In this document: positions 1-64,000 of the stretch, piece by piece
How positions within the stretch are numbered: the stretch's first letter is position 1
How the letters are laid out: every line of letters starts with the position of its first letter
Origin: an uncultured Bacteroidaceae bacterium
Lineage (GTDB): Bacteria > Bacteroidota > Bacteroidia > Bacteroidales > Bacteroidaceae
Direction: 5' to 3'
Length of the DNA stretch: 64,000 nt
Assembly: GCA_944320955.1 (NCBI GenBank)
Contig: CALUJL010000030.1
Span: 1 to 64,000 of the forward strand
The notes under the pieces: generated by a model
Told to the model about the DNA's origin: nothing
What the model saw: only the letters and a program-made list of their open reading frames with translations
Database searches by the model: none
Program-made: the position numbers and the translations under genes

Positions 1-893
1 TCCGGCTCTTGGGGGAGGAGGGGGCGGAGGCAGGTCTTGTGGCTGTGGTCCATGTAGAAGAGGAGGGCGAACTCCCGGTCTGTCTTCTTTTTCTCCCACT
101 CCTCCGTGCGGCCCATGCGGCGCAGGGCGTCGTTGAGTTTCACGGCGAGGAGGTTGATGCCGTACTTTCGGCGGAGTTGGCTGAGGCCGTGGCTGTATTT
201 CCCATCGGCGGTGACGGCGATATTCATGGTCCCGCTCCGGATTTGTGACGCCTCGGAGGGCAGCGTCCCCCGGGTCGGATAATACATCCCGTCGTATCCG
301 CCGTCGGTCCGTATCGCGCCGTTGGTGACGACTCCCCGGTGCAGGCGGCTGGAGACGAAGTTGTAACAATAGAAAGTGTAGGGCGTGCCCAGGCAAGCCA
401 GCTCGCCCTCGTACCACCGCACGGGGATCAGCTTCAGTGTGTCGCCTATCATTTCGCTCCCGTAGCGGGCTTCGAGGTATTGGCGCAGCTCCTCGTTGGT
501 CTCTTCCCAGCCGTCAACGGTCTTGAGCCAGTAGAGTTTGTTCCTTTCTCCCTGCCCGGTGCTGTCTTTCCCTGCCGTGTGGTCGGTCATCCACAGGTAC
601 TGCGACTGCGGAAGCTGCGTGCCGTCCGCCTGCCGCAGGGCGGGGATCCGGCAGAAGGCCGGGCCCGCGTTGCTGTCTTCGCCGTAGATGTAGACTTTTC
701 CTTTGGCAACCTTTTCCCCGAAGAGCACGATGTCCAGCTGCCGCGACTCGTCGCGGAGCGCTTCGTCCTGTATATATCGGTAGAAATTCGCGGCCATTTC
801 TTCTATGGAGACGGTGTCTTCCCGTCCCTGCGCGGTGGCGGGGAGGGACGCAAGCAGGCAGAGGGCGAGGCTGAGGGGGAAGGAGGGTTTCAT
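1..893 (-). CDS. Exported protein of unknown function, paralog of the next gene (3' end outside window)
   Basis: The frame is open from an ATG at 893 to the window edge, so the C-terminus is missing; about 297 residues are visible. It starts MKPSFPLSLALCLLASLPATAQ, a typical Sec signal peptide. The mature part contains YGEDSNAGPAF, LACLGTP and SSRLHRG, and it ends at the edge in LLPQEP. The same motifs occur in the same order in the gene immediately upstream, so the two are tandem duplicates. DNA identity is high in the 3' part: bases 1-80 closely match bases 1088-1167. The 17-base gap to the upstream gene suggests one transcript. I do not recognise a named family; an exported or periplasmic location is inferred from the signal peptide only. 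Confidence 0.8.
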   Translation of the reverse strand, partial: MKPSFPLSLALCLLASLPATAQGREDTVSIEEMAANFYRYIQDEALRDESRQLDIVLFGEKVAKGKVYIYGEDSNAGPAFCRIPALRQADGTQLPQSQYLWMTDHTAGKDSTGQGERNKLYWLKTVDGWEETNEELRQYLEARYGSEMIGDTLKLIPVRWYEGELACLGTPYTFYCYNFVSSRLHRGVVTNGAIRTDGGYDGMYYPTRGTLPSEASQIRSGTMNIAVTADGKYSHGLSQLRRKYGINLLAVKLNDALRRMGRTEEWEKKKTDREFALLFYMDHSHKTCLRPLLPQEP

Positions 894-910
894 GTCGGGT
901 GCGGGTTGGG

Positions 911-1996
911 TTAGTAAAAGTAGTCCATGGGATAGTCCTCCAATTGCCACCGGCCGAGGAGGCAGCGCGCCTTGACGTAGCGTCCGGCGAAGAACCGTCC
1001 GTCGAGCGCATAGAATTCGGGCAGGATGCCGGGCGGCTGCTCGTCCAGCGCGGCGGAGAGGTCGTCCAGCAGGCGGCGGTCTTCTCTGTCCGGCTCTTGG
1101 GGGAGGAGGGGGCGGAGGTAGGTCTTGTGGCTGCGGTCCATATAAAAGAGGAGGGCAAACTCCCGGACGGTTTTCTTTTTCTCCCACTCTTCCGTGCGGC
1201 CCATGCGGCGCAGGGCGTCGTTGAGCTTGATGGTGAGGAGGTTCAGTGCCATCCGGATCTGCATAGCGGTAGAGCGGTGCGCAAGTTTCCCGTCGGCAGT
1301 GACGAAGGAGTGCATGCTTCCCCGGTCGATTTCCACGGCTTCCCGCCCCAGCGTGTTGCTGCCGGGCGCGTAGACGTGTACCCAGTCGTGCTCTTTGCGC
1401 ACGGCGATGCGTCCTTTGTGGAGCATCCCGCGGTGCAACCGGCTGGAGAGCATCTGGTAGCCGTAGTACATGCAGGGCGTGCCGAGGCAGGCCAGCCGTC
1501 CTTCGCCCCAGGCGGCGGGGACGGCGCGCAGCGTGTCGTTGAAGACCGTGCTGCCGTATTCCTCTTCCAGCTGCCGGGCCAGTTTGCGGTTGCTTGCCCT
1601 TTTGGTCCGGAAGCGGAGCCAGTAGAGGTCGTGCTGCTCGCGGCTTTCCAGGACGAAGCCGGTTTCGTTCCTGATGCTCCCCGCGTCTTGCGTCACCCAG
1701 AGGTAGACCGACGGGGGCAATGTGCTGCCGCCCGCCTGCCGCAGGCCGGGGCTGACGGAGTAGGCCGGGCCGTCGTTGCTGTCTTCCCCCGATATGTGCA
1801 GCACCGAGTCCCGCAGGTAGCCGAAGTAGACCACGTCGTTTTCGTACCATTCCTCCCGGGCATAGCCGTGTTCCACGCATTGCTTCATGAATCCGTCCAC
1901 CATCTCCCGGACGGAGACGGTGTCGTCCTGCGCCCCGGCGGCAGCGGGGAGGGCGGACAGCGCGGCAAGGAGGAGGATGAGGCGGGAGGATTTCAT
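911..1996 (-). CDS. Exported protein of unknown function (tandem paralog)
   Basis: It encodes 361 residues from the ATG at 1996, chosen because MKSSRLILLLAALSALPAAAGAQ is a clean signal peptide; an in-frame ATG at 2068 would put 24 unlikely residues before it and would lie upstream of the promoter box. No membrane span follows the signal peptide. Shared with the downstream paralog are YGYQMLSSRLHRG, a DALRRMGRTEEWEKKK segment and the C-terminal LLPQEPDRED. A TATCTTTG -7 box lies at 2051-2044 on this strand, about 50 bases upstream. The function is unknown; the pair looks like a lineage-specific duplication. Confidence 0.82.
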   Translation of the reverse strand: MKSSRLILLLAALSALPAAAGAQDDTVSVREMVDGFMKQCVEHGYAREEWYENDVVYFGYLRDSVLHISGEDSNDGPAYSVSPGLRQAGGSTLPPSVYLWVTQDAGSIRNETGFVLESREQHDLYWLRFRTKRASNRKLARQLEEEYGSTVFNDTLRAVPAAWGEGRLACLGTPCMYYGYQMLSSRLHRGMLHKGRIAVRKEHDWVHVYAPGSNTLGREAVEIDRGSMHSFVTADGKLAHRSTAMQIRMALNLLTIKLNDALRRMGRTEEWEKKKTVREFALLFYMDRSHKTYLRPLLPQEPDREDRRLLDDLSAALDEQPPGILPEFYALDGRFFAGRYVKARCLLGRWQLEDYPMDYFY

Positions 1997-2043
1997 GGGC
2001 AGGCGGAGTGTTTTTAAGGTAGAAATGCCCGGGGCATCTGTCG

Positions 2044-2051
2044 CAAAGATA
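2044..2051 (-). promoter_or_regulatory. Bacteroidetes-type -7 box
   Basis: The minus strand reads TATCTTTG, a perfect match to the Bacteroides TAnnTTTG -7 element, about 50 bases before the ATG at 1996. No clear -33 TTG is visible at the usual 19-21 base spacing. Confidence 0.55.
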
Positions 2052-2220
2052 GGATATTTTCCCGACATGCGGCTCGGGTAGAGCGGATTTAATCTTTATT
2101 TGTAAAAAAAACAGAATGTCCGGTTGCGCTTCCGCCGCCGGGCGTTTTCCCCAAGGTGGCGGACGGGCCGGGGAGGGTGCCGCATCGTCCTGCGGAAAGC
2201 CCTGCCGCCGACGGCAGACG

Positions 2221-2316
2221 GCGCTGCATGTTTTGGGAAAAAGCGCTGCATCTTTTTCCGAAAAGTGCTGCCGCTTTTTCCGGGAAGCGCTGCCTGCCCC
2301 CGGGAAGCGTGCCGCC
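2221..2316. repeat. Palindromic-unit array R1 (reference description)
   Basis: About four head-to-tail units. A unit is an A-run, a GC core and a T-run, for example GAAAAGCGGCAGCGCTTTTC, which folds as an 8-bp stem with a GCAG loop. Neighbouring units are joined by TTTTCCGGAAAA-like sequence, itself a palindrome. Core variants across the window are GCGGCAGCGC, GTGCTGCATC, GTGCCTGCGC and ATGCAGCGC and their reverse complements. The usual period is 22 bases, with a range of about 21-25. This array fills the space between the divergent genes at 1996 and 2489; the rest of 1997-2488 holds only the two promoters. Confidence 0.85.
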
Positions 2317-2375
2317 CGTTTCGCCCGAAAGCGGGGTATGGGACAGGAAAAAGGCAAAAAAGAATCTTCCGGCGG

Positions 2376-2407
2376 TTGGGAGGGAACGGATAGTTTGTGT
2401 ACCTTTG
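2376..2407 (+). promoter_or_regulatory. Promoter of hppA
   Basis: TTG at 2376-2378, a 21-base spacer and TACCTTTG at 2400-2407 match the Bacteroides -33/-7 consensus. Transcription should begin near 2414, giving a leader of about 75 bases before the ATG at 2489. Confidence 0.65.
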
Positions 2408-2488
2408 CGCGGAAAGTCGGCCTGCCGCACACGGCGGAGAGGGCGGCTTATGTATCGTGTTTCACCCTGTCCTAATTTTATTTGCCCT

Positions 2489-4708
2489 ATGGTGCATCCT
2501 CTGTTCTGGATTACTCCCGTGGCGTCCCTTGTGGCGCTCGCCGTGGCCTTCCACTTCTATTCGTCGATGAAGAAGCGGGACGAAGGCACGTTCCTCATGA
2601 AGAAAATAGCAAAAGCCGTGCGCGAAGGCGCCATGTCCTACCTCCGCCAGCAATACAAGGTGGTGGGCATCGTCTTTGTCTGCCTGGCGGTGTTCTTTCT
2701 GGTGCTGGCCTTTTTCGATTTGCAGAACCACTGGGTGCCGGTGGCCTTCCTGACTGGCGGATTCTTCTCGGCCTTGGCCGGATATGTGGGCATGAAGACG
2801 GCCACTTACGCCTCCGCCCGCACGGCCTGGGCAGCGCGGCAGTCGCTTAACGACGGGCTTCAGGTGGCTTTCCGCTCGGGAGCTGTCATGGGCCTTACCG
2901 TGGTGGGCCTCGCGCTGCTGGACATTTCGGCGTGGTACTTGATCCTCCAGGCATTTACCGACCTCTCCGGCGGACAGAAGCTCATCTTCATCACGACCAC
3001 GATGCTGACCTTCGGCATGGGCGCTTCGTGCCAGGCGCTTTTTGCCCGCGTGGGCGGCGGAATCTACACCAAGGCGGCCGACGTGGGCGCAGACCTGGTG
3101 GGAAAAGTGGAGGCGGGCATCCCGGAAGACGACCCGCGCAACCCGGCCACCATTGCCGACAACGTGGGCGACAACGTGGGCGACGTGGCCGGAATGGGCG
3201 CCGATCTCTACGAATCCTACGCCGGGGCCATCCTCTCCTCCGCCGCGCTCGGCGCAGCGGCCTTCGCGGCCAACCCCTCGATGCAGGAGAAAGCCGTGAT
3301 AGCCCCCATGTTGATAGCCGGAGTGGGCGTCTTCCTGTCCGTCATCGGCATCTATTCGGTACGCACCAAGGAACATTCCGGCATCCAGCAGCTCCTCTCG
3401 GCCCTCGGGCGCGGCACGCAGCTCAGCGCGGTGCTCATCGCCGCGGCGTCGTTCCTCATCCTTCACGGGTTGGGGCTGGAGAATTGGCACGGGATAGCCT
3501 TCTCCGTCATCACGGGCCTTGTGGCCGGCGTGATTATCGGGCAGGTTACGGAATATTACACTTCGCAATCCTACAAACCGACCCGTAAGATCTCGAAAAG
3601 CGCTACCACGGGCCCGGCCACGGTCATCATCAGCGGCCTGGGGCTGGGCATGCTTTCCACGGCCGTGCCGGTGCTTACGGTGGCGGTAGCCATCATTCTC
3701 TCCTATCTCTGCGCCAATGGCTTCCAACTGGAGCTCTCGGCCGAGAGCCTGAGCATGGGGCTCTACGGGATAGGCATAGCGGCCGTAGGGATGCTCTCTA
3801 CGCTGGGCATCACCTTGGCCACGGACGCTTACGGGCCCATTGCGGACAACGCGGGCGGAAACGCCGAGATGAGCGGCCTGGAGTCCGAGGTGCGGCAGCG
3901 GACGGACATACTGGACGCGCTGGGTAACACTACCGCGGCCACAGGAAAGGGCTTCGCCATCGGCTCGGCGGCGCTCACGGCGCTGGCATTGCTGGCCTCG
4001 TATGTGGAAGAGATACGCATCGCGCTGGTGCGCGTGGCGGAAGGAGCGGCGGACGGCATGGTGGCAATCGGCGAAAACTTCCGCTTCACGGCCGAACAGC
4101 TGCACGGCCTTTCGCTCATCGACTTCATGGAAATCTACCAGGTGCACCTGATGAACCCCTCGGTGCTGGCGGGCGCCTTCATCGGCGCCATGATGACGTT
4201 CCTCTTCTGCGGCTTGACGATGAACGCGGTGGGCAGCGCGGCGCAGAAGATGGTGCAGGAAGTGCGCCGGCAGTTCCGCCAAAATCCGGGAATCCTTGAG
4301 GGAACGAGCGATCCGGACTACTCCCGCTGCGTACACATCTCCACAATCGGCGCACAGAAGGCCATGCTTCTGCCTTCGCTGCTGGCCATTGCCACACCGG
4401 TGCTCACCGGGCTGTTCTTCGGTGTGCCCGGCGTGCTGGGATTGTTGGCGGGCGGACTGGCCTGCGGCTTCTCGATGGCGATTTTCATGGCCAATTCGGG
4501 CGGCTCGTGGGACAACGCGAAGAAATTCATCGAAGAGGGAAACTACGGCGGCAAGGGCTCCGAGGCGCACAGCGCTGCCGTCGTGGGCGACACGGTGGGC
4601 GATCCCTTCAAGGACACCTCCGGCCCGAGCCTGAACATCCTGATCAAACTGATGAGCATGGTGGCCATCGTGATGGCCGGCCTCACGGTAAGCTACAATC
4701 TGCTGTAG
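2489..4708 (+). CDS. hppA: Membrane-bound ion-pumping pyrophosphatase (K+-dependent type)
   Basis: This 739-residue polytopic inner-membrane protein couples hydrolysis of pyrophosphate to export of Na+ and/or H+. Hallmarks visible: [20 protein letters not shown] at about residues 189-208, the Asp-rich substrate loop beginning [12 protein letters not shown] at about 214, and a second Asp-rich region near the C-terminus ([15 protein letters not shown]). Residues 479-487 read GNTTAATGK; alanine after GNTT is the signature of K+-dependent enzymes, where K+-independent ones carry lysine. Whether it pumps Na+, H+ or both cannot be read securely here. Start MVHPLFW was chosen by family length; an in-frame ATG at 2450 would add 13 residues. 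rnhB follows after 4 bases. Confidence 0.97.
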
Positions 4709-4712
4709 GCCC

Positions 4713-5312
4713 ATGCTGCTCTCCTGCTTAGACCCCTCGCTGCGCGAGGCGGGGCTGGACGAGGCCGGGCGCGGGTGCCTGGCCGGTCCGGTGTATGCCG
4801 CGGCGGTCATCCTGCCGCCGGACTACCGCAACGGGCGGCTCAACGACTCGAAGCAGCTCTCCGAATCCTGCCGCTACCGCCTGCGCGAGGAGATAGAGCG
4901 CGACGCCCTGGCGTGGGCCGTGGGGGTGGTTTCGGCCGGAGAGATAGACCGCATCAACATCCTGCGCGCCTCGTTTCTGGCCATGCACCGCGCCGTCGAC
5001 GGCCTCGGGCTGCGCCCGGAGCTGCTGCTGGTGGACGGAAACCGCTTCAGCCCATACCCCGGTGTGCCGCACCGCTGCATCGTCAAGGGCGACGGCAAGT
5101 ACCTCTCCATAGCCGCCGCCTCCGTCCTGGCCAAGACGTACCGCGACGACTGCATGCGAGCCCTGCACGAGGAGTATCCCCAGTACGGCTGGGCGCAGAA
5201 CAAGGGCTACCCTACGGCGGCGCACCGTGCGGCCATTGCCGCCTGCGGCCCTTCGCCCCACCACCGCATGAGCTTCCGCCTGCTCGCCAGGCAGCTGGAG
5301 CTGGACCTCTGA
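4713..5312 (+). CDS. rnhB: Ribonuclease HII
   Basis: This enzyme removes RNA from RNA-DNA hybrids, including single misincorporated ribonucleotides, in the cytoplasm. At 199 residues it has the usual family length. The first catalytic motif [14 protein letters not shown] gives Asp16-Glu17; further hallmarks are [17 protein letters not shown] and [12 protein letters not shown]. It begins 4 bases after the hppA stop and probably shares its transcript. The pairing of hppA with rnhB has no obvious functional logic. Downstream, 5313-5446 is mainly repeat array R2. Confidence 0.97.
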
Positions 5313-5337
5313 CCCCGCGGGGAAGCATAAGAAAACC

Positions 5338-5416
5338 GCTGCCGCTTTCCGGGAAAAGTGCTGCATCTTTTTCCGGAAAGCGGCAGGGCTTTTTTCGGGA
5401 AGCGGCGCGGGAACGT
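5338..5416. repeat. Palindromic-unit array R2
   Basis: Lies between the convergent ends of rnhB and the DUF4886-like gene. These 79 bases match 9564-9642 with only two mismatches, extending beyond the units into the flanking GGGAAGCGGCGCGGGAACGT, which suggests a recent copy event. Confidence 0.85.
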
Positions 5417-5446
5417 TTCAGTAGCCGCGCCGCGGCGGGGGAGGAG

Positions 5447-6862
5447 TCATTCGTCGACGGGCGTCACGTTGTAGAAGTCGAGCGTGGCATGGTAGGCGCA
5501 GAGTTGGCAGAGCGTACGGTTTTCCGCCGTCACCGGCTGTGGGGGATAGAGCGACTCGTCCTGCTCTTTCTCCGAAATGGCGTGCAGCTGCTTGTTGTCC
5601 AGTATGCTGACGTTGAAAATCGGCGCCAGAATCGACTGAAACCACGTGTAGGCCGCCACGTAGCAGCCTGTGCCGAAACCCAGGTGCGTGCCGTCGCGTG
5701 TCAGGTCGTAGGGCGTCTGGAGCGAGGTGTGGCGGGCGTTCTGGATGGCCGTGCCTGCGGGGACGATGATGTCTATCCCGTCCCTTACGACCATCTCCTG
5801 CGTGGCGCGGCAGATGCGCCGCCACCGCTCCTCGCCGCGCGGTTCCGGGCCGTAGCCTTCCCAGTAGGACCAGGCCGTTTGCCATGCCAGGGCCACCCGC
5901 TGGTTGGGGCACTCGGTGCGGACGTAGCGTATCATTTGCTTGAGGGCGGGGTTGAAGGTGGAGTAACTGATGGCATTGCCGCTGTACTGTTGCAGGACTA
6001 CGACGTCCCACGGCTGCCGGAGTATCTCGCGCAGCGGGGCGCGGTCCAGGGGGATGTCCAGGCTGCCCGCCCATTTGTTGAGCGCCACCGGCTCGCCGCT
6101 GCGGTACTTTTCGGCCCAGTCCTGCAGCGTGGCGCCCGACGTGGCGACGAATGCGATGCCGAGGCGCTGCGGGTCGATGCCCGAGGCCATCGTGATTTCG
6201 TACATATAGAGCTGCGTGTCGCTCGTATAGCTGTTGCCGATGCAGAGGATGCGCACGGAGTCTTTGCCGAGGGGCAGGGGATTGTTGCGGAAGTAGGGGG
6301 CTATTATGGTCTGTTGCTCGCGGCGGATGGGGATTTGCGACCCGTCGGAGAAGGAGAATACGTAGCTCGCGGCGGTTTCCACGATGCCCCACAGCTCGGG
6401 CGCGCTGCCCAGGCCGTGGCGCACGGAGGCGCGCAGGCCGGTGTCGTGCCCGTCGAGCGTCCAGTTGCCGCCCGCGCCGACGGCCAGGACGGGGGCCTCT
6501 CCGCTCTCAGCCGCAGCGGGGAGGGCGGTGGGCGCGCCGTTGAGGTGCCAGAGGCTGTCGCTTCCGGCTGTCACCAGCACGGGATTTCCGCCCGCGGTGA
6601 GGAGCGTCAGGCTGCTGCCGTCGGAGAAGTCGGCCACGTAGCCCTCGTCCGTCAGCCGGATGCCCGTGACCACGGCGCGGTTCTCCAGCAGCGCGAGGCG
6701 CTCCTGTTGGCGGCTGAGGGCCGTTTGCAGGGCCGCCAGCCGGGCTTTCCAGCTGTCGTCGTCGGACGAACAAGCCGGCAGCAGGCCGATTCCCGCCGCA
6801 AGCAGCACGGGTAGCGAAGCCCGCAGGCAGAAGAGCCGGAGTGTCTTTTTCAGTTTCTTCAT
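5447..6862 (-). CDS. Lipoprotein with DUF4886/SGNH-hydrolase-like domain
   Basis: It encodes 471 residues from the ATG at 6862. The signal peptide ends in lipobox LLPAC with Cys31, so the protein is probably membrane-anchored. A short coiled coil (about 38-60, LAALQTALSRQQERLALLEN) precedes a beta-rich region resembling the N-terminal module of Bacteroidetes surface lipoproteins. The C-terminal half has SGNH-like blocks: GNSYTSD, an ATSGATL glycine region, QQYSGNA and DGTHLGFGTG with a candidate Asp/His pair. This matches the DUF4886 family, whose members are found near glycan-degradation genes; an esterase role is inference. No paired SusC/SusD genes are nearby. An ATG at 6934 is possible but would bury the signal peptide. 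Confidence 0.82.
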   Translation of the reverse strand: MKKLKKTLRLFCLRASLPVLLAAGIGLLPACSSDDDSWKARLAALQTALSRQQERLALLENRAVVTGIRLTDEGYVADFSDGSSLTLLTAGGNPVLVTAGSDSLWHLNGAPTALPAAAESGEAPVLAVGAGGNWTLDGHDTGLRASVRHGLGSAPELWGIVETAASYVFSFSDGSQIPIRREQQTIIAPYFRNNPLPLGKDSVRILCIGNSYTSDTQLYMYEITMASGIDPQRLGIAFVATSGATLQDWAEKYRSGEPVALNKWAGSLDIPLDRAPLREILRQPWDVVVLQQYSGNAISYSTFNPALKQMIRYVRTECPNQRVALAWQTAWSYWEGYGPEPRGEERWRRICRATQEMVVRDGIDIIVPAGTAIQNARHTSLQTPYDLTRDGTHLGFGTGCYVAAYTWFQSILAPIFNVSILDNKQLHAISEKEQDESLYPPQPVTAENRTLCQLCAYHATLDFYNVTPVDE

Positions 6863-7035
6863 CGTGAACCGGTTGGGGGCAAGGCCGTTTTCCCGGCAGG
6901 GGGGCGGGGAAGTCTTTTTGCTGTGCCGCTGCAAAGGAATGAAAAACTTCCCGGATTCGCTGTAAGGAATTCCTTTTTTTTAACAATCTGCGCTACTTTC
7001 TCTTTTTTCGCCCTGCGGTGTTGCGAAAAGATGCG

Positions 7036-7043
7036 TATCTTTG
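7036..7043 (+). promoter_or_regulatory. Bacteroidetes-type -7 box for the MBOAT gene
   Basis: TATCTTTG lies 101 bases upstream of the MBOAT start, so the predicted leader consists almost wholly of array R3. The -33 element is not clear. Confidence 0.5.
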
Positions 7044-7065
7044 CCCGGAAAGCGGCCGGGGAGAG

Positions 7066-7140
7066 CCGGAAAAGATGCAGCGCTTTTTCCGAAAAGCGGC
7101 AGCGGTTTTCCCGAAAACATGCGGCACTTTTACCCGAAAC
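7066..7140. repeat. Palindromic-unit array R3
   Basis: Three units between the -7 box at 7036 and the MBOAT start at 7145, so it is probably transcribed as the 5' leader of that mRNA. Confidence 0.85.
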
Positions 7141-7144
7141 CTCT

Positions 7145-8593
7145 ATGGCACTCAACTCTTTTCTCTTCATCTGCCTGTTCCCGCTGCTGTGTGCGGTCTA
7201 CTACGGGCTGCCTGCCCGTTGGGGAAACGCAAAGAACTTGTTTCTCCTGCTGGCCAGTTATCTTATTTATATGAACTGGAAGCCCGTGTTTGCCCTCGTC
7301 TTGCTCGGCATCACGGTGCTTACTTTCCTGCTTGCGCCGCTGCTTGAGGCGCGGGAGGGCGGCGATCCGGCCGCCGGGGCGGGCGGTGAGCGGCGGCGGA
7401 GGCGCATCTTCGTCGTTGGTGGCCTGCTCTCGCTGCTGCCATTGCTTTGTTTCAAGTACTACAACTTCCTCAACGATTCCCTCTTCGCCCTGCTCCACGC
7501 CGCCGGACTGCGCTGGGAACTTCCGGGGCTGAACTGGGCTATTCCCGTAGGCATCTCTTTCTATTCTTTCCAGGCCTATGCCTATCTGGCCGATGTCTTC
7601 CACGGTCGGGTAAAAGCGGAGCGCAATCCGGTGGTCTACGGCCTCTTTCTCTCGTTTTTCCCGCAGACGATGTGCGGCCCCATAAGCCGGGCGGGAGAAC
7701 TGCTTCCGCAGCTGCGCGCTCGGCATGGCTTTTCTGCGGAAAACCTCTCGGCGGGTGCGAAAATCTGGCTCTGGGGCGTCTTTCTCAAGGCCGTAGTGGC
7801 CGACCGGACGGGGATGTATGTGGATATGCTCTGCGCCAATTATGAATACCAGAGCGGCGCGCTCTGTCTGGCGGCCTGCTTTCTCTATTCGGTGCAGATC
7901 TATGCCGACTTTGCGGGCTATTCGCTGATGGCGGTGGGCGTGGCGAGGGCGCTGGGCTTCGGCCTGGTCGATAATTTCTGCCGTCCTTATTTCGCACAGG
8001 GCATCACCGATTTCTGGCGGCGCTGGCACATTTCGCTTTCGCGCTGGCTCCGCGACTATGTCTACATTCCCCTTGGCGGCAGCCGCTGTGCCGAGGGGCG
8101 GACGTACCTCAATATCCTCCTGACGTTCCTCGTCAGCGGTCTCTGGCACGGGGCGAGCTGGACGTTTGTGGCCTGGGGCGCAATCCACGGCCTGGTGCAG
8201 GTGGCCGAGAAAAAGTGGAAGTTCATCCGCCGGGAGTGCGGCCGGGTGCGGCAGGCGGTGCAGGTGTTGCTGACGTTTGCGGTCGTGAATCTGGCCTGGG
8301 TCTTCTTCCGGATGCCGACGTTCGGCGACGCTTTCTGCTTCTTGGGGCGCATATTCCGATGGGAGGCGGGTGCGGCCAATCTGTATCCCGAGAAGTCCAG
8401 TCTGGTCTTCATGGGCGCGGGTATCGGCCTGATGCTGCTCAAGGACGTGCGCGATGAGTTTTTTCCCGGCCGTGTGCCGCTTCTTTTCCATCCGCGGCGC
8501 AGCGTGCGCTGGGCCGGCTGCCTGTTTCTTTTGTTCACTGTCCTGCTCATCGGGGTGCTCGATGCGGGACAATTCATTTATGCCAGCTTCTGA
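7145..8593 (+). CDS. MBOAT-family O-acyltransferase (AlgI/DltB-like)
   Basis: This 482-residue polytopic membrane protein should transfer acyl (often acetyl) groups across the inner membrane to an extracellular glycan or other acceptor. Family hallmarks are FWRRWHISLSRWLRDYVYIP and the catalytic-histidine segment SGLWHGASWTFVAWG. The start MALNSFLFICLFP leads directly into the first membrane span; upstream in-frame codons only read through repeat R3. It is followed after 3 bases by an SGNH-type protein, the usual partner in AlgI/AlgJ and DltB/DltD systems. The acceptor is unknown; no biosynthetic cluster for it is in the window. Confidence 0.93.
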   Translation: MALNSFLFICLFPLLCAVYYGLPARWGNAKNLFLLLASYLIYMNWKPVFALVLLGITVLTFLLAPLLEAREGGDPAAGAGGERRRRRIFVVGGLLSLLPLLCFKYYNFLNDSLFALLHAAGLRWELPGLNWAIPVGISFYSFQAYAYLADVFHGRVKAERNPVVYGLFLSFFPQTMCGPISRAGELLPQLRARHGFSAENLSAGAKIWLWGVFLKAVVADRTGMYVDMLCANYEYQSGALCLAACFLYSVQIYADFAGYSLMAVGVARALGFGLVDNFCRPYFAQGITDFWRRWHISLSRWLRDYVYIPLGGSRCAEGRTYLNILLTFLVSGLWHGASWTFVAWGAIHGLVQVAEKKWKFIRRECGRVRQAVQVLLTFAVVNLAWVFFRMPTFGDAFCFLGRIFRWEAGAANLYPEKSSLVFMGAGIGLMLLKDVRDEFFPGRVPLLFHPRRSVRWAGCLFLLFTVLLIGVLDAGQFIYASF

Positions 8594-8596
8594 CCG

Positions 8597-9505
8597 ATGA
8601 AAAAGTTCTGCTTCCGACTGTTGCTCTTTGCCCTGCTCTGCGCGGGAATCGACCGCTTGTTCGGCCTGGGGTTCTGCTACTTGCAGGACCGTGCGCACGG
8701 GGGATATTTCCTGCGCGACAACTATATCAGCCGCACGATGCGGGCCGACCTGCTCGTCATGGGCTCCTCGCGGGCCGTACACCACTATCTTCCCTCCATT
8801 CTCGGCGACTCGCTCTCGATGGAGTGTTACAATGCCGGGCAGGACGGCTGCGGTGTAGTCTACGGCTACGGCAAGCTGCAGACAGTCTTCGGCCGCTACT
8901 ATCCGAAAGTGCTGCTCTGGGAGCTGACGCCGGCCTTCGATGTCTATCCGAGCGACAATGCTTCTTATCTGACTAACCTGCGGCCATATTATGACTGCCC
9001 GGGGGTGGATTCGGTGTTCGACTGGGTGAATCCGGCCGAGCGGTGGAAGATGCTTTCGTATGCCTACCGCTACAATTCGCGCGTGCTGAACCTGCTGAAC
9101 GACTTTGTCTCGCATGTCCCGCTCACCAGCGACGGCTACCTGCCCAATCCGGGTCGGATGAATTACGAGCCGGAGGTCCGGGAGGAGCCGGAGAGTTGCG
9201 AGGTGGACCCGCTGAAGTTGCGCTGCCTGCTGCGCCTGATGGAGCAGACCCGGGGGAAGATGCGGCTCGTCGTGGCGGCGTCGCCCCGCTATTTGCCCGA
9301 GGGTTTTGCCGGGCGTGTGCAGAATCCGGGCATCGAGTATGTGAAAGGCCTCTGCCGGGCGAGGGGAATCCTTTTCCTCGATTATTACAACGACTCCCGC
9401 TTTGTGGGAAAGAAGCAGTATTTCAAGGATTCGATGCACTTGAATGACGAGGGGGCCGAGGTATTTTCCCGTATTGTAGCCTCCGATTTGCACAGGGCGC
9501 TGTAG
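8597..9505 (+). CDS. SGNH-like partner of the MBOAT acyltransferase
   Basis: It has 302 residues, with an N-terminal hydrophobic signal/anchor (about 4-24) followed by a predicted periplasmic domain. The nucleophile block is VMGSSRAVHHY (Ser57/58), and the C-terminal block KDSMHLNDEGAEVF supplies the Asp and His expected of an AlgX/DltD-like SGNH fold. Translational coupling with the preceding MBOAT gene (3-base gap) supports a two-protein acyl-transfer system in which this protein passes the acyl group to the final acceptor; that role is inferred from the family. Confidence 0.85.
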   Translation: MKKFCFRLLLFALLCAGIDRLFGLGFCYLQDRAHGGYFLRDNYISRTMRADLLVMGSSRAVHHYLPSILGDSLSMECYNAGQDGCGVVYGYGKLQTVFGRYYPKVLLWELTPAFDVYPSDNASYLTNLRPYYDCPGVDSVFDWVNPAERWKMLSYAYRYNSRVLNLLNDFVSHVPLTSDGYLPNPGRMNYEPEVREEPESCEVDPLKLRCLLRLMEQTRGKMRLVVAASPRYLPEGFAGRVQNPGIEYVKGLCRARGILFLDYYNDSRFVGKKQYFKDSMHLNDEGAEVFSRIVASDLHRAL

Positions 9506-9563
9506 GCCTTGGACGAGGTATGCGGGTGCGGGGCAGGACGGGGGAGCGTCCGTGTGGATTAGC

Positions 9564-9642
9564 GCTGCCGCTTTCCGGGAAAAGTGCTGCATCTTTTTCC
9601 GGAAAGCGGCAGCGGTTTTTTCGGGAAGCGGCGCGGGAACGT
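9564..9642. repeat. Palindromic-unit array R4
   Basis: Near-identical (77 of 79 bases) to R2 at 5338-5416. It sits between the convergent SGNH and porN genes. The remaining non-coding part of 9506-9828 holds the porN terminator and otherwise GC-rich sequence without a recognisable feature. Confidence 0.85.
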
Positions 9643-9746
9643 CCCGTTTGGTATGGGGCGGTGGTGGGAAGGTCTGGGAGTTTTTGGGTGGGATGTCTTG
9701 TGTTTTGCCGTAAGGCGTGACGGGGTTTCCCGGCGTGGGGCGGTGG

Positions 9747-9789
9747 GAAAAACACATGCGGCGTGCTGCCGGGAGGGGGGCACGCCGCA
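9747..9789 (-). terminator. Rho-independent terminator of the por operon
   Basis: A perfect 9-bp inverted repeat (TGCGGCGTG at 9757-9765 with CACGCCGCA at 9781-9789) is followed on the minus strand by TGTGTTTTT. It lies about 40 bases after the porN stop. Confidence 0.75.
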
Positions 9790-9828
9790 CGGGTTTGTGG
9801 ATTCGGGAGGGGTTGCCGGCTCCGTGCG

Positions 9829-11190
9829 CTACCGCCGCTGGCGGCGGACGGTGGCCTTCGGGGCGCTACTGCCTGCCGAGGAGCGGGAGGAGGACTTCTT
9901 TTCTTTCACCTGGCTTTTGCGGCGGCTTTGGGATTTCTTCTCTTCTTTTTTGTCGTCGTCTTTGCCTTTTTTTCCGTCGGCTACGGCGGCGGTGTCGGCA
10001 TCCGCAGCGGCGGGCGCCTGGTTGTTCCACAGGGCGTCTTCCACTCCTTCGAGCTGTTGCTCGATGAGCTTCTGCTCTTTGCGGAGGGCGCTGTCGGTCT
10101 CGCAATATTGGGCGAGGGTGCGGCCGCTGGGGTTGGTGGTCTTGTAGATTTCGCCTTCATACATCTGGAGGGCGAAGTAGTCGTCGAGTTCCACGGTGGC
10201 GGCGTTGTTGTATTCGCTGGTAGGGATCTGGATGAGATTCATATAGGGGGTGAGATCGCTGACGCGGATCCAGAACATGGGGTACTTCACGATATTCAGA
10301 TCGAAGTCGCCCGTTCGGTGAAGGACGGGGCAGAGGGCTTCGATATCGGTATGGAAACTGGAGTTGTGCTGGTCGTAGTAGTGGACTTCCTTGATGAAGT
10401 AGCTGAGGACTTCGCTGGAGGGGATGTCGCTGTTTTCTACGACAAACACGGTGTCGCCCGTGGCGGCGAGGCGCTTGCGGCGGTAGTAGACGTGGTAGCG
10501 GTCGAGGATGTCTTTGAAATCGGCGCGGTGGGCGTCGTCGAGTTGCTCGTTCCCGTCGAGATTGTAGGTGTAGGCCTGGATTTTCTTGTCGGAGAGGAGC
10601 TTGAAGATGAGGGTGAAAAGGTTCATCCGCCCGTCGGTCGGGGTGAGGGGGTCGGCCAGTCCGGCATTTTCGGGCTTGGTAAGGTCGAGGGTACGGTAGA
10701 CCTCGCGTTTCCAGACGGGTGCGGAGGGGACTTCGCGCTGTGCGTTGTATTGTGTCTGGGCGCGCACGGTGAGTTGCAGCCCGCTTTCGTTTTCGGGCTT
10801 TTGGGCAGCTTCTTTTTTCTGCCGCGCCTTGGGGCCTACGGCGGTGGCGCCGTTGCCGTCGGACTGGGTGGCGGGGGATGTGGCGGTCTGGCGGGCGGTC
10901 TTCTGTGCTTCGCTGAGGCTGAAGGCGCCGCGCGAGGTGGTGGTCCGGCGGGTTGTGGCCGGGGTGGTTGCGGGTTTGTTGCCGTTGGTGGCCTGCCGGG
11001 TGGCTGTCTGCCGGCGGGCGGGGGTGGCGGTTTTCTTCTGGTCGTCGTCGGTGTTTTTGCGGGCGGACTGGCGGGTGGCCGACGTTTGGCGCTGCCGACG
11101 CACGGAGTAGCTTGCATTGTCTTGCGCCAAGAGGTCGGCGTTGCCGGCCGCGCTGCAGAGGACGAGGAGGATGCAAAGAAGTCTTTTCAT
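9829..11190 (-). CDS. porN: Type IX secretion system protein PorN/GldN
   Basis: PorN forms, with lipoprotein PorK, the large periplasmic ring of the type IX secretion system. The protein has 453 residues, a signal peptide (to about residue 23) and a family core with VWKREVYRTLDL, NLFTLIFKLL, EVLSYFIKEVHYYD, YPMFWIRVSDL and a C-terminal TLAQYCETDSALRKEQKLIE. Two regions are unusual: a Thr/Ala/Arg-rich low-complexity stretch at about 35-120 (repeats of TTRRTT and ATRQ type), and a C-terminal Lys/Arg/Ser-rich tail of about 60 residues. It is the last gene of porPKLMN and is followed by a terminator. Confidence 0.93.
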   Translation of the reverse strand: MKRLLCILLVLCSAAGNADLLAQDNASYSVRRQRQTSATRQSARKNTDDDQKKTATPARRQTATRQATNGNKPATTPATTRRTTTSRGAFSLSEAQKTARQTATSPATQSDGNGATAVGPKARQKKEAAQKPENESGLQLTVRAQTQYNAQREVPSAPVWKREVYRTLDLTKPENAGLADPLTPTDGRMNLFTLIFKLLSDKKIQAYTYNLDGNEQLDDAHRADFKDILDRYHVYYRRKRLAATGDTVFVVENSDIPSSEVLSYFIKEVHYYDQHNSSFHTDIEALCPVLHRTGDFDLNIVKYPMFWIRVSDLTPYMNLIQIPTSEYNNAATVELDDYFALQMYEGEIYKTTNPSGRTLAQYCETDSALRKEQKLIEQQLEGVEDALWNNQAPAAADADTAAVADGKKGKDDDKKEEKKSQSRRKSQVKEKKSSSRSSAGSSAPKATVRRQRR

Positions 11191-11214
11191 ATGTCGTGGG
11201 GACTTTTTAATCGG

Positions 11215-12774
11215 TTAGTTTACTATTACTTCGAGCGTCGTGGGCAGGGTTCGCTCCACTCCGTCGGGGCCGATGGCGCGGACGCGGGAGATGTAGAAGC
11301 GTTTGCCCCGCGAGAGGGAACGGAAGATGCGCATCTGCTGGGGGGAGAACTTGCTGCCGTCGGAGATTTCGGGCACGGCGTTGCCCATGTTGTCGTAGAA
11401 GGTGGTCTCGAAACTGAGTACGCGGAAGTCTACGTTGAGCAGTCCGTCGTCGATGGCGGCCACGATGCCGTCGCAGCCGAGCAGCACGCCTTTGGGGAAG
11501 CCCGTGCCCCCGCGGTAGCGTTTGGTAGTGCCGTTGTCGTTATATTCGATGAAAGGCTGCGGGTCGGGCAGCTGGCGCACGCGGAACTTGTACTTGCCCA
11601 TGACTTGGGTGCGGCCTTCGAGGGTGGCGCTCACCGTGAATTCCGCATCGCCGATGCGGGAGGGGGTACAGACATATCCTTCGCCGGAGCGGGTGAGGGT
11701 GCCGTTGTCGACGGAAAGTTGCACCTGTTGCGACGGTACGCCCGGCACGCTGACGCTGACGGGGTTGGCGTATCCGGCATAAAGTACGTTCATCAGCGTG
11801 GCGCTCACCGTGGCCGCGGGGTCGATGACGCGGTAGGGCTGTGTGAAGTCACGCCGGTATACTTCGCCCGAGCCGTTGGGGATTTCGAGGAATCCGCTGA
11901 GGGTGAAGTCGCCGGTGCGGTCGCAGTTTACCTCGTAGAGGCCGCGCTGTGTGTCGGGCAGGCGGCGCCCGCCGATGTAGATGGCAGGGCGCTGGGTGGT
12001 GTCGATGGCGGCCATCACGATGCGGGCGCTGAACTTTCCGCCGCGCACGATGGTCTGCGAGGAGGGAATGACGAAGGCATCAAGCTGGTTGACGCGGAAG
12101 TCGTTGACGTCGATGTTGGAGACGAGCGTGTGGAGCACTTCGCCTTCTGCGTGGCGCACATCGTTTTGCAGTTTGGTCAGCAGCGTGACGGCGGCGGCCA
12201 CGGGGGTGCTTTCGAAGAGGTATTCTGCCCAGTTCTTGCCCACGGTGGTGGACTTGCGCGGCACGGCGGTGCTCATGTTGCGGGCTATGATGTCGCGTTG
12301 CGTGGAGTCGCTTATCATGGTGAGGATGGTCTCGCGGTAGCGGTCGACGGCTTGTTGCAGCTTCCGGCCTTGTCCGGTGCGGGGGGCGAGCATGACGTAG
12401 GAGGCGGCTTCGAGGTCTTCCTTGTTTTCGATGTCGTGTACATCGGCATCGTCGCCGTCGGCCTCGCGGGCGATCTGGATTTTCAGCTGCTCCACGTAGT
12501 CGTAGAGCGAGTCGGACTGCCGGCGCACGGCCTGGGCCTTGTCGAACCAAGCGCGCACTTTCTCGGGATTGTCCTGGAGGTATTGGTCGAAACTCCGGTA
12601 TATGTTGTCGTTCTGTTCCTGCGAGTTTCGGGTGGAGCGGAGCAGGCTTTCCTCAACCAGTCCGAAGCCTTTGAGCACATCGGAGGATACATTCAGCGCC
12701 AGCATTGCAAGCAGCAGAATGTACATCAGGTTGATCATCTTCTGGCGAGGAGAATCCGGTCCTGTTGCAGCCAT
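11215..12774 (-). CDS. porM: Type IX secretion system motor protein PorM/GldM
   Basis: PorM and PorL form the proton-driven inner-membrane motor of the T9SS; PorM has one N-terminal span and a long periplasmic rod reaching the PorKN ring. The 519-residue sequence begins with the family signature SPRQKMINLMYILLLAMLAL (single span about 12-32), then a coiled-coil-rich domain (about 60-220) and a chain of beta domains to the C-terminus, where VLLGCDGIVAAIDDG and RISRVRAIGPDG-type segments lie. Length and layout are normal. The gap to porL is 17 bases. Confidence 0.96.
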   Translation of the reverse strand: MAATGPDSPRQKMINLMYILLLAMLALNVSSDVLKGFGLVEESLLRSTRNSQEQNDNIYRSFDQYLQDNPEKVRAWFDKAQAVRRQSDSLYDYVEQLKIQIAREADGDDADVHDIENKEDLEAASYVMLAPRTGQGRKLQQAVDRYRETILTMISDSTQRDIIARNMSTAVPRKSTTVGKNWAEYLFESTPVAAAVTLLTKLQNDVRHAEGEVLHTLVSNIDVNDFRVNQLDAFVIPSSQTIVRGGKFSARIVMAAIDTTQRPAIYIGGRRLPDTQRGLYEVNCDRTGDFTLSGFLEIPNGSGEVYRRDFTQPYRVIDPAATVSATLMNVLYAGYANPVSVSVPGVPSQQVQLSVDNGTLTRSGEGYVCTPSRIGDAEFTVSATLEGRTQVMGKYKFRVRQLPDPQPFIEYNDNGTTKRYRGGTGFPKGVLLGCDGIVAAIDDGLLNVDFRVLSFETTFYDNMGNAVPEISDGSKFSPQQMRIFRSLSRGKRFYISRVRAIGPDGVERTLPTTLEVIVN

Positions 12775-12791
12775 ATCTTTTTCGCTTTAGA

Positions 12792-13739
12792 TTATTGGTT
12801 TATGGGTTGCGGGCGCGTCCCGACCATGTTGGCGGTCATGGCCTCCAGCATGCGGGCGTATACCTTGTTGAGTTCTTCTATCTGCGCGGCCATCTGCTCG
12901 GTCTGCTCGTGTACCTTGTCCACGCTCTCCACCTGCTTGCTGGCGCTACGCAGCTGGAGCTCGAAGATGGCATTGAGCCCGGCAATGTGGCGGTTGACGC
13001 CCTCCATCGGCTCGGGGTTGCAGACGAAAGCGCTCATCTGTTCGTTGATGCGGCCGAGCGTTTCGGTCATTTCGCGCAGTTTGTCGAGATAGTTCTGCGT
13101 GGCTTCTTCCAGCTCCTCGGCGGGTATCTTGGGCACTTCCGGCAGCGGGCTTCCGCCCATTACGGGAATGCCGCCGGCAAAAGCCGCTCCACTTGCGGGA
13201 GAAAGTGCAGGCGCTTCGGCGGAAAAGTTGCCGGGCTTTCCGGAAAAAGCGGCAGCGCTTTCCCCGCCCGCAGCTTCCGCGGGGGCCGAGGGGCTGCCTC
13301 CGCCTACGTAGACGACGGCCGGGCCTTGTCCGCCGCCGGTGCCCGGAGCGGACGTCCCGCCTGCGGCAGCCGCTTCGCCGCTCTCCATGCCTTGGACCAC
13401 GCTCTCCGGCAGTCCGGCGGTTTCCTCAGCGCCTGCCTCTCCGGGCTCGGGCTTCTTGGGCGCCCGCCCGGCAATCTCCAGGTTGGGGAAGACGCTCTCC
13501 CAGCGGTACGTCTTGGTCGGGCGGTCGAAACCGGAGATGATGAAGACGAGTACCTCCGTGCCCATGCCTATGTAGAGCATCAGGTTGGCGCCCGGCAGGT
13601 GGGTCAGTTTGAAGAGCGTGCCGAGGATTACGATGGCGGCGCCCCAACTGTAGAAGTAATTGATGAGGGTCTTGCCGCTGTAACTCATCATGTAGTTCTG
13701 GATGCGCGTCAGCAGTCCGTTATGTTTGTCCCTGTTCAT
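12792..13739 (-). CDS. porL: Type IX secretion system motor protein PorL/GldL, with an internal repeat array
   Basis: This is the stator-like partner of PorM. The 315 residues begin with a conserved domain of two transmembrane helices (about 25-72: NYFYSWGAAIVILGTLFKLT and LMLYIGMGTEVLVFIISGF). A Gly/Ala/Pro-rich linker (about 90-205) follows, then a helical C-terminal region (about 210-305) with YLDKLREMTETLGRINEQM. Residues about 159-181 (AAFSGKPGNFSAEAPALSP) are encoded by a copy of the window's palindromic repeat, kept in frame inside the linker. Linker length varies in this family, so the insertion is probably tolerated. Confidence 0.95.
   Translation of the reverse strand: MNRDKHNGLLTRIQNYMMSYSGKTLINYFYSWGAAIVILGTLFKLTHLPGANLMLYIGMGTEVLVFIISGFDRPTKTYRWESVFPNLEIAGRAPKKPEPGEAGAEETAGLPESVVQGMESGEAAAAGGTSAPGTGGGQGPAVVYVGGGSPSAPAEAAGGESAAAFSGKPGNFSAEAPALSPASGAAFAGGIPVMGGSPLPEVPKIPAEELEEATQNYLDKLREMTETLGRINEQMSAFVCNPEPMEGVNRHIAGLNAIFELQLRSASKQVESVDKVHEQTEQMAAQIEELNKVYARMLEAMTANMVGTRPQPINQ
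13198..13264. repeat. Palindromic-unit array R5, inside porL
   Basis: Three units (cores GTGCAGGCGC, GTTGCCGGGC, GCGGCAGCGC) in frame in the linker-coding part of porL. Confidence 0.8.
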
Positions 13740-13820
13740 GTTCTGAAAGCGTATAGTGGTAAATCGTATTTCTTAGGCTTGGCTTTGCCGCTTCCCGGCA
13801 GGAAGCGGCAAGAGGGGTGG

Positions 13821-15248
13821 TTACCGGTTGCGCCCTCCCACCTGGGTGCGGACGCATCGGAAGCCGATGAAGCTGCGTTGCTCGTTCTGGTATTCGTAGC
13901 CCCGTACGTCGGAGCGGATGAAGCGGGCCCCGTCTTTCCAGCTGCCGCCGCGCACTACTTTGCGCTTCATGCGGTAGGGGTCTTCCTTGGCGGCGTTGTA
14001 GCTGAATTCGGGGTTCATGTCGCTCATGCCGCGGATGCCCTGGGCTGTGTAGGCCGTTGAGGTCCATTCGGCCACGTTGCCCGCCATGTCGTACAGTCCG
14101 TTGGAGTTGGGCGGATAGGAACCGGCGCGGGTCGTGATCAGATTCCCGTCCTGCGTGTAGTCGCCCTTGTTCACCTTGTAGTTGGCGTAGTAGCATCCCT
14201 TGTCCGATTTCATTTCCTCTTCGGCCCGCCAGGGGTAGACGTTTTCTTCCTTCCCGCGGGCGGCAAATTCCCACTCCGCCTCCGTCGGCAGACGGTAGCG
14301 CTGCACAAACCGTGCCTGAGGCCCCAGGCCGGCCAGCAGATAGTCCGTGCGCCAGTTGCAGAAAGCGTTGGCCTGCTCCCAGGAAACGCCTACCACGGGG
14401 TATTCGTTGTAGCTGGGGTGGGAGAAATAGAGCCGCATGTAGGGCTCGTTATATGAGTTCTGGAAATCGTTTACCCAGCACGTCGTGTCGGGATATACAT
14501 TCACGATGTACGTGTTCAGGAAGTCGAACAGCGAAGTGAGCGCGCGGTTTACCGTACTGCGCACGATGCGCCCTTCCTCGTCTATGTAGGCCGTGTCCTT
14601 GGAGATCATCACCACTTCGTCCGGGTCTACGGGGATGTCCGTATTGCGGTTGCGCTCTTCGGGATTCAGGCGGTTCTTTCGCAACGCGGCGTTCAGGTAG
14701 TCGAAAACTTCGTAGCGGTAGTTGAGCTGTTTGTCGTCCAGCATTCGCGTACCCGTTATGGGATGTGTGTAATAGACGCTGTTTATGGCCGCCAACTGGT
14801 CCTCGGTTGCTTTTTTCCATGGGATTTGCCGGTTCCAGTTGAGGTGCGGCGTGATAGGGTTGCCCTCCTCGTCTTCTTCGATGCGGAAGGTTTCGTCGCC
14901 TCCGAAAGCCGGATCGGCCAAGCGCTCCCTGATTATGGAATCGCGCACCCAGAAAACGAATTGTTTGTATTTGGAATTGGTCACTTCATTCTCGTCCATC
15001 CAGAAAGCCTCTATCGATATTTCTTTCGAGGGCTCGCTGATTCCCCACAAGCTGTCCTTTTCATCGGTGCCGATCTTGAGCGATCCGCGCTTGATGAGCA
15101 CCATTCCGTACGGAGTGGGCTCGTCCCACGACATCATGCTGATGCCCGTGACTTCTCCCCCGTTGGCTTGGCTGCGAAGGGGATTGCCGCAGGAATAGGC
15201 GATCAGCCCGATAATGGCTACGGAGACTATGAAAATAAGTTTTTTCAT
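13821..15248 (-). CDS. porK: Type IX secretion system lipoprotein PorK/GldK
   Basis: PorK is the lipoprotein that, with PorN, forms the periplasmic ring attached under the outer membrane. The signal peptide ends in lipobox AYSC, Cys20 of 475 residues. The rest is the formylglycine-generating-enzyme-like (sulfatase-modifying factor) fold typical of PorK/GldK: MVLIKRGSLKIG, EAFWMDENEVTNSKYKQF, PVVGVSWEQANAFCNWR, YRLPTEAEWEFAARG, GLYDMAGNVAEWTS and VRGGSWKDGARF-type blocks. A family-specific insertion lies between the second and third blocks. It begins 9 bases after the porP stop. Confidence 0.97.
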   Translation of the reverse strand: MKKLIFIVSVAIIGLIAYSCGNPLRSQANGGEVTGISMMSWDEPTPYGMVLIKRGSLKIGTDEKDSLWGISEPSKEISIEAFWMDENEVTNSKYKQFVFWVRDSIIRERLADPAFGGDETFRIEEDEEGNPITPHLNWNRQIPWKKATEDQLAAINSVYYTHPITGTRMLDDKQLNYRYEVFDYLNAALRKNRLNPEERNRNTDIPVDPDEVVMISKDTAYIDEEGRIVRSTVNRALTSLFDFLNTYIVNVYPDTTCWVNDFQNSYNEPYMRLYFSHPSYNEYPVVGVSWEQANAFCNWRTDYLLAGLGPQARFVQRYRLPTEAEWEFAARGKEENVYPWRAEEEMKSDKGCYYANYKVNKGDYTQDGNLITTRAGSYPPNSNGLYDMAGNVAEWTSTAYTAQGIRGMSDMNPEFSYNAAKEDPYRMKRKVVRGGSWKDGARFIRSDVRGYEYQNEQRSFIGFRCVRTQVGGRNR

Positions 15249-15257
15249 ACCTTTCTG

Positions 15258-16307
15258 TTATAATATGCGTACACTTTTATGCTTGTTCTTTGCCTTTTTC
15301 CCGAAATTCATGTCCATGAAATAGCCGAACACGATGTCGTGGCTTCCGCCGGAGGCTCCGATTCCGTTGGTGAAGAGCTCGTAGGAATAGGAAAGCCGCA
15401 CGTTCTTGATCATTCCTCCCACGATGAACGTCACCGAAGTGCCGGGGCTGTAGGAAAGACCTCCGGTCAACTCTTTTCCTTGCATGTCGTAAGTGACCCG
15501 GCCCGTCAGGTCTATTTTGTATTGCTCGAAGTCGCTTTTCACAAGGAGCGAGGGTTGCACCGTTAAAAACGGGTTTTTTGTCTTAATATTGCTCCCGGCG
15601 GTCAAATAATAGGTGGGCTTTACCTGATATTCGTTGGTCTCTCCCCAATTTACGGTGGGCGAAAGCAGGTGCGTGGCCGAGATTCCGGCATAAAACCAAG
15701 GGTGCGTGTAGAAAACGCCGACTCCGGCGTCAAAAGCCGTGCCGCTTTCCTCGGAAGTCGGTATGGCTTCGTCCGTAGTGCCGCCTTCCATGCCGCCCAC
15801 GCTGCCCTCCCCGTTGCTGTCCTCATCGTAAACCGTCACGTCGGAGGGGTCGAACCCTACACTCACCATGCCCAATTGGATACCGGGCCCGAGGGTTCCG
15901 CCAAAAAGGTTGAACTTCATGGAATATTGCACGCCGAAATACATGTTCGTGAAGAAGCCTATCTGGTCGTTTACGAACATAGCGCCCACTCCCTGCTTGC
16001 GTCCGAGGAGTTTGAAGGGCACGTTTGCGCCGAAGTACATGGTCTTCGGAGCGTTTTCGAAGCCGCTCATCTGCTGGCTGTAAGCCGATTCTACGACGAG
16101 GCGGTCGGACTGTCCGGCGTGGGCGGGGTTGTAGTAGCCGGTGACGGCCCAGTATTGGCTGAACTGGGCGTCGAACTGTGCGTGTCCCTCTGCCGCCGCA
16201 TACAGGAACAGCAGTCCGCAGAGCAGCCATTTGCAGCTTGCAGGGAACGCTCCGGCAAGGATTTTCCGGAAAAGCGCGGCGGGGGGTGTGAAACTTCGGG
16301 TGTCCAT
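15258..16307 (-). CDS. porP: Type IX secretion system membrane protein PorP/SprF
   Basis: PorP/SprF proteins are outer-membrane beta-barrels of the T9SS. The 349-residue sequence has the family N-terminus after signal cleavage (QFDAQFSQYWAVTGYYNPAHAG), then alternating barrel strands such as YFGANVPFKLLG and GVGAMFVNDQIGFFTN, and ends with HDIVFGYFMDMNFG. The signal region is long (about 44 residues); its first part reads TPPAALFRKILAGAF, encoded by DNA resembling a decayed unit of the palindromic repeat. It is first of porPKLMN. The 217-base gap upstream (16308-16524) holds a degenerate repeat unit near 16347-16385 and a small hairpin at 16474-16489, but no clear TAnnTTTG promoter. Confidence 0.94.
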   Translation of the reverse strand: MDTRSFTPPAALFRKILAGAFPASCKWLLCGLLFLYAAAEGHAQFDAQFSQYWAVTGYYNPAHAGQSDRLVVESAYSQQMSGFENAPKTMYFGANVPFKLLGRKQGVGAMFVNDQIGFFTNMYFGVQYSMKFNLFGGTLGPGIQLGMVSVGFDPSDVTVYDEDSNGEGSVGGMEGGTTDEAIPTSEESGTAFDAGVGVFYTHPWFYAGISATHLLSPTVNWGETNEYQVKPTYYLTAGSNIKTKNPFLTVQPSLLVKSDFEQYKIDLTGRVTYDMQGKELTGGLSYSPGTSVTFIVGGMIKNVRLSYSYELFTNGIGASGGSHDIVFGYFMDMNFGKKAKNKHKSVRIL

Positions 16308-16524
16308 TTCGTCTATACGTAAAACTGAAAAAGCCGCGGTTAAGTATATTTTCCGGATGAAAAAAGTGCTTTTTCTCTTTTCCCCGGGGCATGGCCGGGA
16401 AAAGAGAAGCGACTTACTCTTCCCTCATGGGGCGGTAAGCCGCTTCCTGTGTGCTTGTTCGGCGCAAGTGCCGCCCGGCAAGTGCCGGGGATTCTTTTAT
16501 GAAACGGTGGAAAAGCCTGCGGGC

Positions 16525-16746
16525 TTAATATTCTTCCTCGTCAAAGAAGAAGTCTTCTTTGCTGGGGTAATCGGGCCAGATGTCCTCTATGCTTTCGTAA
16601 ATGTCTCCTTCGTCTTCGATTTCCTGCAGGTTTTCGATGACTTCAAGAGGCGCGCCGGAGCGCGTGGCATAGTCGATCAGTTCATCCTTGGTAGCCGGCC
16701 AGGGAGCATCTTCAAGCTTTGATGCGAGTTCCAATGTCCAATACAT
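16525..16746 (-). CDS. DUF2795-type small acidic protein
   Basis: A 73-residue acidic protein that begins MYWTLELASKLEDAPWPATK and ends in FFFDEEEY. It closely resembles a short cytoplasmic protein conserved through Bacteroidetes and annotated DUF2795; the function is not known. The strong conservation is from family memory, not a search. It has its own candidate -7 box (TACTTTTG at 16779-16772), about 26 bases upstream. It lies between the T9SS operon and the adenosyltransferase gene, on the same strand. Confidence 0.9.
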   Translation of the reverse strand: MYWTLELASKLEDAPWPATKDELIDYATRSGAPLEVIENLQEIEDEGDIYESIEDIWPDYPSKEDFFFDEEEY

Positions 16747-16771
16747 AATTTATCGCGATGAAAAATTTGCG

Positions 16772-16779
16772 CAAAAGTA
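16772..16779 (-). promoter_or_regulatory. Bacteroidetes-type -7 box for the DUF2795 gene
   Basis: The minus strand reads TACTTTTG about 26 bases before the ATG at 16746. No clear -33 element. Confidence 0.5.
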
Positions 16780-16790
16780 AAACTTTTCAT

Positions 16791-17357
16791 TTACTTGCAC
16801 GCATTATCCCAGAAAATTTCTTCTTTTTTTTCGGAGAAGTTGCCCATCCGTGCGATGACGAACAGGTAGTCGGAGAGCCGATTCATGTAGGTCTGTATGT
16901 TTTTCTCCCCTCCGGTCTCCTGGAACAGGCTGAGGATGAGGCGCTCGGCGCGGCGGCATACGGTGCGGGCCACGTGGGCTTGTGCGGCGATGCGGCTGCC
17001 TCCCGGCAGGAGGAAGGCGCGCAGTGGGGGGAGTTGTGCGTCGGTCTCGTCGATCCAGTGCTCCAGTTCGGCGATGTCTTCGGGGCAGATGCGGCTTGCG
17101 GCGGAGGGCGTTGTGCGCGAAGGGTCGGTGGCCAGGTAGGAGCCGATGCGGAAGAGCTGGTTCTGGACGCGGCGTATCTGTGCTGTCTGGGGCGCTCCTT
17201 CGGGGTATTCCGTACAGAGCAGGCCGAGGTGTGCGTTGAGCTCGTCGACGGTGCCGTAGGCTTCGAGGCGGGGGTGGGTCTTGGGGACGCGCGCGCCTCC
17301 TACGAGGGAAGTTTCCCCGGCGTCGCCGGTCTGCGTGTAAATCGTGCTTTTTTTCAT
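16791..17357 (-). CDS. PduO-type ATP:cob(I)alamin adenosyltransferase
   Basis: This enzyme attaches the 5'-deoxyadenosyl group of ATP to reduced cobalamin, making the coenzyme form needed by mutases and dehydratases. The 188-residue sequence has the N-terminal signature IYTQTGDAGETSLVGGARV, then YGTVDELNAHLGL, and toward the C-terminus HVARTVCRRAERLILSL and YMNRLSDYLFVIAR, all as in PduO-type enzymes. The start ATG at 17357 is fixed by that signature; the frame stays open far upstream only because of GC-rich codon bias opposite comEC. No cobalamin riboswitch-like leader is apparent. Confidence 0.95.
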   Translation of the reverse strand: MKKSTIYTQTGDAGETSLVGGARVPKTHPRLEAYGTVDELNAHLGLLCTEYPEGAPQTAQIRRVQNQLFRIGSYLATDPSRTTPSAASRICPEDIAELEHWIDETDAQLPPLRAFLLPGGSRIAAQAHVARTVCRRAERLILSLFQETGGEKNIQTYMNRLSDYLFVIARMGNFSEKKEEIFWDNACK

Positions 17358-17371
17358 GGGTATGGGGTGGG

Positions 17372-18010
17372 TTAAAAGTTTATCCGGACCAGGTGTTGGC
17401 GGAAATGCCCTTGTTCGCCCATCAGGATGAGGCCTATGTAGAGGCCGAAGGCGTAGCCCACGTGGGGATGGGCGGTCCAGGTTTTCAGTTGCCGGCCGGC
17501 GGGCCGGCGGGAGGAGGCGAAGGCCACGTAGAGCGCATCGGCAGGGCCGAGGCTGTCGAGTGCCCGGAGGATGGCCTGTTCGGGCAGGACCTGGGCATTG
17601 CGGGTGTTCACCACGTAGATCCGTGCCCCGCGGCCGGCTGCCGGGGCCGGGTCTTCTTCCGCCCGGGGCGGAAGGCCGGTGTGGAGGCGGATGCGGCTGC
17701 GTGCGGCTTGCAGGTAGAGGCTTTCGAGTCCCGTGGGGCATCCTTCGAGCCATGCTTCTTCGGCTTTCAGGTCGTTGGCCAGGCGGAAGAGCAGTTCGCA
17801 CTCTTTCCTCTTCAGGCATCGCGCCCGTCCTTTCCGGGCTGTGGCGCGGTGCTTTTCGGCCAGCGGGGCATAGGCATAGTAGGTTCCCCGCTGGAGGATG
17901 ACTTCTTTCAGCAGGTAGAAGAGCCGGGGAGAGTGTATGCCGTAGCCGTGCGTCTTGCGGTATCGTTTCAGGCGGCGCCCTATGTCTTTGAGGAATGAGG
18001 CGGGTTGCAT
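17372..18010 (-). CDS. Conserved hypothetical protein of the HGIHSPxxF (methyltransferase-like) group
   Basis: 212 residues. The N-terminal KRYRKTHGYGIHSPRLFYLL resembles a Bacteroidetes group usually annotated as class I SAM-dependent methyltransferases, which begin with an HG(I/V)HSPFVF segment. I cannot see a clear glycine-rich SAM motif I, and the middle (about 110-150) is divergent, so activity is doubtful. A TATATTTG box at 18046-18039 lies about 30 bases upstream and suggests its own promoter. The adenosyltransferase follows after 14 bases. The methyltransferase link is family inference. Confidence 0.65.
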   Translation of the reverse strand: MQPASFLKDIGRRLKRYRKTHGYGIHSPRLFYLLKEVILQRGTYYAYAPLAEKHRATARKGRARCLKRKECELLFRLANDLKAEEAWLEGCPTGLESLYLQAARSRIRLHTGLPPRAEEDPAPAAGRGARIYVVNTRNAQVLPEQAILRALDSLGPADALYVAFASSRRPAGRQLKTWTAHPHVGYAFGLYIGLILMGEQGHFRQHLVRINF

Positions 18011-18038
18011 GGCGGGATGTCGTGTCGGTTTCGGCGGG

Positions 18039-18046
18039 CAAATATA
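18039..18046 (-). promoter_or_regulatory. Bacteroidetes-type -7 box
   Basis: The minus strand reads TATATTTG about 30 bases before the ATG at 18010; no good -33 box. Confidence 0.5.
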
Positions 18047-18082
18047 CGAAATCTTTATTACCGCCGCGGCTCTCCTTCCGGT

Positions 18083-20251
18083 TTAATTTGCCGCCTTGCC
18101 GGAAAAGTCGAAGAGGACGGCTCCCTCCCGTGCCAGGTCGGTGCAGGCTATGCCCCGCGCGCGGCATTCCCGGGCCAGCTGCTCCCGTGTCCGGGGGTAG
18201 AGGGAGGCGTCGAGCACCACGTGCCCCGCCTCCACTCCCTGCGGCAGCCGGCCGGGCGGGCGCCCGTCTCCGCGGGTAATCCAGAGGAAGTCTGCGCGCA
18301 GGGGTGCCCCCGGGCTGTCTGGCAGTTGCTCCCCGCCGTTCAGGCGGAGGAGCGTCTTTCCCTGCCAGCGGAGGAGGCACCGGGCGGGGTCGTAGGGCAG
18401 GGCGAGGGGTTGCGGACGGGGGAGGCGTATCTTGTCCCAGTAGCCTTGGAGCCGGCTGCGCAGGGCGGGGTATCCGGCGGCTGTGGTGTCTGTCCAGAGC
18501 CGCGGGGTTTCGTCCGGGGCAAAGCACTGTACGGCCGGGGCGGAGGGCATGGCGTAGAAGTAGAATCCCGCGCGTGGCGGCCGGAAGGCGAGGGTTTTTA
18601 TCGTTTCGCACGCCACCAGCGCCCCGAAGGCGAGCACCAGGGGGAGAAGGCGGCAGCGGCGCCGGTCCAGGGAAGCCTGCAGCGTGCGGAGGAAGACGAC
18701 GATGAAGACGCCCACGCAGCAGGCCTCCCACCAGGGTACGTACAGGCCTTTTATCACGGCCAGCGGCAGGGAATTGGTGAAAGCCACCAGCTCGTCCAGC
18801 AAAAGCAGCAGCCCGTTGAGCAAAAAGATGCAGCACTTTTCCAGAAAAGCGCAGGCGCTTCCGGCCAAAAGTTGCAGCCCTCCCGCGAAGATGATGCACT
18901 GGCAGAGGAAGACGGCGGGCAGGTTGGCCAGCAGGAACCACGTGGGAAAGGTGGAGAAGTGGCAGGCGATGAGCGGAAAGACGCCCAGCTGCGCGGCCAG
19001 GCATACGGCGGCCGAGCGCGCCACGGGGTCGAGCCGGGGGTGGCGGCGGCTGCGCAGGCGGGAAAAGAGGGGCTCGTTCCAGAGTAGGATGCCCGCCACG
19101 GCGGCAAAGGAGAGCTGGAACCCGACGTCGAACAGCCAGAGCGGATTCCACGCCAGCAGCCCCAGTGCCGCCGCGGCCAGCGTGTTCATCGGCCGGTGGC
19201 CGCGCCCCGAGAGCGTGGCCAGCACGAAAAGCGTGAGCCCGATGGCGGCACGGAGCACGGGCGGCGCCAGCCCGCACACGAAGGTGAAGCCCCACGCCGC
19301 CGCGAGGCCCGCGATTTGCTTCGTGTAGTAGAACCGCCAGGGAAAGACGAGGGCCAGCAGCCAGCGGGCCAGGGCGTAGACCAGCCCGACGTGCAGGCCG
19401 GAGACCACGAGGATGTGCCCGATGCCCGCATTCGAGTAGTCCTCCCGCTGCCGGCGCGTGAGCGATTCCTTGCTTCCCAGGGTCAGGGCGGCCAGTAGCC
19501 CGTAGTCTCCCGGGCGGGCGAAGCCGGCTTCCCGGTAGCGGTCGAGCAGCTTTTCGCGCAAGAGGCGGGCTTTTGCCTCCAAGCCCCGGGGCGGCAGCCG
19601 CAAGGGCAGGGCCTCCCAGCGGTGGGCGTAGCCCGTGGCGCCGATGCCGCGGGCGGAGAGGAAGAGGCGGTAGTCGAATTCTTCCGGATTGCCGTAGTTG
19701 CGCGGCGCGCTGAGGCGGGCTTTCAGCAAGAGGAGCTGCCCGGTCTGCAAAAGTGCGGTGTCGGGATTCGAGGGGTTGAGGTAGACGAGCGCTTTGCCCG
19801 CAGCGGGATGGAAGACGGGGGCAGCACCGGAGTCCCGTGCGGGGGAGTAGTAACCGCTGATCCGGGCCTCGCAACTCAGCGATCGGGCACGCCGCTCCGG
19901 GCGGTCGAGCAGGCAGGCGCGGTAGACGCGCTCTTCTCCGGGCCAGCCGGGGCAGCTCTTCTGCCAGCCGAGGCAGGCCATGCCCAGCCCTGCGGCAAAG
20001 GCGAGGGCCGCGGCCGCCAGGCCTCCCGTCCAGCGGTGGCGGAAGTCGAGGCGCAGGGTGCAGAGGAGTGCCGCGGCGGCGGCTGCGCCCAGGAGCAAGG
20101 CCGTGCGGAGCCCGGCCGGGAGGTGGGCGTATAAAAATAGCCGGCTTGCCAGAATGCCGGCCATGTAGGGGAGGAGTATCCGCAGGAGCGGAGCGCTATA
20201 GAGCAGCGAGTTCACGGATTGTCTCGATCGGATGCGGCGAGCGGAAGACAT
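18083..20251 (-). CDS. comEC: ComEC/Rec2-type DNA-uptake channel protein, with an internal repeat array
   Basis: ComEC is the inner-membrane channel for single-stranded DNA in natural transformation. Of 722 residues, the first about 60 are hydrophobic spans, followed by a soluble DUF4131-like domain (about 90-230). The Competence domain contains GIGHILVVSGLHVGLVYAL and many spans (about 270-520), and a soluble C-terminal part follows without a recognisable metallo-beta-lactamase HxHxDH motif. Residues about 458-478 (AGSACAFLEKCCIFLL) are encoded by the palindromic repeat, inside a membrane segment. The start at 20251 overlaps rpe by 56 bases; a GTG at 20215 would overlap by only 20 and is a reasonable alternative. 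Confidence 0.92.
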   Translation of the reverse strand: MSSARRIRSRQSVNSLLYSAPLLRILLPYMAGILASRLFLYAHLPAGLRTALLLGAAAAAALLCTLRLDFRHRWTGGLAAAALAFAAGLGMACLGWQKSCPGWPGEERVYRACLLDRPERRARSLSCEARISGYYSPARDSGAAPVFHPAAGKALVYLNPSNPDTALLQTGQLLLLKARLSAPRNYGNPEEFDYRLFLSARGIGATGYAHRWEALPLRLPPRGLEAKARLLREKLLDRYREAGFARPGDYGLLAALTLGSKESLTRRQREDYSNAGIGHILVVSGLHVGLVYALARWLLALVFPWRFYYTKQIAGLAAAWGFTFVCGLAPPVLRAAIGLTLFVLATLSGRGHRPMNTLAAAALGLLAWNPLWLFDVGFQLSFAAVAGILLWNEPLFSRLRSRRHPRLDPVARSAAVCLAAQLGVFPLIACHFSTFPTWFLLANLPAVFLCQCIIFAGGLQLLAGSACAFLEKCCIFLLNGLLLLLDELVAFTNSLPLAVIKGLYVPWWEACCVGVFIVVFLRTLQASLDRRRCRLLPLVLAFGALVACETIKTLAFRPPRAGFYFYAMPSAPAVQCFAPDETPRLWTDTTAAGYPALRSRLQGYWDKIRLPRPQPLALPYDPARCLLRWQGKTLLRLNGGEQLPDSPGAPLRADFLWITRGDGRPPGRLPQGVEAGHVVLDASLYPRTREQLARECRARGIACTDLAREGAVLFDFSGKAAN
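18818..18880. repeat. Palindromic-unit array R6, inside comEC
   Basis: Units with cores GATGCAGCAC, GCGCAGGCGC and GTTGCAGCCC, read as a Cys/Phe/Leu-rich hydrophobic stretch of ComEC. Confidence 0.75.
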
Positions 20252-20846
20252 AGCTGCCCGCCACGAGGATGTCGGCGCCGGCCTCCACGAGGCGCGGGGC
20301 GGTGATGGCGTTCACCCCGCCGTCCACTTCGATGAGCGCCCGCGAGCGGTTTTGCTCGATGAGGGTGCGGAGTTTTTCCACTTTCCGCAGCGTGCTCTCG
20401 ATAAACTGCTGCCCCCCGAAGCCGGGATTTACGGACATGAGGAGCACCATGTGCACCTCGCCTATGATTTCCTCCAGCAGGGAGACGGGCGTTGCGGGGT
20501 TGAGCGTGACGGCGGGCAGCATGCCGGCGTCGCGGATGGCCTGCACCGTGCGGTGCAGATGGGTGCAGGCTTCCCAGTGGACATTCATGACTTGTGCGCC
20601 GAGGGCCTTCACCTGGGGGATGAATTTCTCGGGCTGGACGATCATCAGATGCACGTCGAGAGGTTTCTTGCACAGCGGGGCGATGGAGCGGATTACGGGG
20701 AATCCGAACGAAATGTTCGGCACGAACACGCCGTCCATGATGTCCAGGTGCAGCATGGCGGCGTCGCTTTGGTTGATCATCTCTACTTCTTCTGCCAGAC
20801 GGGCGAAGTCGGCGGCCAGGAGGGAGGGGGCTATTTGTGTGCTCAT
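20196..20846 (-). CDS. rpe: Ribulose-phosphate 3-epimerase
   Basis: This cytoplasmic enzyme interconverts ribulose 5-phosphate and xylulose 5-phosphate in the pentose phosphate pathway. Its 216 residues are full length. Signatures are IAPSLLAADFARL at the N-terminus, LHLDIMDGVFVPNISFG (catalytic Asp), DVHLMIVQPE, MSVNPGFGGQQF, IEVDGGVN and ADILVAGSYVF, all expected of the TIM-barrel epimerase. The 3' end overlaps comEC, so the two are probably co-transcribed. Confidence 0.98.
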   Translation of the reverse strand: MSTQIAPSLLAADFARLAEEVEMINQSDAAMLHLDIMDGVFVPNISFGFPVIRSIAPLCKKPLDVHLMIVQPEKFIPQVKALGAQVMNVHWEACTHLHRTVQAIRDAGMLPAVTLNPATPVSLLEEIIGEVHMVLLMSVNPGFGGQQFIESTLRKVEKLRTLIEQNRSRALIEVDGGVNAITAPRLVEAGADILVAGSYVFRSPHPIETIRELAAL

Positions 20847-20885
20847 GGTAGGGGGGAGGGGAAAAAGGGTTGGGCCGGCAGCCGG

Positions 20886-21065
20886 TCAGTTGAGCATCAG
20901 TCCCTGCAAGCCTTCGGGCAGGCGGGAGTCGGCGTAGTAGCTGCGGGCAAAAAGGCGCAGGAATCTCAGCGTGGCTTCCTTGGGCCCCCGCGGACGGGAC
21001 TGCCGCTGCGGGCCGGACGGGGAGGGGGAAGTGGGGGGAAGGGGAGGGGTAGACGTTTTTTTCAT
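20886..21065 (-). CDS. Small conserved Bacteroidetes protein (59 residues)
   Basis: Starts MKKTSTPPLPPT, has a Pro/Ser/Arg-rich stretch to about residue 27, and ends with a conserved-looking amphipathic segment, TLRFLRLFARSYYADSRLPE, and GLQGLMLN. I recall short Bacteroidetes proteins ending in a similar pattern (FIRQFARAY followed by L..GL..N-type ends); their function is unknown. An ATG 6 bases upstream (MPM) is equally possible. It lies 39 bases upstream of rpe and could share its transcript. It is too short for secure assignment, but the C-terminal block argues that it is real. Confidence 0.6.
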   Translation of the reverse strand: MKKTSTPPLPPTSPSPSGPQRQSRPRGPKEATLRFLRLFARSYYADSRLPEGLQGLMLN

Positions 21066-21180
21066 AGGCATATATATAAAAAGGTGGCGCGTTCTAATTG
21101 AGAAACGCGCCAACCCTTGTGTTTAGTATGCCGTGGGCGGAAATAAAATCGTATCCCGTCTTTTTCCCTCCGGGTGCGGC

Positions 21181-21774
21181 TCAGTCGAGGGTCAGGATGA
21201 GCTTCTTTTCCTGTGCGATGCGGCGCAGGTTGAGGATGGCGTAGCGCATGCGCCCCAGGGCGGTGTTGATGCTGACGCCCGTCTGCTTGGAAATTTCCTT
21301 GAAGCTAAGCCCTTTGTAGAAACGCATCTGCACGACTTCGCGCTGGTTCTCGGGCAAAAGCTCGACCATGCGGCACACGTCGGCATGAATCTGGCTCAAA
21401 ACCATGCGATCCTCTACGTTTCCGTCGGCAAGGCGGCTGTTGTTGAGCAAATCACGGTCGTCCACGTCGTTGGAGACGGTGTTTTCGTAGCGTTCCTGGC
21501 GGAAGTTGTCGATAATCATGTTGTGCGCGATGCGCGTAAGCCAGGAGATAAATTTCCCGTTCTCCGTATATCTTTGCTGTTTGATGGTCGTAATTGCCTT
21601 AACGAAGGTCTCTTGGAAGATATCCTCCGTGAGCTCTTCGTTTTTCACGAAGTAGAAGATATAGGAATACAGCCTGCTCTGGTAGCGTTCGAGTATGACG
21701 TCGAAGGCTTTGTTCTCGCCGTTTGCATAACGCCGCACCAACTCTTCGTCGGAAAGGCTCTTGAGTGTGTCCAT
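21181..21774 (-). CDS. RNA polymerase sigma-70 family factor (ECF-like, conserved Bacteroidetes type)
   Basis: 197 residues from MDTLKSLSDEELV. Region 2 (about 20-90) includes NKAFDVILERYQSRLYSYI, EDIFQETFVKAI and FISWLTRIAHNMIIDNFR; region 4 (about 140-190) includes LPENQREVVQMRFYKGLSF and the helix-turn-helix SFKEISKQTGVSINTALGRM. No anti-sigma gene is adjacent, which fits a constitutively present Bacteroidetes sigma of this group rather than a SusC-linked ECF. The start at 21774 was chosen over 21876 because the extra 34 residues are low-complexity. Upstream, TTAATTTG near 21880 resembles a -7 box with one mismatch. Confidence 0.93.
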   Translation of the reverse strand: MDTLKSLSDEELVRRYANGENKAFDVILERYQSRLYSYIFYFVKNEELTEDIFQETFVKAITTIKQQRYTENGKFISWLTRIAHNMIIDNFRQERYENTVSNDVDDRDLLNNSRLADGNVEDRMVLSQIHADVCRMVELLPENQREVVQMRFYKGLSFKEISKQTGVSINTALGRMRYAILNLRRIAQEKKLILTLD

Positions 21775-21942
21775 AGGTTTAGTCCTTTGATTCGTAAGCG
21801 TAGAGTTTGTCGATAGGCTGTTGCGGTGCTTGTCGGTACGTGATACGGTTTGATTCTTTGTTTTTTGCGAGGGCAAATTAAATGAATCCTTCGCAAAAAA
21901 GCAAGGGGTGCTGCACTTTTTTCAAAAAAAAGCCCGTTCTGC

Positions 21943-21973
21943 TTTGGAGTATGGGGGAAAGTCCTTATCTTTG
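21943..21973 (+). promoter_or_regulatory. Promoter of tRNA-Thr
   Basis: TTTG at 21943-21946, a 19-base spacer and TATCTTTG at 21966-21973 are a perfect Bacteroides -33/-7 promoter. The tRNA begins 110 bases downstream; most of that leader is array R7. Confidence 0.75.
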
Positions 21974-21979
21974 CACCGC

Positions 21980-22077
21980 TTTTCAGAAAAAGCCTGCATG
22001 TTTTCGGAAAAAGTGCCTGCACTTTTCAGGAAAAGCGGCAGCGCTTTTCGGCAAAAGCGCCGCTCCTTTCGGGAGAA
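21980..22077. repeat. Palindromic-unit array R7 in the tRNA-Thr leader
   Basis: Four units between a consensus promoter and the tRNA 5' end at 22084, so the array must be part of the primary transcript removed during 5' maturation. Confidence 0.85.
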
Positions 22078-22083
22078 GTCCTT

Positions 22084-22159
<76 letters not shown>

Positions 22160-22171
22160 AAGGTGGGCGAT

Positions 22172-22229
22172 GGCGGGCTGCAAGTTTCTGCTGCATCAGT
22201 GGCGAAACGGCGCAGCCCGCCTCTTTTTT
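22172..22229 (+). terminator. Terminator of tRNA-Thr
   Basis: GGCGGGCTGC at 22172-22181 pairs perfectly with GCAGCCCGCC at 22212-22221, followed by TCTTTTTTG. It lies 13 bases after the tRNA. Confidence 0.85.
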
Positions 22230-22309
22230 GTCCCTGTGCGTCCGCGGTTTCCCCGTTCCCCGCCGCCCGGCGGGGCGGGAGGGAAGTTATTATTAAGGTA
22301 TGGGCGGAG

Positions 22310-24025
22310 TCAGGGATTGGCCGTCTCTTTTCGTTCGGAGCCGGTCGCGATGGAGTCGATGCGGTAGCCCTTTTCGTCTCGGACGAGGCGGAGGCTCACG
22401 AAAAATGTACTGCCGGAGAATTTCTTGTGCGGCAGGAGGAGCCGGTAGGTGAGCTCGTCTTGGCGGACGAGGCGCAGGCCTTGCTGCCAGGCGCGCTCGA
22501 AATAGTATCCGTCGAGCAGCAAATCGTAACCCTCGAAGAGGTCGCTCATCGGAGCCTCGGGGGCTTGGCGCCACTGTTCCTGTGCATTTTCCGTAAGATA
22601 CAGTGCCCGCAGCGAGTCGGCATAGGCTTTCGGGGCGGTCTGCAGGCTGCAATAGCCCGAGGTGTAGGCCTGGTAGAATGTGCGCAGGAACTCTTCGGGC
22701 GAGGCCTGGCTGATTTCCACATGCGGCGGCTGCTCGAAGAAGACCGAGTCGCCGTACTTCGGTTCTTCATAGGGAGGGGTAAAGTAGTCGATCCGCGGGC
22801 GTTCACCCCGTTCGGGGGTCAGGTGGATGGCTATTTCCACAGGGCTGCCGTCGGCCACTTCCTCTTCTTTCCACCAGTAGCGCACGCGGTACCAGCGTTT
22901 GCCCATGGGCTCCACCCGCAGCGTGCGCAGCATTCCTTCTGAATATTCCTGCGCTATCGTCAGGGGGACGTAGTCTCCCATTCCTTCATCCCATATCCTT
23001 TTCACGCGGTCTTGCATGACTTTTGTCAGGTAGTGCTTCTCCAGCGAGTCACGGGTACGGCGGTATCGTTGTTTGGCCGTGTCGGAGTAGCCGTAACTCA
23101 GCTCGTTCCGGAGATATGTGTCGTAGAACCGCTCCACGAGGCGCAGCCCGCGCTTGGTCTGGAGCGAGGCGGTGTCGTAGGAGGTGCGGAGGCGGTCGAT
23201 GCGCAGGCTGCCGCCGGCGGGGGCGAGGGCCACGCAGAGGTGTTCGGCGCGGTGGGGAAAGTGGACTTCGAAGAGGCGCTCGTCCAGAGAGTCGATGCGG
23301 ATTTGGGAAATGTCGGGGCGGTCGCAGTCGAAACCGGCCAGCAACGGGTCGTAACCGCGGTATCCGTCATAGCGTTGGGCTGCCACTTCGCGGTCGAAGT
23401 CAGCCCGCGCCGCCTCGCTCAGCCAGGCTTTCCGCAGCGTGGCCGCCCGCTTTTCGGCCCCGGGCTGCAGGGTGGCGAAGAGGGCGGCGTAGGTCTGGAC
23501 GAAACTGCGCAGGAAGTCGGCCGGCGCCGCTCCCGGGCGTACGGAATAGGGGCTCTCGCCGGGGCGGAAGAAGAGCGTGTCGGAGCTGGCCGCGCCGTAG
23601 TAGTAGGGTGTGACGTAGGCCACGCGCCAAGTCTCGCCTTCTTGTTCCAGACGGACGGGGATGCGCTCTTCGCCGCCGCCCGGGTGCCACTGCCAGCTGA
23701 CCTCGTACCACTCGTCCTGCAGCGGGCTTGTCCGGAGCGTTTGCAGGGCGTGTTCCGTGAAATCTTGCGCCCGGAGCAGCGGGTCGCTGTCGGCGTTCAT
23801 CCTCATTCGCCATGCCTTTTCGTAGAAAGCCGCCGTGGCGTGGTGGTGCAGGAGGGAGTCGTCTTGCCCGTCCGCGGTGTTCAGGAATTCCGTGGCGTAG
23901 GTGCGGTAGAAGGAAAGTAGGAAGTCGGCCCCTTCCCGGGGGCTGGGCTTTCCGTCGCAGGTGGCAAGCAGGAGGGTGAGGAGTGCGGCCGCCAGGGCGG
24001 CGCGGCTGAGGGGGGAGTGGGCCAT
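22310..24025 (-). CDS. Exported (possibly lipo-) protein with three DUF3828-like modules
   Basis: 571 residues. The N-terminal hydrophobic segment ALAAALLTLLLATC ends in a possible but weak lipobox (Thr before Cys23). Three related modules follow, each starting with the same pattern: FLLSFYRTYATEFLNTADGQ near 35, FLRSFVQTYAALFATLQPGA near 195 and FLRTFYQAYTSGYCSLQTAP near 430. Each module ends with a beta segment such as WYEVSWQW or LYEVHFPH-like. This resembles DUF3828-type exported proteins, from pattern recognition only. A paralog with two modules lies at 50609-51496. The start at 24025 was chosen for the signal peptide. A TATATTTG box lies at 24075-24068. Confidence 0.75.
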   Translation of the reverse strand: MAHSPLSRAALAAALLTLLLATCDGKPSPREGADFLLSFYRTYATEFLNTADGQDDSLLHHHATAAFYEKAWRMRMNADSDPLLRAQDFTEHALQTLRTSPLQDEWYEVSWQWHPGGGEERIPVRLEQEGETWRVAYVTPYYYGAASSDTLFFRPGESPYSVRPGAAPADFLRSFVQTYAALFATLQPGAEKRAATLRKAWLSEAARADFDREVAAQRYDGYRGYDPLLAGFDCDRPDISQIRIDSLDERLFEVHFPHRAEHLCVALAPAGGSLRIDRLRTSYDTASLQTKRGLRLVERFYDTYLRNELSYGYSDTAKQRYRRTRDSLEKHYLTKVMQDRVKRIWDEGMGDYVPLTIAQEYSEGMLRTLRVEPMGKRWYRVRYWWKEEEVADGSPVEIAIHLTPERGERPRIDYFTPPYEEPKYGDSVFFEQPPHVEISQASPEEFLRTFYQAYTSGYCSLQTAPKAYADSLRALYLTENAQEQWRQAPEAPMSDLFEGYDLLLDGYYFERAWQQGLRLVRQDELTYRLLLPHKKFSGSTFFVSLRLVRDEKGYRIDSIATGSERKETANP

Positions 24026-24067
24026 GGCGTAGCGTTTTTGGGCGGCAGGAGGCCGCGGTTCCGGAGG

Positions 24068-24075
24068 CAAATATA
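24068..24075 (-). promoter_or_regulatory. Bacteroidetes-type -7 box
   Basis: The minus strand reads TATATTTG about 43 bases before the ATG at 24025. No clear -33 element. Confidence 0.5.
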
Positions 24076-24127
24076 GGCCTTTTTTCCAGAAGTCTGGCGG
24101 CTTTCGGTTTCCGGTCTGCCTCTTTCG

Positions 24128-24240
24128 GCCGGAAGGTGCAGGACTTTCGCCCAAAAGTGCAGGCGCTTTTCCGGAAAACATGCAGCGCTTTTTGCCCGCG
24201 GCGGCAGCACTTTTTGCTCCCGGCGGCAGCGCTCCTTTCC
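24128..24240. repeat. Palindromic-unit array R8
   Basis: About five units filling the gap between the asparagine-synthase-like gene (stop at 24256) and the promoter of the DUF3828-like gene, in the presumed 3' untranslated region of the long envelope operon. Confidence 0.85.
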
Positions 24241-24255
24241 CGCCCGTGCGGCGGC

Positions 24256-25851
24256 TCAGGGCCGGCGGAGCAAGGAGAGGTAGCAGATGGCTTTCTGCCC
24301 GGTGCTCTCCGGGCGGCAGGCGCGGAGGAAAGGGGCGCTGTCGCTGCGGTCGAACGGCAGGGCGGCTATGAATTCGGCCACGTGGTCCAGGGCCGAAGGG
24401 TTAGGGGGGAAGCGGTAGAGTCCCCGTCGTTGGAGGAAGAACTTGAGCAGGAAATGGCTGTCGTGGCTGCCCCACCGGCCCAATGCGCGGGCGAGCGGCG
24501 AGGGGTGTGCCGCGGGTTTGGGGAAATCCACCCCGCACGGCGCGAAAAAGCAGGTGCGCATGAAGCGGTTGTAGAGGGCGGAACCGGCCCGTTGCTGCCC
24601 GGGGATGGACTCCCAGAAGCGGGCATATTCGTCGTCCCACAGGGGCACGTACCAGTCGAGGCCGTGGAATTCGTAGGCGCGTACGCCGTTTACTATGAAA
24701 TTGGCCTGGCGGGCGCGCTTGGCCCACTCGTAGAATGCGGCAAAGCGCCCGGCCTCGTCGCGCGGGGCGTAGGTGGCCTGCAGGTATTCTGCCAGGTCGC
24801 GGAGCACTTGCCGCTTATGGCGGGGGCGGAGCACGTTGGCATCGTAGTATTTCTCGTAGAGGCAGTGCGGCAAGGCCTTGCCGCCGATGTGGCGGGGGAA
24901 GTGGCCTCCGCCCAGAAAGTCGCCGGTATGTCCCGGGAGCACTACCGACTCGGGACTGATGCGGCGGCGTTCTTTCAGTTCCCTTACGGCCAGGAAGTCC
25001 TGCAAGTGCGCCACGGCGTTGAGATTGCCCCCGTAGAGCAGGTAGCGGGTGAAGTCGGGGCTGTCGACCACGGCGTGCCATTTTGCGGCGTCGTACTCCA
25101 CATAGTGCCAGCCGAAGCCCAGTTTCCGCGCCACGCGCCGGGCGGTTTCCACCTCGGGGCTGCCTTTTATGCCGTAGGTGAAGCACTCGGTGCGGTCCAG
25201 CCCGAGGGTTTTGCACAGGCAGGCCACGAGGCGCGAGTCGTAGCCTCCGCTGAGGGGGATGAGCGCCGGGCGGCCGTGCAGGAAGCGCTCCAGTCTCTGC
25301 CCCGCGCGCAGCAGGCATTGGCGGGCGCCCTGCATGATTTCGTCGGGAGATGCGGCGCTTTCCGGGAAAAGTGCCTGCGCTTTTCCCGGAAAGCGCTGCA
25401 CCTTTTCCGGGCCGAGGCGCACCGCGCTGCCGGCTTCGACGGTCTTGCAGTGGAGATACAAGGTGCGGTGGTCGAAGAGGTAGCCCGCGGCCAGGAAGTG
25501 GGGAAGCACACGCCTGTCGAGCGTGGCATCGGGGATGTGCTCGCGCACGTACTCGCCCCGGTCGCATACGGTGAAGCCCTCCCCGTCCGCATAGTAGAAG
25601 AGCGGAAAGCTCTTCAGCTTGTCGGCAATGAGCCACGTCTCCCGGCCTTTCTTCAGGATGAGTGCGAAGTGCCCGTTGAGCTTTTCGAGCTGCGCGCCGG
25701 GGTCGGGGGACGAAAGTGCCTGCCGGGCGTAGCCGATGAGTGCCTCGCCTGCCAGCAAGTCTTGCCCGGCGAAGGCATAGCCCCGTGCGTAGCCTTCGGG
25801 AGTGGCTGTCCACGGGTGGAGGGACGGAGCGGAGAGTTGTATGTTCACCAT
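24256..25851 (-). CDS. Asparagine-synthase-like protein without the glutaminase cysteine, with an internal repeat array
   Basis: 531 residues. The N-terminal about 140 follow the fold order of class II glutamine amidotransferases (LEKLNGHFALILKKG, DRGEYVREHIPDA) but begin MVNIQLSA, without the Cys2 nucleophile, so ammonia cannot come from this domain. The C-terminal half has the ATP-pyrophosphatase signature LIPLSGGYDSRLVACLC followed by VLPGHTGDFLGGGHF. Enzymes of this kind amidate or adenylate diverse substrates; the substrate is unknown. Residues about 147-168 ([18 protein letters not shown]) between the two domains are encoded by a palindromic-repeat array. It overlaps the flippase gene by 7 bases, so a role in a surface glycan is plausible but inferred. 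Confidence 0.83.
   Translation of the reverse strand: MVNIQLSAPSLHPWTATPEGYARGYAFAGQDLLAGEALIGYARQALSSPDPGAQLEKLNGHFALILKKGRETWLIADKLKSFPLFYYADGEGFTVCDRGEYVREHIPDATLDRRVLPHFLAAGYLFDHRTLYLHCKTVEAGSAVRLGPEKVQRFPGKAQALFPESAASPDEIMQGARQCLLRAGQRLERFLHGRPALIPLSGGYDSRLVACLCKTLGLDRTECFTYGIKGSPEVETARRVARKLGFGWHYVEYDAAKWHAVVDSPDFTRYLLYGGNLNAVAHLQDFLAVRELKERRRISPESVVLPGHTGDFLGGGHFPRHIGGKALPHCLYEKYYDANVLRPRHKRQVLRDLAEYLQATYAPRDEAGRFAAFYEWAKRARQANFIVNGVRAYEFHGLDWYVPLWDDEYARFWESIPGQQRAGSALYNRFMRTCFFAPCGVDFPKPAAHPSPLARALGRWGSHDSHFLLKFFLQRRGLYRFPPNPSALDHVAEFIAALPFDRSDSAPFLRACRPESTGQKAICYLSLLRRP
25348..25412. repeat. Palindromic-unit array R9, inside the asparagine-synthase-like gene
   Basis: Three units in frame at the junction between the amidotransferase-like and synthetase domains. 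Confidence 0.8.
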
Positions 25852-27191
25852 GCGAAGATTCCCCACGAAGTAAGCAGAATGAGAAAACAGAGGGCACACA
25901 GGGCATAGGCCCGCGGCCCGGCGTGCAGCATGCGCAGCAAGACGGCCCCTTCTCCTGCCCACAGGAGCGCGCCGAGCAGCCCGTAGATCCGGAAGGCATG
26001 CTCCGCGCTGAGGAAGTATCCCCCGAGGAGGGCTGTGGCCGTGCGGGTGGCGAACATGAGCGCGTTGAGCTTCATTTCGGTTTTCTGCCGGTCTTGTGCG
26101 TCGAAGAGGCTGCTGATGGGCGAAAAGCAGAGCACTAAGAGCAGCCAGGGGCACAGGTATAGGGCATAGCGCCCGGTGTTTATCCATTTGCTGCCGAGCA
26201 AGAGGCCGAAGATGCGCTCCTCGCCGGCGATAAGCAGGAAGAAAAAGACCAGACCGCCTACTGTTCCCGCAAAAAGGAGAATGGAATAGGCCAGGCGGCG
26301 CGTTTGTTCGGGCGTTTGCACTACGGCTTTTTTGTAAAATACTTGCCCGATGGAGTTGGAGACAAGCGTTACGGGCAGATAGAGCAGGGCTGTGGCCATG
26401 GTGAGGAAGCCGATTTCGCGTTCGGGGTAGAAGAATGCGAAGATGATGATGGGCAAACTGGTGGAAGCGCTGTTGAGCAGGGAGGCGGGGAGCTGGAATT
26501 TTGGGAAGTTGGCATACCTCCGTGCGGCCTGGTGCAGGGCTCGGCGGGTGGTCTGGCGCAGGGTTTGGGCCACGGCGCGGCGCTTCCGCCAATAGCAGAG
26601 GCAGGCGCCGGCATTGCCGAGGAGGCTTCCGAGGATGAGGCCGTTGACTTGTGGCACAAGGCTGAGGGCCACGCGCGCGGCGGCCTGCGTCAGGCTGCGC
26701 GTGATGCTTGATGCGGCGATGCGGCGGTAGGCCTCGGTGTAGTTGCTGCTGTAGTTGAGTGCCTGCAGGAGGGCTGCGCCCACGAGGTAAAGCGGCAGCA
26801 TATATTTATAAGGTATAGGCACTTTCTCCCCCCAGCCAGCCGCGTCGGCCGCAAGGAAGAGCGCCGTGAGCGCGAGGTTGAAGGCTGCGGCCGTGCAGAG
26901 GGCAAGGCTGAACAGGGAGCGCGCCTCGGCTGCGGTGCGGCTGCGCACGAGGGCGTATTCGTAACCGCCGGTGGAGAGGATGAGGAGTATGGCCGCGTAG
27001 TTGGAGAAGACGCCCATCTCGCCGAACTCGGCGGGGCTGTAGAGCCGGGCCAGGAGCAGGGAGATGAGCACGGAGGTGAGCTGCGCCAGGGCGGTACCGA
27101 TGCTGAGCGTGCCGGCTTGGCGCGCCGTGGTGGAGCGGAGGATGCGGCGGAAGGGGGCGGCGGGCATGGCTGTTTCCGGATTATCGGGCAA
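25845..27191 (-). CDS. Polysaccharide/oligosaccharide flippase-like membrane protein (Wzx/MATE-like)
   Basis: 448 residues with about twelve predicted spans. The N-terminus, TLSIGTALAQLTSVLISLLL followed by ARLYSPAEFGEMGVFSNYAA, is typical of O-antigen/lipopolysaccharide exporters that flip undecaprenyl-linked oligosaccharides. It overlaps the EnvC-like gene by 11 bases if started at 27191; an internal ATG at 27167 (MPAAPF) avoids the overlap. The downstream asparagine-synthase-like gene overlaps its stop, so the two are translationally coupled. No glycosyltransferase gene is adjacent, so the lipid-linked substrate is unknown. Confidence 0.88.
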   Translation of the reverse strand: MPDNPETAMPAAPFRRILRSTTARQAGTLSIGTALAQLTSVLISLLLARLYSPAEFGEMGVFSNYAAILLILSTGGYEYALVRSRTAAEARSLFSLALCTAAAFNLALTALFLAADAAGWGEKVPIPYKYMLPLYLVGAALLQALNYSSNYTEAYRRIAASSITRSLTQAAARVALSLVPQVNGLILGSLLGNAGACLCYWRKRRAVAQTLRQTTRRALHQAARRYANFPKFQLPASLLNSASTSLPIIIFAFFYPEREIGFLTMATALLYLPVTLVSNSIGQVFYKKAVVQTPEQTRRLAYSILLFAGTVGGLVFFFLLIAGEERIFGLLLGSKWINTGRYALYLCPWLLLVLCFSPISSLFDAQDRQKTEMKLNALMFATRTATALLGGYFLSAEHAFRIYGLLGALLWAGEGAVLLRMLHAGPRAYALCALCFLILLTSWGIFAW

Positions 27192-28506
27192 GCCACTGCT
27201 CGGGATTGAGGCGGGTTTTCTCCTTGCGCAGCTGGAAGTGGAGGACGGTGCGGCTGCCCTCGGCGGGATCGGAGTAGACGGTTCCGAGGATTTGGCGGGT
27301 GGAAACTTTCTGCCCCACTTCCACGCTGACGGACGAGAGGTTGCAGTAGACGGAAAGATAGGTGCCGTGGCGGACGATTATGTTGGCCAGTCCGCCGACA
27401 TTGAAGATGGACGCTACTTCGCCTTCGTAGATACTTCGGGCCTGTGCCCCTGCCTGTCCCTGGATGTTGATGCCCTTGTTGTCGAGGTAGACGCCGCGGG
27501 TGCCGGGCACGGGATAGCGGCCGTAGTGTTCGGTGATGAGGTAGTTTCCGGTGATGGGCATGGGGAGGCGGCCTTTGTTGGAGGCGAAGGTGCCGGTCAG
27601 GCGTGCGTCTTCGGAGCTCATCTTGTAGGACTCCATGGGCTCGGCCTTGGACTTCTTGGAGGAGGCGGGGGCGTTTTTCCCGGAGCGCGGGGAGGATTTG
27701 CCTTTTTTCGCTTCGGCTTTCCTGCGGGCGGCTTCGGCCTGGCGCCGCCGGCGGGCTTCTTCTTCGGCGCGCTTGCGGGCTTTTTCCACTTCGATGGCTA
27801 CGAGGCGGTCGATCTGGGCGTTGAGTTTCTTGCTTTCGCTGCGTTGGCGGCTGATTTCTTGCTGGAGTTTTTTCTGTTGTTGCTGGAGTTTCCCGACGAG
27901 GGCTTGTTTTTCTTGTTCTTGGGCTTGGAGTTTCTGCTGTTGGAGCAGTGCTTCTTGCAGGAGTGCCTGCTTGGCGCGGTGGGCGCTTTGGAGTTCCCGG
28001 CGTTTGGCTTCGGCTTTTTCCTGCTGGTTGCGGATGCTTCCGGCAAGGACGCGCTGGTATTCGGCATAGTCCCTGAGGTACCGGCTGCGGCGGTAGGCTT
28101 CGCCCAGGGAAGAGGCCGAGAATATGAACATGAGCTTCTCCTGGAAGGAGCGGGCGCGGTAGAGTTTCTGGAGTGAGCGGGCGTATTTGTCTTTCCGCCC
28201 TTGGAGTTCGCGGCCGAGGCTGTCGAGTTGTCGGCCGAGGATGCGGGTCTCTTGGTCGATGAGGCTGACGTCGGCCTGGATGCCTTGGATGTATTTTTTT
28301 CTCTCTTCTATCTGGCTGCTGAGGGTGGCGAGGGTCTGGAGTTGTGTGCGCACGTCTTTTTGTGTGGTGCCGAGGAGTTTTTCTTTCTGGGCTATCTGCT
28401 TCTGGAGTTCTGCGCGCTTGTTCTGGAGGGAGCGTATGGCGGGGCTGGTCTGTGCGTGCAGGGCGGTGGTGAGGAGGCAGAGCAGGAGGAGGGCAAGGGT
28501 GCGCAT
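27181..28506 (-). CDS. EnvC-like murein hydrolase activator (coiled coil plus degenerate LytM domain)
   Basis: 441 residues. A signal peptide (MRTLALLLLCLLTTALHAQ) precedes a very long Gln/Lys/Glu-rich coiled coil (about 22-280), including a basic KARKRAEEEARRRRQAEAAR stretch, then a Ser/Lys linker and a C-terminal M23/LytM fold (about 320-441). Active LytM enzymes have HxGxD and HxH; here the corresponding places read NKGIN and LHFQL, so the metal ligands are largely lost. That is the EnvC pattern: an activator of amidases rather than a hydrolase. Its position after dut, a TPR gene and a DUF4292 gene follows a gene order I recall from Bacteroidales. Confidence 0.9.
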   Translation of the reverse strand: MRTLALLLLCLLTTALHAQTSPAIRSLQNKRAELQKQIAQKEKLLGTTQKDVRTQLQTLATLSSQIEERKKYIQGIQADVSLIDQETRILGRQLDSLGRELQGRKDKYARSLQKLYRARSFQEKLMFIFSASSLGEAYRRSRYLRDYAEYQRVLAGSIRNQQEKAEAKRRELQSAHRAKQALLQEALLQQQKLQAQEQEKQALVGKLQQQQKKLQQEISRQRSESKKLNAQIDRLVAIEVEKARKRAEEEARRRRQAEAARRKAEAKKGKSSPRSGKNAPASSKKSKAEPMESYKMSSEDARLTGTFASNKGRLPMPITGNYLITEHYGRYPVPGTRGVYLDNKGINIQGQAGAQARSIYEGEVASIFNVGGLANIIVRHGTYLSVYCNLSSVSVEVGQKVSTRQILGTVYSDPAEGSRTVLHFQLRKEKTRLNPEQWLAR

Positions 28507-28518
28507 GGGGGAGTTTTT

Positions 28519-29460
28519 TTACAGGGTGGAGAGGAGGCGGAGCACGGCGTAGAGGGGGATTTTCCGGTAGCGGCCGGAGGGGCGGCTGCCGGGGGTCCAC
28601 TCGGCGGGTTGCAGGCTGCTCAGGGAGAGTTCGAGGGCGAGGGGTTTGGCGGCGCCGGTGAATTGGGCTTTGATGCGGGTGGGGAAGGCGCGTGAGGCTG
28701 TGTTTTCGTATCCTCCGTACTGCCAGGTGGTGGCGTAGGGGCTGCCGGTCTTGGCCAGGGATGTGGCGGCGAGGCGGAGGCTGGCCGCGTCGAGGTCGAA
28801 GGCGCAGCTGAGGCCGGAGGCGGAGGTGCTGAGGCGGACGATGTTTTGTGCCTGGCGGGGGGACTGCTGCATGGCCGCGGCGTCGGCCAGGGTGAAGGCC
28901 GGCTGTCCGGGACGGAAGAGGGTGGCGCTCAGGAGTGCCTGCAGGGCGTAGAAGTCGAGCCCTGTGCCGGAGAGGGCGCTGAGGCGGGCGATGGGTTCTT
29001 CGACGTAGCTTTTGTGTATGCGGTCTATGATGAGTATCTGCTCGGGGCTGGCTTCGATGCGCACGGCCTCGGTGCCGAGGAGGGGGACTTGCAGGGAGAG
29101 TTGCAGGGCGCGGTCGCGCTGGAGGCGGAGGGTGCCGCCGAGGGAGAGGTTTTTCTCCCCGAGGGTGAGGTTGAAGCGTGCCTTGGCGGTGTAGCTTCCC
29201 TGCCAGCTGATGGACTGGCGCGCGAGGGCTTCTCCTGTTTGGCCTTCGGTGGCGGGGGAGAGGACGGGGGCTTCTTCGTGCCCGGCCAGGGTGTGCTTGC
29301 GGCTGCTGCAAGCGGCGGCGAGCAGGAGGAGCAGGGCGAGGGGCCAGAGGCGCAGGCACTTTTTGGGAAAAGTGCTGCATGTTTCCCGGAAAAGTGCTGC
29401 ATGTTTTCCGGAAAGTGCTGCATGTTTTCGGGCCGGGGCTGGGGGGAGCGGTGTGTTCAT
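28519..29460 (-). CDS. DUF4292 lipoprotein whose signal-peptide n-region is encoded by a repeat array
   Basis: 313 residues. The lipobox LAAAC gives Cys51, much further from the start than usual. Residues about 11-36 (KHAALSGKHAALFRETCSTF, then PKKC) are translated from palindromic array R10 and form a basic n-region before the hydrophobic core LWPLALLLLLAAA. There is no in-frame ATG between the array and the core, so translation from MNTPLPP is the simplest reading. The mature part (SISWQGSYTAKARFNLTLGE, VPLLGTEAVRIE, and a lipid-binding-like beta fold) matches DUF4292, an outer-membrane-associated lipoprotein family with a LolA/LolB-like fold. Its start overlaps the TPR gene stop (ATGA). 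Confidence 0.85.
   Translation of the reverse strand: MNTPLPPAPARKHAALSGKHAALFRETCSTFPKKCLRLWPLALLLLLAAACSSRKHTLAGHEEAPVLSPATEGQTGEALARQSISWQGSYTAKARFNLTLGEKNLSLGGTLRLQRDRALQLSLQVPLLGTEAVRIEASPEQILIIDRIHKSYVEEPIARLSALSGTGLDFYALQALLSATLFRPGQPAFTLADAAAMQQSPRQAQNIVRLSTSASGLSCAFDLDAASLRLAATSLAKTGSPYATTWQYGGYENTASRAFPTRIKAQFTGAAKPLALELSLSSLQPAEWTPGSRPSGRYRKIPLYAVLRLLSTL
29351..29432. repeat. Palindromic-unit array R10, inside the DUF4292 lipoprotein gene
   Basis: Four units, three of them nearly identical (core GTGCTGCATG), at the extreme 5' end of the gene and encoding the region in front of the signal-peptide core. Confidence 0.85.
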
Positions 29461-31157
29461 CGGGCTTTTTTGATTTTTTGTTCTACCTTTTCGGGGTCTT
29501 CGATGCCGGCCTTGAGGGCTTTCTGCCAGTAGCCGACGGCTTCTGCCTTGCGGCCGAGGGCGAAATAGATGTCGCCGGCGTGGTCGAAGAGCTCGGCACT
29601 TTCTTCTTCTTCAAGGGCGAGGCAGCGGTCGATGTAGGTGCGTGCTTCTTCGGTGCGGCCGAGGCGGTAGAGTATCCAGGCATAGGTGTCGAGATAGGTG
29701 CTGTTGTAGGGCTCGGCGTCGATGGTCTTTTTGCTCATGCGCTCGGCCTTTTGGAGGTCTCCCTTGGGCTGGAGGCTGATGTAGTAGGCATAGTTGTTGA
29801 GCGAGCCTATGTTGTCGGGGTTGTAGGCGAGTGAGGAATCGTAGGCGGCGAAAGCGGCTTTTTCGTCTCCGGCCTGGTGGAGCAGGTCGCCGGCTACGGC
29901 CCAAAGGTCGGAGGCGAGCACGGGTTCTGTCTCCCGGGGCAGGCGGGCGAGGGCGCTTTGGGCGGTGGCGAGGGCTTCTTGCGTACGGTCTTCCTGGTAG
30001 TAGGCTGCGGTGAGGAAGTAGAAGAATGCTACGTCGTCGGGCGTCTGGGGTGCCTCGGTGGTGACGGGGATGCAGAGGTCTATGATGGCTGCTGCGTCCT
30101 GCCGCCCGATGGCTTCTGCCAGTAGCTGGCGGCGGACGGAGTGGTTGGAGGGGTCGGCGGCAAGGAGCTTGCGCAGGACTGGCGCGGCCTGGGAGCGCAT
30201 GCCGCGGGTGAGGAGGAACTGGGCGTAGAGGCCTTGGAGGTCGATGTCCTGGGCTTCCTGCGCGGCTACGCGGCTGAAGAGGCTGAGGGTGGCGGCGCTG
30301 TCGATGGGGCAGGCATAGGGGTCCTGGAGGATGTGGAGCATGAGCTGGCCTTTGGTGTCGCTGCCGACGAGGGAGTCGAGCAGGAGTCCTTCGAGGGAGC
30401 GCAGGTAGAGGGTGCTGTCTGCGGTAGTCTCGTAGTAGTTTACGAGCGCCGAGCGGGCCATTTCGTTGGCGGGGTCTTTCTCCAGCACGGTGCGGAATTC
30501 GCCCAAGGCCTGCTCGTGCTGGCCCTGGGAGAGGTAGAGGTCGCCGAGGAGACAGCGGTAGCGGGGCTCGTCGGGATAGGCCACGATGAGCGAGGCGACT
30601 TCGCGGTAGGCGTCTTCGGGCTTGTGCTGGAAGAGGAAAAGTTGCGACTTGCGCAGGCTTATCTCCTCGCTCTTTCCCTGGCGTTGCTCGAGGGAGTCGA
30701 GCAGGAGCACCGCACGGTCGAAGCGGGAGGTGCGGGTGTAGAGGTCGAGAAGCTGGTAGAGGGGTTCTTCGCGCTGCGGGTAGCGGAGGCGCATGGCTTC
30801 GTACTTTTCGATGGCTTCGTCGTAGCGGCCGCGGTTGAGGTACTGGCCGGCGAGTTCGGAGGCATACCAGTAGTTGCCGGGCGCGAGGCGGCAGGCCCGC
30901 TGGAGGCAGGCAAACCCGAGGGAGTCGAGGCGCAGGGCGAAGTAGAAGGGGGCCAGCGCGCTCTGCACTTCGGCAGCGCTGGAGTCGATGCGGGCGCAGT
31001 GGCGGAACATTTCGAAGGCATCGGTCAGGCGGTTGGCGGCCTGGAGGCGCAGGGCTTCGAGGTAGAAATAGTCGAAACGGGCCTGCTCCCGCTCGTCGGC
31101 GCGTGCGCCGGTGAGGGCGAGGAGCAGGGCAAGGAGGAGGAAGTGGAGGCGTTTCAT
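29457..31157 (-). CDS. Tetratricopeptide-repeat exported protein
   Basis: 566 residues from MKRLHFLLLALLLALTGARA, a Sec signal peptide without a lipobox. The rest is a chain of about twelve TPR units, for example NRLTDAFEMFRHCARIDSSA, YDEAIEKYEAMRLRYPQ, QGQHEQALGEFRTVLEKDPA and GDLQKAERMSKKTIDAEPYN. It probably acts as a periplasmic scaffold; partners are unknown. In Bacteroidales this TPR gene is typically found between dut and the DUF4292 gene, as here. It starts 8 bases after the dut stop. In-frame codons upstream of 31157 overlap dut and were not used. Confidence 0.92.
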   Translation of the reverse strand: MKRLHFLLLALLLALTGARADEREQARFDYFYLEALRLQAANRLTDAFEMFRHCARIDSSAAEVQSALAPFYFALRLDSLGFACLQRACRLAPGNYWYASELAGQYLNRGRYDEAIEKYEAMRLRYPQREEPLYQLLDLYTRTSRFDRAVLLLDSLEQRQGKSEEISLRKSQLFLFQHKPEDAYREVASLIVAYPDEPRYRCLLGDLYLSQGQHEQALGEFRTVLEKDPANEMARSALVNYYETTADSTLYLRSLEGLLLDSLVGSDTKGQLMLHILQDPYACPIDSAATLSLFSRVAAQEAQDIDLQGLYAQFLLTRGMRSQAAPVLRKLLAADPSNHSVRRQLLAEAIGRQDAAAIIDLCIPVTTEAPQTPDDVAFFYFLTAAYYQEDRTQEALATAQSALARLPRETEPVLASDLWAVAGDLLHQAGDEKAAFAAYDSSLAYNPDNIGSLNNYAYYISLQPKGDLQKAERMSKKTIDAEPYNSTYLDTYAWILYRLGRTEEARTYIDRCLALEEEESAELFDHAGDIYFALGRKAEAVGYWQKALKAGIEDPEKVEQKIKKAR

Positions 31158-31165
31158 CGTGGGGG

Positions 31166-31600
31166 TTACTCCTTTCCGGTGTGCCCGAAGCCGCCTTCTC
31201 CGCGCTCGGTGCTGTCGAGACGGTCGGTTTCCTCCCATTCGGCCCTCTCGTAGCGCGCTACTACCATCTGCGCGATGCGCTCCCCGGGCTGGAGGGTGTA
31301 GGGGGTTTGGGAGAGGTTGGCCAGTATGATTCCGATTTCGCCGCGGTAGTCGGCGTCGATAGTGCCGGGGCTGTTGAGCACGGCGATGCCGTGCTTGAGG
31401 GCGAGCCCGCTGCGGGGGCGTATCTGTGCCTCGTAGCCTTCGGGCAGGGCGATGCGCAGCCCGGTGGGGATGAGCCTGCGCTCCATGGGCTGGATGACGA
31501 GGGGTTCCTTGAGCTCGGCCCGCAGGTCCATGCCGGCCGACTGGGGGGTGGCGTACTGCGGGAGCGGGTGGGAGGAGTGGTTGATGATGCGTATTTTCAT
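31166..31600 (-). CDS. dut: dUTP diphosphatase (dUTPase)
   Basis: A 144-residue trimeric enzyme that hydrolyses dUTP to dUMP, keeping uracil out of DNA. The five conserved motifs are visible: 1 AGMDLRAEL, 2 [12 protein letters not shown], 3 [15 protein letters not shown], 4 [16 protein letters not shown] and 5 [14 protein letters not shown] at the C-terminus. The start MKIRIINHS is the family norm. It lies within the glsAB-TPR-EnvC operon, and the 190-base gap to glsB is largely repeat R11. Confidence 0.98.
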
Positions 31601-31670
31601 AGGAGTCGGTGGTGTCGGGGTTGTGCGGGCTGCGGGGCGGCCGGGGCCGCTGCGGGGGGCGGGGGCAGGG

Positions 31671-31772
31671 GTGCTGCGCCTTTTTGGGAAAAGCGCCTGC
31701 GCTTTTTGGCAGAAGTGCTGCATCTTTCCGGGAAAAGTGCCTGCGCTTTCCGGCCGTCGGTGCAGGGCTTCT
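31671..31772. repeat. Palindromic-unit array R11
   Basis: About four units between the glsB stop and the dut start, within a same-strand gene series; if glsB and dut are one operon, the array is transcribed. Confidence 0.85.
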
Positions 31773-31790
31773 GCGGGCGGGCGGCGGGGG

Positions 31791-32777
31791 TTACTCCTTA
31801 TAGATGAGGGGGGAGTTGCCCAGATGGAGGGCCCTTTCGGCGGGATGCTCGTTGTAGTAGGTTTCGATGTGGCGCATCTTTTTCTCTTCGAGTATCTCGT
31901 TTACGGCGATAAGTATGCCCGTTTCCTCGACGTCGCCGAAGTCGTCGTTGATGGCGGTGCCGAAGACTTTCATCGTGGGCGAGAGGCTCATGTAGGCATT
32001 CACCAGCGGGGGTATGTTGTAGCCCATCTCCCTTATCCGGGAGTTGAGGATGCGGTAGTCGTCCTTGAAGCTCTTTTCGCAGAAGAGTGCCTTGAGTTCT
32101 TCGGGATTGGCCTCTATGTGGATGGGATTTACGGGGTAGACAAGTTTGTCCGGGTCTGGGAAATGTTTCTGGAGGAAGTAGAGGATCATGTCGCGTCCCT
32201 TGCGGATATAGCTGGGATACATGGTGAATTTCCCGAAGAAGTAGCGCACGTTGGGCAGGACAATGGTAAGGGCGCCGAGCCCGTCCCACAGGTTGTCGAG
32301 CGCAAAGAGGCTCTTGGCTCCCATGCGGCTGCTCTGGTATTCGACGGAAACGAAGCTCCTCCCGAGCTCGACGGTATAGGGCAGGTAGTCGTTGATGAAG
32401 TAGTCGGAGAAGTAAAACATGTGGCTTGTGGCCAGGACGGGCTGCCCTTTGGCGTCGAACTTGACCTCCGGGCCGGGCAGATAGCGGTAGCCGCCGAGGA
32501 TTTCTTCTTCTTCGGGGTTCCAGACGATGAGCTGCTTGTAGGGAACCTCCATGGTGTCGTACTCGTCGATGTCCATGCTTTTTCCCGTTCCCCCTCCCGC
32601 TTCGCGGAAGGCGATCTCGCGCAGGCGGCCGATTTCGCGCATCGTCTGGGGAGAATCATGCGCGGTAAGGACGTAAATCTCGTTGCCGCTTTTGTTGGTT
32701 GCGCGGAGTCTTTTCTCGGGTGTGAGCTCCGCTTTGAGCAGTTCCCTGCTGACGGGGGCTATGATCTCCTCTGCCAT
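31791..32777 (-). CDS. glsB: GNAT-family N-acyltransferase, probable glycine-lipid synthase subunit GlsB
   Basis: 328 residues. It resembles the GNAT-like OlsB/hemolysin-related proteins of Bacteroidetes. Visible blocks are [20 protein letters not shown] near the N-terminus, [32 protein letters not shown] and [11 protein letters not shown]. In Bacteroides, GlsB transfers a 3-hydroxyacyl chain from acyl carrier protein to glycine to start glycine-lipid synthesis. The neighbouring upstream gene encodes the matching O-acyltransferase, the same order as in Bacteroides, and this supports the call. The 37-base spacing implies co-transcription. Cytoplasmic or membrane-associated. Confidence 0.88.
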
Positions 32778-32814
32778 ATTCTTCTTGGGTGTCTTGTGTT
32801 TCGGATAAAAGGGG

Positions 32815-33639
32815 TTATAGTTTGTAGACGATGTCTTTCACGTATTGGCTCCATTCCTTGGGCCTTCTGGAGGAATCGAACGTATGCCAGGGGATGGGCT
32901 TGCCTATGGTGAGGGTGAAAGTCTTGCCGCGGTTTTTCATCATCTCGTCGGCAAGGTACATCATCTCTATGTTTAATTTCAGTTTCAGCGCCGCGCGCAG
33001 GTTGGCCAGGCGGTAGAAGAAGTCGGAATTGCAGCCGCTGAAGTGCAGGGGCACTACGTCGCGGTGCATCTTCACGCTCTGGACTATGAATTGCTTGCCC
33101 CACTCCGGGTCGCAGACTACGCCGCGGTGGCGGCGGGAGCACAGGCCGGCGGGGAAGAAGATGAAGTGGTTTGGCCCGGAGAGGCCGTCGCTTATCTGTC
33201 GGGGCAGCTGGCGCGATTGGGCTCCGGTCTTGTTGATCGGGATGCAGAGCGGGGCGATTCCTTCCACATTCATCAGCAGATCGTTCACAAGGTAGCGCAC
33301 CCGTCCGCCGTAGTAGTCGCCCAAGACGGCGCCCACGGCTACGCCGTCGATGGCGCCCAGCGGGTGGTTGCAGGCGAAGATGCAGGGTGCCGCGTCCTGC
33401 GGGGGCAGGTTTTCCTTGCCCTCGACCTGCACTTTCACATCGAGGAAGCGCAGGATGGCGTGCAGATAGGCCACTCCTTTCAGGCCGTGTGCGGAGCGGA
33501 GGAAGCTGTTGAGCTCATCTTCGTGGGCAATGCGGCGCAGGTAGCTGACGACAAAGCGGGGGATGTAGCGATATTTTTGCGGCGCTTTTTCGCGCAAGAC
33601 CCGCTCGATGTCGATGAGTAATAAAGGAGTTTCGCTCAT
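32815..33639 (-). CDS. glsA: PlsC-like O-acyltransferase, probable glycine-lipid synthase subunit GlsA
   Basis: 274 residues from MSETPLLLIDIERVL. The acyltransferase motif is ACNHPLGAIDG with His92 and Asp98; the second motif region contains VEGIAPLCIPINKTG and FIFFPAGLCSRR. In Bacteroides, GlsA adds the second fatty acid to the hydroxyl of N-acyl glycine, yielding glycine lipids, which later give rise to serine-containing lipids. Here it lies directly before glsB. A TATCTTTG -7 box is at 33678-33671. The substrate assignment rests on the gene pair. Confidence 0.88.
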   Translation of the reverse strand: MSETPLLLIDIERVLREKAPQKYRYIPRFVVSYLRRIAHEDELNSFLRSAHGLKGVAYLHAILRFLDVKVQVEGKENLPPQDAAPCIFACNHPLGAIDGVAVGAVLGDYYGGRVRYLVNDLLMNVEGIAPLCIPINKTGAQSRQLPRQISDGLSGPNHFIFFPAGLCSRRHRGVVCDPEWGKQFIVQSVKMHRDVVPLHFSGCNSDFFYRLANLRAALKLKLNIEMMYLADEMMKNRGKTFTLTIGKPIPWHTFDSSRRPKEWSQYVKDIVYKL

Positions 33640-33670
33640 GAGTCCGAGGCAAAATTTCTTTTTCAACCGG

Positions 33671-33678
33671 CAAAGATA
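33671..33678 (-). promoter_or_regulatory. Bacteroidetes-type -7 box for the glsA operon
   Basis: The minus strand reads TATCTTTG about 32 bases before the glsA ATG. It may serve the whole series from glsA to the asparagine-synthase-like gene. No convincing -33 TTG. Confidence 0.55.
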
Positions 33679-33727
33679 GTCCATCTTTCCCAATCTTTTC
33701 CCCCTTTGGCGCCCTTTTTTTCACAGG

Positions 33728-33836
33728 AGTGCCGCATTTCGCCGCGAAAAGCGCCCCGGCTTTTGGAAAAAAGCGCTTGCGCTTTTCGCTGGAAGTGCTG
33801 CATCTTTTCGGCAAAAGCGGCAGCGCTTTTTGCCGC
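33728..33836. repeat. Palindromic-unit array R12
   Basis: About four units between divergent promoters of glsA and the metalloprotease gene; here the array lies upstream of both -7 boxes. Confidence 0.85.
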
Positions 33837-33929
33837 CCGTGGCGCGGAGGGAGGGGCGGCGGTGCGGCGGAAAAGGGAGAAAACGGCGAATTTTCCGGCC
33901 TGATGGGCGAGGGATTTTCGGAAGATTTG

Positions 33930-33937
33930 TATCTTTG
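33930..33937 (+). promoter_or_regulatory. Bacteroidetes-type -7 box, very short leader
   Basis: TATCTTTG ends 10 bases before the ATG at 33948, implying a leader of only a few bases or leaderless translation. The -33 region is weak. Confidence 0.5.
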
Positions 33938-33947
33938 TTTCCGGATT

Positions 33948-34688
33948 ATGGCTACAGCTTTCAGCGATTTCGACCACCCCCGCCTGGGCCGCGTGCGCCT
34001 CTTTGTCGACAGCCGGGCGCGCCGCTTCGTTTTCCGCTACCCGCGGCGCGAGGAGCTCTGCGTGACTCTTCCGCCCGGAGTGGGGCGCGAGGCGCTCCTG
34101 GCCGTGCTCCGCGAGCGGGAAGATGCGCTGCTCCGCCTGCGGGCGCAGGCCGTGCAGCGCGCCGCAGTGGGCTGGGACTTCCGCGTGGAGGCGTCCCGCT
34201 TCTCCTTTGCCCTGCAGCCCTGCGACGGCCCCGCCGCCCGCCTGCAGCGCGCGGGCCGGGACGGGGGCGCGGCCTACCTCTATCTCCTGCCCCGCTCCTG
34301 CGCCGTGGAGGACGAGGGGGTGCAGCGCTCCCTGCGCCGTGCCCTGCTCTCCGCCCTCAGGCACGCCGCGGCGGCCGACTTCCCCCGCCGCGTGGAAGCG
34401 CTGGCGCGGCGGCACGGCTTCCGCCACGGGCAAGTGGCGGCGCGGGTCATGTACAGCCGTTGGGGCAGCTGCTCCTGCGGGGGCGACATCTCGCTCAGCG
34501 TCTTTCTGCTCCTGCTGCCGGAGCGGCTGGCGGATTACGTGGTCTGCCACGAGCTTTGCCATACCGTCGAGATGAACCACGGCCCGCGCTTCTGGCAATT
34601 GCTCGGCCGCACCCTCGGCGCCGACCCGCGCCTCCTGCGCCGGGAGCTGGCACCCTACGGGCGGCGCTTCCGCGCCTTCTTCGGGTAG
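33948..34688 (+). CDS. YgjP-like metallopeptidase domain protein (DUF45)
   Basis: 246 residues. The zinc-binding motif VVCHELCHTVEMNHGPRFW (HExxH plus a downstream His) and the preceding YSRWGSCSCGGDISLSVFLL are hallmarks of the DUF45/YgjP family of SprT-like minigluzincins. The protein is soluble with no signal peptide, and the physiological substrate is unknown for the family. The start at 33948 was chosen because it follows the -7 box; the upstream frame only reads through repeat R12. A glycosyltransferase gene follows 93 bases downstream on the same strand. Confidence 0.92.
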   Translation: MATAFSDFDHPRLGRVRLFVDSRARRFVFRYPRREELCVTLPPGVGREALLAVLREREDALLRLRAQAVQRAAVGWDFRVEASRFSFALQPCDGPAARLQRAGRDGGAAYLYLLPRSCAVEDEGVQRSLRRALLSALRHAAAADFPRRVEALARRHGFRHGQVAARVMYSRWGSCSCGGDISLSVFLLLLPERLADYVVCHELCHTVEMNHGPRFWQLLGRTLGADPRLLRRELAPYGRRFRAFFG

Positions 34689-34781
34689 CGGCGCGGCGCG
34701 GGAAAACGGGAGGAGAGACTTTTTTAACAGGATAGTAACACGCTTGCATTCCTCATGTAACACAATCAGCCCACATTTGCA

Positions 34782-35969
34782 ATGTCCAAACCGAAAAGCC
34801 GACATAGAAAAATGAAATACCTCTTCATCGTGCAGGGAGAAGGGCACGGCCATCTCACGCAGGCCCTTGCCCTGGAGCAGATACTCACGGCGCGCGGGCA
34901 TGAGATTGTGGAAGTGCTCGTGGGCGAAAGCCCTACGACGGCCGAGTTGCCCCCCTTCTTCCTCTCCCGCATCCAGGCGCCGGTATCCCGCTTCTTCAGC
35001 CCCGGGATCGAACTGAAGGACGACCGCAAGCGCGGCAATCTCCTGCGCAGCGCCCTCCAGGCCGGCAGGCATCTGCCCCGCTGCATGCGCTCCATGCGCC
35101 GGCTCAAGCAGCACATAGAGCGCAGCGGCGCCGACGCGGTGGTCAATTTCTACGAGGTCATCTGCGGACTTACCTACCTGTTTCTCGCCCCGAGCGTACC
35201 CCAAGTCTGCATTGCCCACCAGTACTTATTCCTCCATCCCCAGTTTGCTTTTCCCCTTTTCAGCGGGCGCAGGCGCCTGCGCATGCTGCGCTTCTTCACG
35301 CGGCTGACGTGCCTGGAGGCCACCGAGTGCCTGGCGCTTTCCTTCTACCCCCTGCCCCCCGACGAGAAAGGGGCAGTGCACGTCGTGCCGCCCCTCTTGC
35401 GTTCCGAGGTCCTCAACAGCCGCGCTGCCGAGGGCGACTATGTGCACGGCTACATGCTCAACGCCGGTTTCGTCGAAGAGCTGCTGGCCTGGCACAAGAC
35501 ACACCCGCAGGTACGCCTCCAGTTCTACCGCCGCGACCCCGAAGCCCTGCAGGCCGAGCAGGTGGACGATACGCTCGTCCTGCTCCAGCCCGACGGGCCT
35601 TCTTTCCTGCGGAGCATGGCCGGATGCATGGCTTATGCCACGACGGCCGGCTTCGAGTCCGTATGCGAAGCCATTTTCCTGGGCAAGCCCGTCCTGATGG
35701 TGCCTACGCATGTGGAACAGGAGTGCAACGCTTTCGACGCGGCGCGCTACGGCGCGGGCATCATTTCCGACAGCTTCGACCTCTCGCCCCTGCTCGACTT
35801 TGTGCGCGACTACCGCCCCCACACCGAGTTTCCCGCCTGGGCGCGCAGCGCGGGTGCCGCGATTGCCGCCCGCCTGGAGCGCGTGGCCGCCCTCTCCGTG
35901 CAGCAGCGCAAGCCCGGCCGCCCCGCCTCTTCCGGCCACGGGTGGCAGCCCACGGGCGCGCGGGTGTAG
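34782..35969 (+). CDS. GT-B fold glycosyltransferase of the MurG/GT28-like group
   Basis: 395 residues. The N-terminal KYLFIVQGEGHGHLTQALAL is the glycine-rich first strand/loop typical of GT28-like enzymes. The C-terminal donor-binding region has YATTAGFESVCEAIFLGKPV followed by LMVPTHVEQECNA, a typical nucleotide-sugar site. No signal peptide, so it probably works at the cytoplasmic face of the membrane. The family resembles archaeal and bacterial MJ1255-like glycosyltransferases. MSKPKSRHR or an internal ATG at 34812 (MKYLF) could be the start. No sugar or acceptor can be named. Confidence 0.87.
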   Translation: MSKPKSRHRKMKYLFIVQGEGHGHLTQALALEQILTARGHEIVEVLVGESPTTAELPPFFLSRIQAPVSRFFSPGIELKDDRKRGNLLRSALQAGRHLPRCMRSMRRLKQHIERSGADAVVNFYEVICGLTYLFLAPSVPQVCIAHQYLFLHPQFAFPLFSGRRRLRMLRFFTRLTCLEATECLALSFYPLPPDEKGAVHVVPPLLRSEVLNSRAAEGDYVHGYMLNAGFVEELLAWHKTHPQVRLQFYRRDPEALQAEQVDDTLVLLQPDGPSFLRSMAGCMAYATTAGFESVCEAIFLGKPVLMVPTHVEQECNAFDAARYGAGIISDSFDLSPLLDFVRDYRPHTEFPAWARSAGAAIAARLERVAALSVQQRKPGRPASSGHGWQPTGARV

Positions 35970-35972
35970 CCC

Positions 35973-36070
35973 CTTCCGGGGAAAAGCCCTGCCGGTTTCT
36001 CCAAAAAGCGCTGCCGCTTTCCGGCAAAAGTGCTGCCACTTTCCGGAAAAAGCGGCAGCGCTTTTTCCGC
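35973..36070. repeat. Palindromic-unit array R13
   Basis: Four units directly after the glycosyltransferase stop and upstream of the -7 box of the next gene, so it is a 3' flanking array here. Confidence 0.85.
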
Positions 36071-36165
36071 TTTCCTGCCCCGCTTTCCCCGCCCCGGGCG
36101 TACCTTTTGGGGTAAAAACGGGGGACTTTTCTCCCTTCCCCCGTGGAGGAAAAGAAAGAAAAGCC

Positions 36166-36173
36166 TATATTTG
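36166..36173 (+). promoter_or_regulatory. Bacteroidetes-type -7 box
   Basis: TATATTTG 26 bases upstream of the ATG at 36199; no good -33 match. Confidence 0.5.
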
Positions 36174-36198
36174 CCCGCAAACCAATACCTTGAAACCT

Positions 36199-36648
36199 AT
36201 GAGACATACCCTGCTTTCCGGCGGCCTCGCAGCCGCTCTTTTCCTCCTCGCTTCCGCTTTTTCCCCCGCCGCAGCCCGGGAGAAGGGAGAGTACCCCATC
36301 GCCGGCATCTGGCAGATGGCGGTAGAAATAATAGACGGGGCGAAAGTCCAGGTAGTCCGTGGCCCGATTTTCAAAATCCTCGGCGAAGACGGCTCGATGT
36401 GCAACCTGAACGCCATGGGGCGGCAGGCCGTGCTCACACAACAGGGCACGTATGAGATGACGAGCGACAGCACCTACGTCGAAAACCTCCTCCCTTCGGC
36501 CCGGAACAACTTCACCCCCGGGCAGGGGCGCATGAAGTACCGGCTCGAAGACGGGGGGCGCATCCTGCGCGCGCAGTGGTTTAACGAAGCGACCGGCCAG
36601 TGGCAGCCCGAAATGTACGTCCGCGTCACGCTCGAAGGCACAAAGTAA
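36199..36648 (+). CDS. Small secreted protein, member 1 of four tandem paralogs
   Basis: 149 residues with signal peptide MRHTLLSGGLAAALFLLASA...PAAA. The mature part has the pattern common to all four members: IAGIWQM, FKILGEDGS, a GTYEMTSDSTYVE block, MKYRLEDGG, and a C-terminal W-P-E-M-Y segment. The size and beta-rich pattern suggest a small lipocalin-like or DUF4488-like periplasmic domain; I cannot confirm the family by eye. The second member begins only 4 bases after its stop. Confidence 0.75.
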   Translation: MRHTLLSGGLAAALFLLASAFSPAAAREKGEYPIAGIWQMAVEIIDGAKVQVVRGPIFKILGEDGSMCNLNAMGRQAVLTQQGTYEMTSDSTYVENLLPSARNNFTPGQGRMKYRLEDGGRILRAQWFNEATGQWQPEMYVRVTLEGTK

Positions 36649-36652
36649 AGCC

Positions 36653-37105
36653 ATGTTCCCCCCGCGTCTTTTCCTCCCCCTCCTTGCCGCCCTCCTGCTG
36701 GCGGCTTCCCCTTTGCGTGCCGGGGGCGGCGGCGAGGCGGATCGGCACCCGCTGGTCGGCGTGTGGCAGAATATATATAATGTATATAAGGACGGCACTT
36801 CCCACCACCACTACCGCGCCTTTCTGAAAATTTTCGGCGCCGACGGCTCGTTTTGCAACGTCACTTTCCAGCCCGGCGGCATGGCCTGCACCTCGCAGCG
36901 CGGCACTTTTGAGGTTTTGAGCGACTCGACCTACGTGGAGCGCATCACCTATTCCGTAGATCCCCGCTTCTCTGGCCGCGACAGCCGCCTCTTCTATCGT
37001 TTGACCCACGGCGGGGAGCAGCTCACGGTGCTCTGGTTCGACACCGGGGGCGGCGTCTACGTCCCCGAGTTGTGGCGCCGTGTGGGCAACGTGCCCGGGG
37101 AATGA
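36653..37105 (+). CDS. Small secreted protein, member 2 of four tandem paralogs
   Basis: 150 residues; signal peptide to about residue 23 (LFLPLLAALLLAASPLRAGG). Mature features: LVGVWQN, FLKIFGADGSFCNVTF, RGTFEVLSDSTYVERITY, RLFYRLTHGG and YVPELWRRV. This member alone has a His-rich spot (SHHHYR) after the first Trp. The 4-base gap to member 1 implies one transcript. The unusual TA-rich stretch at 36769-36790 (codons for NIYNVYKD) stands out in an otherwise GC-rich gene. Confidence 0.75.
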   Translation: MFPPRLFLPLLAALLLAASPLRAGGGGEADRHPLVGVWQNIYNVYKDGTSHHHYRAFLKIFGADGSFCNVTFQPGGMACTSQRGTFEVLSDSTYVERITYSVDPRFSGRDSRLFYRLTHGGEQLTVLWFDTGGGVYVPELWRRVGNVPGE

Positions 37106-37149
37106 CCCTGCGCCGCGCGGCACACCCCCCACAGCCGCCCCGCGGACGG

Positions 37150-37238
37150 CAGGAAGCGCTGCCGCTTTTTCCCAAAAGCGCTGCAACTTTTCTCGAAAAG
37201 CGCCTGCACTTTCTTCCCAAAGCGTAGGCGCTTTTTTT
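37150..37238. repeat. Palindromic-unit array R14
   Basis: About four units between members 2 and 3 of the paralog cluster. The rest of 37106-37453 is GC-rich, then AT-rich near the next promoter; I see no gene in it. Confidence 0.85.
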
Positions 37239-37420
37239 GCGCCGCGGCGCGTGCTCCCTTCCCCGGCGGCAGCCCTTCTGCCCGCCTCCGCAGCCCCTTT
37301 CCGGGCGCGTTGCAGCCCTTCGGGGGGGCGCATACGCCTCTTTTTGGGCCATTCCCCTCTGTTTTTCGCGAAAAAAGCATATTTTTTTATGGAAAGATGC
37401 TTGTCTATGAAAAAAAACGG

Positions 37421-37428
37421 TATCTTTG
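37421..37428 (+). promoter_or_regulatory. Bacteroidetes-type -7 box for paralog members 3 and 4
   Basis: TATCTTTG 26 bases before the ATG at 37454. A CTTG at 37400-37403 is the only -33 candidate, with a short 17-base spacer. Confidence 0.5.
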
Positions 37429-37453
37429 TTGGTGAATAAAAACCTTTATTGCT

Positions 37454-37918
37454 ATGAAAACATCAGTTCTAATCCGCGGGATGCTTGCCGTAAGCTTATT
37501 GTTGCTTTCCCCCTTTTCCCGACTCGAGGCGCAAGTAGTAGATGCAAAGCCTACCATTGTGGGCGTATGGCAGAAGGCCATGTATCAACAAGGCTATCCC
37601 CTTCCGACCGTGAGGTACATGCCGATTTTCAAATTCCTCAACGAAGACGGCTCGTTCTACCAGATGGATACGCACAACAGGAAGGCTTTCATCATACACG
37701 TCGGCACTTTTGACATAAAGAGCGACACTTCCTACGTGGAGCACATCACCAAATCTCCATACCGCGGCTTCACCGGCCGGCACAGTGAAGTGAAATATCA
37801 CCTCGACCCTACGGGAAAGACGCTGACCACCGAGTGGTATAACACAGAGACCAAGGCCTGGGAGCCGGAAATGTACATCCGCATCGAAGCTCCCGAGTTC
37901 AAAGACATCGCGCACTGA
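37454..37918 (+). CDS. Small secreted protein, member 3 of four tandem paralogs
   Basis: 154 residues with a signal peptide ending near residue 25 (SRLEAQ). Mature features: IVGVWQKAM, FKFLNEDGSFYQM, GTFDIKSDTSYVEHI, VKYHLDPTGKTLTTEWYN and WEPEMYIRIE. Closest in layout to member 4, which follows after 54 bases. Codon usage is less GC-biased than in members 1 and 2, hinting that the two halves of the cluster have different histories. Confidence 0.75.
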   Translation: MKTSVLIRGMLAVSLLLLSPFSRLEAQVVDAKPTIVGVWQKAMYQQGYPLPTVRYMPIFKFLNEDGSFYQMDTHNRKAFIIHVGTFDIKSDTSYVEHITKSPYRGFTGRHSEVKYHLDPTGKTLTTEWYNTETKAWEPEMYIRIEAPEFKDIAH

Positions 37919-37972
37919 GGCGCTTTTGTAAGTAACCCGAAGTGAAACCATAAAAAGTAAAACCTGAAGATC

Positions 37973-38428
37973 ATGAAAGCATATCGTCTTTTAGGCTGCC
38001 TCCTTGCCGCAGGCCTGATGTTCGCGCTGCCTTTCGGCGCGATGGCGCAAGGGAAAACTCCGAGTCCGCTGGTTGGAATCTGGCAAAAAGTAGTGAAAGG
38101 CTCCGGGAACGTCATAGGTGACGGCATAGAGTACATGTTCGAATTCAAAGTCCTGCGCGGCGACGGCACATTTTACAATATGAATATGCTCGACGGCGGC
38201 ATGACAAGCATCCGGGACAAGGGCGTTTATCAGATAACGAGCGACTCGACTTACGTGGAGCGCATCACCGGTTCGGCATTCGACATGTTCAAAAACCGCG
38301 ACAGCAAGATGAAATACCGTCTTTCGCCGGATGGACAGACGCTTTATACCGAGTGGTATCACGACGCGCTGAAGCTCTGGATGCCGGAGCTGTGGATGAA
38401 AGTCGTGGTCCCCGCAGAGGAAATGTAA
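37973..38428 (+). CDS. Small secreted protein, member 4 of four tandem paralogs
   Basis: 151 residues; signal peptide to about residue 25 (FALPFGAMAQ). Mature features: LVGIWQKVV, FKVLRGDGTFYNM, GVYQITSDSTYVERI, MKYRLSPDGQTLYTEWYH and WMPELWMKV. It is followed by a strong terminator at 38452-38495, marking the end of the cluster. Confidence 0.75.
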   Translation: MKAYRLLGCLLAAGLMFALPFGAMAQGKTPSPLVGIWQKVVKGSGNVIGDGIEYMFEFKVLRGDGTFYNMNMLDGGMTSIRDKGVYQITSDSTYVERITGSAFDMFKNRDSKMKYRLSPDGQTLYTEWYHDALKLWMPELWMKVVVPAEEM

Positions 38429-38451
38429 CTCCTCCGTAGCGCAACGAATCA

Positions 38452-38495
38452 AGTGCGGCGCGCCTCGCTTCGGCAAGGTGCGCCGCACTATTTTT
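38452..38495 (+). terminator. Terminator of the small secreted-protein cluster
   Basis: AGTGCGGCGC at 38452-38461 pairs perfectly with GCGCCGCACT at 38480-38489, with further inner pairing, followed by ATTTTTA. Confidence 0.85.
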
Positions 38496-38566
38496 ACCCC
38501 TGCTGTTGCGACGGCAGGGCGGGGCAGCGGCGTGGGAGGGATGCTGCCGCGCAGGGGGCCGGAAAC

Positions 38567-38650
38567 GGCGGCGCTTCCGGTAGAAAGTTGCAGCACTTTT
38601 GGGAAAAAGTTGCAGCACTTTTGGGAAAAAGCGCTTCCGCTTTTTCCGGG
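38567..38650. repeat. Palindromic-unit array R15
   Basis: Contains a perfect tandem duplication of one 22-base unit (starting at 38586 and 38608). It lies between convergent genes; the rest of 38429-38764 holds the terminator and no gene. Confidence 0.88.
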
Positions 38651-38764
38651 CGTCGGCTGCGGAGCTCGGGCGGAGTCCTGCCGGAGACATGGAAATGCGG
38701 CGCGGGAGGGAGGGGAAAGCCGTGCCGCAAGAATGGGGAAGCCGTGCCGGGGCCGGCGGGAAGT

Positions 38765-39892
38765 TCAGCCCAGGAGACGGTAGAGCCCCCCGTACATCGG
38801 ACGGACGAGGCCCTTCATTTCCAGTTCGAAGAGCAGCGCGGAGAGCCGGTATACGGGCAAGTTGCACTCTACGACCAGCGTATTGAGCGGCGCCCCCTCG
38901 GGAAAGCGGCGCAAGGCCTGCACCACGCACTCCTCTTCGGCGCCCAGCTCGGGGAAAAGCTCCCGCTGCACGGCGCGCGGCGCTGCACCGGCCGTCGTCC
39001 AGCCGAGCGCTTTTGCAAAGTCCTCCGCCGAGGTGACGAGCGCGGCCTTGTTGTCGCGGATCAGGCGGTTGCATCCCGCGGAGAATTCATCGTCCGCCCG
39101 CCCGGGAAAGGCAAAGCATTCGCGCCCGTAGCTCAGCGCGATTTCAGAAGTGATGAGGGCCCCTCCCTTAATAGCGGACTCCACTACGAGCGTTGCCTCG
39201 CAGATTCCGGCAATTATGCGGTTCCTTCTGACAAAGTTCTGCCGCTCGGGGCGCGTTCCGGGCGGGAATTCCGTCAGCACGCCGCCGCGGTGCGTCATTT
39301 CCGCTGCCGTATTGCGGTGGAGGGGCGGGTAAATCGAGTCGATGCCGTGCGCCAGTACGCCGATCGTGGGCAGCCCGCAGGCCAGCGCGGCGCGGTGGGC
39401 GCAAATATCCACGCCGTAAGCCAGGCCGCTCACTACAAGAGTTCCCGGGCAGAACTGCGCCAGGTCGCGGACGAAGGCCTCGCAGAGGGAAGCGCCGTAG
39501 GGCGTCATGCGGCGGGTGCCTACGATGGCCACGGAATGTGCGGCGTTCATCGACGCCGTGCCGCGGTAGTAGAGCACGGGCGGCGCATCGCAGCACTCGC
39601 GCATGCGCTCCGGATAGTCGTCTTCCCAGTAGGGGATGATGCGGTAGCCGCCCCGTTCGGCCGTTTCCCATGCCGCCCGGGCGTAGCGGAAGGCCTCTTC
39701 GCTGTCGGCGAGCAGGGACTTCAGGCGTTCGGCACTGCCGGGAGGCAGGTTGAGCTGCGCGGCGGCGCCGGCTTCGAAGAGGCGCGCGGCGCTCCCCGCG
39801 GCGGCGAGCAGGGCGCGGGCCGTATGCGCCCCGATGCCGCGGATGCGGGTCAGTGCCAGGGAGGCGAGGGTCTCTTGTCGGTCGGGCTTCAT
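38765..39892 (-). CDS. dprA: DNA-processing protein DprA (Smf)
   Basis: DprA protects incoming single-stranded DNA during transformation and loads RecA on it. 375 residues: an N-terminal helix-hairpin-helix/SAM-like part (about 1-80), then the Rossmann-like DprA core (about 105-310) with VAIVGTRRMTPYG, VVSGLAYGVDICAHRAAL, VLAHGIDSIYPP and the LTEFPPGTRPERQNFVRRNR block, and a C-terminal winged-helix DML1-like domain (about 315-375). The start at 39892 overlaps the thioesterase stop (ATGA). With comEC in the same window, part of a competence pathway is present. Confidence 0.97.
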   Translation of the reverse strand: MKPDRQETLASLALTRIRGIGAHTARALLAAAGSAARLFEAGAAAQLNLPPGSAERLKSLLADSEEAFRYARAAWETAERGGYRIIPYWEDDYPERMRECCDAPPVLYYRGTASMNAAHSVAIVGTRRMTPYGASLCEAFVRDLAQFCPGTLVVSGLAYGVDICAHRAALACGLPTIGVLAHGIDSIYPPLHRNTAAEMTHRGGVLTEFPPGTRPERQNFVRRNRIIAGICEATLVVESAIKGGALITSEIALSYGRECFAFPGRADDEFSAGCNRLIRDNKAALVTSAEDFAKALGWTTAGAAPRAVQRELFPELGAEEECVVQALRRFPEGAPLNTLVVECNLPVYRLSALLFELEMKGLVRPMYGGLYRLLG

Positions 39893-40296
39893 GAGGGGAG
39901 ATAGGGGCGGAAGGTTTCGTCGAACAAGGGGCAGCCCGCCAGCCGGCCGCCTATGAGGCATACGGTCTCCACGCTGGCGCGGAGCGAGAGGCGGCCGTCG
40001 GCTTTGCGGTAGATGTCCTGCAGGAAGATGTATTTGATGCCCTCCTTCTGCAGGGCGAGCCTGCTGATGAAGACATCGCCGCTGCGCAGGGGTGCCTTGA
40101 AGGCCATGCTGATGCGGGCGACCACGGGGTCTATGCCCTCCTCGTGGAGGCGGGCGAAGCTGAGTCCTGCGGCACAGAGGAATTCGTGCCGCGTGTGTTC
40201 GATGTAATGCTGGTAGTTGGCGTTGTTGACGATGCCTTGCAAATCGCATTCGTAGTCACGCACTTTCATTTCGAGCTCGAAGATGTATTTTTGCAT
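39889..40296 (-). CDS. Acyl-CoA thioesterase of the hotdog (YbgC/4HBT) family
   Basis: 135 residues from MQKYIFELEMKVRDYE. The signature YECDLQGIVNNANYQHYIEHTRHEFL is characteristic of 4-hydroxybenzoyl-CoA-thioesterase-like hotdog proteins, with Asp in the catalytic position. Such enzymes hydrolyse short or aromatic acyl-CoA thioesters; the substrate is unknown. Translationally coupled to dprA by a 4-base overlap, an arrangement found in many Bacteroidetes as I recall, although the functions are unrelated. Confidence 0.92.
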   Translation of the reverse strand: MQKYIFELEMKVRDYECDLQGIVNNANYQHYIEHTRHEFLCAAGLSFARLHEEGIDPVVARISMAFKAPLRSGDVFISRLALQKEGIKYIFLQDIYRKADGRLSLRASVETVCLIGGRLAGCPLFDETFRPYLPS

Positions 40297-40340
40297 GGGG
40301 TAGGGGTTTTGCGGGTCGGTTGCTCTCCTCGCGGGAGGGG

Positions 40341-40470
40341 GCGGCAGGGTTTCCGGCGGGAAGATGCAGGGCTTCCGGGAGAAAGCGCCTGCGCTTTCCG
40401 GGAAAACATGCAGCGCTTTCCGGGAAAAGCGGCAGGGCTTTTGGCGGAAAGCGGCAGCGCTTTCTTTCCC
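40341..40470. repeat. Palindromic-unit array R16
   Basis: About five units in the 200-base gap between the U32 gene stop (40497) and the thioesterase start (40296), same strand. Confidence 0.85.
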
Positions 40471-40496
40471 CGGCCTTGCCGCCGCGGGGCGGAAGC

Positions 40497-41810
40497 TCAG
40501 GAGCCGGAGCGGGCTTCCTGCGCTTCGCGCCAGCGTTGCGCACGGTCTTTGACCTGCGAGGAGGGCACTATTTTGTATAACTTGTCGGCGGGGCGCACTT
40601 TGGCGGGCGTCTTGGTGGAGAAGTGCACGCCCTTTTCCACGGTTTCCACGGGCTTGAGGTCGACGCGCGCTTCCTCCAGCGTCAGGCGGAGCGCCCCGGT
40701 TGTCGGCCCGGTGACGAGGAGTTTGTCGCCGCGCCGCAGCTCTCCGGCCTCCGTGGCGAACTCCGCCACGCCGAGCCGCGTGAAGTATTTCACGGCGCGG
40801 CCTATGTAGACCTTCGTTTCCGTAGCGCCCGAGCCGTAGCGCGTGCTCCATTCGCCGAGGCGCTGCCCGAGATAGTAGCCGTCCCAGAAGCCCCGGTTGA
40901 AGACGGTGGCGAGGCGGCGGTCCCATTCGTCCTTGCGTTCTTCCGTGAAGTTGCCCTCCAGGCAGGCGCGGGCGGCCTCCTTGTAGCAGCTTGCCACGGT
41001 GCTCACGTACTCCGGCCCCCGCGCCCGTCCCTCAATCTTGAAGACGCGCACGCCGGCCTCCAGCATCGCGTCGAGAAAGCGCACGGTCTTCAGGTCCTTG
41101 GGCGACATGATATACTGGTTGTCCACTTCCAGTTCCACGTCCGAGTCGCGGTCCTTGACGAGGTAAGCCCTGCGGCAAATCTGCACGCACGCCCCACGGT
41201 TTGCCGAAGAGCCCTGCTCGTGGAGCGAGAGGTAGCACTTGCCGGAGACGGCCATGCACAGCGCTCCGTGGCAAAACATCTCGATGCGGACGGGCCTCCC
41301 CGAGGGGCCGCAGATGTTTTCCCGCAGGATGGTCTCGTAGATGCGGCGCACCTGGGCGAGGTTGAGCTCGCGGGCGAGGACCACGACGTCGGCATAGCGG
41401 GCGTAGAAGCGCAGGGCTTCGGCGTTGCTGATGTTGAGCTGTGTGGAAAGGTGCACCTCCAGCCCGATGCTCCGTGCGTACTCCAGTGCGGCGACGTCTG
41501 CGGCAATGACGGCCGAGATGCCTGCCGCGCGGGCGCAATCCATAGTGCGGCGCATGAGGGGCAGGTCATCGTCGTAGAGAATGGTGTTGACCGTCAGGTA
41601 GCTCCTTACGCCGCTCCGGGCGCAGAGCCCGGCTATTTCCGGCAGGTCGGCCAGCGTGAAGGTCTTGGCCGAGTGGGCGCGCATGTTGAGGTGTTCTACG
41701 CCGAAGTAGACGGAGTCTGCCCCCGCGCGGATGGCGGCGGCAAGGGATTCGCGCGAGCCCACGGGGGCCATGATTTCAATCGGTTCTTGTTTGTATTCTT
41801 CGTATTGCAT
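40497..41810 (-). CDS. Peptidase U32-family protein (tRNA hydroxylation type)
   Basis: 437 residues. N-terminal IEIMAPVGSRESLAAAIRAG and DSVYFGVEHLNMRA are the TIM-barrel start of the U32 family; LSTQLNISNAEALRFY and the cysteine cluster FCHGALCMAVSGKC...GACVQICRR follow, and a C-terminal beta domain (about 330-420) contains RRGDKLLVTGP. Members with this cysteine pattern (TrhP/YegQ) form 5-hydroxyuridine in tRNA with an iron-sulfur cluster; older annotations call them collagenase-like proteases. The tRNA role is inferred from the family. Cytoplasmic. Confidence 0.92.
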   Translation of the reverse strand: MQYEEYKQEPIEIMAPVGSRESLAAAIRAGADSVYFGVEHLNMRAHSAKTFTLADLPEIAGLCARSGVRSYLTVNTILYDDDLPLMRRTMDCARAAGISAVIAADVAALEYARSIGLEVHLSTQLNISNAEALRFYARYADVVVLARELNLAQVRRIYETILRENICGPSGRPVRIEMFCHGALCMAVSGKCYLSLHEQGSSANRGACVQICRRAYLVKDRDSDVELEVDNQYIMSPKDLKTVRFLDAMLEAGVRVFKIEGRARGPEYVSTVASCYKEAARACLEGNFTEERKDEWDRRLATVFNRGFWDGYYLGQRLGEWSTRYGSGATETKVYIGRAVKYFTRLGVAEFATEAGELRRGDKLLVTGPTTGALRLTLEEARVDLKPVETVEKGVHFSTKTPAKVRPADKLYKIVPSSQVKDRAQRWREAQEARSGS

Positions 41811-41845
41811 AAGTCTTCAGTTTCTTCTGCCCCGCCCGGGGGCGG

Positions 41846-41971
41846 GTGCTGCCGCTTTCGGCGGAAAGCGCAGGGGCTTTCCGGAAAAAGCGCTGCATGT
41901 TTTTCCCAAAAGCGCTGCATGCTTTGGCAGGAAGTGCTGCATCTTTTTTGCGAAAGCGCTGCGTCTTTCTG
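41846..41971. repeat. Palindromic-unit array R17
   Basis: About five units upstream of the U32 gene and downstream of the DUF2059 gene; the longest uninterrupted run in this part of the window. Confidence 0.87.
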
Positions 41972-42107
41972 CCGTGAGTCCCGCCGGCCTCCTTCAGCGG
42001 CGTTGCCGCCCTCTTCCCGGCGCGCTGCCGGCCGTCCCGCTCAGGGCTGCGCCTTCCGCCCCGCGGCGCGGCGGATGGCGCAGCAGAGCCCTTGGGCGGG
42101 GCGGGGT

Positions 42108-42638
42108 TTACAGCTCTTTGAGCAATTTTTTCTCCTTGAGGGTCTGGAGGATGGACTGCATCTTCTCGGTGCCGTAGCGGGCGGAGACCTGGTAGAGCTC
42201 CTTGCTTAGCTGGGGCATGGCCTGCGCGATGCGGCGGCCGGCGGCGGTGCGGAAGAAATCGTTGTAGGCGCGGAGGTCGTCGAGCCCCAGGTGTTTCTGG
42301 TAGGACTGCGCGACAATCCGGACGAGGTCGAGGGTGAAGTCTTTGAAGAACTCGTCGGTTATCTGCAGGGCCTCTTCGGGATCGGGCGAGGCGCTGCGGA
42401 TGGTTTGCTCCATCATCTGCCGCAACTGCGGGGTCACGGCTTCGAGGGCTTCGTAGGAGCCGGAGTTTTTCAGGAATTCCGTCACGGCTTCGAGGTATTC
42501 GGGGCTGACGGTTTCGCTTTCGCTTTGGGGCGCGGCGGGGGCGGTGCTGGCGGTCCCGGCACCGGCGGGGGCGGCGGCGGACAGGGGCGCGCCGCAGGCG
42601 GCCGCCAGGAGCAGGGCGAGGAGGAGGGTGTGCTTCAT
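42108..42638 (-). CDS. DUF2059 exported protein
   Basis: 176 residues. Signal peptide MKHTLLLALLLAAACGAPLSAAA (a Cys at 15 could act as a lipobox, but LAAAC is followed by another cleavage-like AAA). An Ala/Pro/Ser linker is followed by a helical domain (about 48-176) with LRQMMEQTIRSA, FTLDLVRIVAQSYQKHLGLD and YNDFFRTAAGRRIAQAMPQL, which matches DUF2059. The function of the family is unknown. A weak -7 box (TTTCTTTG near 42674) lies 30 bases upstream. Confidence 0.85.
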   Translation of the reverse strand: MKHTLLLALLLAAACGAPLSAAAPAGAGTASTAPAAPQSESETVSPEYLEAVTEFLKNSGSYEALEAVTPQLRQMMEQTIRSASPDPEEALQITDEFFKDFTLDLVRIVAQSYQKHLGLDDLRAYNDFFRTAAGRRIAQAMPQLSKELYQVSARYGTEKMQSILQTLKEKKLLKEL

Positions 42639-42794
42639 GGGTCGGGGATTTTCGGGGTGAATTCTTTTGCAAAGAAAGCCTTTTTCGGCCACTTTGCGGC
42701 AGGCTTTCGGCAAAAAGTTGCCGCCGCGTGCGGGAAAAAGCGTACTTTTGTGCCCCGCTCCGCCTGCGCCGGCTGCCCGAGGGGGCTGCGCGCG

Positions 42795-42889
42795 GGGGAA
42801 AAAGCGGCAGCGCTTTCGGGGAAAACATGCAGCGCTTTCGGCGGAAAGTGCCTGCGCTTTTCCGGAAAAGTGCCGCGTCTTTTTCCGCC
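42795..42889. repeat. Palindromic-unit array R18
   Basis: Four units between the divergent DUF2059 and tRNA-dihydrouridine synthase genes, ending 46 bases before the latter. Confidence 0.85.
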
Positions 42890-42935
42890 TTCCCGTGCCG
42901 CGGCGGACGGGAGGACTGCATAGTTTGGCAAGAAG

Positions 42936-43994
42936 ATGAAGATAGGAACGATAGACCTGGGGGAGAAACCCGTGATGCTTGCGCCGATGGAGGACGTGAC
43001 CGACGCGGCTTTCCGCCTGCTCTGCAAGGAGTTTGGCGCGGATATGGTGTATACCGAGTTCATTTCGTGCGACGCGCTGGTGCGCAACGTGGAGAGCACG
43101 CTGCAGAAGCTCTGCATCTCTTCGGAAAAGGAGCGCCCCGTGGCCATGCAAATCTACGGGCGCGAGCCGGAGCCCATGGCCGAGGCGGCGCGGATGGTGG
43201 AGCGCGCGGGCGCAGACGTGCTGGACATCAACTTCGGATGCCCGGTGAAGAAAGTGGCCGGCAAGGGCGCGGGCGCGGGATTGCTGCGCGACGTGCCGAA
43301 AATGCTGCAGATCACGCGCGCCGTGGTGCAGGCCGTCGGGATACCCGTTACGGTGAAAACGCGCCTCGGATGGGACGAAGGGAGCAAAATCATCGTGGAC
43401 CTGGCCGAACGGCTGCAGGACTGCGGCATACAAGGCCTTACCATCCACGGCCGCACCCGCGCACAAATGTACACGGGGCGGGCAGACTGGTCGCTCATCG
43501 GTGCAGTGAAAGCGAACCCGAGGATGGCCATTCCCATCGTCGGCAACGGGGACATTTCCTCCGCCGCCGAGGCGGCAGAGGCGTTTTCGCGCTACGGGGT
43601 GGACGGCATCATGCTGGGCCGCGCCACGTTCGGGCGGCCGTGGATATTCGAGGAGGTGAAGACTTTTCTCCGGACGGGGCGCATGCCCGGGCCGAAGCCC
43701 TTCGGCTGGTATCTCGATGTGCTGCGGCGGCAGGCGCGGGAGAGCGTGCTCCAGGCCCGCGGGCGCAGCGACGGGCGGCTCAGCGAGGGCCTGGTTGAGC
43801 GGCGGGGCATAGTGCACGTGCGCCGCCACCTTGCCGCTTCGCTCCTTTTCAAGGGGCTTCCCGACTTCCGGCAGACGCGCATTGCGATGCTTCGGGCTGA
43901 GACTTTGGCCGGACTGGAGCGCATCCTGGACGAAGTGGAGGCGCGCTTCGGCGCGACGGAGCCGTTTTCCTATGCTCCCGCCGCGGGGGTGTGA
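42936..43994 (+). CDS. dusB: tRNA-dihydrouridine synthase
   Basis: A flavoenzyme that reduces uridine to dihydrouridine in tRNA D-loops. The 352 residues show all family landmarks: MLAPMEDVTDAAFRLL (FMN-binding start of the TIM barrel), VYTEFISCDAL, INFGCPVKKVAGKGAGAGLL with the catalytic Cys, TVKTRLGWDEGS, LTIHGRTRAQMYTGRADW, IPIVGNGDI and GVDGIMLGRATFGRPW. The C-terminal helical domain is complete. The DusB assignment is by overall resemblance; the exact Dus subtype is less sure. It converges on the lipoprotein gene after 17 bases. Confidence 0.95.
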   Translation: MKIGTIDLGEKPVMLAPMEDVTDAAFRLLCKEFGADMVYTEFISCDALVRNVESTLQKLCISSEKERPVAMQIYGREPEPMAEAARMVERAGADVLDINFGCPVKKVAGKGAGAGLLRDVPKMLQITRAVVQAVGIPVTVKTRLGWDEGSKIIVDLAERLQDCGIQGLTIHGRTRAQMYTGRADWSLIGAVKANPRMAIPIVGNGDISSAAEAAEAFSRYGVDGIMLGRATFGRPWIFEEVKTFLRTGRMPGPKPFGWYLDVLRRQARESVLQARGRSDGRLSEGLVERRGIVHVRRHLAASLLFKGLPDFRQTRIAMLRAETLAGLERILDEVEARFGATEPFSYAPAAGV

Positions 43995-44011
43995 GGCGCG
44001 CGCCGGCTCAT

Positions 44012-44896
44012 TCAGCTGTGGGGCGGGCGGCGCTCCCGGCTTTTCTGCTCGTAGAAGCGGATTTTCACGTAGGCTTCTTCGGTCTCCTTCTTGAGTTTTG
44101 CGATTTTGGCGAGGTTCTCGTAGCAGCGGTATACGGCGCTGATGGCCTTGCGGTCTGCCGCGGTGAGCGGGACGGCTACAGGGCCGCCGTCGGTGAGGAA
44201 GAAGAGTTTCAGGCCGGCGCCCTCGTTTTCGGCCACGAATGCGGCCACTTCCACCGCGCCCTGCGCCTCGGTGTAGTCCACCTTGCGCCCCGTGCCCTGG
44301 GTGAATGCCTCGCCCCCGGTGGTGCGCACTTCACGGTCGCCCAGGCGGAGGAGCACTCCGCGGTGTTTCACCGTGCGCCCGCTGCGGGCCACGGAGGTCA
44401 ATACCAGATTTCCACTCTCGCTGACCTGCGCGCGCAGGTAGGAACGCGACGCGTTGGCCTCGTCCAGTTGCGAGGGGGCCAGGTAGTTTCCTTCGTCTTC
44501 GTACTGTGCGTCCTTCACGAGCCGCAGCCCGCGGCGCAACTGCTCACCCTCTCTTTCCAGCGCGAGGCGCATGCTGTCGGCCAGGGCTATCTGCTCTTGG
44601 GCGGAAGTGATGACGATGCGGTTCTTCAGGTCCAGGCCTTTCTGCCGTGTCTCGAAGGCCTTGGGGCAGGAAGCCTTGATGCTGTCGATGAGGCGGTAGG
44701 CCAGAGAGTCGTCGCCGTTGCGGTAGGCTTCTTCGGCCTGTGCGTAGATTTCCCGGGCGCGCTCTTCCTGTTTCTGGCTGTCGTTGCAGGAGACGGCGAG
44801 GAAAGATGCGGCGCAAGCGGCAAAAAGTGCAGCGCTTTTTCCGAAAAGTGCCAGCGCTTTTCCCGGAAAGATGCAGCGCTTTTTTGAGTTCTCCAT
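44012..44896 (-). CDS. Lipoprotein of unknown function whose signal peptide is encoded by a repeat array
   Basis: 294 residues. The lipobox LAVSC places Cys37 at the end of the signal sequence. Residues about 4-27 (SKKRCIFPGKALALFGKSAA) are translated from palindromic array R19, so most of the positively charged region and part of the hydrophobic core are repeat-derived. The mature part starts with a helical TPR-like segment (about 45-75, AREIYAQAEEAYRNGDDSLA), then a coiled coil and a beta domain, and ends with helices. No family recognised. A TACATTTG -7 box at 44929-44922 lies 26 bases upstream and supports this start over the in-frame ATG at 44944, which lies upstream of the box. Confidence 0.8.
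   Translation of the reverse strand: MENSKKRCIFPGKALALFGKSAALFAACAASFLAVSCNDSQKQEERAREIYAQAEEAYRNGDDSLAYRLIDSIKASCPKAFETRQKGLDLKNRIVITSAQEQIALADSMRLALEREGEQLRRGLRLVKDAQYEDEGNYLAPSQLDEANASRSYLRAQVSESGNLVLTSVARSGRTVKHRGVLLRLGDREVRTTGGEAFTQGTGRKVDYTEAQGAVEVAAFVAENEGAGLKLFFLTDGGPVAVPLTAADRKAISAVYRCYENLAKIAKLKKETEEAYVKIRFYEQKSRERRPPHS
44802..44886. repeat. Palindromic-unit array R19, inside a lipoprotein gene
   Basis: Three strong units (cores GTGCAGCGC, GTGCCAGCGC, GATGCAGCGC) and a weaker fourth, spanning the signal-peptide codons of the lipoprotein. Confidence 0.85.
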
Positions 44897-44921
44897 AGTG
44901 CTTCGGTTTTTCGTGCTGCCA

Positions 44922-44929
44922 CAAATGTA
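44922..44929 (-). promoter_or_regulatory. Bacteroidetes-type -7 box
   Basis: The minus strand reads TACATTTG 26 bases before the lipoprotein ATG at 44896; no clear -33 element. Confidence 0.5.
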
Positions 44930-45047
44930 CGCTTTTTCTGCCAATCCCGCGCTCCTCTGCCTGCTGTTTTGCGTAAAATGCCGTATCTTTGGACAAGGCA
45001 GGCTGCATTCGGAAACGAAACCTGGCCTCCGTTTCGCTCATTTGCAC

Positions 45048-45055
45048 TATCTTTG
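45048..45055 (+). promoter_or_regulatory. Bacteroidetes-type -7 box for cca
   Basis: TATCTTTG 25 bases before the cca ATG. A second TATCTTTG at 44984-44991 could be an alternative upstream start; neither has a well-spaced -33 TTG. Confidence 0.5.
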
Positions 45056-45079
45056 CCGCTCAAAAGCAGTATATTCTTT

Positions 45080-46525
45080 ATGACAGATACGCGTCTCGAC
45101 GAGCTGAGGCAGGCACTCGACCGTCCCGTCTTCCGCCTCATTTCCGAAACGGCCGATGCGCTCGGCCGGGAATGTTACGTAGTGGGCGGGTGGGTCCGCG
45201 ACTTCTTTTTGCACCGTCCCTCCACGGATGTCGACATTGTGACCGTGGGAAGCGGCATCGAGCTGGCCACGGCTTTCGCCCGGCGGCTGGGGAAGAAGGC
45301 CTCGCTGGCAGTGTTCCGCAACTTCGGCACCGCACAAGTCAAGTGGAAGGGCATGGAGGTGGAGTTCGTAGGTGCAAGGAAAGAGTCCTACAGCCGCGAC
45401 TCCCGCAAGCCGATCGTGGAGGACGGATCGCTCGAAGATGACCAGAACCGGAGGGATTTCACTGTAAATGCGATGGCCGTGTGCCTCAACAATTCCCGGT
45501 TCGGCGAGCTCGTCGACCCGTTTGAGGGCCTCTTTGACCTGGAAGACCGGGTGCTCCGCACGCCGCTCGACCCGGATATTACGTTTTCCGACGACCCTCT
45601 GCGCATGATGCGCTGCATCCGTTTTGCCACGCAGCTGGGCTTTTCCATAGAGCCCGAGACCTTTTCCGCAATCGGGCGCAACGCCGGGCGCATCGGCATA
45701 GTCTCGGCCGAAAGAGTGACGGAGGAACTGAACAAAATCGTCCTCGCCCGGCGGACTCCCTCTGTGGGTTTCGTGCTTTTGGACGAGTGCGGCCTGCTGG
45801 AGCGCATCTTCCCCGAGCTGAAACGCCTGCAGGGAGTGGAAATCCGCAGCGGGCGGGCGCACAAAGACAACTTCTACCATACGCTCGAAGTCCTGGACAA
45901 CGTGGCCAAGACCGCCGGGCCGGGCCACCTGTGGCTGCGCTGGGCCGCGCTGCTCCACGATGTGGGAAAGCCGGCAACCAAGCGCTGGGATCCGCGATTG
46001 GGCTGGACTTTTCACAACCACAACTTCATCGGCGAGAAAATGGTGCCCGCCATTTTCCGAAGGATGAAGCTCCCTCTGGGAGAGCGCCTGAAGTATGTGC
46101 AAAAGCTCGTGGGCCTTCACATGCGCCCCATAGCGATTGCCGACGATGAGGTAACGGATTCCGCCGTCCGCCGCCTGCTTTTCGAAGCGGGCGACGACAT
46201 TGACGACCTGATGTTGCTGTGCGAAGCCGATATCACCTCGAAGAATGAGCAACGCAAGCAGCGCTTTCTCGACAACTTCCGCCTCGTCCGCCAGAAGCTC
46301 GTGGACTTGGAGGAACGCGACCGCATCCGAAATTTCCAACCGCCCGTGCGCGGCGAGGAAATCATGTCCCTCTTCGGCCTTTCCCCCTGCGCCGAGGTCG
46401 GCGAGCTGAAGGCCGCCATCAAAGACGCCATCCTCAACGGCGAGATTCCCAACGAGCACGACGCGGCGAAGGCTTATCTCCTGGAGAAAGCCGCCGCCAT
46501 GGGCCTCCGCCCGGTGGGCAGCTGA
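45080..46525 (+). CDS. cca: CCA tRNA nucleotidyltransferase with HD domain
   Basis: 481 residues. This enzyme adds or repairs the 3' CCA of tRNAs. The poly(A)-polymerase-type head has CYVVGGWVRDFFLHRPSTDV with the catalytic DxD (VDIVTVG), RRDFTVNAMAV and DPLRMMRCIRFATQLGF. The C-terminal half is an HD phosphohydrolase domain with HTLEVLDNVAK and WAALLHDVGKPATK, an arrangement common in Bacteroidetes. Both tRNAs in this window already encode CCA, so repair is the likely main role for them. Followed by a strong terminator at 46574. Confidence 0.96.
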   Translation: MTDTRLDELRQALDRPVFRLISETADALGRECYVVGGWVRDFFLHRPSTDVDIVTVGSGIELATAFARRLGKKASLAVFRNFGTAQVKWKGMEVEFVGARKESYSRDSRKPIVEDGSLEDDQNRRDFTVNAMAVCLNNSRFGELVDPFEGLFDLEDRVLRTPLDPDITFSDDPLRMMRCIRFATQLGFSIEPETFSAIGRNAGRIGIVSAERVTEELNKIVLARRTPSVGFVLLDECGLLERIFPELKRLQGVEIRSGRAHKDNFYHTLEVLDNVAKTAGPGHLWLRWAALLHDVGKPATKRWDPRLGWTFHNHNFIGEKMVPAIFRRMKLPLGERLKYVQKLVGLHMRPIAIADDEVTDSAVRRLLFEAGDDIDDLMLLCEADITSKNEQRKQRFLDNFRLVRQKLVDLEERDRIRNFQPPVRGEEIMSLFGLSPCAEVGELKAAIKDAILNGEIPNEHDAAKAYLLEKAAAMGLRPVGS

Positions 46526-46573
46526 GGCCGCGGGGGAGCTGCCCGGCCGGCGGCTCCCGAGGCAAGAAACGCG

Positions 46574-46620
46574 CAGAAGCCCTGCAACCGTCCCGGGGAG
46601 GTTGCAGGGCTTCTGTCTTC
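46574..46620 (+). terminator. Terminator after cca
   Basis: A perfect 16-bp stem (CAGAAGCCCTGCAACC at 46574-46589 with its complement at 46600-46615) around a 10-base loop, followed by TCTTC. The T-tract is weak, but the stem is the longest perfect one seen in the window. Confidence 0.75.
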
Positions 46621-46640
46621 GGTATGCAGGGCCCCTGTCG

Positions 46641-46730
46641 GAGAGATGCGGCACTTTCCGGAAAAAGATGCAGCGCTTTTTCGGAAATCATGCAGCGCTT
46701 TCCGGGAAAAGTGCCTGCGCTTTCCGCCCG
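46641..46730. repeat. Palindromic-unit array R20
   Basis: Four units between the cca terminator and the end of the convergent YeiH-type gene. Confidence 0.85.
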
Positions 46731-46771
46731 GCGCGGCACGTCTTCTCCACACCGGCCCTGCCGCGCGGCGC

Positions 46772-47845
46772 TTAGGCGAGCAGGGGGATGAAGTAGCGCG
46801 CCAGCAGATAGCCGCCCCCGACGAGCCACACCCAGAGCAATGCGGCCAGGAGGAAGGGCTTTGCGCCTGCCTGCTTGAATTTTTCGATGCTCGTTTCCGC
46901 CCCGAGTGCCGTCATGGCCATCGTCAGGAGGAAGGTGTCTATGTATTCGATGGCGCCGTTCAGGGGGATTTCCTTTACGCTTTCCGCCCCGCAGAGCTGC
47001 TGGAGCGCCGTGTTGAGGCAGATGACGAGCAGGAAGTTGAAGGCGAACCAGGGGATTGCCACGCGCCTTTTCCCCCCGGCGCGGGCGGGGCTCTTGCGCA
47101 GCCGCGCCAGGGCGAAGCCCATGAGCAGCAGGACGGGCGCAAGCATCATGACGCGGATCATTTTTGTTATGGTGGCCGTGCCGGCTATGCCCAGCGCGTC
47201 GGTCGGGTCCATGGCGTTGCCCGCCCCGGCCACGTGGGCCACTTCGTGGAGCGTGCTGCCGGTGTAGACGGCCACCGCCGCGTCCGTCAGCCCGTCGAGC
47301 GCCCCGGAGCGGTAGAGGATGGGGTAGAGGAACATGGAAAGCGTGCCGAAGATGACGACCGTCGATACGGCAATCGCCGTCTTGTGCCCCTCGCAGCGCA
47401 CCACGGGCTCGGCCCCGAGCACGGCCGCCGCGCCGCAGATGGAGCTTCCCGTGGCGGTCATGAGCGCCGTGTCCGCATCCATGCGCAAGAGGCGCCCCAG
47501 TCCTGCGCCGAGGAGCAGCGTCCCGGCCACGACGATGGCGTCGACAGCGATGGCCGGCACTCCCACGGCGGCCACGTCGGTCAGCGTCAGGCGGAATCCG
47601 TAGAGCACGATTCCCGTGCGCAAGGCCTGCTTTGTGCAGAATTTGATGCCGGGGACCCACGTCTCCGGCAGGCGGTTTCGCAAACTGTTGGCATAAAGCA
47701 TGCCGAGGATGATGCCCACTATCAGCGGGCTGAGGGAGAGTTGGCGGACAGGGGGGAGCTCTGCGATGTAGAATGCAGAGAAAGAGAAGAGCACCATAAG
47801 CAGTATGCCGTGGAGCACTTCGCCTTGGGGTTTGCGGATGTTCAT
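46772..47845 (-). CDS. YeiH-family (PSE) putative sulfate exporter
   Basis: 357 residues with about ten membrane spans, inner membrane. Family landmarks: LSPLIVGIILGMLYANSL, FCTKQALRTGIVLYGFRLTL, MTATGSSICGAAAVLGAEPV, AVYTGSTLHEVAHVAGAG and IPWFAFNFLLVI, as in UPF0324/YeiH proteins. Transport of sulfate or a related anion is a family-level prediction. The start at 47845 (MNIRKPQGEVLHG) precedes the first span; the much longer open frame upstream is antisense to the helicase gene. No LysR-type regulator, a frequent neighbour, is present. Confidence 0.93.
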   Translation of the reverse strand: MNIRKPQGEVLHGILLMVLFSFSAFYIAELPPVRQLSLSPLIVGIILGMLYANSLRNRLPETWVPGIKFCTKQALRTGIVLYGFRLTLTDVAAVGVPAIAVDAIVVAGTLLLGAGLGRLLRMDADTALMTATGSSICGAAAVLGAEPVVRCEGHKTAIAVSTVVIFGTLSMFLYPILYRSGALDGLTDAAVAVYTGSTLHEVAHVAGAGNAMDPTDALGIAGTATITKMIRVMMLAPVLLLMGFALARLRKSPARAGGKRRVAIPWFAFNFLLVICLNTALQQLCGAESVKEIPLNGAIEYIDTFLLTMAMTALGAETSIEKFKQAGAKPFLLAALLWVWLVGGGYLLARYFIPLLA

Positions 47846-47961
47846 GATTTTTCCTGTTTCGTTAGGGTTTCCGGCTGCAAAGGTCGGCATTTTTCCCGAA
47901 ATGTGCCTCCTCTTTTCCGTCTTCCTTCCCGGGCGGGGGCTGTTTTCTCGCGCCGAATCCG

Positions 47962-47969
47962 TATCTTTG
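47962..47969 (+). promoter_or_regulatory. Bacteroidetes-type -7 box for the helicase gene
   Basis: TATCTTTG about 206 bases upstream of the helicase ATG; if used, the leader includes the whole of array R21. Confidence 0.45.
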
Positions 47970-48002
47970 CGCGGCAACCGGCAGGCCGCTGCGGCAGCGC
48001 TC

Positions 48003-48140
48003 CGGGGAAAAGACGGCGGCGCTGCCGCCGGGAAGCGAAGGCGCTTTCCGGAAAAAGATGCAGCGCTTTCCGGAAAAAGATGCAGCGCTTTCGGGGAAAA
48101 GCGGCAGCGCTTTTCCGCAGAAGGTGCAGCGCTTCCTCCC
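48003..48140. repeat. Palindromic-unit array R21
   Basis: About six units, including a perfect tandem duplication of a 22-base unit (starting at 48048 and 48070). Apart from this and the divergent promoters, 47846-48175 contains nothing recognisable. Confidence 0.88.
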
Positions 48141-48175
48141 GCCCGCCCCGCGCCGCCTGCCGAACCGATGCGCCC

Positions 48176-50323
48176 ATGAGAGAAAAGACCAACCCCGAGT
48201 TCGAGCTCGCCCGCCGCTACGTCGAAGAGACCGGGCAGCACGTTTTCCTCACCGGCAAGGCCGGAACGGGGAAAACCACCTTCCTGCACCGCCTGAAAGA
48301 GGCCTCGCGCAAGCGGCTCATCGTTACCGCGCCCACCGGCGTGGCTGCCATCAATGCCGGAGGAGTCACGCTCCATTCTTTTTTCCAGCTGCCCTTTGCG
48401 CCCTACGTGCCCGGCTCGGAGCGCGTCCGCGGCTCGGCCTCCAGCCCGCGCATGCAGCAGTTCTCGCGCGAGAAGGTGCAACTTGTGCGCTCGCTCGACC
48501 TGCTTGTCATCGACGAGGTCAGCATGGTCCGTGCCGACGTGCTGGACCACGTGGACAGCGTGCTGCGCCGCTACCGCCGCTGCGACGCCCCTTTCGGCGG
48601 CGTGCAGCTCCTGCTTATCGGCGACATGCAGCAGCTTGCGCCCGTGGCCAAGGACGAAGAGCGCCGTCTCCTGCTCGACGGCGGATATTACGAGACACTT
48701 TTCTTCTTCGGCAGCCGCGCCCTGCAGAAAACCGCCTACGTGACCATCGAACTGCAGACCGTCTATCGCCAGACGGACGCCCGTTTTCTCGAACTCCTCA
48801 ACCGCATTCGCCAGGGGCGCCCGGACTCTTCCGTGCTGGCCAGCCTCAACGAGCGTTTGCGCCCGGGCTTCGGGCCGGACGACGGGGCGGGCTACGTCAT
48901 GCTCACTACGCATAACCGCCAGGCGCAGGCCGTCAACGAGCGCTGCCTGCAGCGCCTTCCGGGCGCGGCCCTGGAGTTCGAGGCCGAAGTGGAGGGCGAC
49001 TTCCCCGAAGCCCTCTACCCCGCCGCCCCGGTGCTCTGCCTGAAAGAGGGCGCGCAGGTCATGTTCCTGAAGAACGATACGGAGAATCCCCGCCGTTTCT
49101 ACAACGGAAAGATCGGCCGGGTGAGCCGCCTCGCCCCCGGCCGCATAGAGGTCACGTGCGACGACGGCAGCGCGCCCGTCGAGGTGGAGCCCATGGAGTG
49201 GGAAAACGCGCAGTACCGCCTCGACCCCGATACGCGGGCCATAGAGGAAACCGTCGTGGGAGTCTTCCGCCACTACCCCCTCCGTCTGGCCTGGGCCATA
49301 ACGATTCACAAGAGCCAGGGCTTGACTTTCGACCGCGTCATCATCAGCGCCGAGCGGTCCTTTGCGCATGGACAGGTCTACGTCGCCCTATCCCGCTGCC
49401 GCAGCCTGCAGGGCTTGGTGCTGAGCGCGCCGCTGGTGGCCGAGAACCTCATAGACGATCCCGAGATCGCGGCCTTCACCCGCCGCGCGCAGGAGGCAGC
49501 GCCCACGGACGTGAGCCTTGCCGCCGCCCGCCGCGACTACTGCCTCGTGCTGCTCGACGAGCTGTTCGACTTCCTTCCCCTGCAGGGCGCGCTCGGCCGC
49601 CTGGGGCGCATGCTCGACGAATACTTCTACCGCACCTACCCCCAACTGCTGGCGCGCTGGAAAGACGCCCTTGCCCTGCTGCCGGGGGAGATGCTCGACG
49701 TGGCCCGCAAGTTCGGCCTCCAATACCGCCGCCTGCTGCCCGAAGGCGGCGACGACCTTGCCGCCGCGCCCCGAGTGCAGGAGCGCATTTCGGCCGCGGC
49801 GGCCTACTTCGGGGCGAAAGTCCGCAGCCTCCGCCCCCTCGTGCTGGCCGCCGGCGGCGTGGTGACGGACAACAAATCCGTAGCGAAGCGCTGGCGGGAG
49901 GCGTTGGCCGAAGCGCGCCTGCTGCTCGGCGCCAAGGAGCGGCTCCTGGCCTATGCCGCGGAGGGATTCGCGGTGCAGGGCTATCTGCGGGAGCGTGCCC
50001 TCGCCCTGCTGCCCGATGAGGAGAAACCCGCCAAAAGTCCTCGCCGCAAGGGCGCCGCGCCGAAGGCCGGGGCGGGGGAGGACCTGCTCCATCCCGAGTT
50101 TTTCGAGCAACTCCGCCAGTGGCGCGCCGCACGGGCGGCCGAAAAGGGCGTGCCCGCCTACGCCATACTCCAGCAGAAAGCCCTCATGGGCATAGCCAAT
50201 CTCCTGCCCGAGGGGCAGGGCGGGCTGATGGCCATTGCAGGCGTGGGGGAGAAGACCGCCGCGCTCTACGGCGAAGAGCTCCTCGCCCTCGTAGCCGACT
50301 ACCGCCGCGGGCACGGCCTCTGA
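48176..50323 (+). CDS. PIF1/RRM3-like helicase with C-terminal HRDC domain
   Basis: 715 residues. Superfamily 1B helicase motifs: VFLTGKAGTGKTTFL (Walker A, about 24-38), VTAPTGVAAINAGGVTLHSF, LLVIDEVSMVRADVLD (Walker B), LLLIGDMQQLAPV, and near residue 380 LAWAITIHKSQGLTFDRVI and QVYVALSRCRSLQGL. The C-terminus (about 640-712, LLPEGQGGLMAIAGVGEKTA) is an HRDC nucleic-acid-binding domain. Bacteroidetes enzymes of this layout unwind DNA, including G-quadruplexes; a role in genome maintenance is inferred. The start MREKTNPEFELARRYV follows array R21, and upstream codons are only repeat read-through. Confidence 0.95.
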   Translation: MREKTNPEFELARRYVEETGQHVFLTGKAGTGKTTFLHRLKEASRKRLIVTAPTGVAAINAGGVTLHSFFQLPFAPYVPGSERVRGSASSPRMQQFSREKVQLVRSLDLLVIDEVSMVRADVLDHVDSVLRRYRRCDAPFGGVQLLLIGDMQQLAPVAKDEERRLLLDGGYYETLFFFGSRALQKTAYVTIELQTVYRQTDARFLELLNRIRQGRPDSSVLASLNERLRPGFGPDDGAGYVMLTTHNRQAQAVNERCLQRLPGAALEFEAEVEGDFPEALYPAAPVLCLKEGAQVMFLKNDTENPRRFYNGKIGRVSRLAPGRIEVTCDDGSAPVEVEPMEWENAQYRLDPDTRAIEETVVGVFRHYPLRLAWAITIHKSQGLTFDRVIISAERSFAHGQVYVALSRCRSLQGLVLSAPLVAENLIDDPEIAAFTRRAQEAAPTDVSLAAARRDYCLVLLDELFDFLPLQGALGRLGRMLDEYFYRTYPQLLARWKDALALLPGEMLDVARKFGLQYRRLLPEGGDDLAAAPRVQERISAAAAYFGAKVRSLRPLVLAAGGVVTDNKSVAKRWREALAEARLLLGAKERLLAYAAEGFAVQGYLRERALALLPDEEKPAKSPRRKGAAPKAGAGEDLLHPEFFEQLRQWRAARAAEKGVPAYAILQQKALMGIANLLPEGQGGLMAIAGVGEKTAALYGEELLALVADYRRGHGL

Positions 50324-50378
50324 CTGCCCCTTTCCGCCCCCTCCCCCGCCGCGCGCCGCAGCGCCCCCTGCCGCCGTC

Positions 50379-50470
50379 GGGAAAAAGATGCAGCGCTTTT
50401 CCCGGAAAGTGCCTGCGCTTTTTCGGAAAAGCGGCAGGGCTTTTTCCGGAGCGGCGCAGGGCTTTCTCCC
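50379..50470. repeat. Palindromic-unit array R22
   Basis: Four units in the order GATGCAGCGC, GTGCCTGCGC, GCGGCAGGGC, GGCGCAGGGC. The order of the first three recurs at R23. It is followed directly by the conserved operator/promoter block at 50512. Confidence 0.87.
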
Positions 50471-50511
50471 AAGAGCCTGCCCGGATTTTGGCCGATGCTT
50501 CCCGCTTCGTG

Positions 50512-50572
50512 GCGCAAAGGGAGGATGTTTTGCGCAGGGCCTTGCACCCTGTCGGCCGTTTCGCTATATTTG
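50512..50572 (+). promoter_or_regulatory. Conserved operator-promoter block, copy 1
   Basis: Perfect inverted repeat GCGCAAA (50512-50518) and TTTGCGC (50529-50535) around 10 bases, then -33 TTG at 50542-50544, a 20-base spacer and TATATTTG at 50565-50572. Homologous blocks precede the genes at 54641, 55553 and 56424; relative to the 54.6 kb copy both arms carry the paired change G/C versus A/T. Confidence 0.75.
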
Positions 50573-50608
50573 GCAGCAATAAGTTTGGCCTTTAAATCTG
50601 AATAAGCT

Positions 50609-51496
50609 ATGGTAAAGTTGCATTTTACTGCGGTGGGGAGAGTGACTGCGCTTCGGTTTAAGGTGGTTTGCCTCATGGGGCTTTTTGCTTGGATGAGCCT
50701 CTGTCCGCTTCATGCGCAAGGGGATGGAAGCGCGTTCCTCCTGTCTTTTTACAGGCAATATGTGGGCTTCTGCCTGGATGCCTCGGGGGAGCCGGGGGAA
50801 GACAGCCTGCTCCGCTGCAGCCTCACGCCCGCTTTCCGGGAAAAGCTGTGGCGGATGACCTCTTCTTGCGATGCGAATGCTTTGCTCCGCGCGCAGGATT
50901 GCAACGAGCAGATGCTCCGCTCGTTGCGGGTGGAGCCGCTGGACGCGGCAGGTTGGTACTGCGTCTCGTGGCAATGGGAGGCCGGGGGCGAGGTGGTGCG
51001 CTTGCCTGTCCGCCTGGAACGGGCGGGGGATTCGTGGCGGATAGCGTACGTCACGCCCGAAAGGCTTGGCGCTTGCAGCGGCGACACCCTCTTCTTCCGT
51101 CCGGGCGAGGCCCGCTGCGCGGTGGAAGCCGAGGGGGACGGCTGCGCATTCCTCCGCAGTTTCTATAATGCCTATGCCGCCGTCTACGCTACCTTGCAGC
51201 CCGGCGTCGCGCGGGAGGCTGCCGGATTGCGGAAAGCGTGGCTCACTCCGGCGGGACAGGCCGATTTTCGCCGTTACGAGGAAGAGGGGGAGCTGGACGG
51301 AGGCAGGGGATACGACGCATTGCTCTGCGATTTCGACTTCGACCGCCCCTTGATTCCCCGCATCCGCATTGAGCTTTTGGATGAGCGCACTGCCGAAGTG
51401 CATTTCCCCAACAGCCCCTTCTGTCTCGAAGTACTCCTGCTCCGCACGGCCGGCGGCTACCGTATCGACGGCCTCCGGCGGAAGTATGAAGATTGA
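50609..51496 (+). CDS. Exported protein with two DUF3828-like modules
   Basis: 295 residues; hydrophobic signal region CLMGLFAWMSLCPLHAQ ending near residue 37. Two modules begin AFLLSFYRQYVGFCLDASGE (about 41) and CAFLRSFYNAYAAVYATLQP (about 176), matching those of the lipoprotein at 22310-24025; shared segments include WYCVSWQWE, RLERAGDSWRIAYVTPE and TLFFRPGEARCAVE. It ends in LLLRTAGGYRIDGLRRK. Function unknown. Its promoter carries the conserved inverted-repeat block, which the other paralog lacks. Confidence 0.75.
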   Translation: MVKLHFTAVGRVTALRFKVVCLMGLFAWMSLCPLHAQGDGSAFLLSFYRQYVGFCLDASGEPGEDSLLRCSLTPAFREKLWRMTSSCDANALLRAQDCNEQMLRSLRVEPLDAAGWYCVSWQWEAGGEVVRLPVRLERAGDSWRIAYVTPERLGACSGDTLFFRPGEARCAVEAEGDGCAFLRSFYNAYAAVYATLQPGVAREAAGLRKAWLTPAGQADFRRYEEEGELDGGRGYDALLCDFDFDRPLIPRIRIELLDERTAEVHFPNSPFCLEVLLLRTAGGYRIDGLRRKYED

Positions 51497-51510
51497 CCCC
51501 CACCGCCGAC

Positions 51511-51600
51511 GGGGAAAACATGCGGCGCTTTTCTCGGAAAGTGCCTGCGCTTTTTCGGAAAAGCGGCAGGGCTTTTCCTAGAAACATGCAGGGCTTTTCC
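51511..51600. repeat. Palindromic-unit array R23
   Basis: Four units just after the stop of the preceding gene and 11 bases before the -33 box of the next. Confidence 0.87.
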
Positions 51601-51610
51601 GGCCGGGGGC

Positions 51611-51641
51611 TTGGACTTTGCCGCGCGCGGGCTTATATTTG
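51611..51641 (+). promoter_or_regulatory. Promoter of the 51669 gene
   Basis: TTG at 51611-51613, 20-base spacer, TATATTTG at 51634-51641. It lacks the upstream inverted repeat seen at the neighbouring secreted-protein genes. Confidence 0.65.
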
Positions 51642-51668
51642 TGCCTGAAACTTCTAAATCTTGTCGAT

Positions 51669-52823
51669 ATGTCTGCAATGCCTTGTTTGCGAAAGTGCCT
51701 CTTCCTGTTGCTCCCGTTCTGCCTCGTGCTGCCTGCTGCGGCGCAGGTGCGGGAGGTGTACGGCATAAGGAAAGGGAAAGTGATGCCCGATCCGGAGTTT
51801 ATCCAGCCGTACGATCCGGATGAGCGCATAAGGGATTATGATTCGTATGTGCCGCTCGATTCGGAGAAGGTGGTGCTGGGCGGGGACACGTTCCTCGTAG
51901 AAATGCTCTACCTCAAGGGCTGGGAAAACGATCTTTCCTATCATGGGGAGGAAAAATGTTTTCAGGTGGCGCGTATCTCCTGCGGCGGGGAGGTGCAGGC
52001 GGAGCTGCGCAATATCGAGATGTGGGACAACTTGAAAGCGACCGACGAGGAGGGGATAAAGACTTTCTCCGGGCTGGTCGAGAACCCCTACTTCCTGAAA
52101 ATCCCGTTTGCCCGGGGCTACTGCGCGTTGGTTTTCTATGGTTTCCAGTACGGTGACGGCACTCCGCCCGACTTCAGCATCGTGGTTCTCCACGAGGGGC
52201 AGGCCTCTTTGGTCTACAACCAGAACCGGGTGGTGCTCCGCACGCGTCGCGATGCGAAAAGCGGCCTCCCGGTTTTTGAAAGTACCGACGATGCGTACAG
52301 TTGCACCTACCCCTTCGATCCGGTCCGTGCCAATCGCTGGCGGCTTTACTGGAAGGGAAACCGCCTGATCGAGCACCACTTGACGGAAGAGGACCGCGCG
52401 GAAGCCGTGGAAGCCCTGCGCCGCCGCTGCCGGAAGCTGGTGGCGGATGCCCCGTCGCCCAACGATTCCCTGCAGACCGTTTCCTCTTTTCCTCATTTAG
52501 GCGGCCCGGGTAGCGGGCGGTGGCGCATCTTGGACCGGCTCGGGGAGGAGGAGCCGTGCCTCGTGGCCGTGGCCGAGGGCGACAGCGCGGACGCTTTTTC
52601 CCCGCAGCCCAAGGCCGACCGCTGGATCGTGCTCGTGGGGCAGAATTTCTCGCAGGAGACTCCGCGCAGGTTCCGCTACTACGACCCCGAAGCCCCTGCG
52701 GGGCTGGAATTTGCGGAGACGAACAGGGTGGTTGCCGACCGGGACAGCGGCGTCCTGAGCGGCGTTTCCCGTGACGGGCGGCGCATTACCGTCACCCGCA
52801 TCTACAATTATCCCGCCCCCTGA
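51669..52823 (+). CDS. Exported protein of unknown function
   Basis: 384 residues from MSAMPCLRKCLFLLLPFCLV, a signal peptide ending near AAAQ (about residue 26). The mature part is mixed alpha/beta with no recognised motif; noticeable segments are DPDERIRDYDSYVPLDSEKV, NPYFLKIPFARGYCALVFYG and RWRLYWKGNRLIEHHL. An in-frame ATG at 51618 lies upstream of the -7 box and is unlikely. It sits between other lineage-specific secreted proteins, on the same strand but with its own promoter. Confidence 0.75.
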   Translation: MSAMPCLRKCLFLLLPFCLVLPAAAQVREVYGIRKGKVMPDPEFIQPYDPDERIRDYDSYVPLDSEKVVLGGDTFLVEMLYLKGWENDLSYHGEEKCFQVARISCGGEVQAELRNIEMWDNLKATDEEGIKTFSGLVENPYFLKIPFARGYCALVFYGFQYGDGTPPDFSIVVLHEGQASLVYNQNRVVLRTRRDAKSGLPVFESTDDAYSCTYPFDPVRANRWRLYWKGNRLIEHHLTEEDRAEAVEALRRRCRKLVADAPSPNDSLQTVSSFPHLGGPGSGRWRILDRLGEEEPCLVAVAEGDSADAFSPQPKADRWIVLVGQNFSQETPRRFRYYDPEAPAGLEFAETNRVVADRDSGVLSGVSRDGRRITVTRIYNYPAP

Positions 52824-52833
52824 CTGCCGCCGA

Positions 52834-52900
52834 CGGGAAAAACATGCAGCACTTTTCCCGGAAACATGCGGCGCTTTCTCCGAAAACCGCTGCCACTTTT
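52834..52900. repeat. Palindromic-unit array R24
   Basis: Three units filling the 86-base gap between the unknown exported protein and the glycosyltransferase-methyltransferase gene. No separate promoter was seen, so it may be intercistronic. Confidence 0.85.
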
Positions 52901-52909
52901 TGAAACTCC

Positions 52910-54415
52910 ATGAAGCACGCCATCCTCATCCTGGCGCATAAGAACGTCGCCCAGCTCTGCCGTCTGGTGGAATTCTTCAGCGAAGACTGCGCCGTCTTCA
53001 TCCACTTCGACCGCAAAAGCCCCCTCTCCCCCGAAGAGCGGGGCCGCCTGGAGGCCTATCCGCAGGTGCGCGCCGTCTTCCGCCGCTATGCCGTCCACTG
53101 GGGCGGCTTCAGCCTGCTCCGCTGCATGCTCTTCCTCTTGCGCCGCGCACTGAGCCTCGCCCCCGAGGCCGCCTGCTTCCACCTGCTCAGCGGGCAGGAC
53201 TATCCCATCAAGCCGCTGCGGGCGATGCTCGACTTCTTCGGCGCCGAGGAAAACCGGGGCATGGATTTCCTCTCCTTCACCCACCTGCCCGCGCCCAACT
53301 GGGAGAACAACACCTACGAGCGCTTCAAGTATTTCTTCTTCTACGACTGGCTCCCGCGCGGCCGCCGCGCCGACCTCTTCACGCGCAAGGCCGTGGCTTT
53401 CCAGAAGCGCTGGGGCATACGGCGGCCGGTGCCCAACCGTTTCGACCATCTCTACGGCGGTTCGCAGTGGTCCAGCCTCTCGCGCCGGACGTGCGGGGAG
53501 CTGCTCCGCTACACGCGCCGCCACCCGGGCTACTACCGCCGCCTGCGCTTTACCTTCGCCCCCGACGAGACGTACGTCCCCACCGTAGTGGTCAACATCG
53601 TCCCCCACAGCCGTATCCGCAACCGCAACTACCGCTATATCCGCTGGCGCAACGAGAACGGCTCCTCGCCCGCCAACCTCTCTGAAGAACACCTCTACCA
53701 CCTGGCGCGGAGCGATGCCTTCTTTGCCCGCAAGTTCGACGCCTGCAGCCGGCGGCTCATGGACTTGGCCGACCGCTACCTGCTCTCCCCCTCCGCCCCC
53801 GCCCCGGGGGAGACGGGGGCGTGGCAGTGCCGCACGCTGGTTCCCTATCGTCCCGACCGCGCCCTCTCCAACGCCCTCGTGCGCTTCTGTCGGCAGGAGG
53901 AGATGGGGGAGCTGCTGGAGATGGGGTGCGGCACGGGGCTCAACGTGGCCACCCTGCGCCGCGCCGGCATCCGCGCCACGGGCTTCGACGCCAACCCCCA
54001 CACGCCGGAGCTCTCCGCCCTGCTGCTGACGGCGGGCGACGAGCCGTGCGGAGTGGCCGACCTGACGGACGACTGGACGGAAGAGGAGCCCTTTCCCCTC
54101 GTCCTCTGCATCGACACGTGCGGCTACATACCCGCCGCTTTCCACGACCGCGTGCTCCGGAACCTCGCCGCCCTTGCGGGGAAGTTCCTCCTCCTCAGCT
54201 GGCCCGCGCCCGGCCGCGGGGCGGACGACGGCTGCCCCCTCTACGGGCGCGACGGGGAGGGCATCTGCCGGGAGCTCCGGGCGCTCGGAATGGAGCCGGA
54301 CGTGGGGCTTACCAACTTCTTCCGCAAGCAGACCGACCGCCCCTTCCTGCGCGAAGAGCTGTATGCCTTCCGCCGGGTGGCTCCCGCCCGCAGCCCTTCG
54401 GGGGAAAATGAGTAG
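52910..54415 (+). CDS. GT14 (core-2/I-branching-like) glycosyltransferase fused to a SAM-dependent methyltransferase
   Basis: 501 residues. The N-terminal domain (about 1-290) is GT14-like: HAILILAHKNVAQLCRLVEF, VFIHFDRKS, VHWGGFSLLRCMLFLLRRAL, FHLLSGQDYPIK, YGGSQWSSLSRRTCGELL and FAPDETYVPTVVVN, as in branching beta-1,6-N-acetylglucosaminyltransferases and xylosyltransferases. After a Pro/Ala linker (about 300-315), a class I methyltransferase domain follows (about 320-495) with motif I LLEMGCGTGLNVATLRRAGI. The fusion suggests that one protein adds and methylates a sugar, or that both act on the same surface glycan; this is inference. The frame is continuous across the linker. Confidence 0.88.
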   Translation: MKHAILILAHKNVAQLCRLVEFFSEDCAVFIHFDRKSPLSPEERGRLEAYPQVRAVFRRYAVHWGGFSLLRCMLFLLRRALSLAPEAACFHLLSGQDYPIKPLRAMLDFFGAEENRGMDFLSFTHLPAPNWENNTYERFKYFFFYDWLPRGRRADLFTRKAVAFQKRWGIRRPVPNRFDHLYGGSQWSSLSRRTCGELLRYTRRHPGYYRRLRFTFAPDETYVPTVVVNIVPHSRIRNRNYRYIRWRNENGSSPANLSEEHLYHLARSDAFFARKFDACSRRLMDLADRYLLSPSAPAPGETGAWQCRTLVPYRPDRALSNALVRFCRQEEMGELLEMGCGTGLNVATLRRAGIRATGFDANPHTPELSALLLTAGDEPCGVADLTDDWTEEEPFPLVLCIDTCGYIPAAFHDRVLRNLAALAGKFLLLSWPAPGRGADDGCPLYGRDGEGICRELRALGMEPDVGLTNFFRKQTDRPFLREELYAFRRVAPARSPSGENE

Positions 54416-54520
54416 CACTTCCGGGAAAAAGATGCAGGACTTTTCCGGGAAACATGCAGCGCTTTCCGGTGAAAGTGCCTGCGCTTTTTTGGGAAAGCGG
54501 CAGGGCTTTTTCCCGAAAGT
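54413..54520. repeat. Palindromic-unit array R25
   Basis: Five units. The last (core GCGGCAGGGC) runs directly into the conserved operator/promoter block; this junction is repeated at R26 and R27. Confidence 0.87.
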
Positions 54521-54557
54521 GTTGCTTCGATTCTGGTCAATTCTACCCGCTTTTTTG

Positions 54558-54617
54558 GCACAAAGGGAAGATTTTTTGTGCAAAGCCTTGCATCCGGCCG
54601 GGAAATCCTTATATTTG
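54558..54617 (+). promoter_or_regulatory. Conserved operator-promoter block, copy 2
   Basis: Perfect inverted repeat GCACAAA (54558-54564) and TTTGTGC (54575-54581), 10-base gap; TTG at 54588-54590, 19-base spacer, TATATTTG at 54610-54617. Confidence 0.75.
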
Positions 54618-54640
54618 CCTGCAAATGAAATCTTGTGCTT

Positions 54641-55333
54641 ATGTTTCATAGATTGTCATGGCTTTTTCTTTTCCTCCTGCCCTTGGCGGCGATGGCTGCG
54701 GAGGGGGCGGCGAGAGACACTGCCGCGGTGGTCAGCGTGGACGGGCGGAAATATGTGATGTGCTACCGCATGAAGCAGCAGACGGGAAAGGGGATGTTTG
54801 CCGTGACAGATGCTTGTTTCGAGGACGAGCGCTCTTATTGGGAGCGGGTGAAGAGGGATTCGGCGGAACTGTTCCTGAAAACATATGAGTTCCCGGAGGA
54901 TGAGCTTCTCCAGGACTATCTTCCGGAGTATTCTTGCGTGCTGGTCAACCCGAAGCCGCTGGTGCAGACGTTCTATTCGCTTCGTCCTTATTGGAAACGG
55001 GCCGTGCGCGAAGCGTTTTCCGCAGAGAGCCTGGCGAAGCTGGCCGGGGCGGACGGGATGTTGCTCTTCATCTCTTGCATTTACGACCAGGAGGGGACGA
55101 TACGTTGTCTGTGGTTTCACCTGACGGGAGAAGTCTGGCTCCGGATACCGCTGGAGGAATTGGCCCGTTTCGACCGCAAGATCCGGGAGCACATCTTGGT
55201 CTACAATCAGTTTGCACGGCGCGAAGATTTGCCGGCGCGCTACTATGTGGAAGGAAGCTGGCAGCTGAAATGGCACGACCTCTTCGATGAGACGAAGAAC
55301 TTCCGTACCTTTACGGAAGAACTTCCGCACTGA
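54641..55333 (+). CDS. Exported protein, member 1 of a tandem triplication
   Basis: 230 residues from ATG 54641; signal peptide MFHRLSWLFLFLLPLAAMAA. Features common to the three copies: VDGRKYVM, a conserved YWxRxxxDSAxLF helix, RPYWKRAVREAFSAESL, IYDQEGTIRCLWFHLTGEVW, PLEELARFDRKIREHILVYN and RYYVEGSWQLKW. The Asp-Gln-Glu/Asp-Gly turn followed by a hydrophobic strand is the best-kept part. No known family recognised. It has diverged more from copies 2 and 3 than they have from each other. The shared operator block upstream suggests common regulation. Confidence 0.75.
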   Translation: MFHRLSWLFLFLLPLAAMAAEGAARDTAAVVSVDGRKYVMCYRMKQQTGKGMFAVTDACFEDERSYWERVKRDSAELFLKTYEFPEDELLQDYLPEYSCVLVNPKPLVQTFYSLRPYWKRAVREAFSAESLAKLAGADGMLLFISCIYDQEGTIRCLWFHLTGEVWLRIPLEELARFDRKIREHILVYNQFARREDLPARYYVEGSWQLKWHDLFDETKNFRTFTEELPH

Positions 55334-55376
55334 GCGTTTTCGGGCGGCCGGGGAGACCGATCCGGGGGGATGGGCT

Positions 55377-55432
55377 TTCGGGGAAAAACGGCAGCGCTTT
55401 TTCGGAAAACATGCAGGGCTTTTTCCCGAAAG
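55377..55432. repeat. Palindromic-unit array R26
   Basis: Two units after copy 1, joined directly to the promoter block of copy 2; part of the duplicated segment. Confidence 0.85.
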
Positions 55433-55469
55433 TGTTGCTTCGATTCTGGTCAATTCTTCCCGCTTTTTG

Positions 55470-55529
55470 GCGCAAAGGGAAGATTTTTTGTGCAAAGCCT
55501 TGCATCCGGCCGGAAATTCCTTATATTTG
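55470..55529 (+). promoter_or_regulatory. Conserved operator-promoter block, copy 3
   Basis: Inverted repeat GCGCAAA (55470-55476) and TTTGTGC (55487-55493), with one mismatch in the dyad; TTG at 55500-55502, 19-base spacer, TATATTTG at 55522-55529. Confidence 0.72.
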
Positions 55530-55552
55530 CCTGCAAATGAAATCTTGCGCTT

Positions 55553-56209
55553 ATGTTTCGAAGATTGTCATGGCTTTTTCTCTTTCTCCTGCCCTTGGCG
55601 GCGATGGCTGCGGGGGAAGACGGGGATACCCTTTCCGTAACCTGGGTGGACGGGCGGAAGTTCGTGGTGCTTGACTATTACAAAGGGTATGTCCGGAGGG
55701 CTTATTACGAAGACGAGCCTGCCGCCCGGGAACGGTTCCGCCGGGATTCGGCCGATTTGTTCTTGGACCGTTGCTATCCTTTTGGGCTGGACACGGCGGT
55801 CGACGCCGCCGTTCCGGAAGATGTGCGGGTGTGCCATTTCCCACGGATCAGGGTAAAGCCCTATTGGCCGCAGCCTCCTTATTGGCTCAAGTCTTTCCGG
55901 GAGGCTTTGTCTCCTGCATCGATCGATGCTTTGCTGCGGGGGGAGACGGACGTGGACTTGGTATTGAATTTGGTATATGACCAAGACGGGCGGATCCGCT
56001 GCCTGACTTTCCGTACATTCGGGCATGCGTGGGGAGGAGTACCTCCGGAGGAATTGGCGCGGCTGGACCGGGCAATCCGGGAAAACATATTCTATTATGA
56101 CAAACTGGAGGGCGGCGGGCGGTTGCCGGAGCGTTATTATTTGAGCCATTTTCTGGGTGTTTCCGTAAAAAGGTTGTTCGCCCGGCATGAGAACCCTTTC
56201 TTCCGGTAG
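55553..56209 (+). CDS. Exported protein, member 2 of a tandem triplication
   Basis: 218 residues; signal peptide MFRRLSWLFLFLLPLAAMAA. The first about 40 residues, through GEDGDTLSVTWVDGRKFVV, are almost identical to copy 3 at the DNA level as well, whereas the rest has diverged, a pattern of recent unequal exchange or gene conversion. Common motifs: YDQDGRIRCLTFRTFG, PPEELARLDRAIRENIFYYD and RYYLSHFLGVSV. Function unknown. Confidence 0.75.
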   Translation: MFRRLSWLFLFLLPLAAMAAGEDGDTLSVTWVDGRKFVVLDYYKGYVRRAYYEDEPAARERFRRDSADLFLDRCYPFGLDTAVDAAVPEDVRVCHFPRIRVKPYWPQPPYWLKSFREALSPASIDALLRGETDVDLVLNLVYDQDGRIRCLTFRTFGHAWGGVPPEELARLDRAIRENIFYYDKLEGGGRLPERYYLSHFLGVSVKRLFARHENPFFR

Positions 56210-56230
56210 CTTTTCCCTTGGTTGTTGTAG

Positions 56231-56302
56231 CAAAAAGCGGTAGCGGTTTTCCCGAAAAGTGCCTGCGCTTTTTCGGAAAACATGCAGGGCTTTTTCCCGA
56301 AA
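56231..56302. repeat. Palindromic-unit array R27
   Basis: Three units before copy 4 of the promoter block; the unit next to the block is identical to that of R26. Confidence 0.85.
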
Positions 56303-56340
56303 GTGTTGCTTCGATTCTGGTCAATTCTTCCCGCTTTTTG

Positions 56341-56400
56341 GCGCAAAGGGAAGATTTTTTGTGCAAAGCCTTGCATTCGGTCGAAAATTCCTTATATTTG
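56341..56400 (+). promoter_or_regulatory. Conserved operator-promoter block, copy 4
   Basis: Inverted repeat GCGCAAA (56341-56347) and TTTGTGC (56358-56364); TTG at 56371-56373, 19-base spacer, TATATTTG at 56393-56400. Confidence 0.72.
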
Positions 56401-56423
56401 TCTGCAAACGGAATCTTGCGCTT

Positions 56424-57068
56424 ATGCTTCGGAGATTATTATGCCTTTTTCTCTTTCTCCTGCCCTTGGCGGCGATGGCTGCGGGGGAAGACGGGGATAC
56501 CCTTTCCGTAACCTGGGTGGACGGGCGGAAGTTCGTGGTGTTCGACTTCTTAAAGAAGATTTATCTGCGGGCTTATTTTGAGGACGAACATGCCTATTGG
56601 AAGCGGATGGAGCAGGACTCTGCCGGTTTGTTCTACCCTTATTCGCGTTATCGTGACTGGAAAGAGCGGGCTGCCGAGAAGCGGCCGGAGGGGGCGACGA
56701 CGTGCATATGGCCGGAACTGCTGCTGGAAAGCCATAACCCAGCGAAGCCTTACTGGCTGCGGGCTCTCCGGCAGGCCTTTTCCCCGGCGACTTTGGAGAG
56801 GCTGGAGCAGTGCAAAAAAAGAACGTCGATGAACATAGATTATATCCACGACCAGGACGGGCAGATTCATTGCTTGAGGTTTCATCTCTATGGCTACTTC
56901 TGGCTAACAGTCCCGCCGGAGGAATTGGCCCGCTTGAACCAGGCTTTCAAAGAGCACCTCCTGTTCTATGTACAATTCAAGTACCCGGAAGAGCGTCCGG
57001 CGCGCTACTTTGTCCGATCTACGTATAGTCTGGAATTCAGCTGGCTTCTCGATCCGAAGCAGAACTAA
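56424..57068 (+). CDS. Exported protein, member 3 of a tandem triplication
   Basis: 214 residues; signal peptide MLRRLLCLFLFLLPLAAMAA. Family motifs: AYFEDEHAYWKRMEQDSAGL, KPYWLRALRQAFSPATLERL, IHDQDGQIHCLRFHLYGYFW, PPEELARLNQAFKEHLLFY and RYFVRSTYSLEFSWL. An in-frame ATG at 56259 only reads through R27 and the operator and was rejected. The next gene begins 10 bases after the stop, so a DUF3405-like protein is probably on the same transcript and under the same promoter. Confidence 0.75.
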   Translation: MLRRLLCLFLFLLPLAAMAAGEDGDTLSVTWVDGRKFVVFDFLKKIYLRAYFEDEHAYWKRMEQDSAGLFYPYSRYRDWKERAAEKRPEGATTCIWPELLLESHNPAKPYWLRALRQAFSPATLERLEQCKKRTSMNIDYIHDQDGQIHCLRFHLYGYFWLTVPPEELARLNQAFKEHLLFYVQFKYPEERPARYFVRSTYSLEFSWLLDPKQN

Positions 57069-57078
57069 GCCTTCCGAC

Positions 57079-57882
57079 ATGACCTCGCGCGCGGCTCCTT
57101 CCTCCCCGCCCCGGGCGGCCATCCTCCTGGCGGCGCACCGCGTGGACGGGCGGCTCCTGGATTCCTACGCCAAGCTGCAGGCCGAGGCTTCGGGGGAGGG
57201 CGACGTCTACCTGCTCCTGGAGACGGGAGACGGCCTCCGCCCCGCCTCGCTGCCGCCGGAGGTGAGGTGTTTTCCCTTTTCCGTGGAGGGGCTGAACGGA
57301 TTGGGCTTCGAGCCGCTGGCCTGTTACATAGTGCCGGGCAGCAACCACTTCCCGCTCTGGCTCTTCCGCCGCAGCCGTCCGGACTATGCCTTCTACTGGA
57401 ACGTGGAGTACGACGTGCGCTTCTGCGGCCACTGGGGCAGGGATTTCTTCTCCTTCTTCCGCGAGAGGGGGGAAGACTTCGTGAGCACCCACATCCAGAG
57501 CCCGGCGGAATGCCCCGAATGGGCGCGCTGGGGGCAGATGAGCGGCCCGGGGAGCGACGTTCCCCTTGCCCTCAGGCTGAAATCCTTCAATCCCCTCTAC
57601 CGCATCTCCGCCCGCGCCCTGGACGCGCTGGAGGCGCCCCTGCGCGGCGGCCTCTGCGGCCACCACGAGCTGCTGCTCCCCACGTGGCTCCGCCTCCACG
57701 GCTTCCCGCTGGCCGACCTGGGCGGCGCGGGCCGCTTCACCTACCCCGAGGCGCGGGAGCGCTTCTACACCGCCTGCGACGCGCGGGACTCGTGGTACGG
57801 CGGCAGCACGTTCCGCTACCGTCCCCCTTGGCGCGAGGAAGAAGTCACCCTCCCCGGCAAGCTCTACCACCCGGTCAAATAA
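57079..57882 (+). CDS. DUF3405-like protein, possible glycosyltransferase
   Basis: 267 residues, no signal peptide. After AAILLAAHRVDGRLLDSYAK come IVPGSNHFPLWLFRRSRPDY, AFYWNVEYDVRFCGHWGRDF and a C-terminal SWYGGSTFRYRPPW. The WNVEYDVRF...GHW block resembles DUF3405-type proteins, thought to be related to glycosyltransferases; this is recollection rather than a search result. Expressed just downstream of the secreted triplicate. The GT14-methyltransferase fusion 3 kb upstream is another glycan enzyme in the same stretch. Confidence 0.7.
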   Translation: MTSRAAPSSPPRAAILLAAHRVDGRLLDSYAKLQAEASGEGDVYLLLETGDGLRPASLPPEVRCFPFSVEGLNGLGFEPLACYIVPGSNHFPLWLFRRSRPDYAFYWNVEYDVRFCGHWGRDFFSFFRERGEDFVSTHIQSPAECPEWARWGQMSGPGSDVPLALRLKSFNPLYRISARALDALEAPLRGGLCGHHELLLPTWLRLHGFPLADLGGAGRFTYPEARERFYTACDARDSWYGGSTFRYRPPWREEEVTLPGKLYHPVK

Positions 57883-57905
57883 TCTTCTTCCTCTGCCGCC
57901 ATATT

Positions 57906-57951
57906 GGAAAAGCGGCGGCACTTCCGGGAGAAACATGCAGGACTTTTCCCG
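57906..57951. repeat. Palindromic-unit array R28
   Basis: Two units between the convergent DUF3405-like and thioredoxin genes. Confidence 0.8.
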
Positions 57952-57991
57952 CGAAGCCCGGCCTGCGGCAGAGGAAGGGGGTGCATACGGC

Positions 57992-58038
57992 GCGCGCCGC
58001 GCGCGGCCCCGCTGGGGGGAAGGCCGTGCGCGGCGCGC
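57992..58038. terminator. Large GC hairpin between convergent genes
   Basis: 17 bases (57992-58008) pair with 58022-58038 with one mismatch. There is no T-tract on either strand, so it may be a bidirectional transcription barrier or a Rho-assisted stop rather than a classical terminator. Confidence 0.5.
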
Positions 58039-58087
58039 GCTGTGGGGAAGGGGCGGGCGGACGCTGTGCCGTGCCGCCGTGTGGGGG

Positions 58088-58579
58088 CTACTGCAGGAGT
58101 TTTTCGGTGATGAGCTGCTTGAGCACGTCTTTGGGCAGGGCGCCCACCTGGAGCACGGGCTCTTTGCCGGGGGCCAGGAGCAGCAGCGTGGGATAGGCCC
58201 GCACGCCGATGGCGGAGGCGGCCTCGGTCTCTTTCTCCCCGTCGAACTTATAGAAGTCTACCTGCCCGGCGAATTCCGAAGCGAGCTCGTCGAGCACGGG
58301 GGCGAGCTGCTTGCAGGGGCCGCACCAGGTAGCGTAGATGTCGATGACGCACGGGCGGGAGGCGAGGTAGCGGTACTCCGGGGCCGTATAGTCGAAGAGG
58401 CGGGCGCGCAGGTCCTGCTGGGTGATGTAGACGGACTGCGCGGCCGGCTGTGAGGCGGAGGCGGGGGATTCTTTCGCGGCTGGGGCGGCGTCGGCCTGCG
58501 CCGCGTCGGTTTTCTTCGTGCACCCCGTGGCTGCGAGGAGCCCGAGGCAGAGGGAGAGGAGGAGGGTGGTTCGCTTCAT
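58088..58579 (-). CDS. Thioredoxin-fold lipoprotein
   Basis: 163 residues. The signal peptide ends in lipobox AATGC (Cys20), followed by an Ala/Pro-rich tether (about 22-48) and a thioredoxin domain with the active site YATWCGPCKQLAPVLDEL (Cys86, Cys89) and the cis-proline region RAYPTLLLL. A membrane-anchored periplasmic thiol-disulfide reductase or oxidase is implied; the CGPC sequence favours a reductant. A TACTTTTG -7 box lies at 58625-58618. Confidence 0.94.
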   Translation of the reverse strand: MKRTTLLLSLCLGLLAATGCTKKTDAAQADAAPAAKESPASASQPAAQSVYITQQDLRARLFDYTAPEYRYLASRPCVIDIYATWCGPCKQLAPVLDELASEFAGQVDFYKFDGEKETEAASAIGVRAYPTLLLLAPGKEPVLQVGALPKDVLKQLITEKLLQ

Positions 58580-58617
58580 AGGGAAAAGGATTTGTGGTTT
58601 TTGTTTCGTTCTGCGGG

Positions 58618-58625
58618 CAAAAGTA
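58618..58625 (-). promoter_or_regulatory. Bacteroidetes-type -7 box for the thioredoxin gene
   Basis: The minus strand reads TACTTTTG about 39 bases before the ATG at 58579. Confidence 0.45.
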
Positions 58626-58751
58626 CGCTTTTGCCTCCGTATGGGGCACGATGTGCGGGGAGAAAAGGAAGAAATGTATAGTAATTGCGGCGTTTTGCTG
58701 TTCAATATTTCCCGAATTGGTCGTTACTTTGCCGGAAAAAGTGGGAATACT

Positions 58752-59660
58752 ATGGAGATCAACCTGAAGTTCGAAGACGTAAACAGCCTGGCGCGCGACG
58801 CGCTGGCCTTCTATGACGAGCGCATTTTCCTTATCGACAATCTGCACAAGATAGACCTGGAGGACGTGATGAGGCTCGATTTCTACATCGCGTGGTGCTG
58901 CCTTTCGGGCAAGGCCTCGCTCTTCCTGGGCGGGGAGCCGCGCGAGGTGCGGCCCGACGAGCTGCTCATCTGCCACCCCGGCATCGTGGTGGAGCGGAGC
59001 ATGCTGAGCCTCGATTTCGAGGGCTTCGGGATCGGGCTGTCGAAGGAGTACGTCCGGCAGTTGCTGCTGCTCCTGGGGTCAAACTGGGAGCGCGAAATGT
59101 ATCTGGAGCGCAACCCGATACTCCGGCTTACGGCGCAGGAGATGGAGCGCCTGGCACAGTATTACGCCCTGCTCCACACGAAACTGGCAGGCGGGCGGGG
59201 CTATTACGAAAAGGAGATAGCCGACGCGCTGCTGCAGGCCATGCTCTACGAGCTGGGGGCTATCTTGCGCCGCTTCGAGCCGGGGAACCTGCGGGCGGCC
59301 TACAGCTCGGGCGAGAGTCTCTTCCAGCGCTTCATGGGTTTGCTCTCCTCGGTTTACCCGCGGCCGCGGCTGGTGGCGTGGTATGCGGAGGAGCTCCACG
59401 TGTCGCCCAAGTATCTTTCGGCCGTTTGCCGGCAGGTGGGCGGGGAGACGGCTTCGGCCATCGTGAACCGCTACGTGCTGAATGATGTGAAGACGCTGCT
59501 CCGCCAGCCCAACAAAGGCATCAAGGAGATAGCCTACGAGCTGGATTTTCCGGATCTGTCGTTCTTCGGGCGCTATGTGAAGAAGAATCTGGGCGTTTCG
59601 CCGCGCCAGTTCCGCGAGCAGGCGCTGCTCGCGCGCGCCGAGGGCGGCGGGATGGAGTGA
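58752..59660 (+). CDS. AraC-family transcriptional regulator
   Basis: 302 residues. The N-terminal half (about 1-190) is a cupin-like ligand-binding region without a known signature (FYIAWCCLSGKASLFLGGEP, PDELLICHPGIVVERSM). The C-terminal about 110 residues hold two helix-turn-helix units: VAWYAEELHVSPKYLSAVCR and KEIAYELDFPDLSFFGRYVK, ending with LGVSPRQFRE, the AraC/XylS signature. The target is unknown; it is divergent from the thioredoxin lipoprotein. I could not match its ligand or its site to the inverted repeats at 50.5-56.4 kb. Confidence 0.94.
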   Translation: MEINLKFEDVNSLARDALAFYDERIFLIDNLHKIDLEDVMRLDFYIAWCCLSGKASLFLGGEPREVRPDELLICHPGIVVERSMLSLDFEGFGIGLSKEYVRQLLLLLGSNWEREMYLERNPILRLTAQEMERLAQYYALLHTKLAGGRGYYEKEIADALLQAMLYELGAILRRFEPGNLRAAYSSGESLFQRFMGLLSSVYPRPRLVAWYAEELHVSPKYLSAVCRQVGGETASAIVNRYVLNDVKTLLRQPNKGIKEIAYELDFPDLSFFGRYVKKNLGVSPRQFREQALLARAEGGGME

Positions 59661-59704
59661 AGCGCCCCTCGGGCACGTTGTGCCGATTGGCTATGGAAAA
59701 AACG

Positions 59705-59745
59705 AAAGAGGCTGATGTCTACTGTAGATATCAGCCTCTTTTTTC
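59705..59745. terminator. Bidirectional terminator between araC-type gene and tRNA-Met
   Basis: AAAGAGGCTGAT (59705-59716) pairs with ATCAGCCTCTTT (59730-59741), with further inner pairing of TCTAC and GTAGA, and T- or A-runs on both flanks. It serves the regulator on the plus strand and the tRNA on the minus strand. Confidence 0.9.
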
Positions 59746-59822
59746 TGGTAGCGGGAGCCGGGATTGAACCGGCGACCTCATGATTATGAATCATGCGCTC
59801 TAACCAGCTGAGCTATCCCGCC
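59746..59822 (-). tRNA. tRNA-Met (anticodon CAT)
   Basis: A 77-base cloverleaf with encoded CCA. Acceptor GGCGGGA pairs with TCCCGCT (first pair G-U). Anticodon arm CATGA, loop TTCATAA, TCATG. The G-U first pair argues against initiator tRNA, so elongator Met is most likely; a tRNA-Ile whose CAT anticodon is modified to lysidine cannot be fully excluded. Confidence 0.92.
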
Positions 59823-59845
59823 ATCTTTTTTTTCGATTGCGGGTG

Positions 59846-59876
59846 CAAAGGTAGGGCTTTCTTTTGGGATACGCAA
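59846..59876 (-). promoter_or_regulatory. Promoter of tRNA-Met
   Basis: On the minus strand TTG (59876-59874), a 20-base spacer and TACCTTTG (59853-59846). The tRNA starts 24 bases further on; unlike tRNA-Thr, this leader holds no repeat array. Confidence 0.7.
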
Positions 59877-60015
59877 GCGCGGCCGGGGTTTTTCTGCGTT
59901 TTTTGTGCGCTTTTTGCTGGATGGCGGGCCTCGGGCAGGCGGATATGGCAACGGGATGGCTGCGGAGCGGCAGGGACATGGGGCGGCGGGTGCTGCGCCG
60001 GAGGCAGGGAGCGGC

Positions 60016-60094
60016 GGGGCTTTTGAGGAAAAGTGCAGGCGCTTTTTGCGGAAAGTGCCTGCACTTTTTGCCGGAAGTTGCGGGGCTTTCTTCC
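60016..60094. repeat. Palindromic-unit array R29
   Basis: About four units between tRNA-Met and the GH35 gene. The rest of 59823-60218 holds the tRNA promoter and the GH35 terminator, and I see no gene there. Confidence 0.83.
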
Positions 60095-60154
60095 GGCGGC
60101 GCTTGGGGAAAGGGGCGCGGGATGCGTCCGGCCGCGGCGGGGGACGGGGCGGGA

Positions 60155-60191
60155 GGAAAGAAAGCAGGCCGCTCCTTGCGGGGCGGCCTGC
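60155..60191 (-). terminator. Terminator of the GH35 gene
   Basis: GCAGGCCG (60164-60171) pairs with CGGCCTGC (60184-60191); on the minus strand the stem is followed by TTTCTTTCC. About 28 bases after the stop. Confidence 0.75.
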
Positions 60192-60218
60192 GGGCTGATG
60201 GGGACTGCGCGGGGCGGC

Positions 60219-62579
60219 TTAGTAGCGGAAGTCGCTCTTGCGCACGTAGATCTTGAAGTCCTTGATGCTGTTGGGGGCTCCTTCTTCCATGCGGGGGAGG
60301 TACTGGATGGCGGTCAGGGTGTACTCGCGCCCGAGGTCGATGACCATCTGGTGCGGGTAGGCTGCGCCGGCTGCGGTGCTCCAGTAGGTGGATTCCTGCA
60401 GGTCGAAGCTCTTGTCGGCGGCGCGGTTGCCGGTCTTTGTCTCCTCACTGTCGGCGTAGGGGATGGTCCAGCCTTCGCGGGGGATGCGTTCGCCCTTGTC
60501 GTCGAGCAGGTAGAGCTCGGCTATGGCGGCAATCTCGCTGGCGGTCTGCCCGTTGAGGGCTTCGATGCAGACGTAGCGGCCCGTGGCGGGTGTGTCGAAC
60601 TTCTTCTCCTGCCATCCGTTGCCTGCGGCGAAGGAGGAGGCGAAGGCGGGTGTCTCGCCGTCGAGCTTGAGGTTTTGCCCTTCAGTGCGGTGCGTGGTGG
60701 GCTGGGCGTGGAGGAGCTGGTCGATAATGGGCTTGTCCAATCCTTCGACTACGGGGCTTTCGGGGCCTACGATGTCGAGCACGATGATTTCGTTCTCGCC
60801 CTTCTTGAGCCAACAGCCGGGCATGTAGAGGGTCTGCTGCGGGCCGAGGTTCCAGAAGCGGCCCATCGGGTGGCCGTTGACCCACACGAGTCCTTTGCCC
60901 CAGTGCTCCATGTTGATGAAGGTGTCGGCGGGTTTCTTGATTTTGAAGGTGCCTTTGTAGAACCCGATCGGGGCTTTCCCTTCGGCGAGGGGCTGGTAGT
61001 TTTGCGCCTTGCTGAAGTCGTAGGAAGAGGGGAAGAGGTAGGTCTTCCAGTTCTTGAGGCTTCCGGTGAAGAGGTTGCCGTCGATGTCGAGCGTGAGGTC
61101 GACGCTTTGGGTAATGCCCTTGAAGTCTTTGATGGCGCGGCCGAAGTTGATGCGGCCCATGGCTTCCACGAGGATGTCGAGCTGCGCTCCTTTCTTGCAG
61201 GAGGGGAGGGTGAGTTCCTTCTCGCCGATGCGGCGGTCGAGCTTGCCGATGTATTGGCCGTCGACGAATACTTGTGCGTAGTCGTGCGCCTCGTTGAGGG
61301 TCAGCTTGGCCTGGCTCTTGATTTCGGGCAGGGTGGTGCGGTAGAGCATGGAACCCCAGCCTTGGTCGAATTCTTCCATGGTCTTGATTTCCGCGGTCTC
61401 ATGGGGCTGCGGGAGATTGCTGAAGAGGGGGGCCACCTGGGTGAGCTTGACTTGGGCGAAGGTGGTGGTGGGGATGGCCTTGGGCACGGAGGCTATCTTC
61501 TGCCCCTTGGGCATGAAGTCGGCCATCATCTCGCGGAGTTCCCAGAATTTGGGCGTGGCCTGTCCGGACTCGCTGATGGGGGCGTCGTAGTCGTAGGAGG
61601 TGACGTCGGGGGCGAAGCCGGGGCTGTTGGCGCCGGCCCAGTGGCCGAAGCTGGTGCCGCCGTGGGTCATGTAGAGGGAGAAGGAGATGTTTTTGGAAAG
61701 CATCTCGCGCATTCCGGCCACCATGTCCTTGCTGTCGCGGGTTTCGTGGCGCGCGCCCCACTTGTCGAACCATCCGCTCCAGAATTCGCTGCACATGAGC
61801 GGGCTGTTGGGGCGCAGTTCGCGGAGTTTGCGGAACTGGTCGTCGATCTTGGCGCCGGTGCCGAAGTTCATGGTCCATACCAGATCGTCAAGGGCGTTGA
61901 GCGTGAAGTTGGAGTTCCAATCGCACTGGAAGAGGGTTACGTCGGTGAATCCGGCTTCGCGCACCATGTCGCGTATGGCGGCTACGTACTCTTTGTCTTC
62001 ACCGTAGGAGCCGTATTCGTTTTCCACCTGCACCATGATGATGTTTCCCCCGCGGGAGAGCTGCAGGGGGGCGAGCTGTTTGCCCACTTCCATCTCGAAG
62101 AGACGGACGCGTTCGAGGAAGTAAGGGTCGCGTTCGCGCAGGCGGATGTCTTTTTTCTTAAGCAGCCACCAGGGAAGGCCTCCCATCTCCCACTCGGCGC
62201 ATACGTAGGGACCGGGACGGACTATGATGTACATTCCGTTTTTCTGCGCCAGGCGGCAGAATTCGGCCACGTCGTTGTTGCCGGTGAAGTCGAACTTTCC
62301 GGGCTCTTGCTCGTGGATATTCCAGAACACGTAGAGGCAGATGGTGTTCATGCCCAGCGCTTTGCACATCTTGATGCGGTGCTCCCAGTAGGGACGGGGA
62401 ATGCGAGGGTAGTGGAGTTCGGCGGCTTTCACGACGAAGGGTTCGCCATTGAGCAGGAAGGTCTTGTCGCCTACGCCGAAGGTCTCGGTCTCTTTTTCTT
62501 TTGCCGCAAGTGTGTCGGTTGCGGGCGGAGCCGCCAGCAGTGCGGCGAGCAGCAGGCACAGTAGGGATGTTCTTCTCAT
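60219..62579 (-). CDS. Exported GH35 beta-galactosidase
   Basis: 786 residues with signal peptide MRRTSLLCLLLAALLAAPPA. The GH35 TIM barrel (about 35-360) has the start FLLNGEPFVVKAAELHYPRI, PYWEHRIKMCKALGMNTI, VRPGPYVCAEWEMGGLPWWL, acid/base Glu188 in VENEYGSYG and nucleophile Glu265 in CSEFWSGWFD, and YMTHGGTSFGHWAGAN. Beta-sandwich domains follow (about 400-620, with WVNGHPMGRFWNLGPQQTL), and the C-terminal about 140 residues resemble an F5/8 type C (CBM32-like) carbohydrate-binding module (EYTLTAIQYLPRMEEG). It probably removes terminal beta-galactose from host or dietary glycans in the periplasm or at the surface. No SusC/D pair is nearby, and no T9SS C-terminal signal is evident. Confidence 0.96.
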   Translation of the reverse strand: MRRTSLLCLLLAALLAAPPATDTLAAKEKETETFGVGDKTFLLNGEPFVVKAAELHYPRIPRPYWEHRIKMCKALGMNTICLYVFWNIHEQEPGKFDFTGNNDVAEFCRLAQKNGMYIIVRPGPYVCAEWEMGGLPWWLLKKKDIRLRERDPYFLERVRLFEMEVGKQLAPLQLSRGGNIIMVQVENEYGSYGEDKEYVAAIRDMVREAGFTDVTLFQCDWNSNFTLNALDDLVWTMNFGTGAKIDDQFRKLRELRPNSPLMCSEFWSGWFDKWGARHETRDSKDMVAGMREMLSKNISFSLYMTHGGTSFGHWAGANSPGFAPDVTSYDYDAPISESGQATPKFWELREMMADFMPKGQKIASVPKAIPTTTFAQVKLTQVAPLFSNLPQPHETAEIKTMEEFDQGWGSMLYRTTLPEIKSQAKLTLNEAHDYAQVFVDGQYIGKLDRRIGEKELTLPSCKKGAQLDILVEAMGRINFGRAIKDFKGITQSVDLTLDIDGNLFTGSLKNWKTYLFPSSYDFSKAQNYQPLAEGKAPIGFYKGTFKIKKPADTFINMEHWGKGLVWVNGHPMGRFWNLGPQQTLYMPGCWLKKGENEIIVLDIVGPESPVVEGLDKPIIDQLLHAQPTTHRTEGQNLKLDGETPAFASSFAAGNGWQEKKFDTPATGRYVCIEALNGQTASEIAAIAELYLLDDKGERIPREGWTIPYADSEETKTGNRAADKSFDLQESTYWSTAAGAAYPHQMVIDLGREYTLTAIQYLPRMEEGAPNSIKDFKIYVRKSDFRY

Positions 62580-62658
62580 AATGTTGTTTAGTTTAGGGGA
62601 AGGTTAATGAAATGTGTATGTCTCTTGATGGAATGTTGCGGGGGAAGAGTCGTCCGGC

Positions 62659-64000
62659 TCATCGTGCGAAGCTGACGGCACGCGTCTCGCGGATGACGGT
62701 GATCTTCACCTGTCCGGGATAAGTCATCTCGTCTTGTATCTTTTTGGCTATCTGCCCGGAGAGTTCCTCGGTGGCTTTGTCGTCTATCTTGTCGGCCCCG
62801 ACGATGACGCGCAGCTCCCGTCCGGCCTGGATGGCGTAGGTTTTCGTCACGCCCGGGTAGCTCATGGCCAGTTGCTCCAGGTCGTTGAGCCGTTTGATGT
62901 AGGCTTCCACGACTTCGCGGCGTGCTCCGGGGCGTGCTCCGGAGATGGCGTCGCAGATTTGCACTATGGGAGCCAGCAGGGAGGTCATCTCGATTTCGTC
63001 GTGGTGGGCGCCGATGGCGTTGCAGACGTCGGGTTTTTCCTTGAACTTCTCGGCGAGTTTCATGCCGAATATGGCGTGGGGCAGCTCGGGCTCTTCATCG
63101 GGCACTTTGCCGATGTCGTGCAGCAGGCCGGCGCGCTTGGCGGTTTTCGGGTTGAGTCCCAGCTCGGAGGCCATCACGGCGCAGAGGTTGGCCGTCTCCC
63201 GTGCGTGCTGGAGCAGGTTTTGGCCGTAGGAGGAGCGGTATTTCATCTTGCCGATGATGCGGATCAGCTCCGGATGCAGGCCATGGATGCCGAGGTCGAT
63301 GGTCGTGCGCTTGCCGGTCTCGACCACTTCTTCTTCCACTTGTTTGCGCACCTTGGCCACGACTTCTTCGATGCGTGCGGGGTGGATGCGTCCGTCCGTC
63401 ACGAGTTGGTGCAGGGCCAGGCGGGCGATTTCGCGGCGGATGGGGTCGAATGCGGAGATGACGATGGCCTCCGGCGTGTCGTCTACTACGATTTCCACGC
63501 CCGTGGCAGCTTCCAGGGCCCGGATGTTGCGGCCTTCGCGGCCGATGATGCGGCCTTTTACTTCGTCGTTCTCGATGTGGAAGACGGTTACGGAGTTCTC
63601 GATGGCTGTTTCCGTGGCCACTCTTTGGATTGTCTGTATGACTATCCGTTTGGCCTCCTTGTTGGCGGTCAGCTTGGCGTCGTCGATTATTTCGCTGATG
63701 TACGACTGGGCCTGGCTTTTGGCTTCGTCTTTGAGCGACTCGATGAGGTGGTTTTTGGCTTCTTCGGCCGAGAGTCCGGAGAGGGTCTCCAGCTGGATGC
63801 GTTCTTCCTGTATGAGTTTGTCCAGTTCCTCGTGGCGTTTGTCCAGAAGGGCAAGCTGCTGGTTGAGATTCTCGCGTATTGTGTTGGCTTCCGCCCGTTG
63901 TTTCTGGAGATCCTCATGGCGTTGGCTGATTTGCAGCTCGCGTTGTTTCAGTTTGTTCTCGATTTGCTGGATTTTCTGGTTGCGTTGGGCCACTTCCTTT
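62659..64000 (-). CDS. rny: Ribonuclease Y (5' end outside window)
   Basis: At least 446 residues are visible; the frame continues through the window edge (codons for Lys-Glu precede the in-frame GTG at 63993), so the N-terminal membrane anchor lies outside. Visible in order: a long coiled coil (to about residue 135), the KH domain with [20 protein letters not shown], and the HD phosphohydrolase domain with [27 protein letters not shown] and [11 protein letters not shown]. The C-terminus [12 protein letters not shown] is the family norm. RNase Y is a membrane-associated endoribonuclease that starts mRNA decay. It is followed by 79 bases without a clear terminator before the GH35 gene. Confidence 0.97.

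Follow-up and report, generated by a model that had tools for sequence, protein, structure and literature searches.

Arrays of a 22-bp repeat in signal peptide coding regions of a Bacteroidaceae genome, with a lipoprotein signal peptide that is predicted to be almost entirely repeat-derived

The reverse strand of the window, the whole stretch of 64,000 nucleotides analysed from an uncultured Bacteroidaceae bacterium, carries a lipoprotein gene at 44012-44896 (294 aa, open reading frame from the ATG at 44896). The protein is conserved, with a match in 34 of the 61 relatives searched. Pfam has no family for it, no relative was found in the structure database, a protein search of the genome contig collection gave no match, and an NCBIfam match of the TPR/BamD type is weak and below the cut-off. 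The N-terminus reads MENSKKRCIFPGKALALFGKSAALFAACAASFLAVSC37, with the lipobox cysteine at residue 37. This cysteine follows the h-region (FLAVSC37), as in lipoprotein signal peptides cleaved by signal peptidase II, and the aligned orthologues are lipoproteins; the n-region is basic, with five Lys/Arg residues before the h-region. The lipobox itself (AVSC, codons 34-37, reverse strand 44786-44797) is, from its sequence, not derived from the repeats described below.

A TAnnTTTG promoter box (TACATTTG, reverse strand 44922-44929, identified by sequence match only) lies 26 bp upstream of the ATG, and there is no -33 TTG at the usual distance of 19-21 bp from it. The first-pass annotation had taken this -7 box to fix the transcription start; the box is present and supports such a start rather than fixing it, given the missing -33 element. 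The same annotation had argued that the repeat array must be translated if the ATG at 44896 is used, and this is borne out: there is no in-frame ATG, GTG or TTG between this ATG and Cys37, so the array is then obligatorily part of the open reading frame. We infer that this signal peptide is produced in the cell and functions as one of type II.

Tandem Repeats Finder reports an array at 44823-44884 with a period of 22, 2.9 copies, 85% match and a score of 92. Unit cores were scored with a genome-wide unit matrix, for which scores above 10 bits are expected about 0.06 times per kb of random sequence. On the reverse strand, unit 1 (AAAGCGCTGCATCTTT, codons 5-10, 44867-44882) scores 26.9 bits, unit 2 (AAAGCGCTGGCACTTT, codons 13-18, 44845-44860) 21.1 bits and unit 3 (AAAGCGCTGCACTTTT, codons 20-25, 44823-44838) 22.1 bits; the three are spaced by exactly 22 bp (44882-44823). 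They are followed by an eroded unit 4 (CTTGCGCCGCATCTTT, codons 27-32, 44802-44817, 0.7 bits), which is one base off the 22-bp register, carries the known word GCGCCGCATC, has CTT in place of the AAA triplet and encodes the hydrophobic core. A possible degenerate unit overlaps the start codon (reverse strand 44895-44910, 10.8 bits), out of register and 28 bp from the next core. This confirms the original observation of a lipoprotein signal peptide built from repeat units at 44802-44886; the coordinates match, but the array covers codons 5-32, slightly more than the codons 4-27 first proposed. The array supplies every basic residue (all five of those before the h-region) and most of the hydrophobic core and, if the gene is expressed from the ATG at 44896, the predicted signal peptide is nearly all repeat-derived, the exceptions being MENS and the last residues LAVSC.

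A second lipoprotein gene with a repeat-made signal peptide had been reported in the window and is real: the LolB-like lipoprotein insertase gene at 28519-29460 (reverse strand; NCBIfam LolB1_Flavo, 4.7e-36; Pfam DUF4292) has repeat units at 29369-29427 (reverse strand), codons 11-31. This protein is itself an outer-membrane lipoprotein sorting factor. A weaker likeness had been noted in the leader of a PorP/SprF gene (reverse strand, 16250-16295). This region has an exact copy of the 16-mer GCGCTTTTCCGGAAAA, but the unit matrix finds no scorable core in it (best score -4.5). As 11 of the 16 occurrences of GCGCTTTTCCGGAAAA in the 2.62 Mb examined lie in arrays, a single-linker repeat remnant in the PorP leader is credible.

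The genome (2.65 Mb in 35 contigs, 58% GC, of which 2.616 Mb were analysed) contains 1455 core matches, compared to 111 for a reversed control pattern, and these group into 416 arrays of at least two units. The unit consists of a near-palindromic 16-bp core, AAA-N10-TTT, and a 6-bp linker, giving the period of 22 bp; N10 is drawn, in both orientations, from a small dictionary (GTGCTGCCGC, GCGCTGCCGC, GCCCTGCCGC, GCGCTGCATC and others), and adjacent units usually differ in their words. The majority of arrays (344) is intergenic, 32 are in the first 40 codons of genes, 34 in gene interiors and six at 3' ends; 72 of the 416 overlap genes. Of the 344 intergenic arrays, 249 have no stop codon in any of the six frames. 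Intergenic density hardly depends on whether the gap is tandem, divergent or convergent (about 1.0-1.2 arrays per kb), and A-tracts recur in the arrays on average about every 11 bp, so that a role in DNA curvature or in the nucleoid is possible. The called starts at C10:75927 and C18:21192 (MQHF... and MQRF...) appear to come from the ATG within the repeat word CATGCAGC; translation at C18:21192 probably begins further downstream.

The species-specific N10 words do not rise above background in any of 60 relatives, one of them a genome of the same genus, and word-specific patterns gave only three exact matches in the genome collection, all unrelated; on both counts a widespread repeat sequence is rejected. 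What recurs within the same taxonomic family is the bare architecture, 22-bp arrays of AAA-N10-TTT-N6 with own words in each species. It was seen in nine other genomes and further ones besides; their words (for example CCTTGGAAGG and GACCGCGGTG) are often near-palindromic, and in some family genomes the swapped order TTT-N10-AAA is matched more often. In 264 kb of orthologue DNA from relatives there was no array of the general architecture. Mobilisation of the arrays by a RAYT/REP system was rejected: the Y1 transposase (PF01797) has no match in the genome, and control genomes were positive.

The distribution of arrays over genes was examined with 1775 genes called by a trained codon model (our own heuristic rather than Prodigal), of which 524 (29.5%) were classed as exported by a simple heuristic signal peptide rule rather than by SignalP. 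Of the 32 genes with an array in the first 40 codons, 26 are exported (odds ratio 10.8, p=1.4e-9). Six genes that probably start only after their array (LpxK, GT2, DUF4494, FKBP, CBAH and a thioredoxin-like protein) were removed by hand; 20 of the remaining 26 are exported (odds ratio 8.2, p=6.6e-7). The array is in the n- or h-region in 16 of these 20 genes and just past the h-region in four, and a count restricted to those 16, in which the array is part of the signal peptide, lowers the significance to p=7e-4. The first-pass annotation had expected repeat-derived segments to be more frequent where exported-protein genes begin than at random in-gene positions, and in this comparison, which had been set in advance and was run on 2.62 Mb, the expectation held: gene-interior arrays have no exported bias (9 of 32). 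Nor is there such a bias for arrays upstream of genes (100 of 314 within 300 bp, 34 of 119 within 80 bp), which rules out a regulatory preference of the arrays for exported genes. Array density per kb is 0.716 in intergenic DNA, 0.318 at exported 5' ends, 0.040 at other 5' ends and 0.021 in the remaining coding sequence. A chance resemblance of Lys, Ala and Leu codons to the unit was also excluded: synonymous-codon shuffles of the same N-termini contain a mean of 2.2 arrays and a maximum of six, compared to 21 observed, and thus codon composition is not the explanation.

Orthologues of the lipoprotein at 44012-44896 have ordinary, short lipoprotein signal peptides with about 11-20 residues before the cysteine (25 measured automatically, some of them shortened by the search pattern), compared to 36 here; the same-genus orthologue has 20. 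The array spans 28 codons and the net gain in length is 16 codons, so the array took the place of about 12 residues of the ancestral peptide. The LolB-like protein and a DUF4836 lipoprotein also have array-free orthologues with ordinary lipoprotein signal peptides, and Pfam matches of other genes with signal peptide arrays are to GldH lipoprotein, outer-membrane efflux protein, periplasmic binding protein, S41 peptidase and DUF4249, all of which we take to be exported families. Export is therefore older than the arrays. It had been suggested that array insertion can create or replace export signals; these comparisons favour replacement, and speak against creation, as the families are exported anyway in every case checked. 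Judged by sequence, the arrays replace or extend existing signal peptides and do not create export.

Several residue-level features of the arrays are consistent with their translation and with selection after insertion. Asp and Glu make up 1.3% of the residues encoded by signal peptide arrays, compared to 4.0-4.1% for intergenic arrays read in all frames (three observed, 9.3 expected, P=0.008); the signal peptide predictor uses n-region charge, which causes a mild ascertainment bias in this test, and the depletion is also found with the predictor left aside (21 N-terminal arrays, p=0.011). In-frame reading of the interior arrays gives 9.5% Asp/Glu and fewer Lys/Arg than the intergenic all-frame reading (p 1e-8 to 1e-12). 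In 9 of the 16 signal peptide genes a next unit, 21-22 bp away and in or near register, is recognisable in the h-region (about 0.5 expected at this threshold). These h-region units have never kept the AAA (Lys) triplet (0/9, compared to 103/229 intergenic, p=0.006), and mostly kept the distal TTT (7/9, compared to 75/229, p=0.009). The h-region codons for KALLLF (AAAGCGCTGCTGCTTT) resemble the unit, so that some eroded units may be original h-region sequence or have served as a seed of homology. The last full cores of the signal peptide arrays are not frame-locked: the three frames are used 6, 6 and 4 times. The 34 arrays inside genes are in frame, for example in MurE (C14:68864-70408) and RibD (C35:22575-23720); apparently they sit in linkers or loops. 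The MurE array is flanked on either side by a region that can be aligned to solved structures, indicating that insertions elsewhere in genes are also in tolerated places.

The signal peptide arrays are probably best explained by neutral spread of the repeat into coding sequence that tolerates it, followed by purifying selection. A lineage-specific family of arrays with a 22-bp period would invade the genome at nearly random positions, and selection would clear most copies from coding DNA. Signal peptide coding sequence would be the exception: every frame of the repeat gives Lys/Arg and small hydrophobic residues (KALPLF, KSAALF, KKRCIF), which the n- and h-regions could accept, and the signal peptide is then cut off. 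Insertions there would persist at almost half the density seen between genes, to be trimmed by point selection, with acidic residues excluded and Lys (AAA) lost from units in the hydrophobic core. The lipoprotein at 44012-44896 would be the furthest case, its ancestral n-region and most of its h-region having been replaced by the array. Tolerance rather than benefit presumably drives retention: it is the simpler account of the enrichment; all three frames are used and the density in signal peptides is below the intergenic one.

The arrays may instead have nucleated, or recombined by microhomology, at signal peptide codons (AAA ... GCG CTG CTG CTT TTC), so that the enrichment reflects a preference of insertion rather than tolerance. 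KALLLF is one base away from the unit consensus AAAGCGCTGCCGCTTT, several arrays start directly at Lys codons after the Met, and the synonymous shuffles give 18 single core matches by chance in exported N-termini. We nevertheless consider such a targeted origin unlikely, as the last full core is found in all three frames and not only in the one that spells KALLLF, and as intergenic arrays are evenly spread over gap types. Still less probable is that signal peptide arrays are adaptive and improve or regulate export, for example by a long basic n-region or by frame switching through gain or loss of 22-bp units, in the manner of the opa CTCTT repeats: here, the density in signal peptides (0.32 per kb) is below the intergenic density (0.72 per kb), leaving no excess to explain, and the different words of adjacent units disfavour slippage, even though in most of the genes all or most of the basic residues ahead of the h-region come from the array, the h-region units appear tuned through the loss of Lys codons, and the gain or loss of one unit would shift the frame, 22 not being a multiple of three. 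Adaptive roles, including frame switching, are possible and are not needed to account for the data. That the arrays are merely in 5' UTRs with the true starts downstream is probably correct for the six of 32 genes that have an ATG after the array, and is very improbable as a general explanation: arrays just upstream of genes have no exported bias, and for the 16 counted genes it is refuted by the absence, in the sequences inspected, of an in-frame start between array and hydrophobic core in the lipoprotein at 44012-44896 and the other 15, unless non-canonical starts are used, such as the CTG at codon 15 of this lipoprotein.

The arrays may have a wider significance. Arrays of the AAA-N10-TTT type, as a family-wide architecture with species-specific words, might repeatedly invade and rewrite signal peptides and thus act as a general engine of signal peptide turnover, with detectable domestication of units into hydrophobic cores; we put this forward tentatively, as less likely than not. 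One repeat at about 400 places in a genome is in any case a natural mutagenesis experiment that maps where the proteome tolerates insertions, and among coding regions only signal peptides are treated in nearly the same way as intergenic DNA. The evolvability of signal peptides has long been argued from random-sequence secretion screens and becomes measurable here in a natural genome. A practical consequence is that start sites will be easily misannotated where a 5' end carries an array.

The BrickBuilt MITE of Porphyromonas gingivalis, with 19 intergenic elements that have a leader, a tail and terminal inverted repeats (PMC4596501), resembles the arrays described here in being dispersed through a Bacteroidales genome as arrays of units of about 22-23 nt. 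However, BrickBuilt is an intergenic 23-nt direct repeat, whereas the period here is 22 and the approximately 400 arrays are short and many lie within genes (72 of 416 overlap them). In Neisseria, the CTCTT coding repeat of the opa genes lies in the signal peptide coding region (PMC3899988) and is likewise a DNA repeat within such a region; it consists of identical pentamers, is restricted to one gene family and is phase-variable by slippage, while the arrays here are not near-identical tandem units of this microsatellite type, as neighbours carry different N10 words. Rickettsia palindromic elements are found in frame within conserved genes, look selfish and are open to translation (Ogata 2000, via PMC10969869, PMC2229807). 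They share with our arrays (MurE, RibD and the 34 interior arrays) the presence of palindromic DNA in frame inside conserved genes, but are single palindromes of 105-150 bp with a conserved peptide; the arrays here lack such a peptide and have 22-bp units with variable words, use all three frames and are concentrated in signal peptides. A precedent for a repeat in a signal peptide is the Yersinia RU-2/YPAL element, which forms part of one signal peptide at the locus YPO1552 (Delihas 2007, PMC2759123; PMC2229807). It is one 168-bp element at one locus; in the present genome 16 genes are affected, the units are modular and 22 bp long, the enrichment is statistical, and there are signs of selection on individual residues. 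Nothing in the literature searched describes a dispersed repeat that is concentrated in signal peptides across a genome, which is not proof of absence. Isolated precedents are known (Yersinia RU-2, Rickettsia palindromic elements); the genome-wide pattern looks new.
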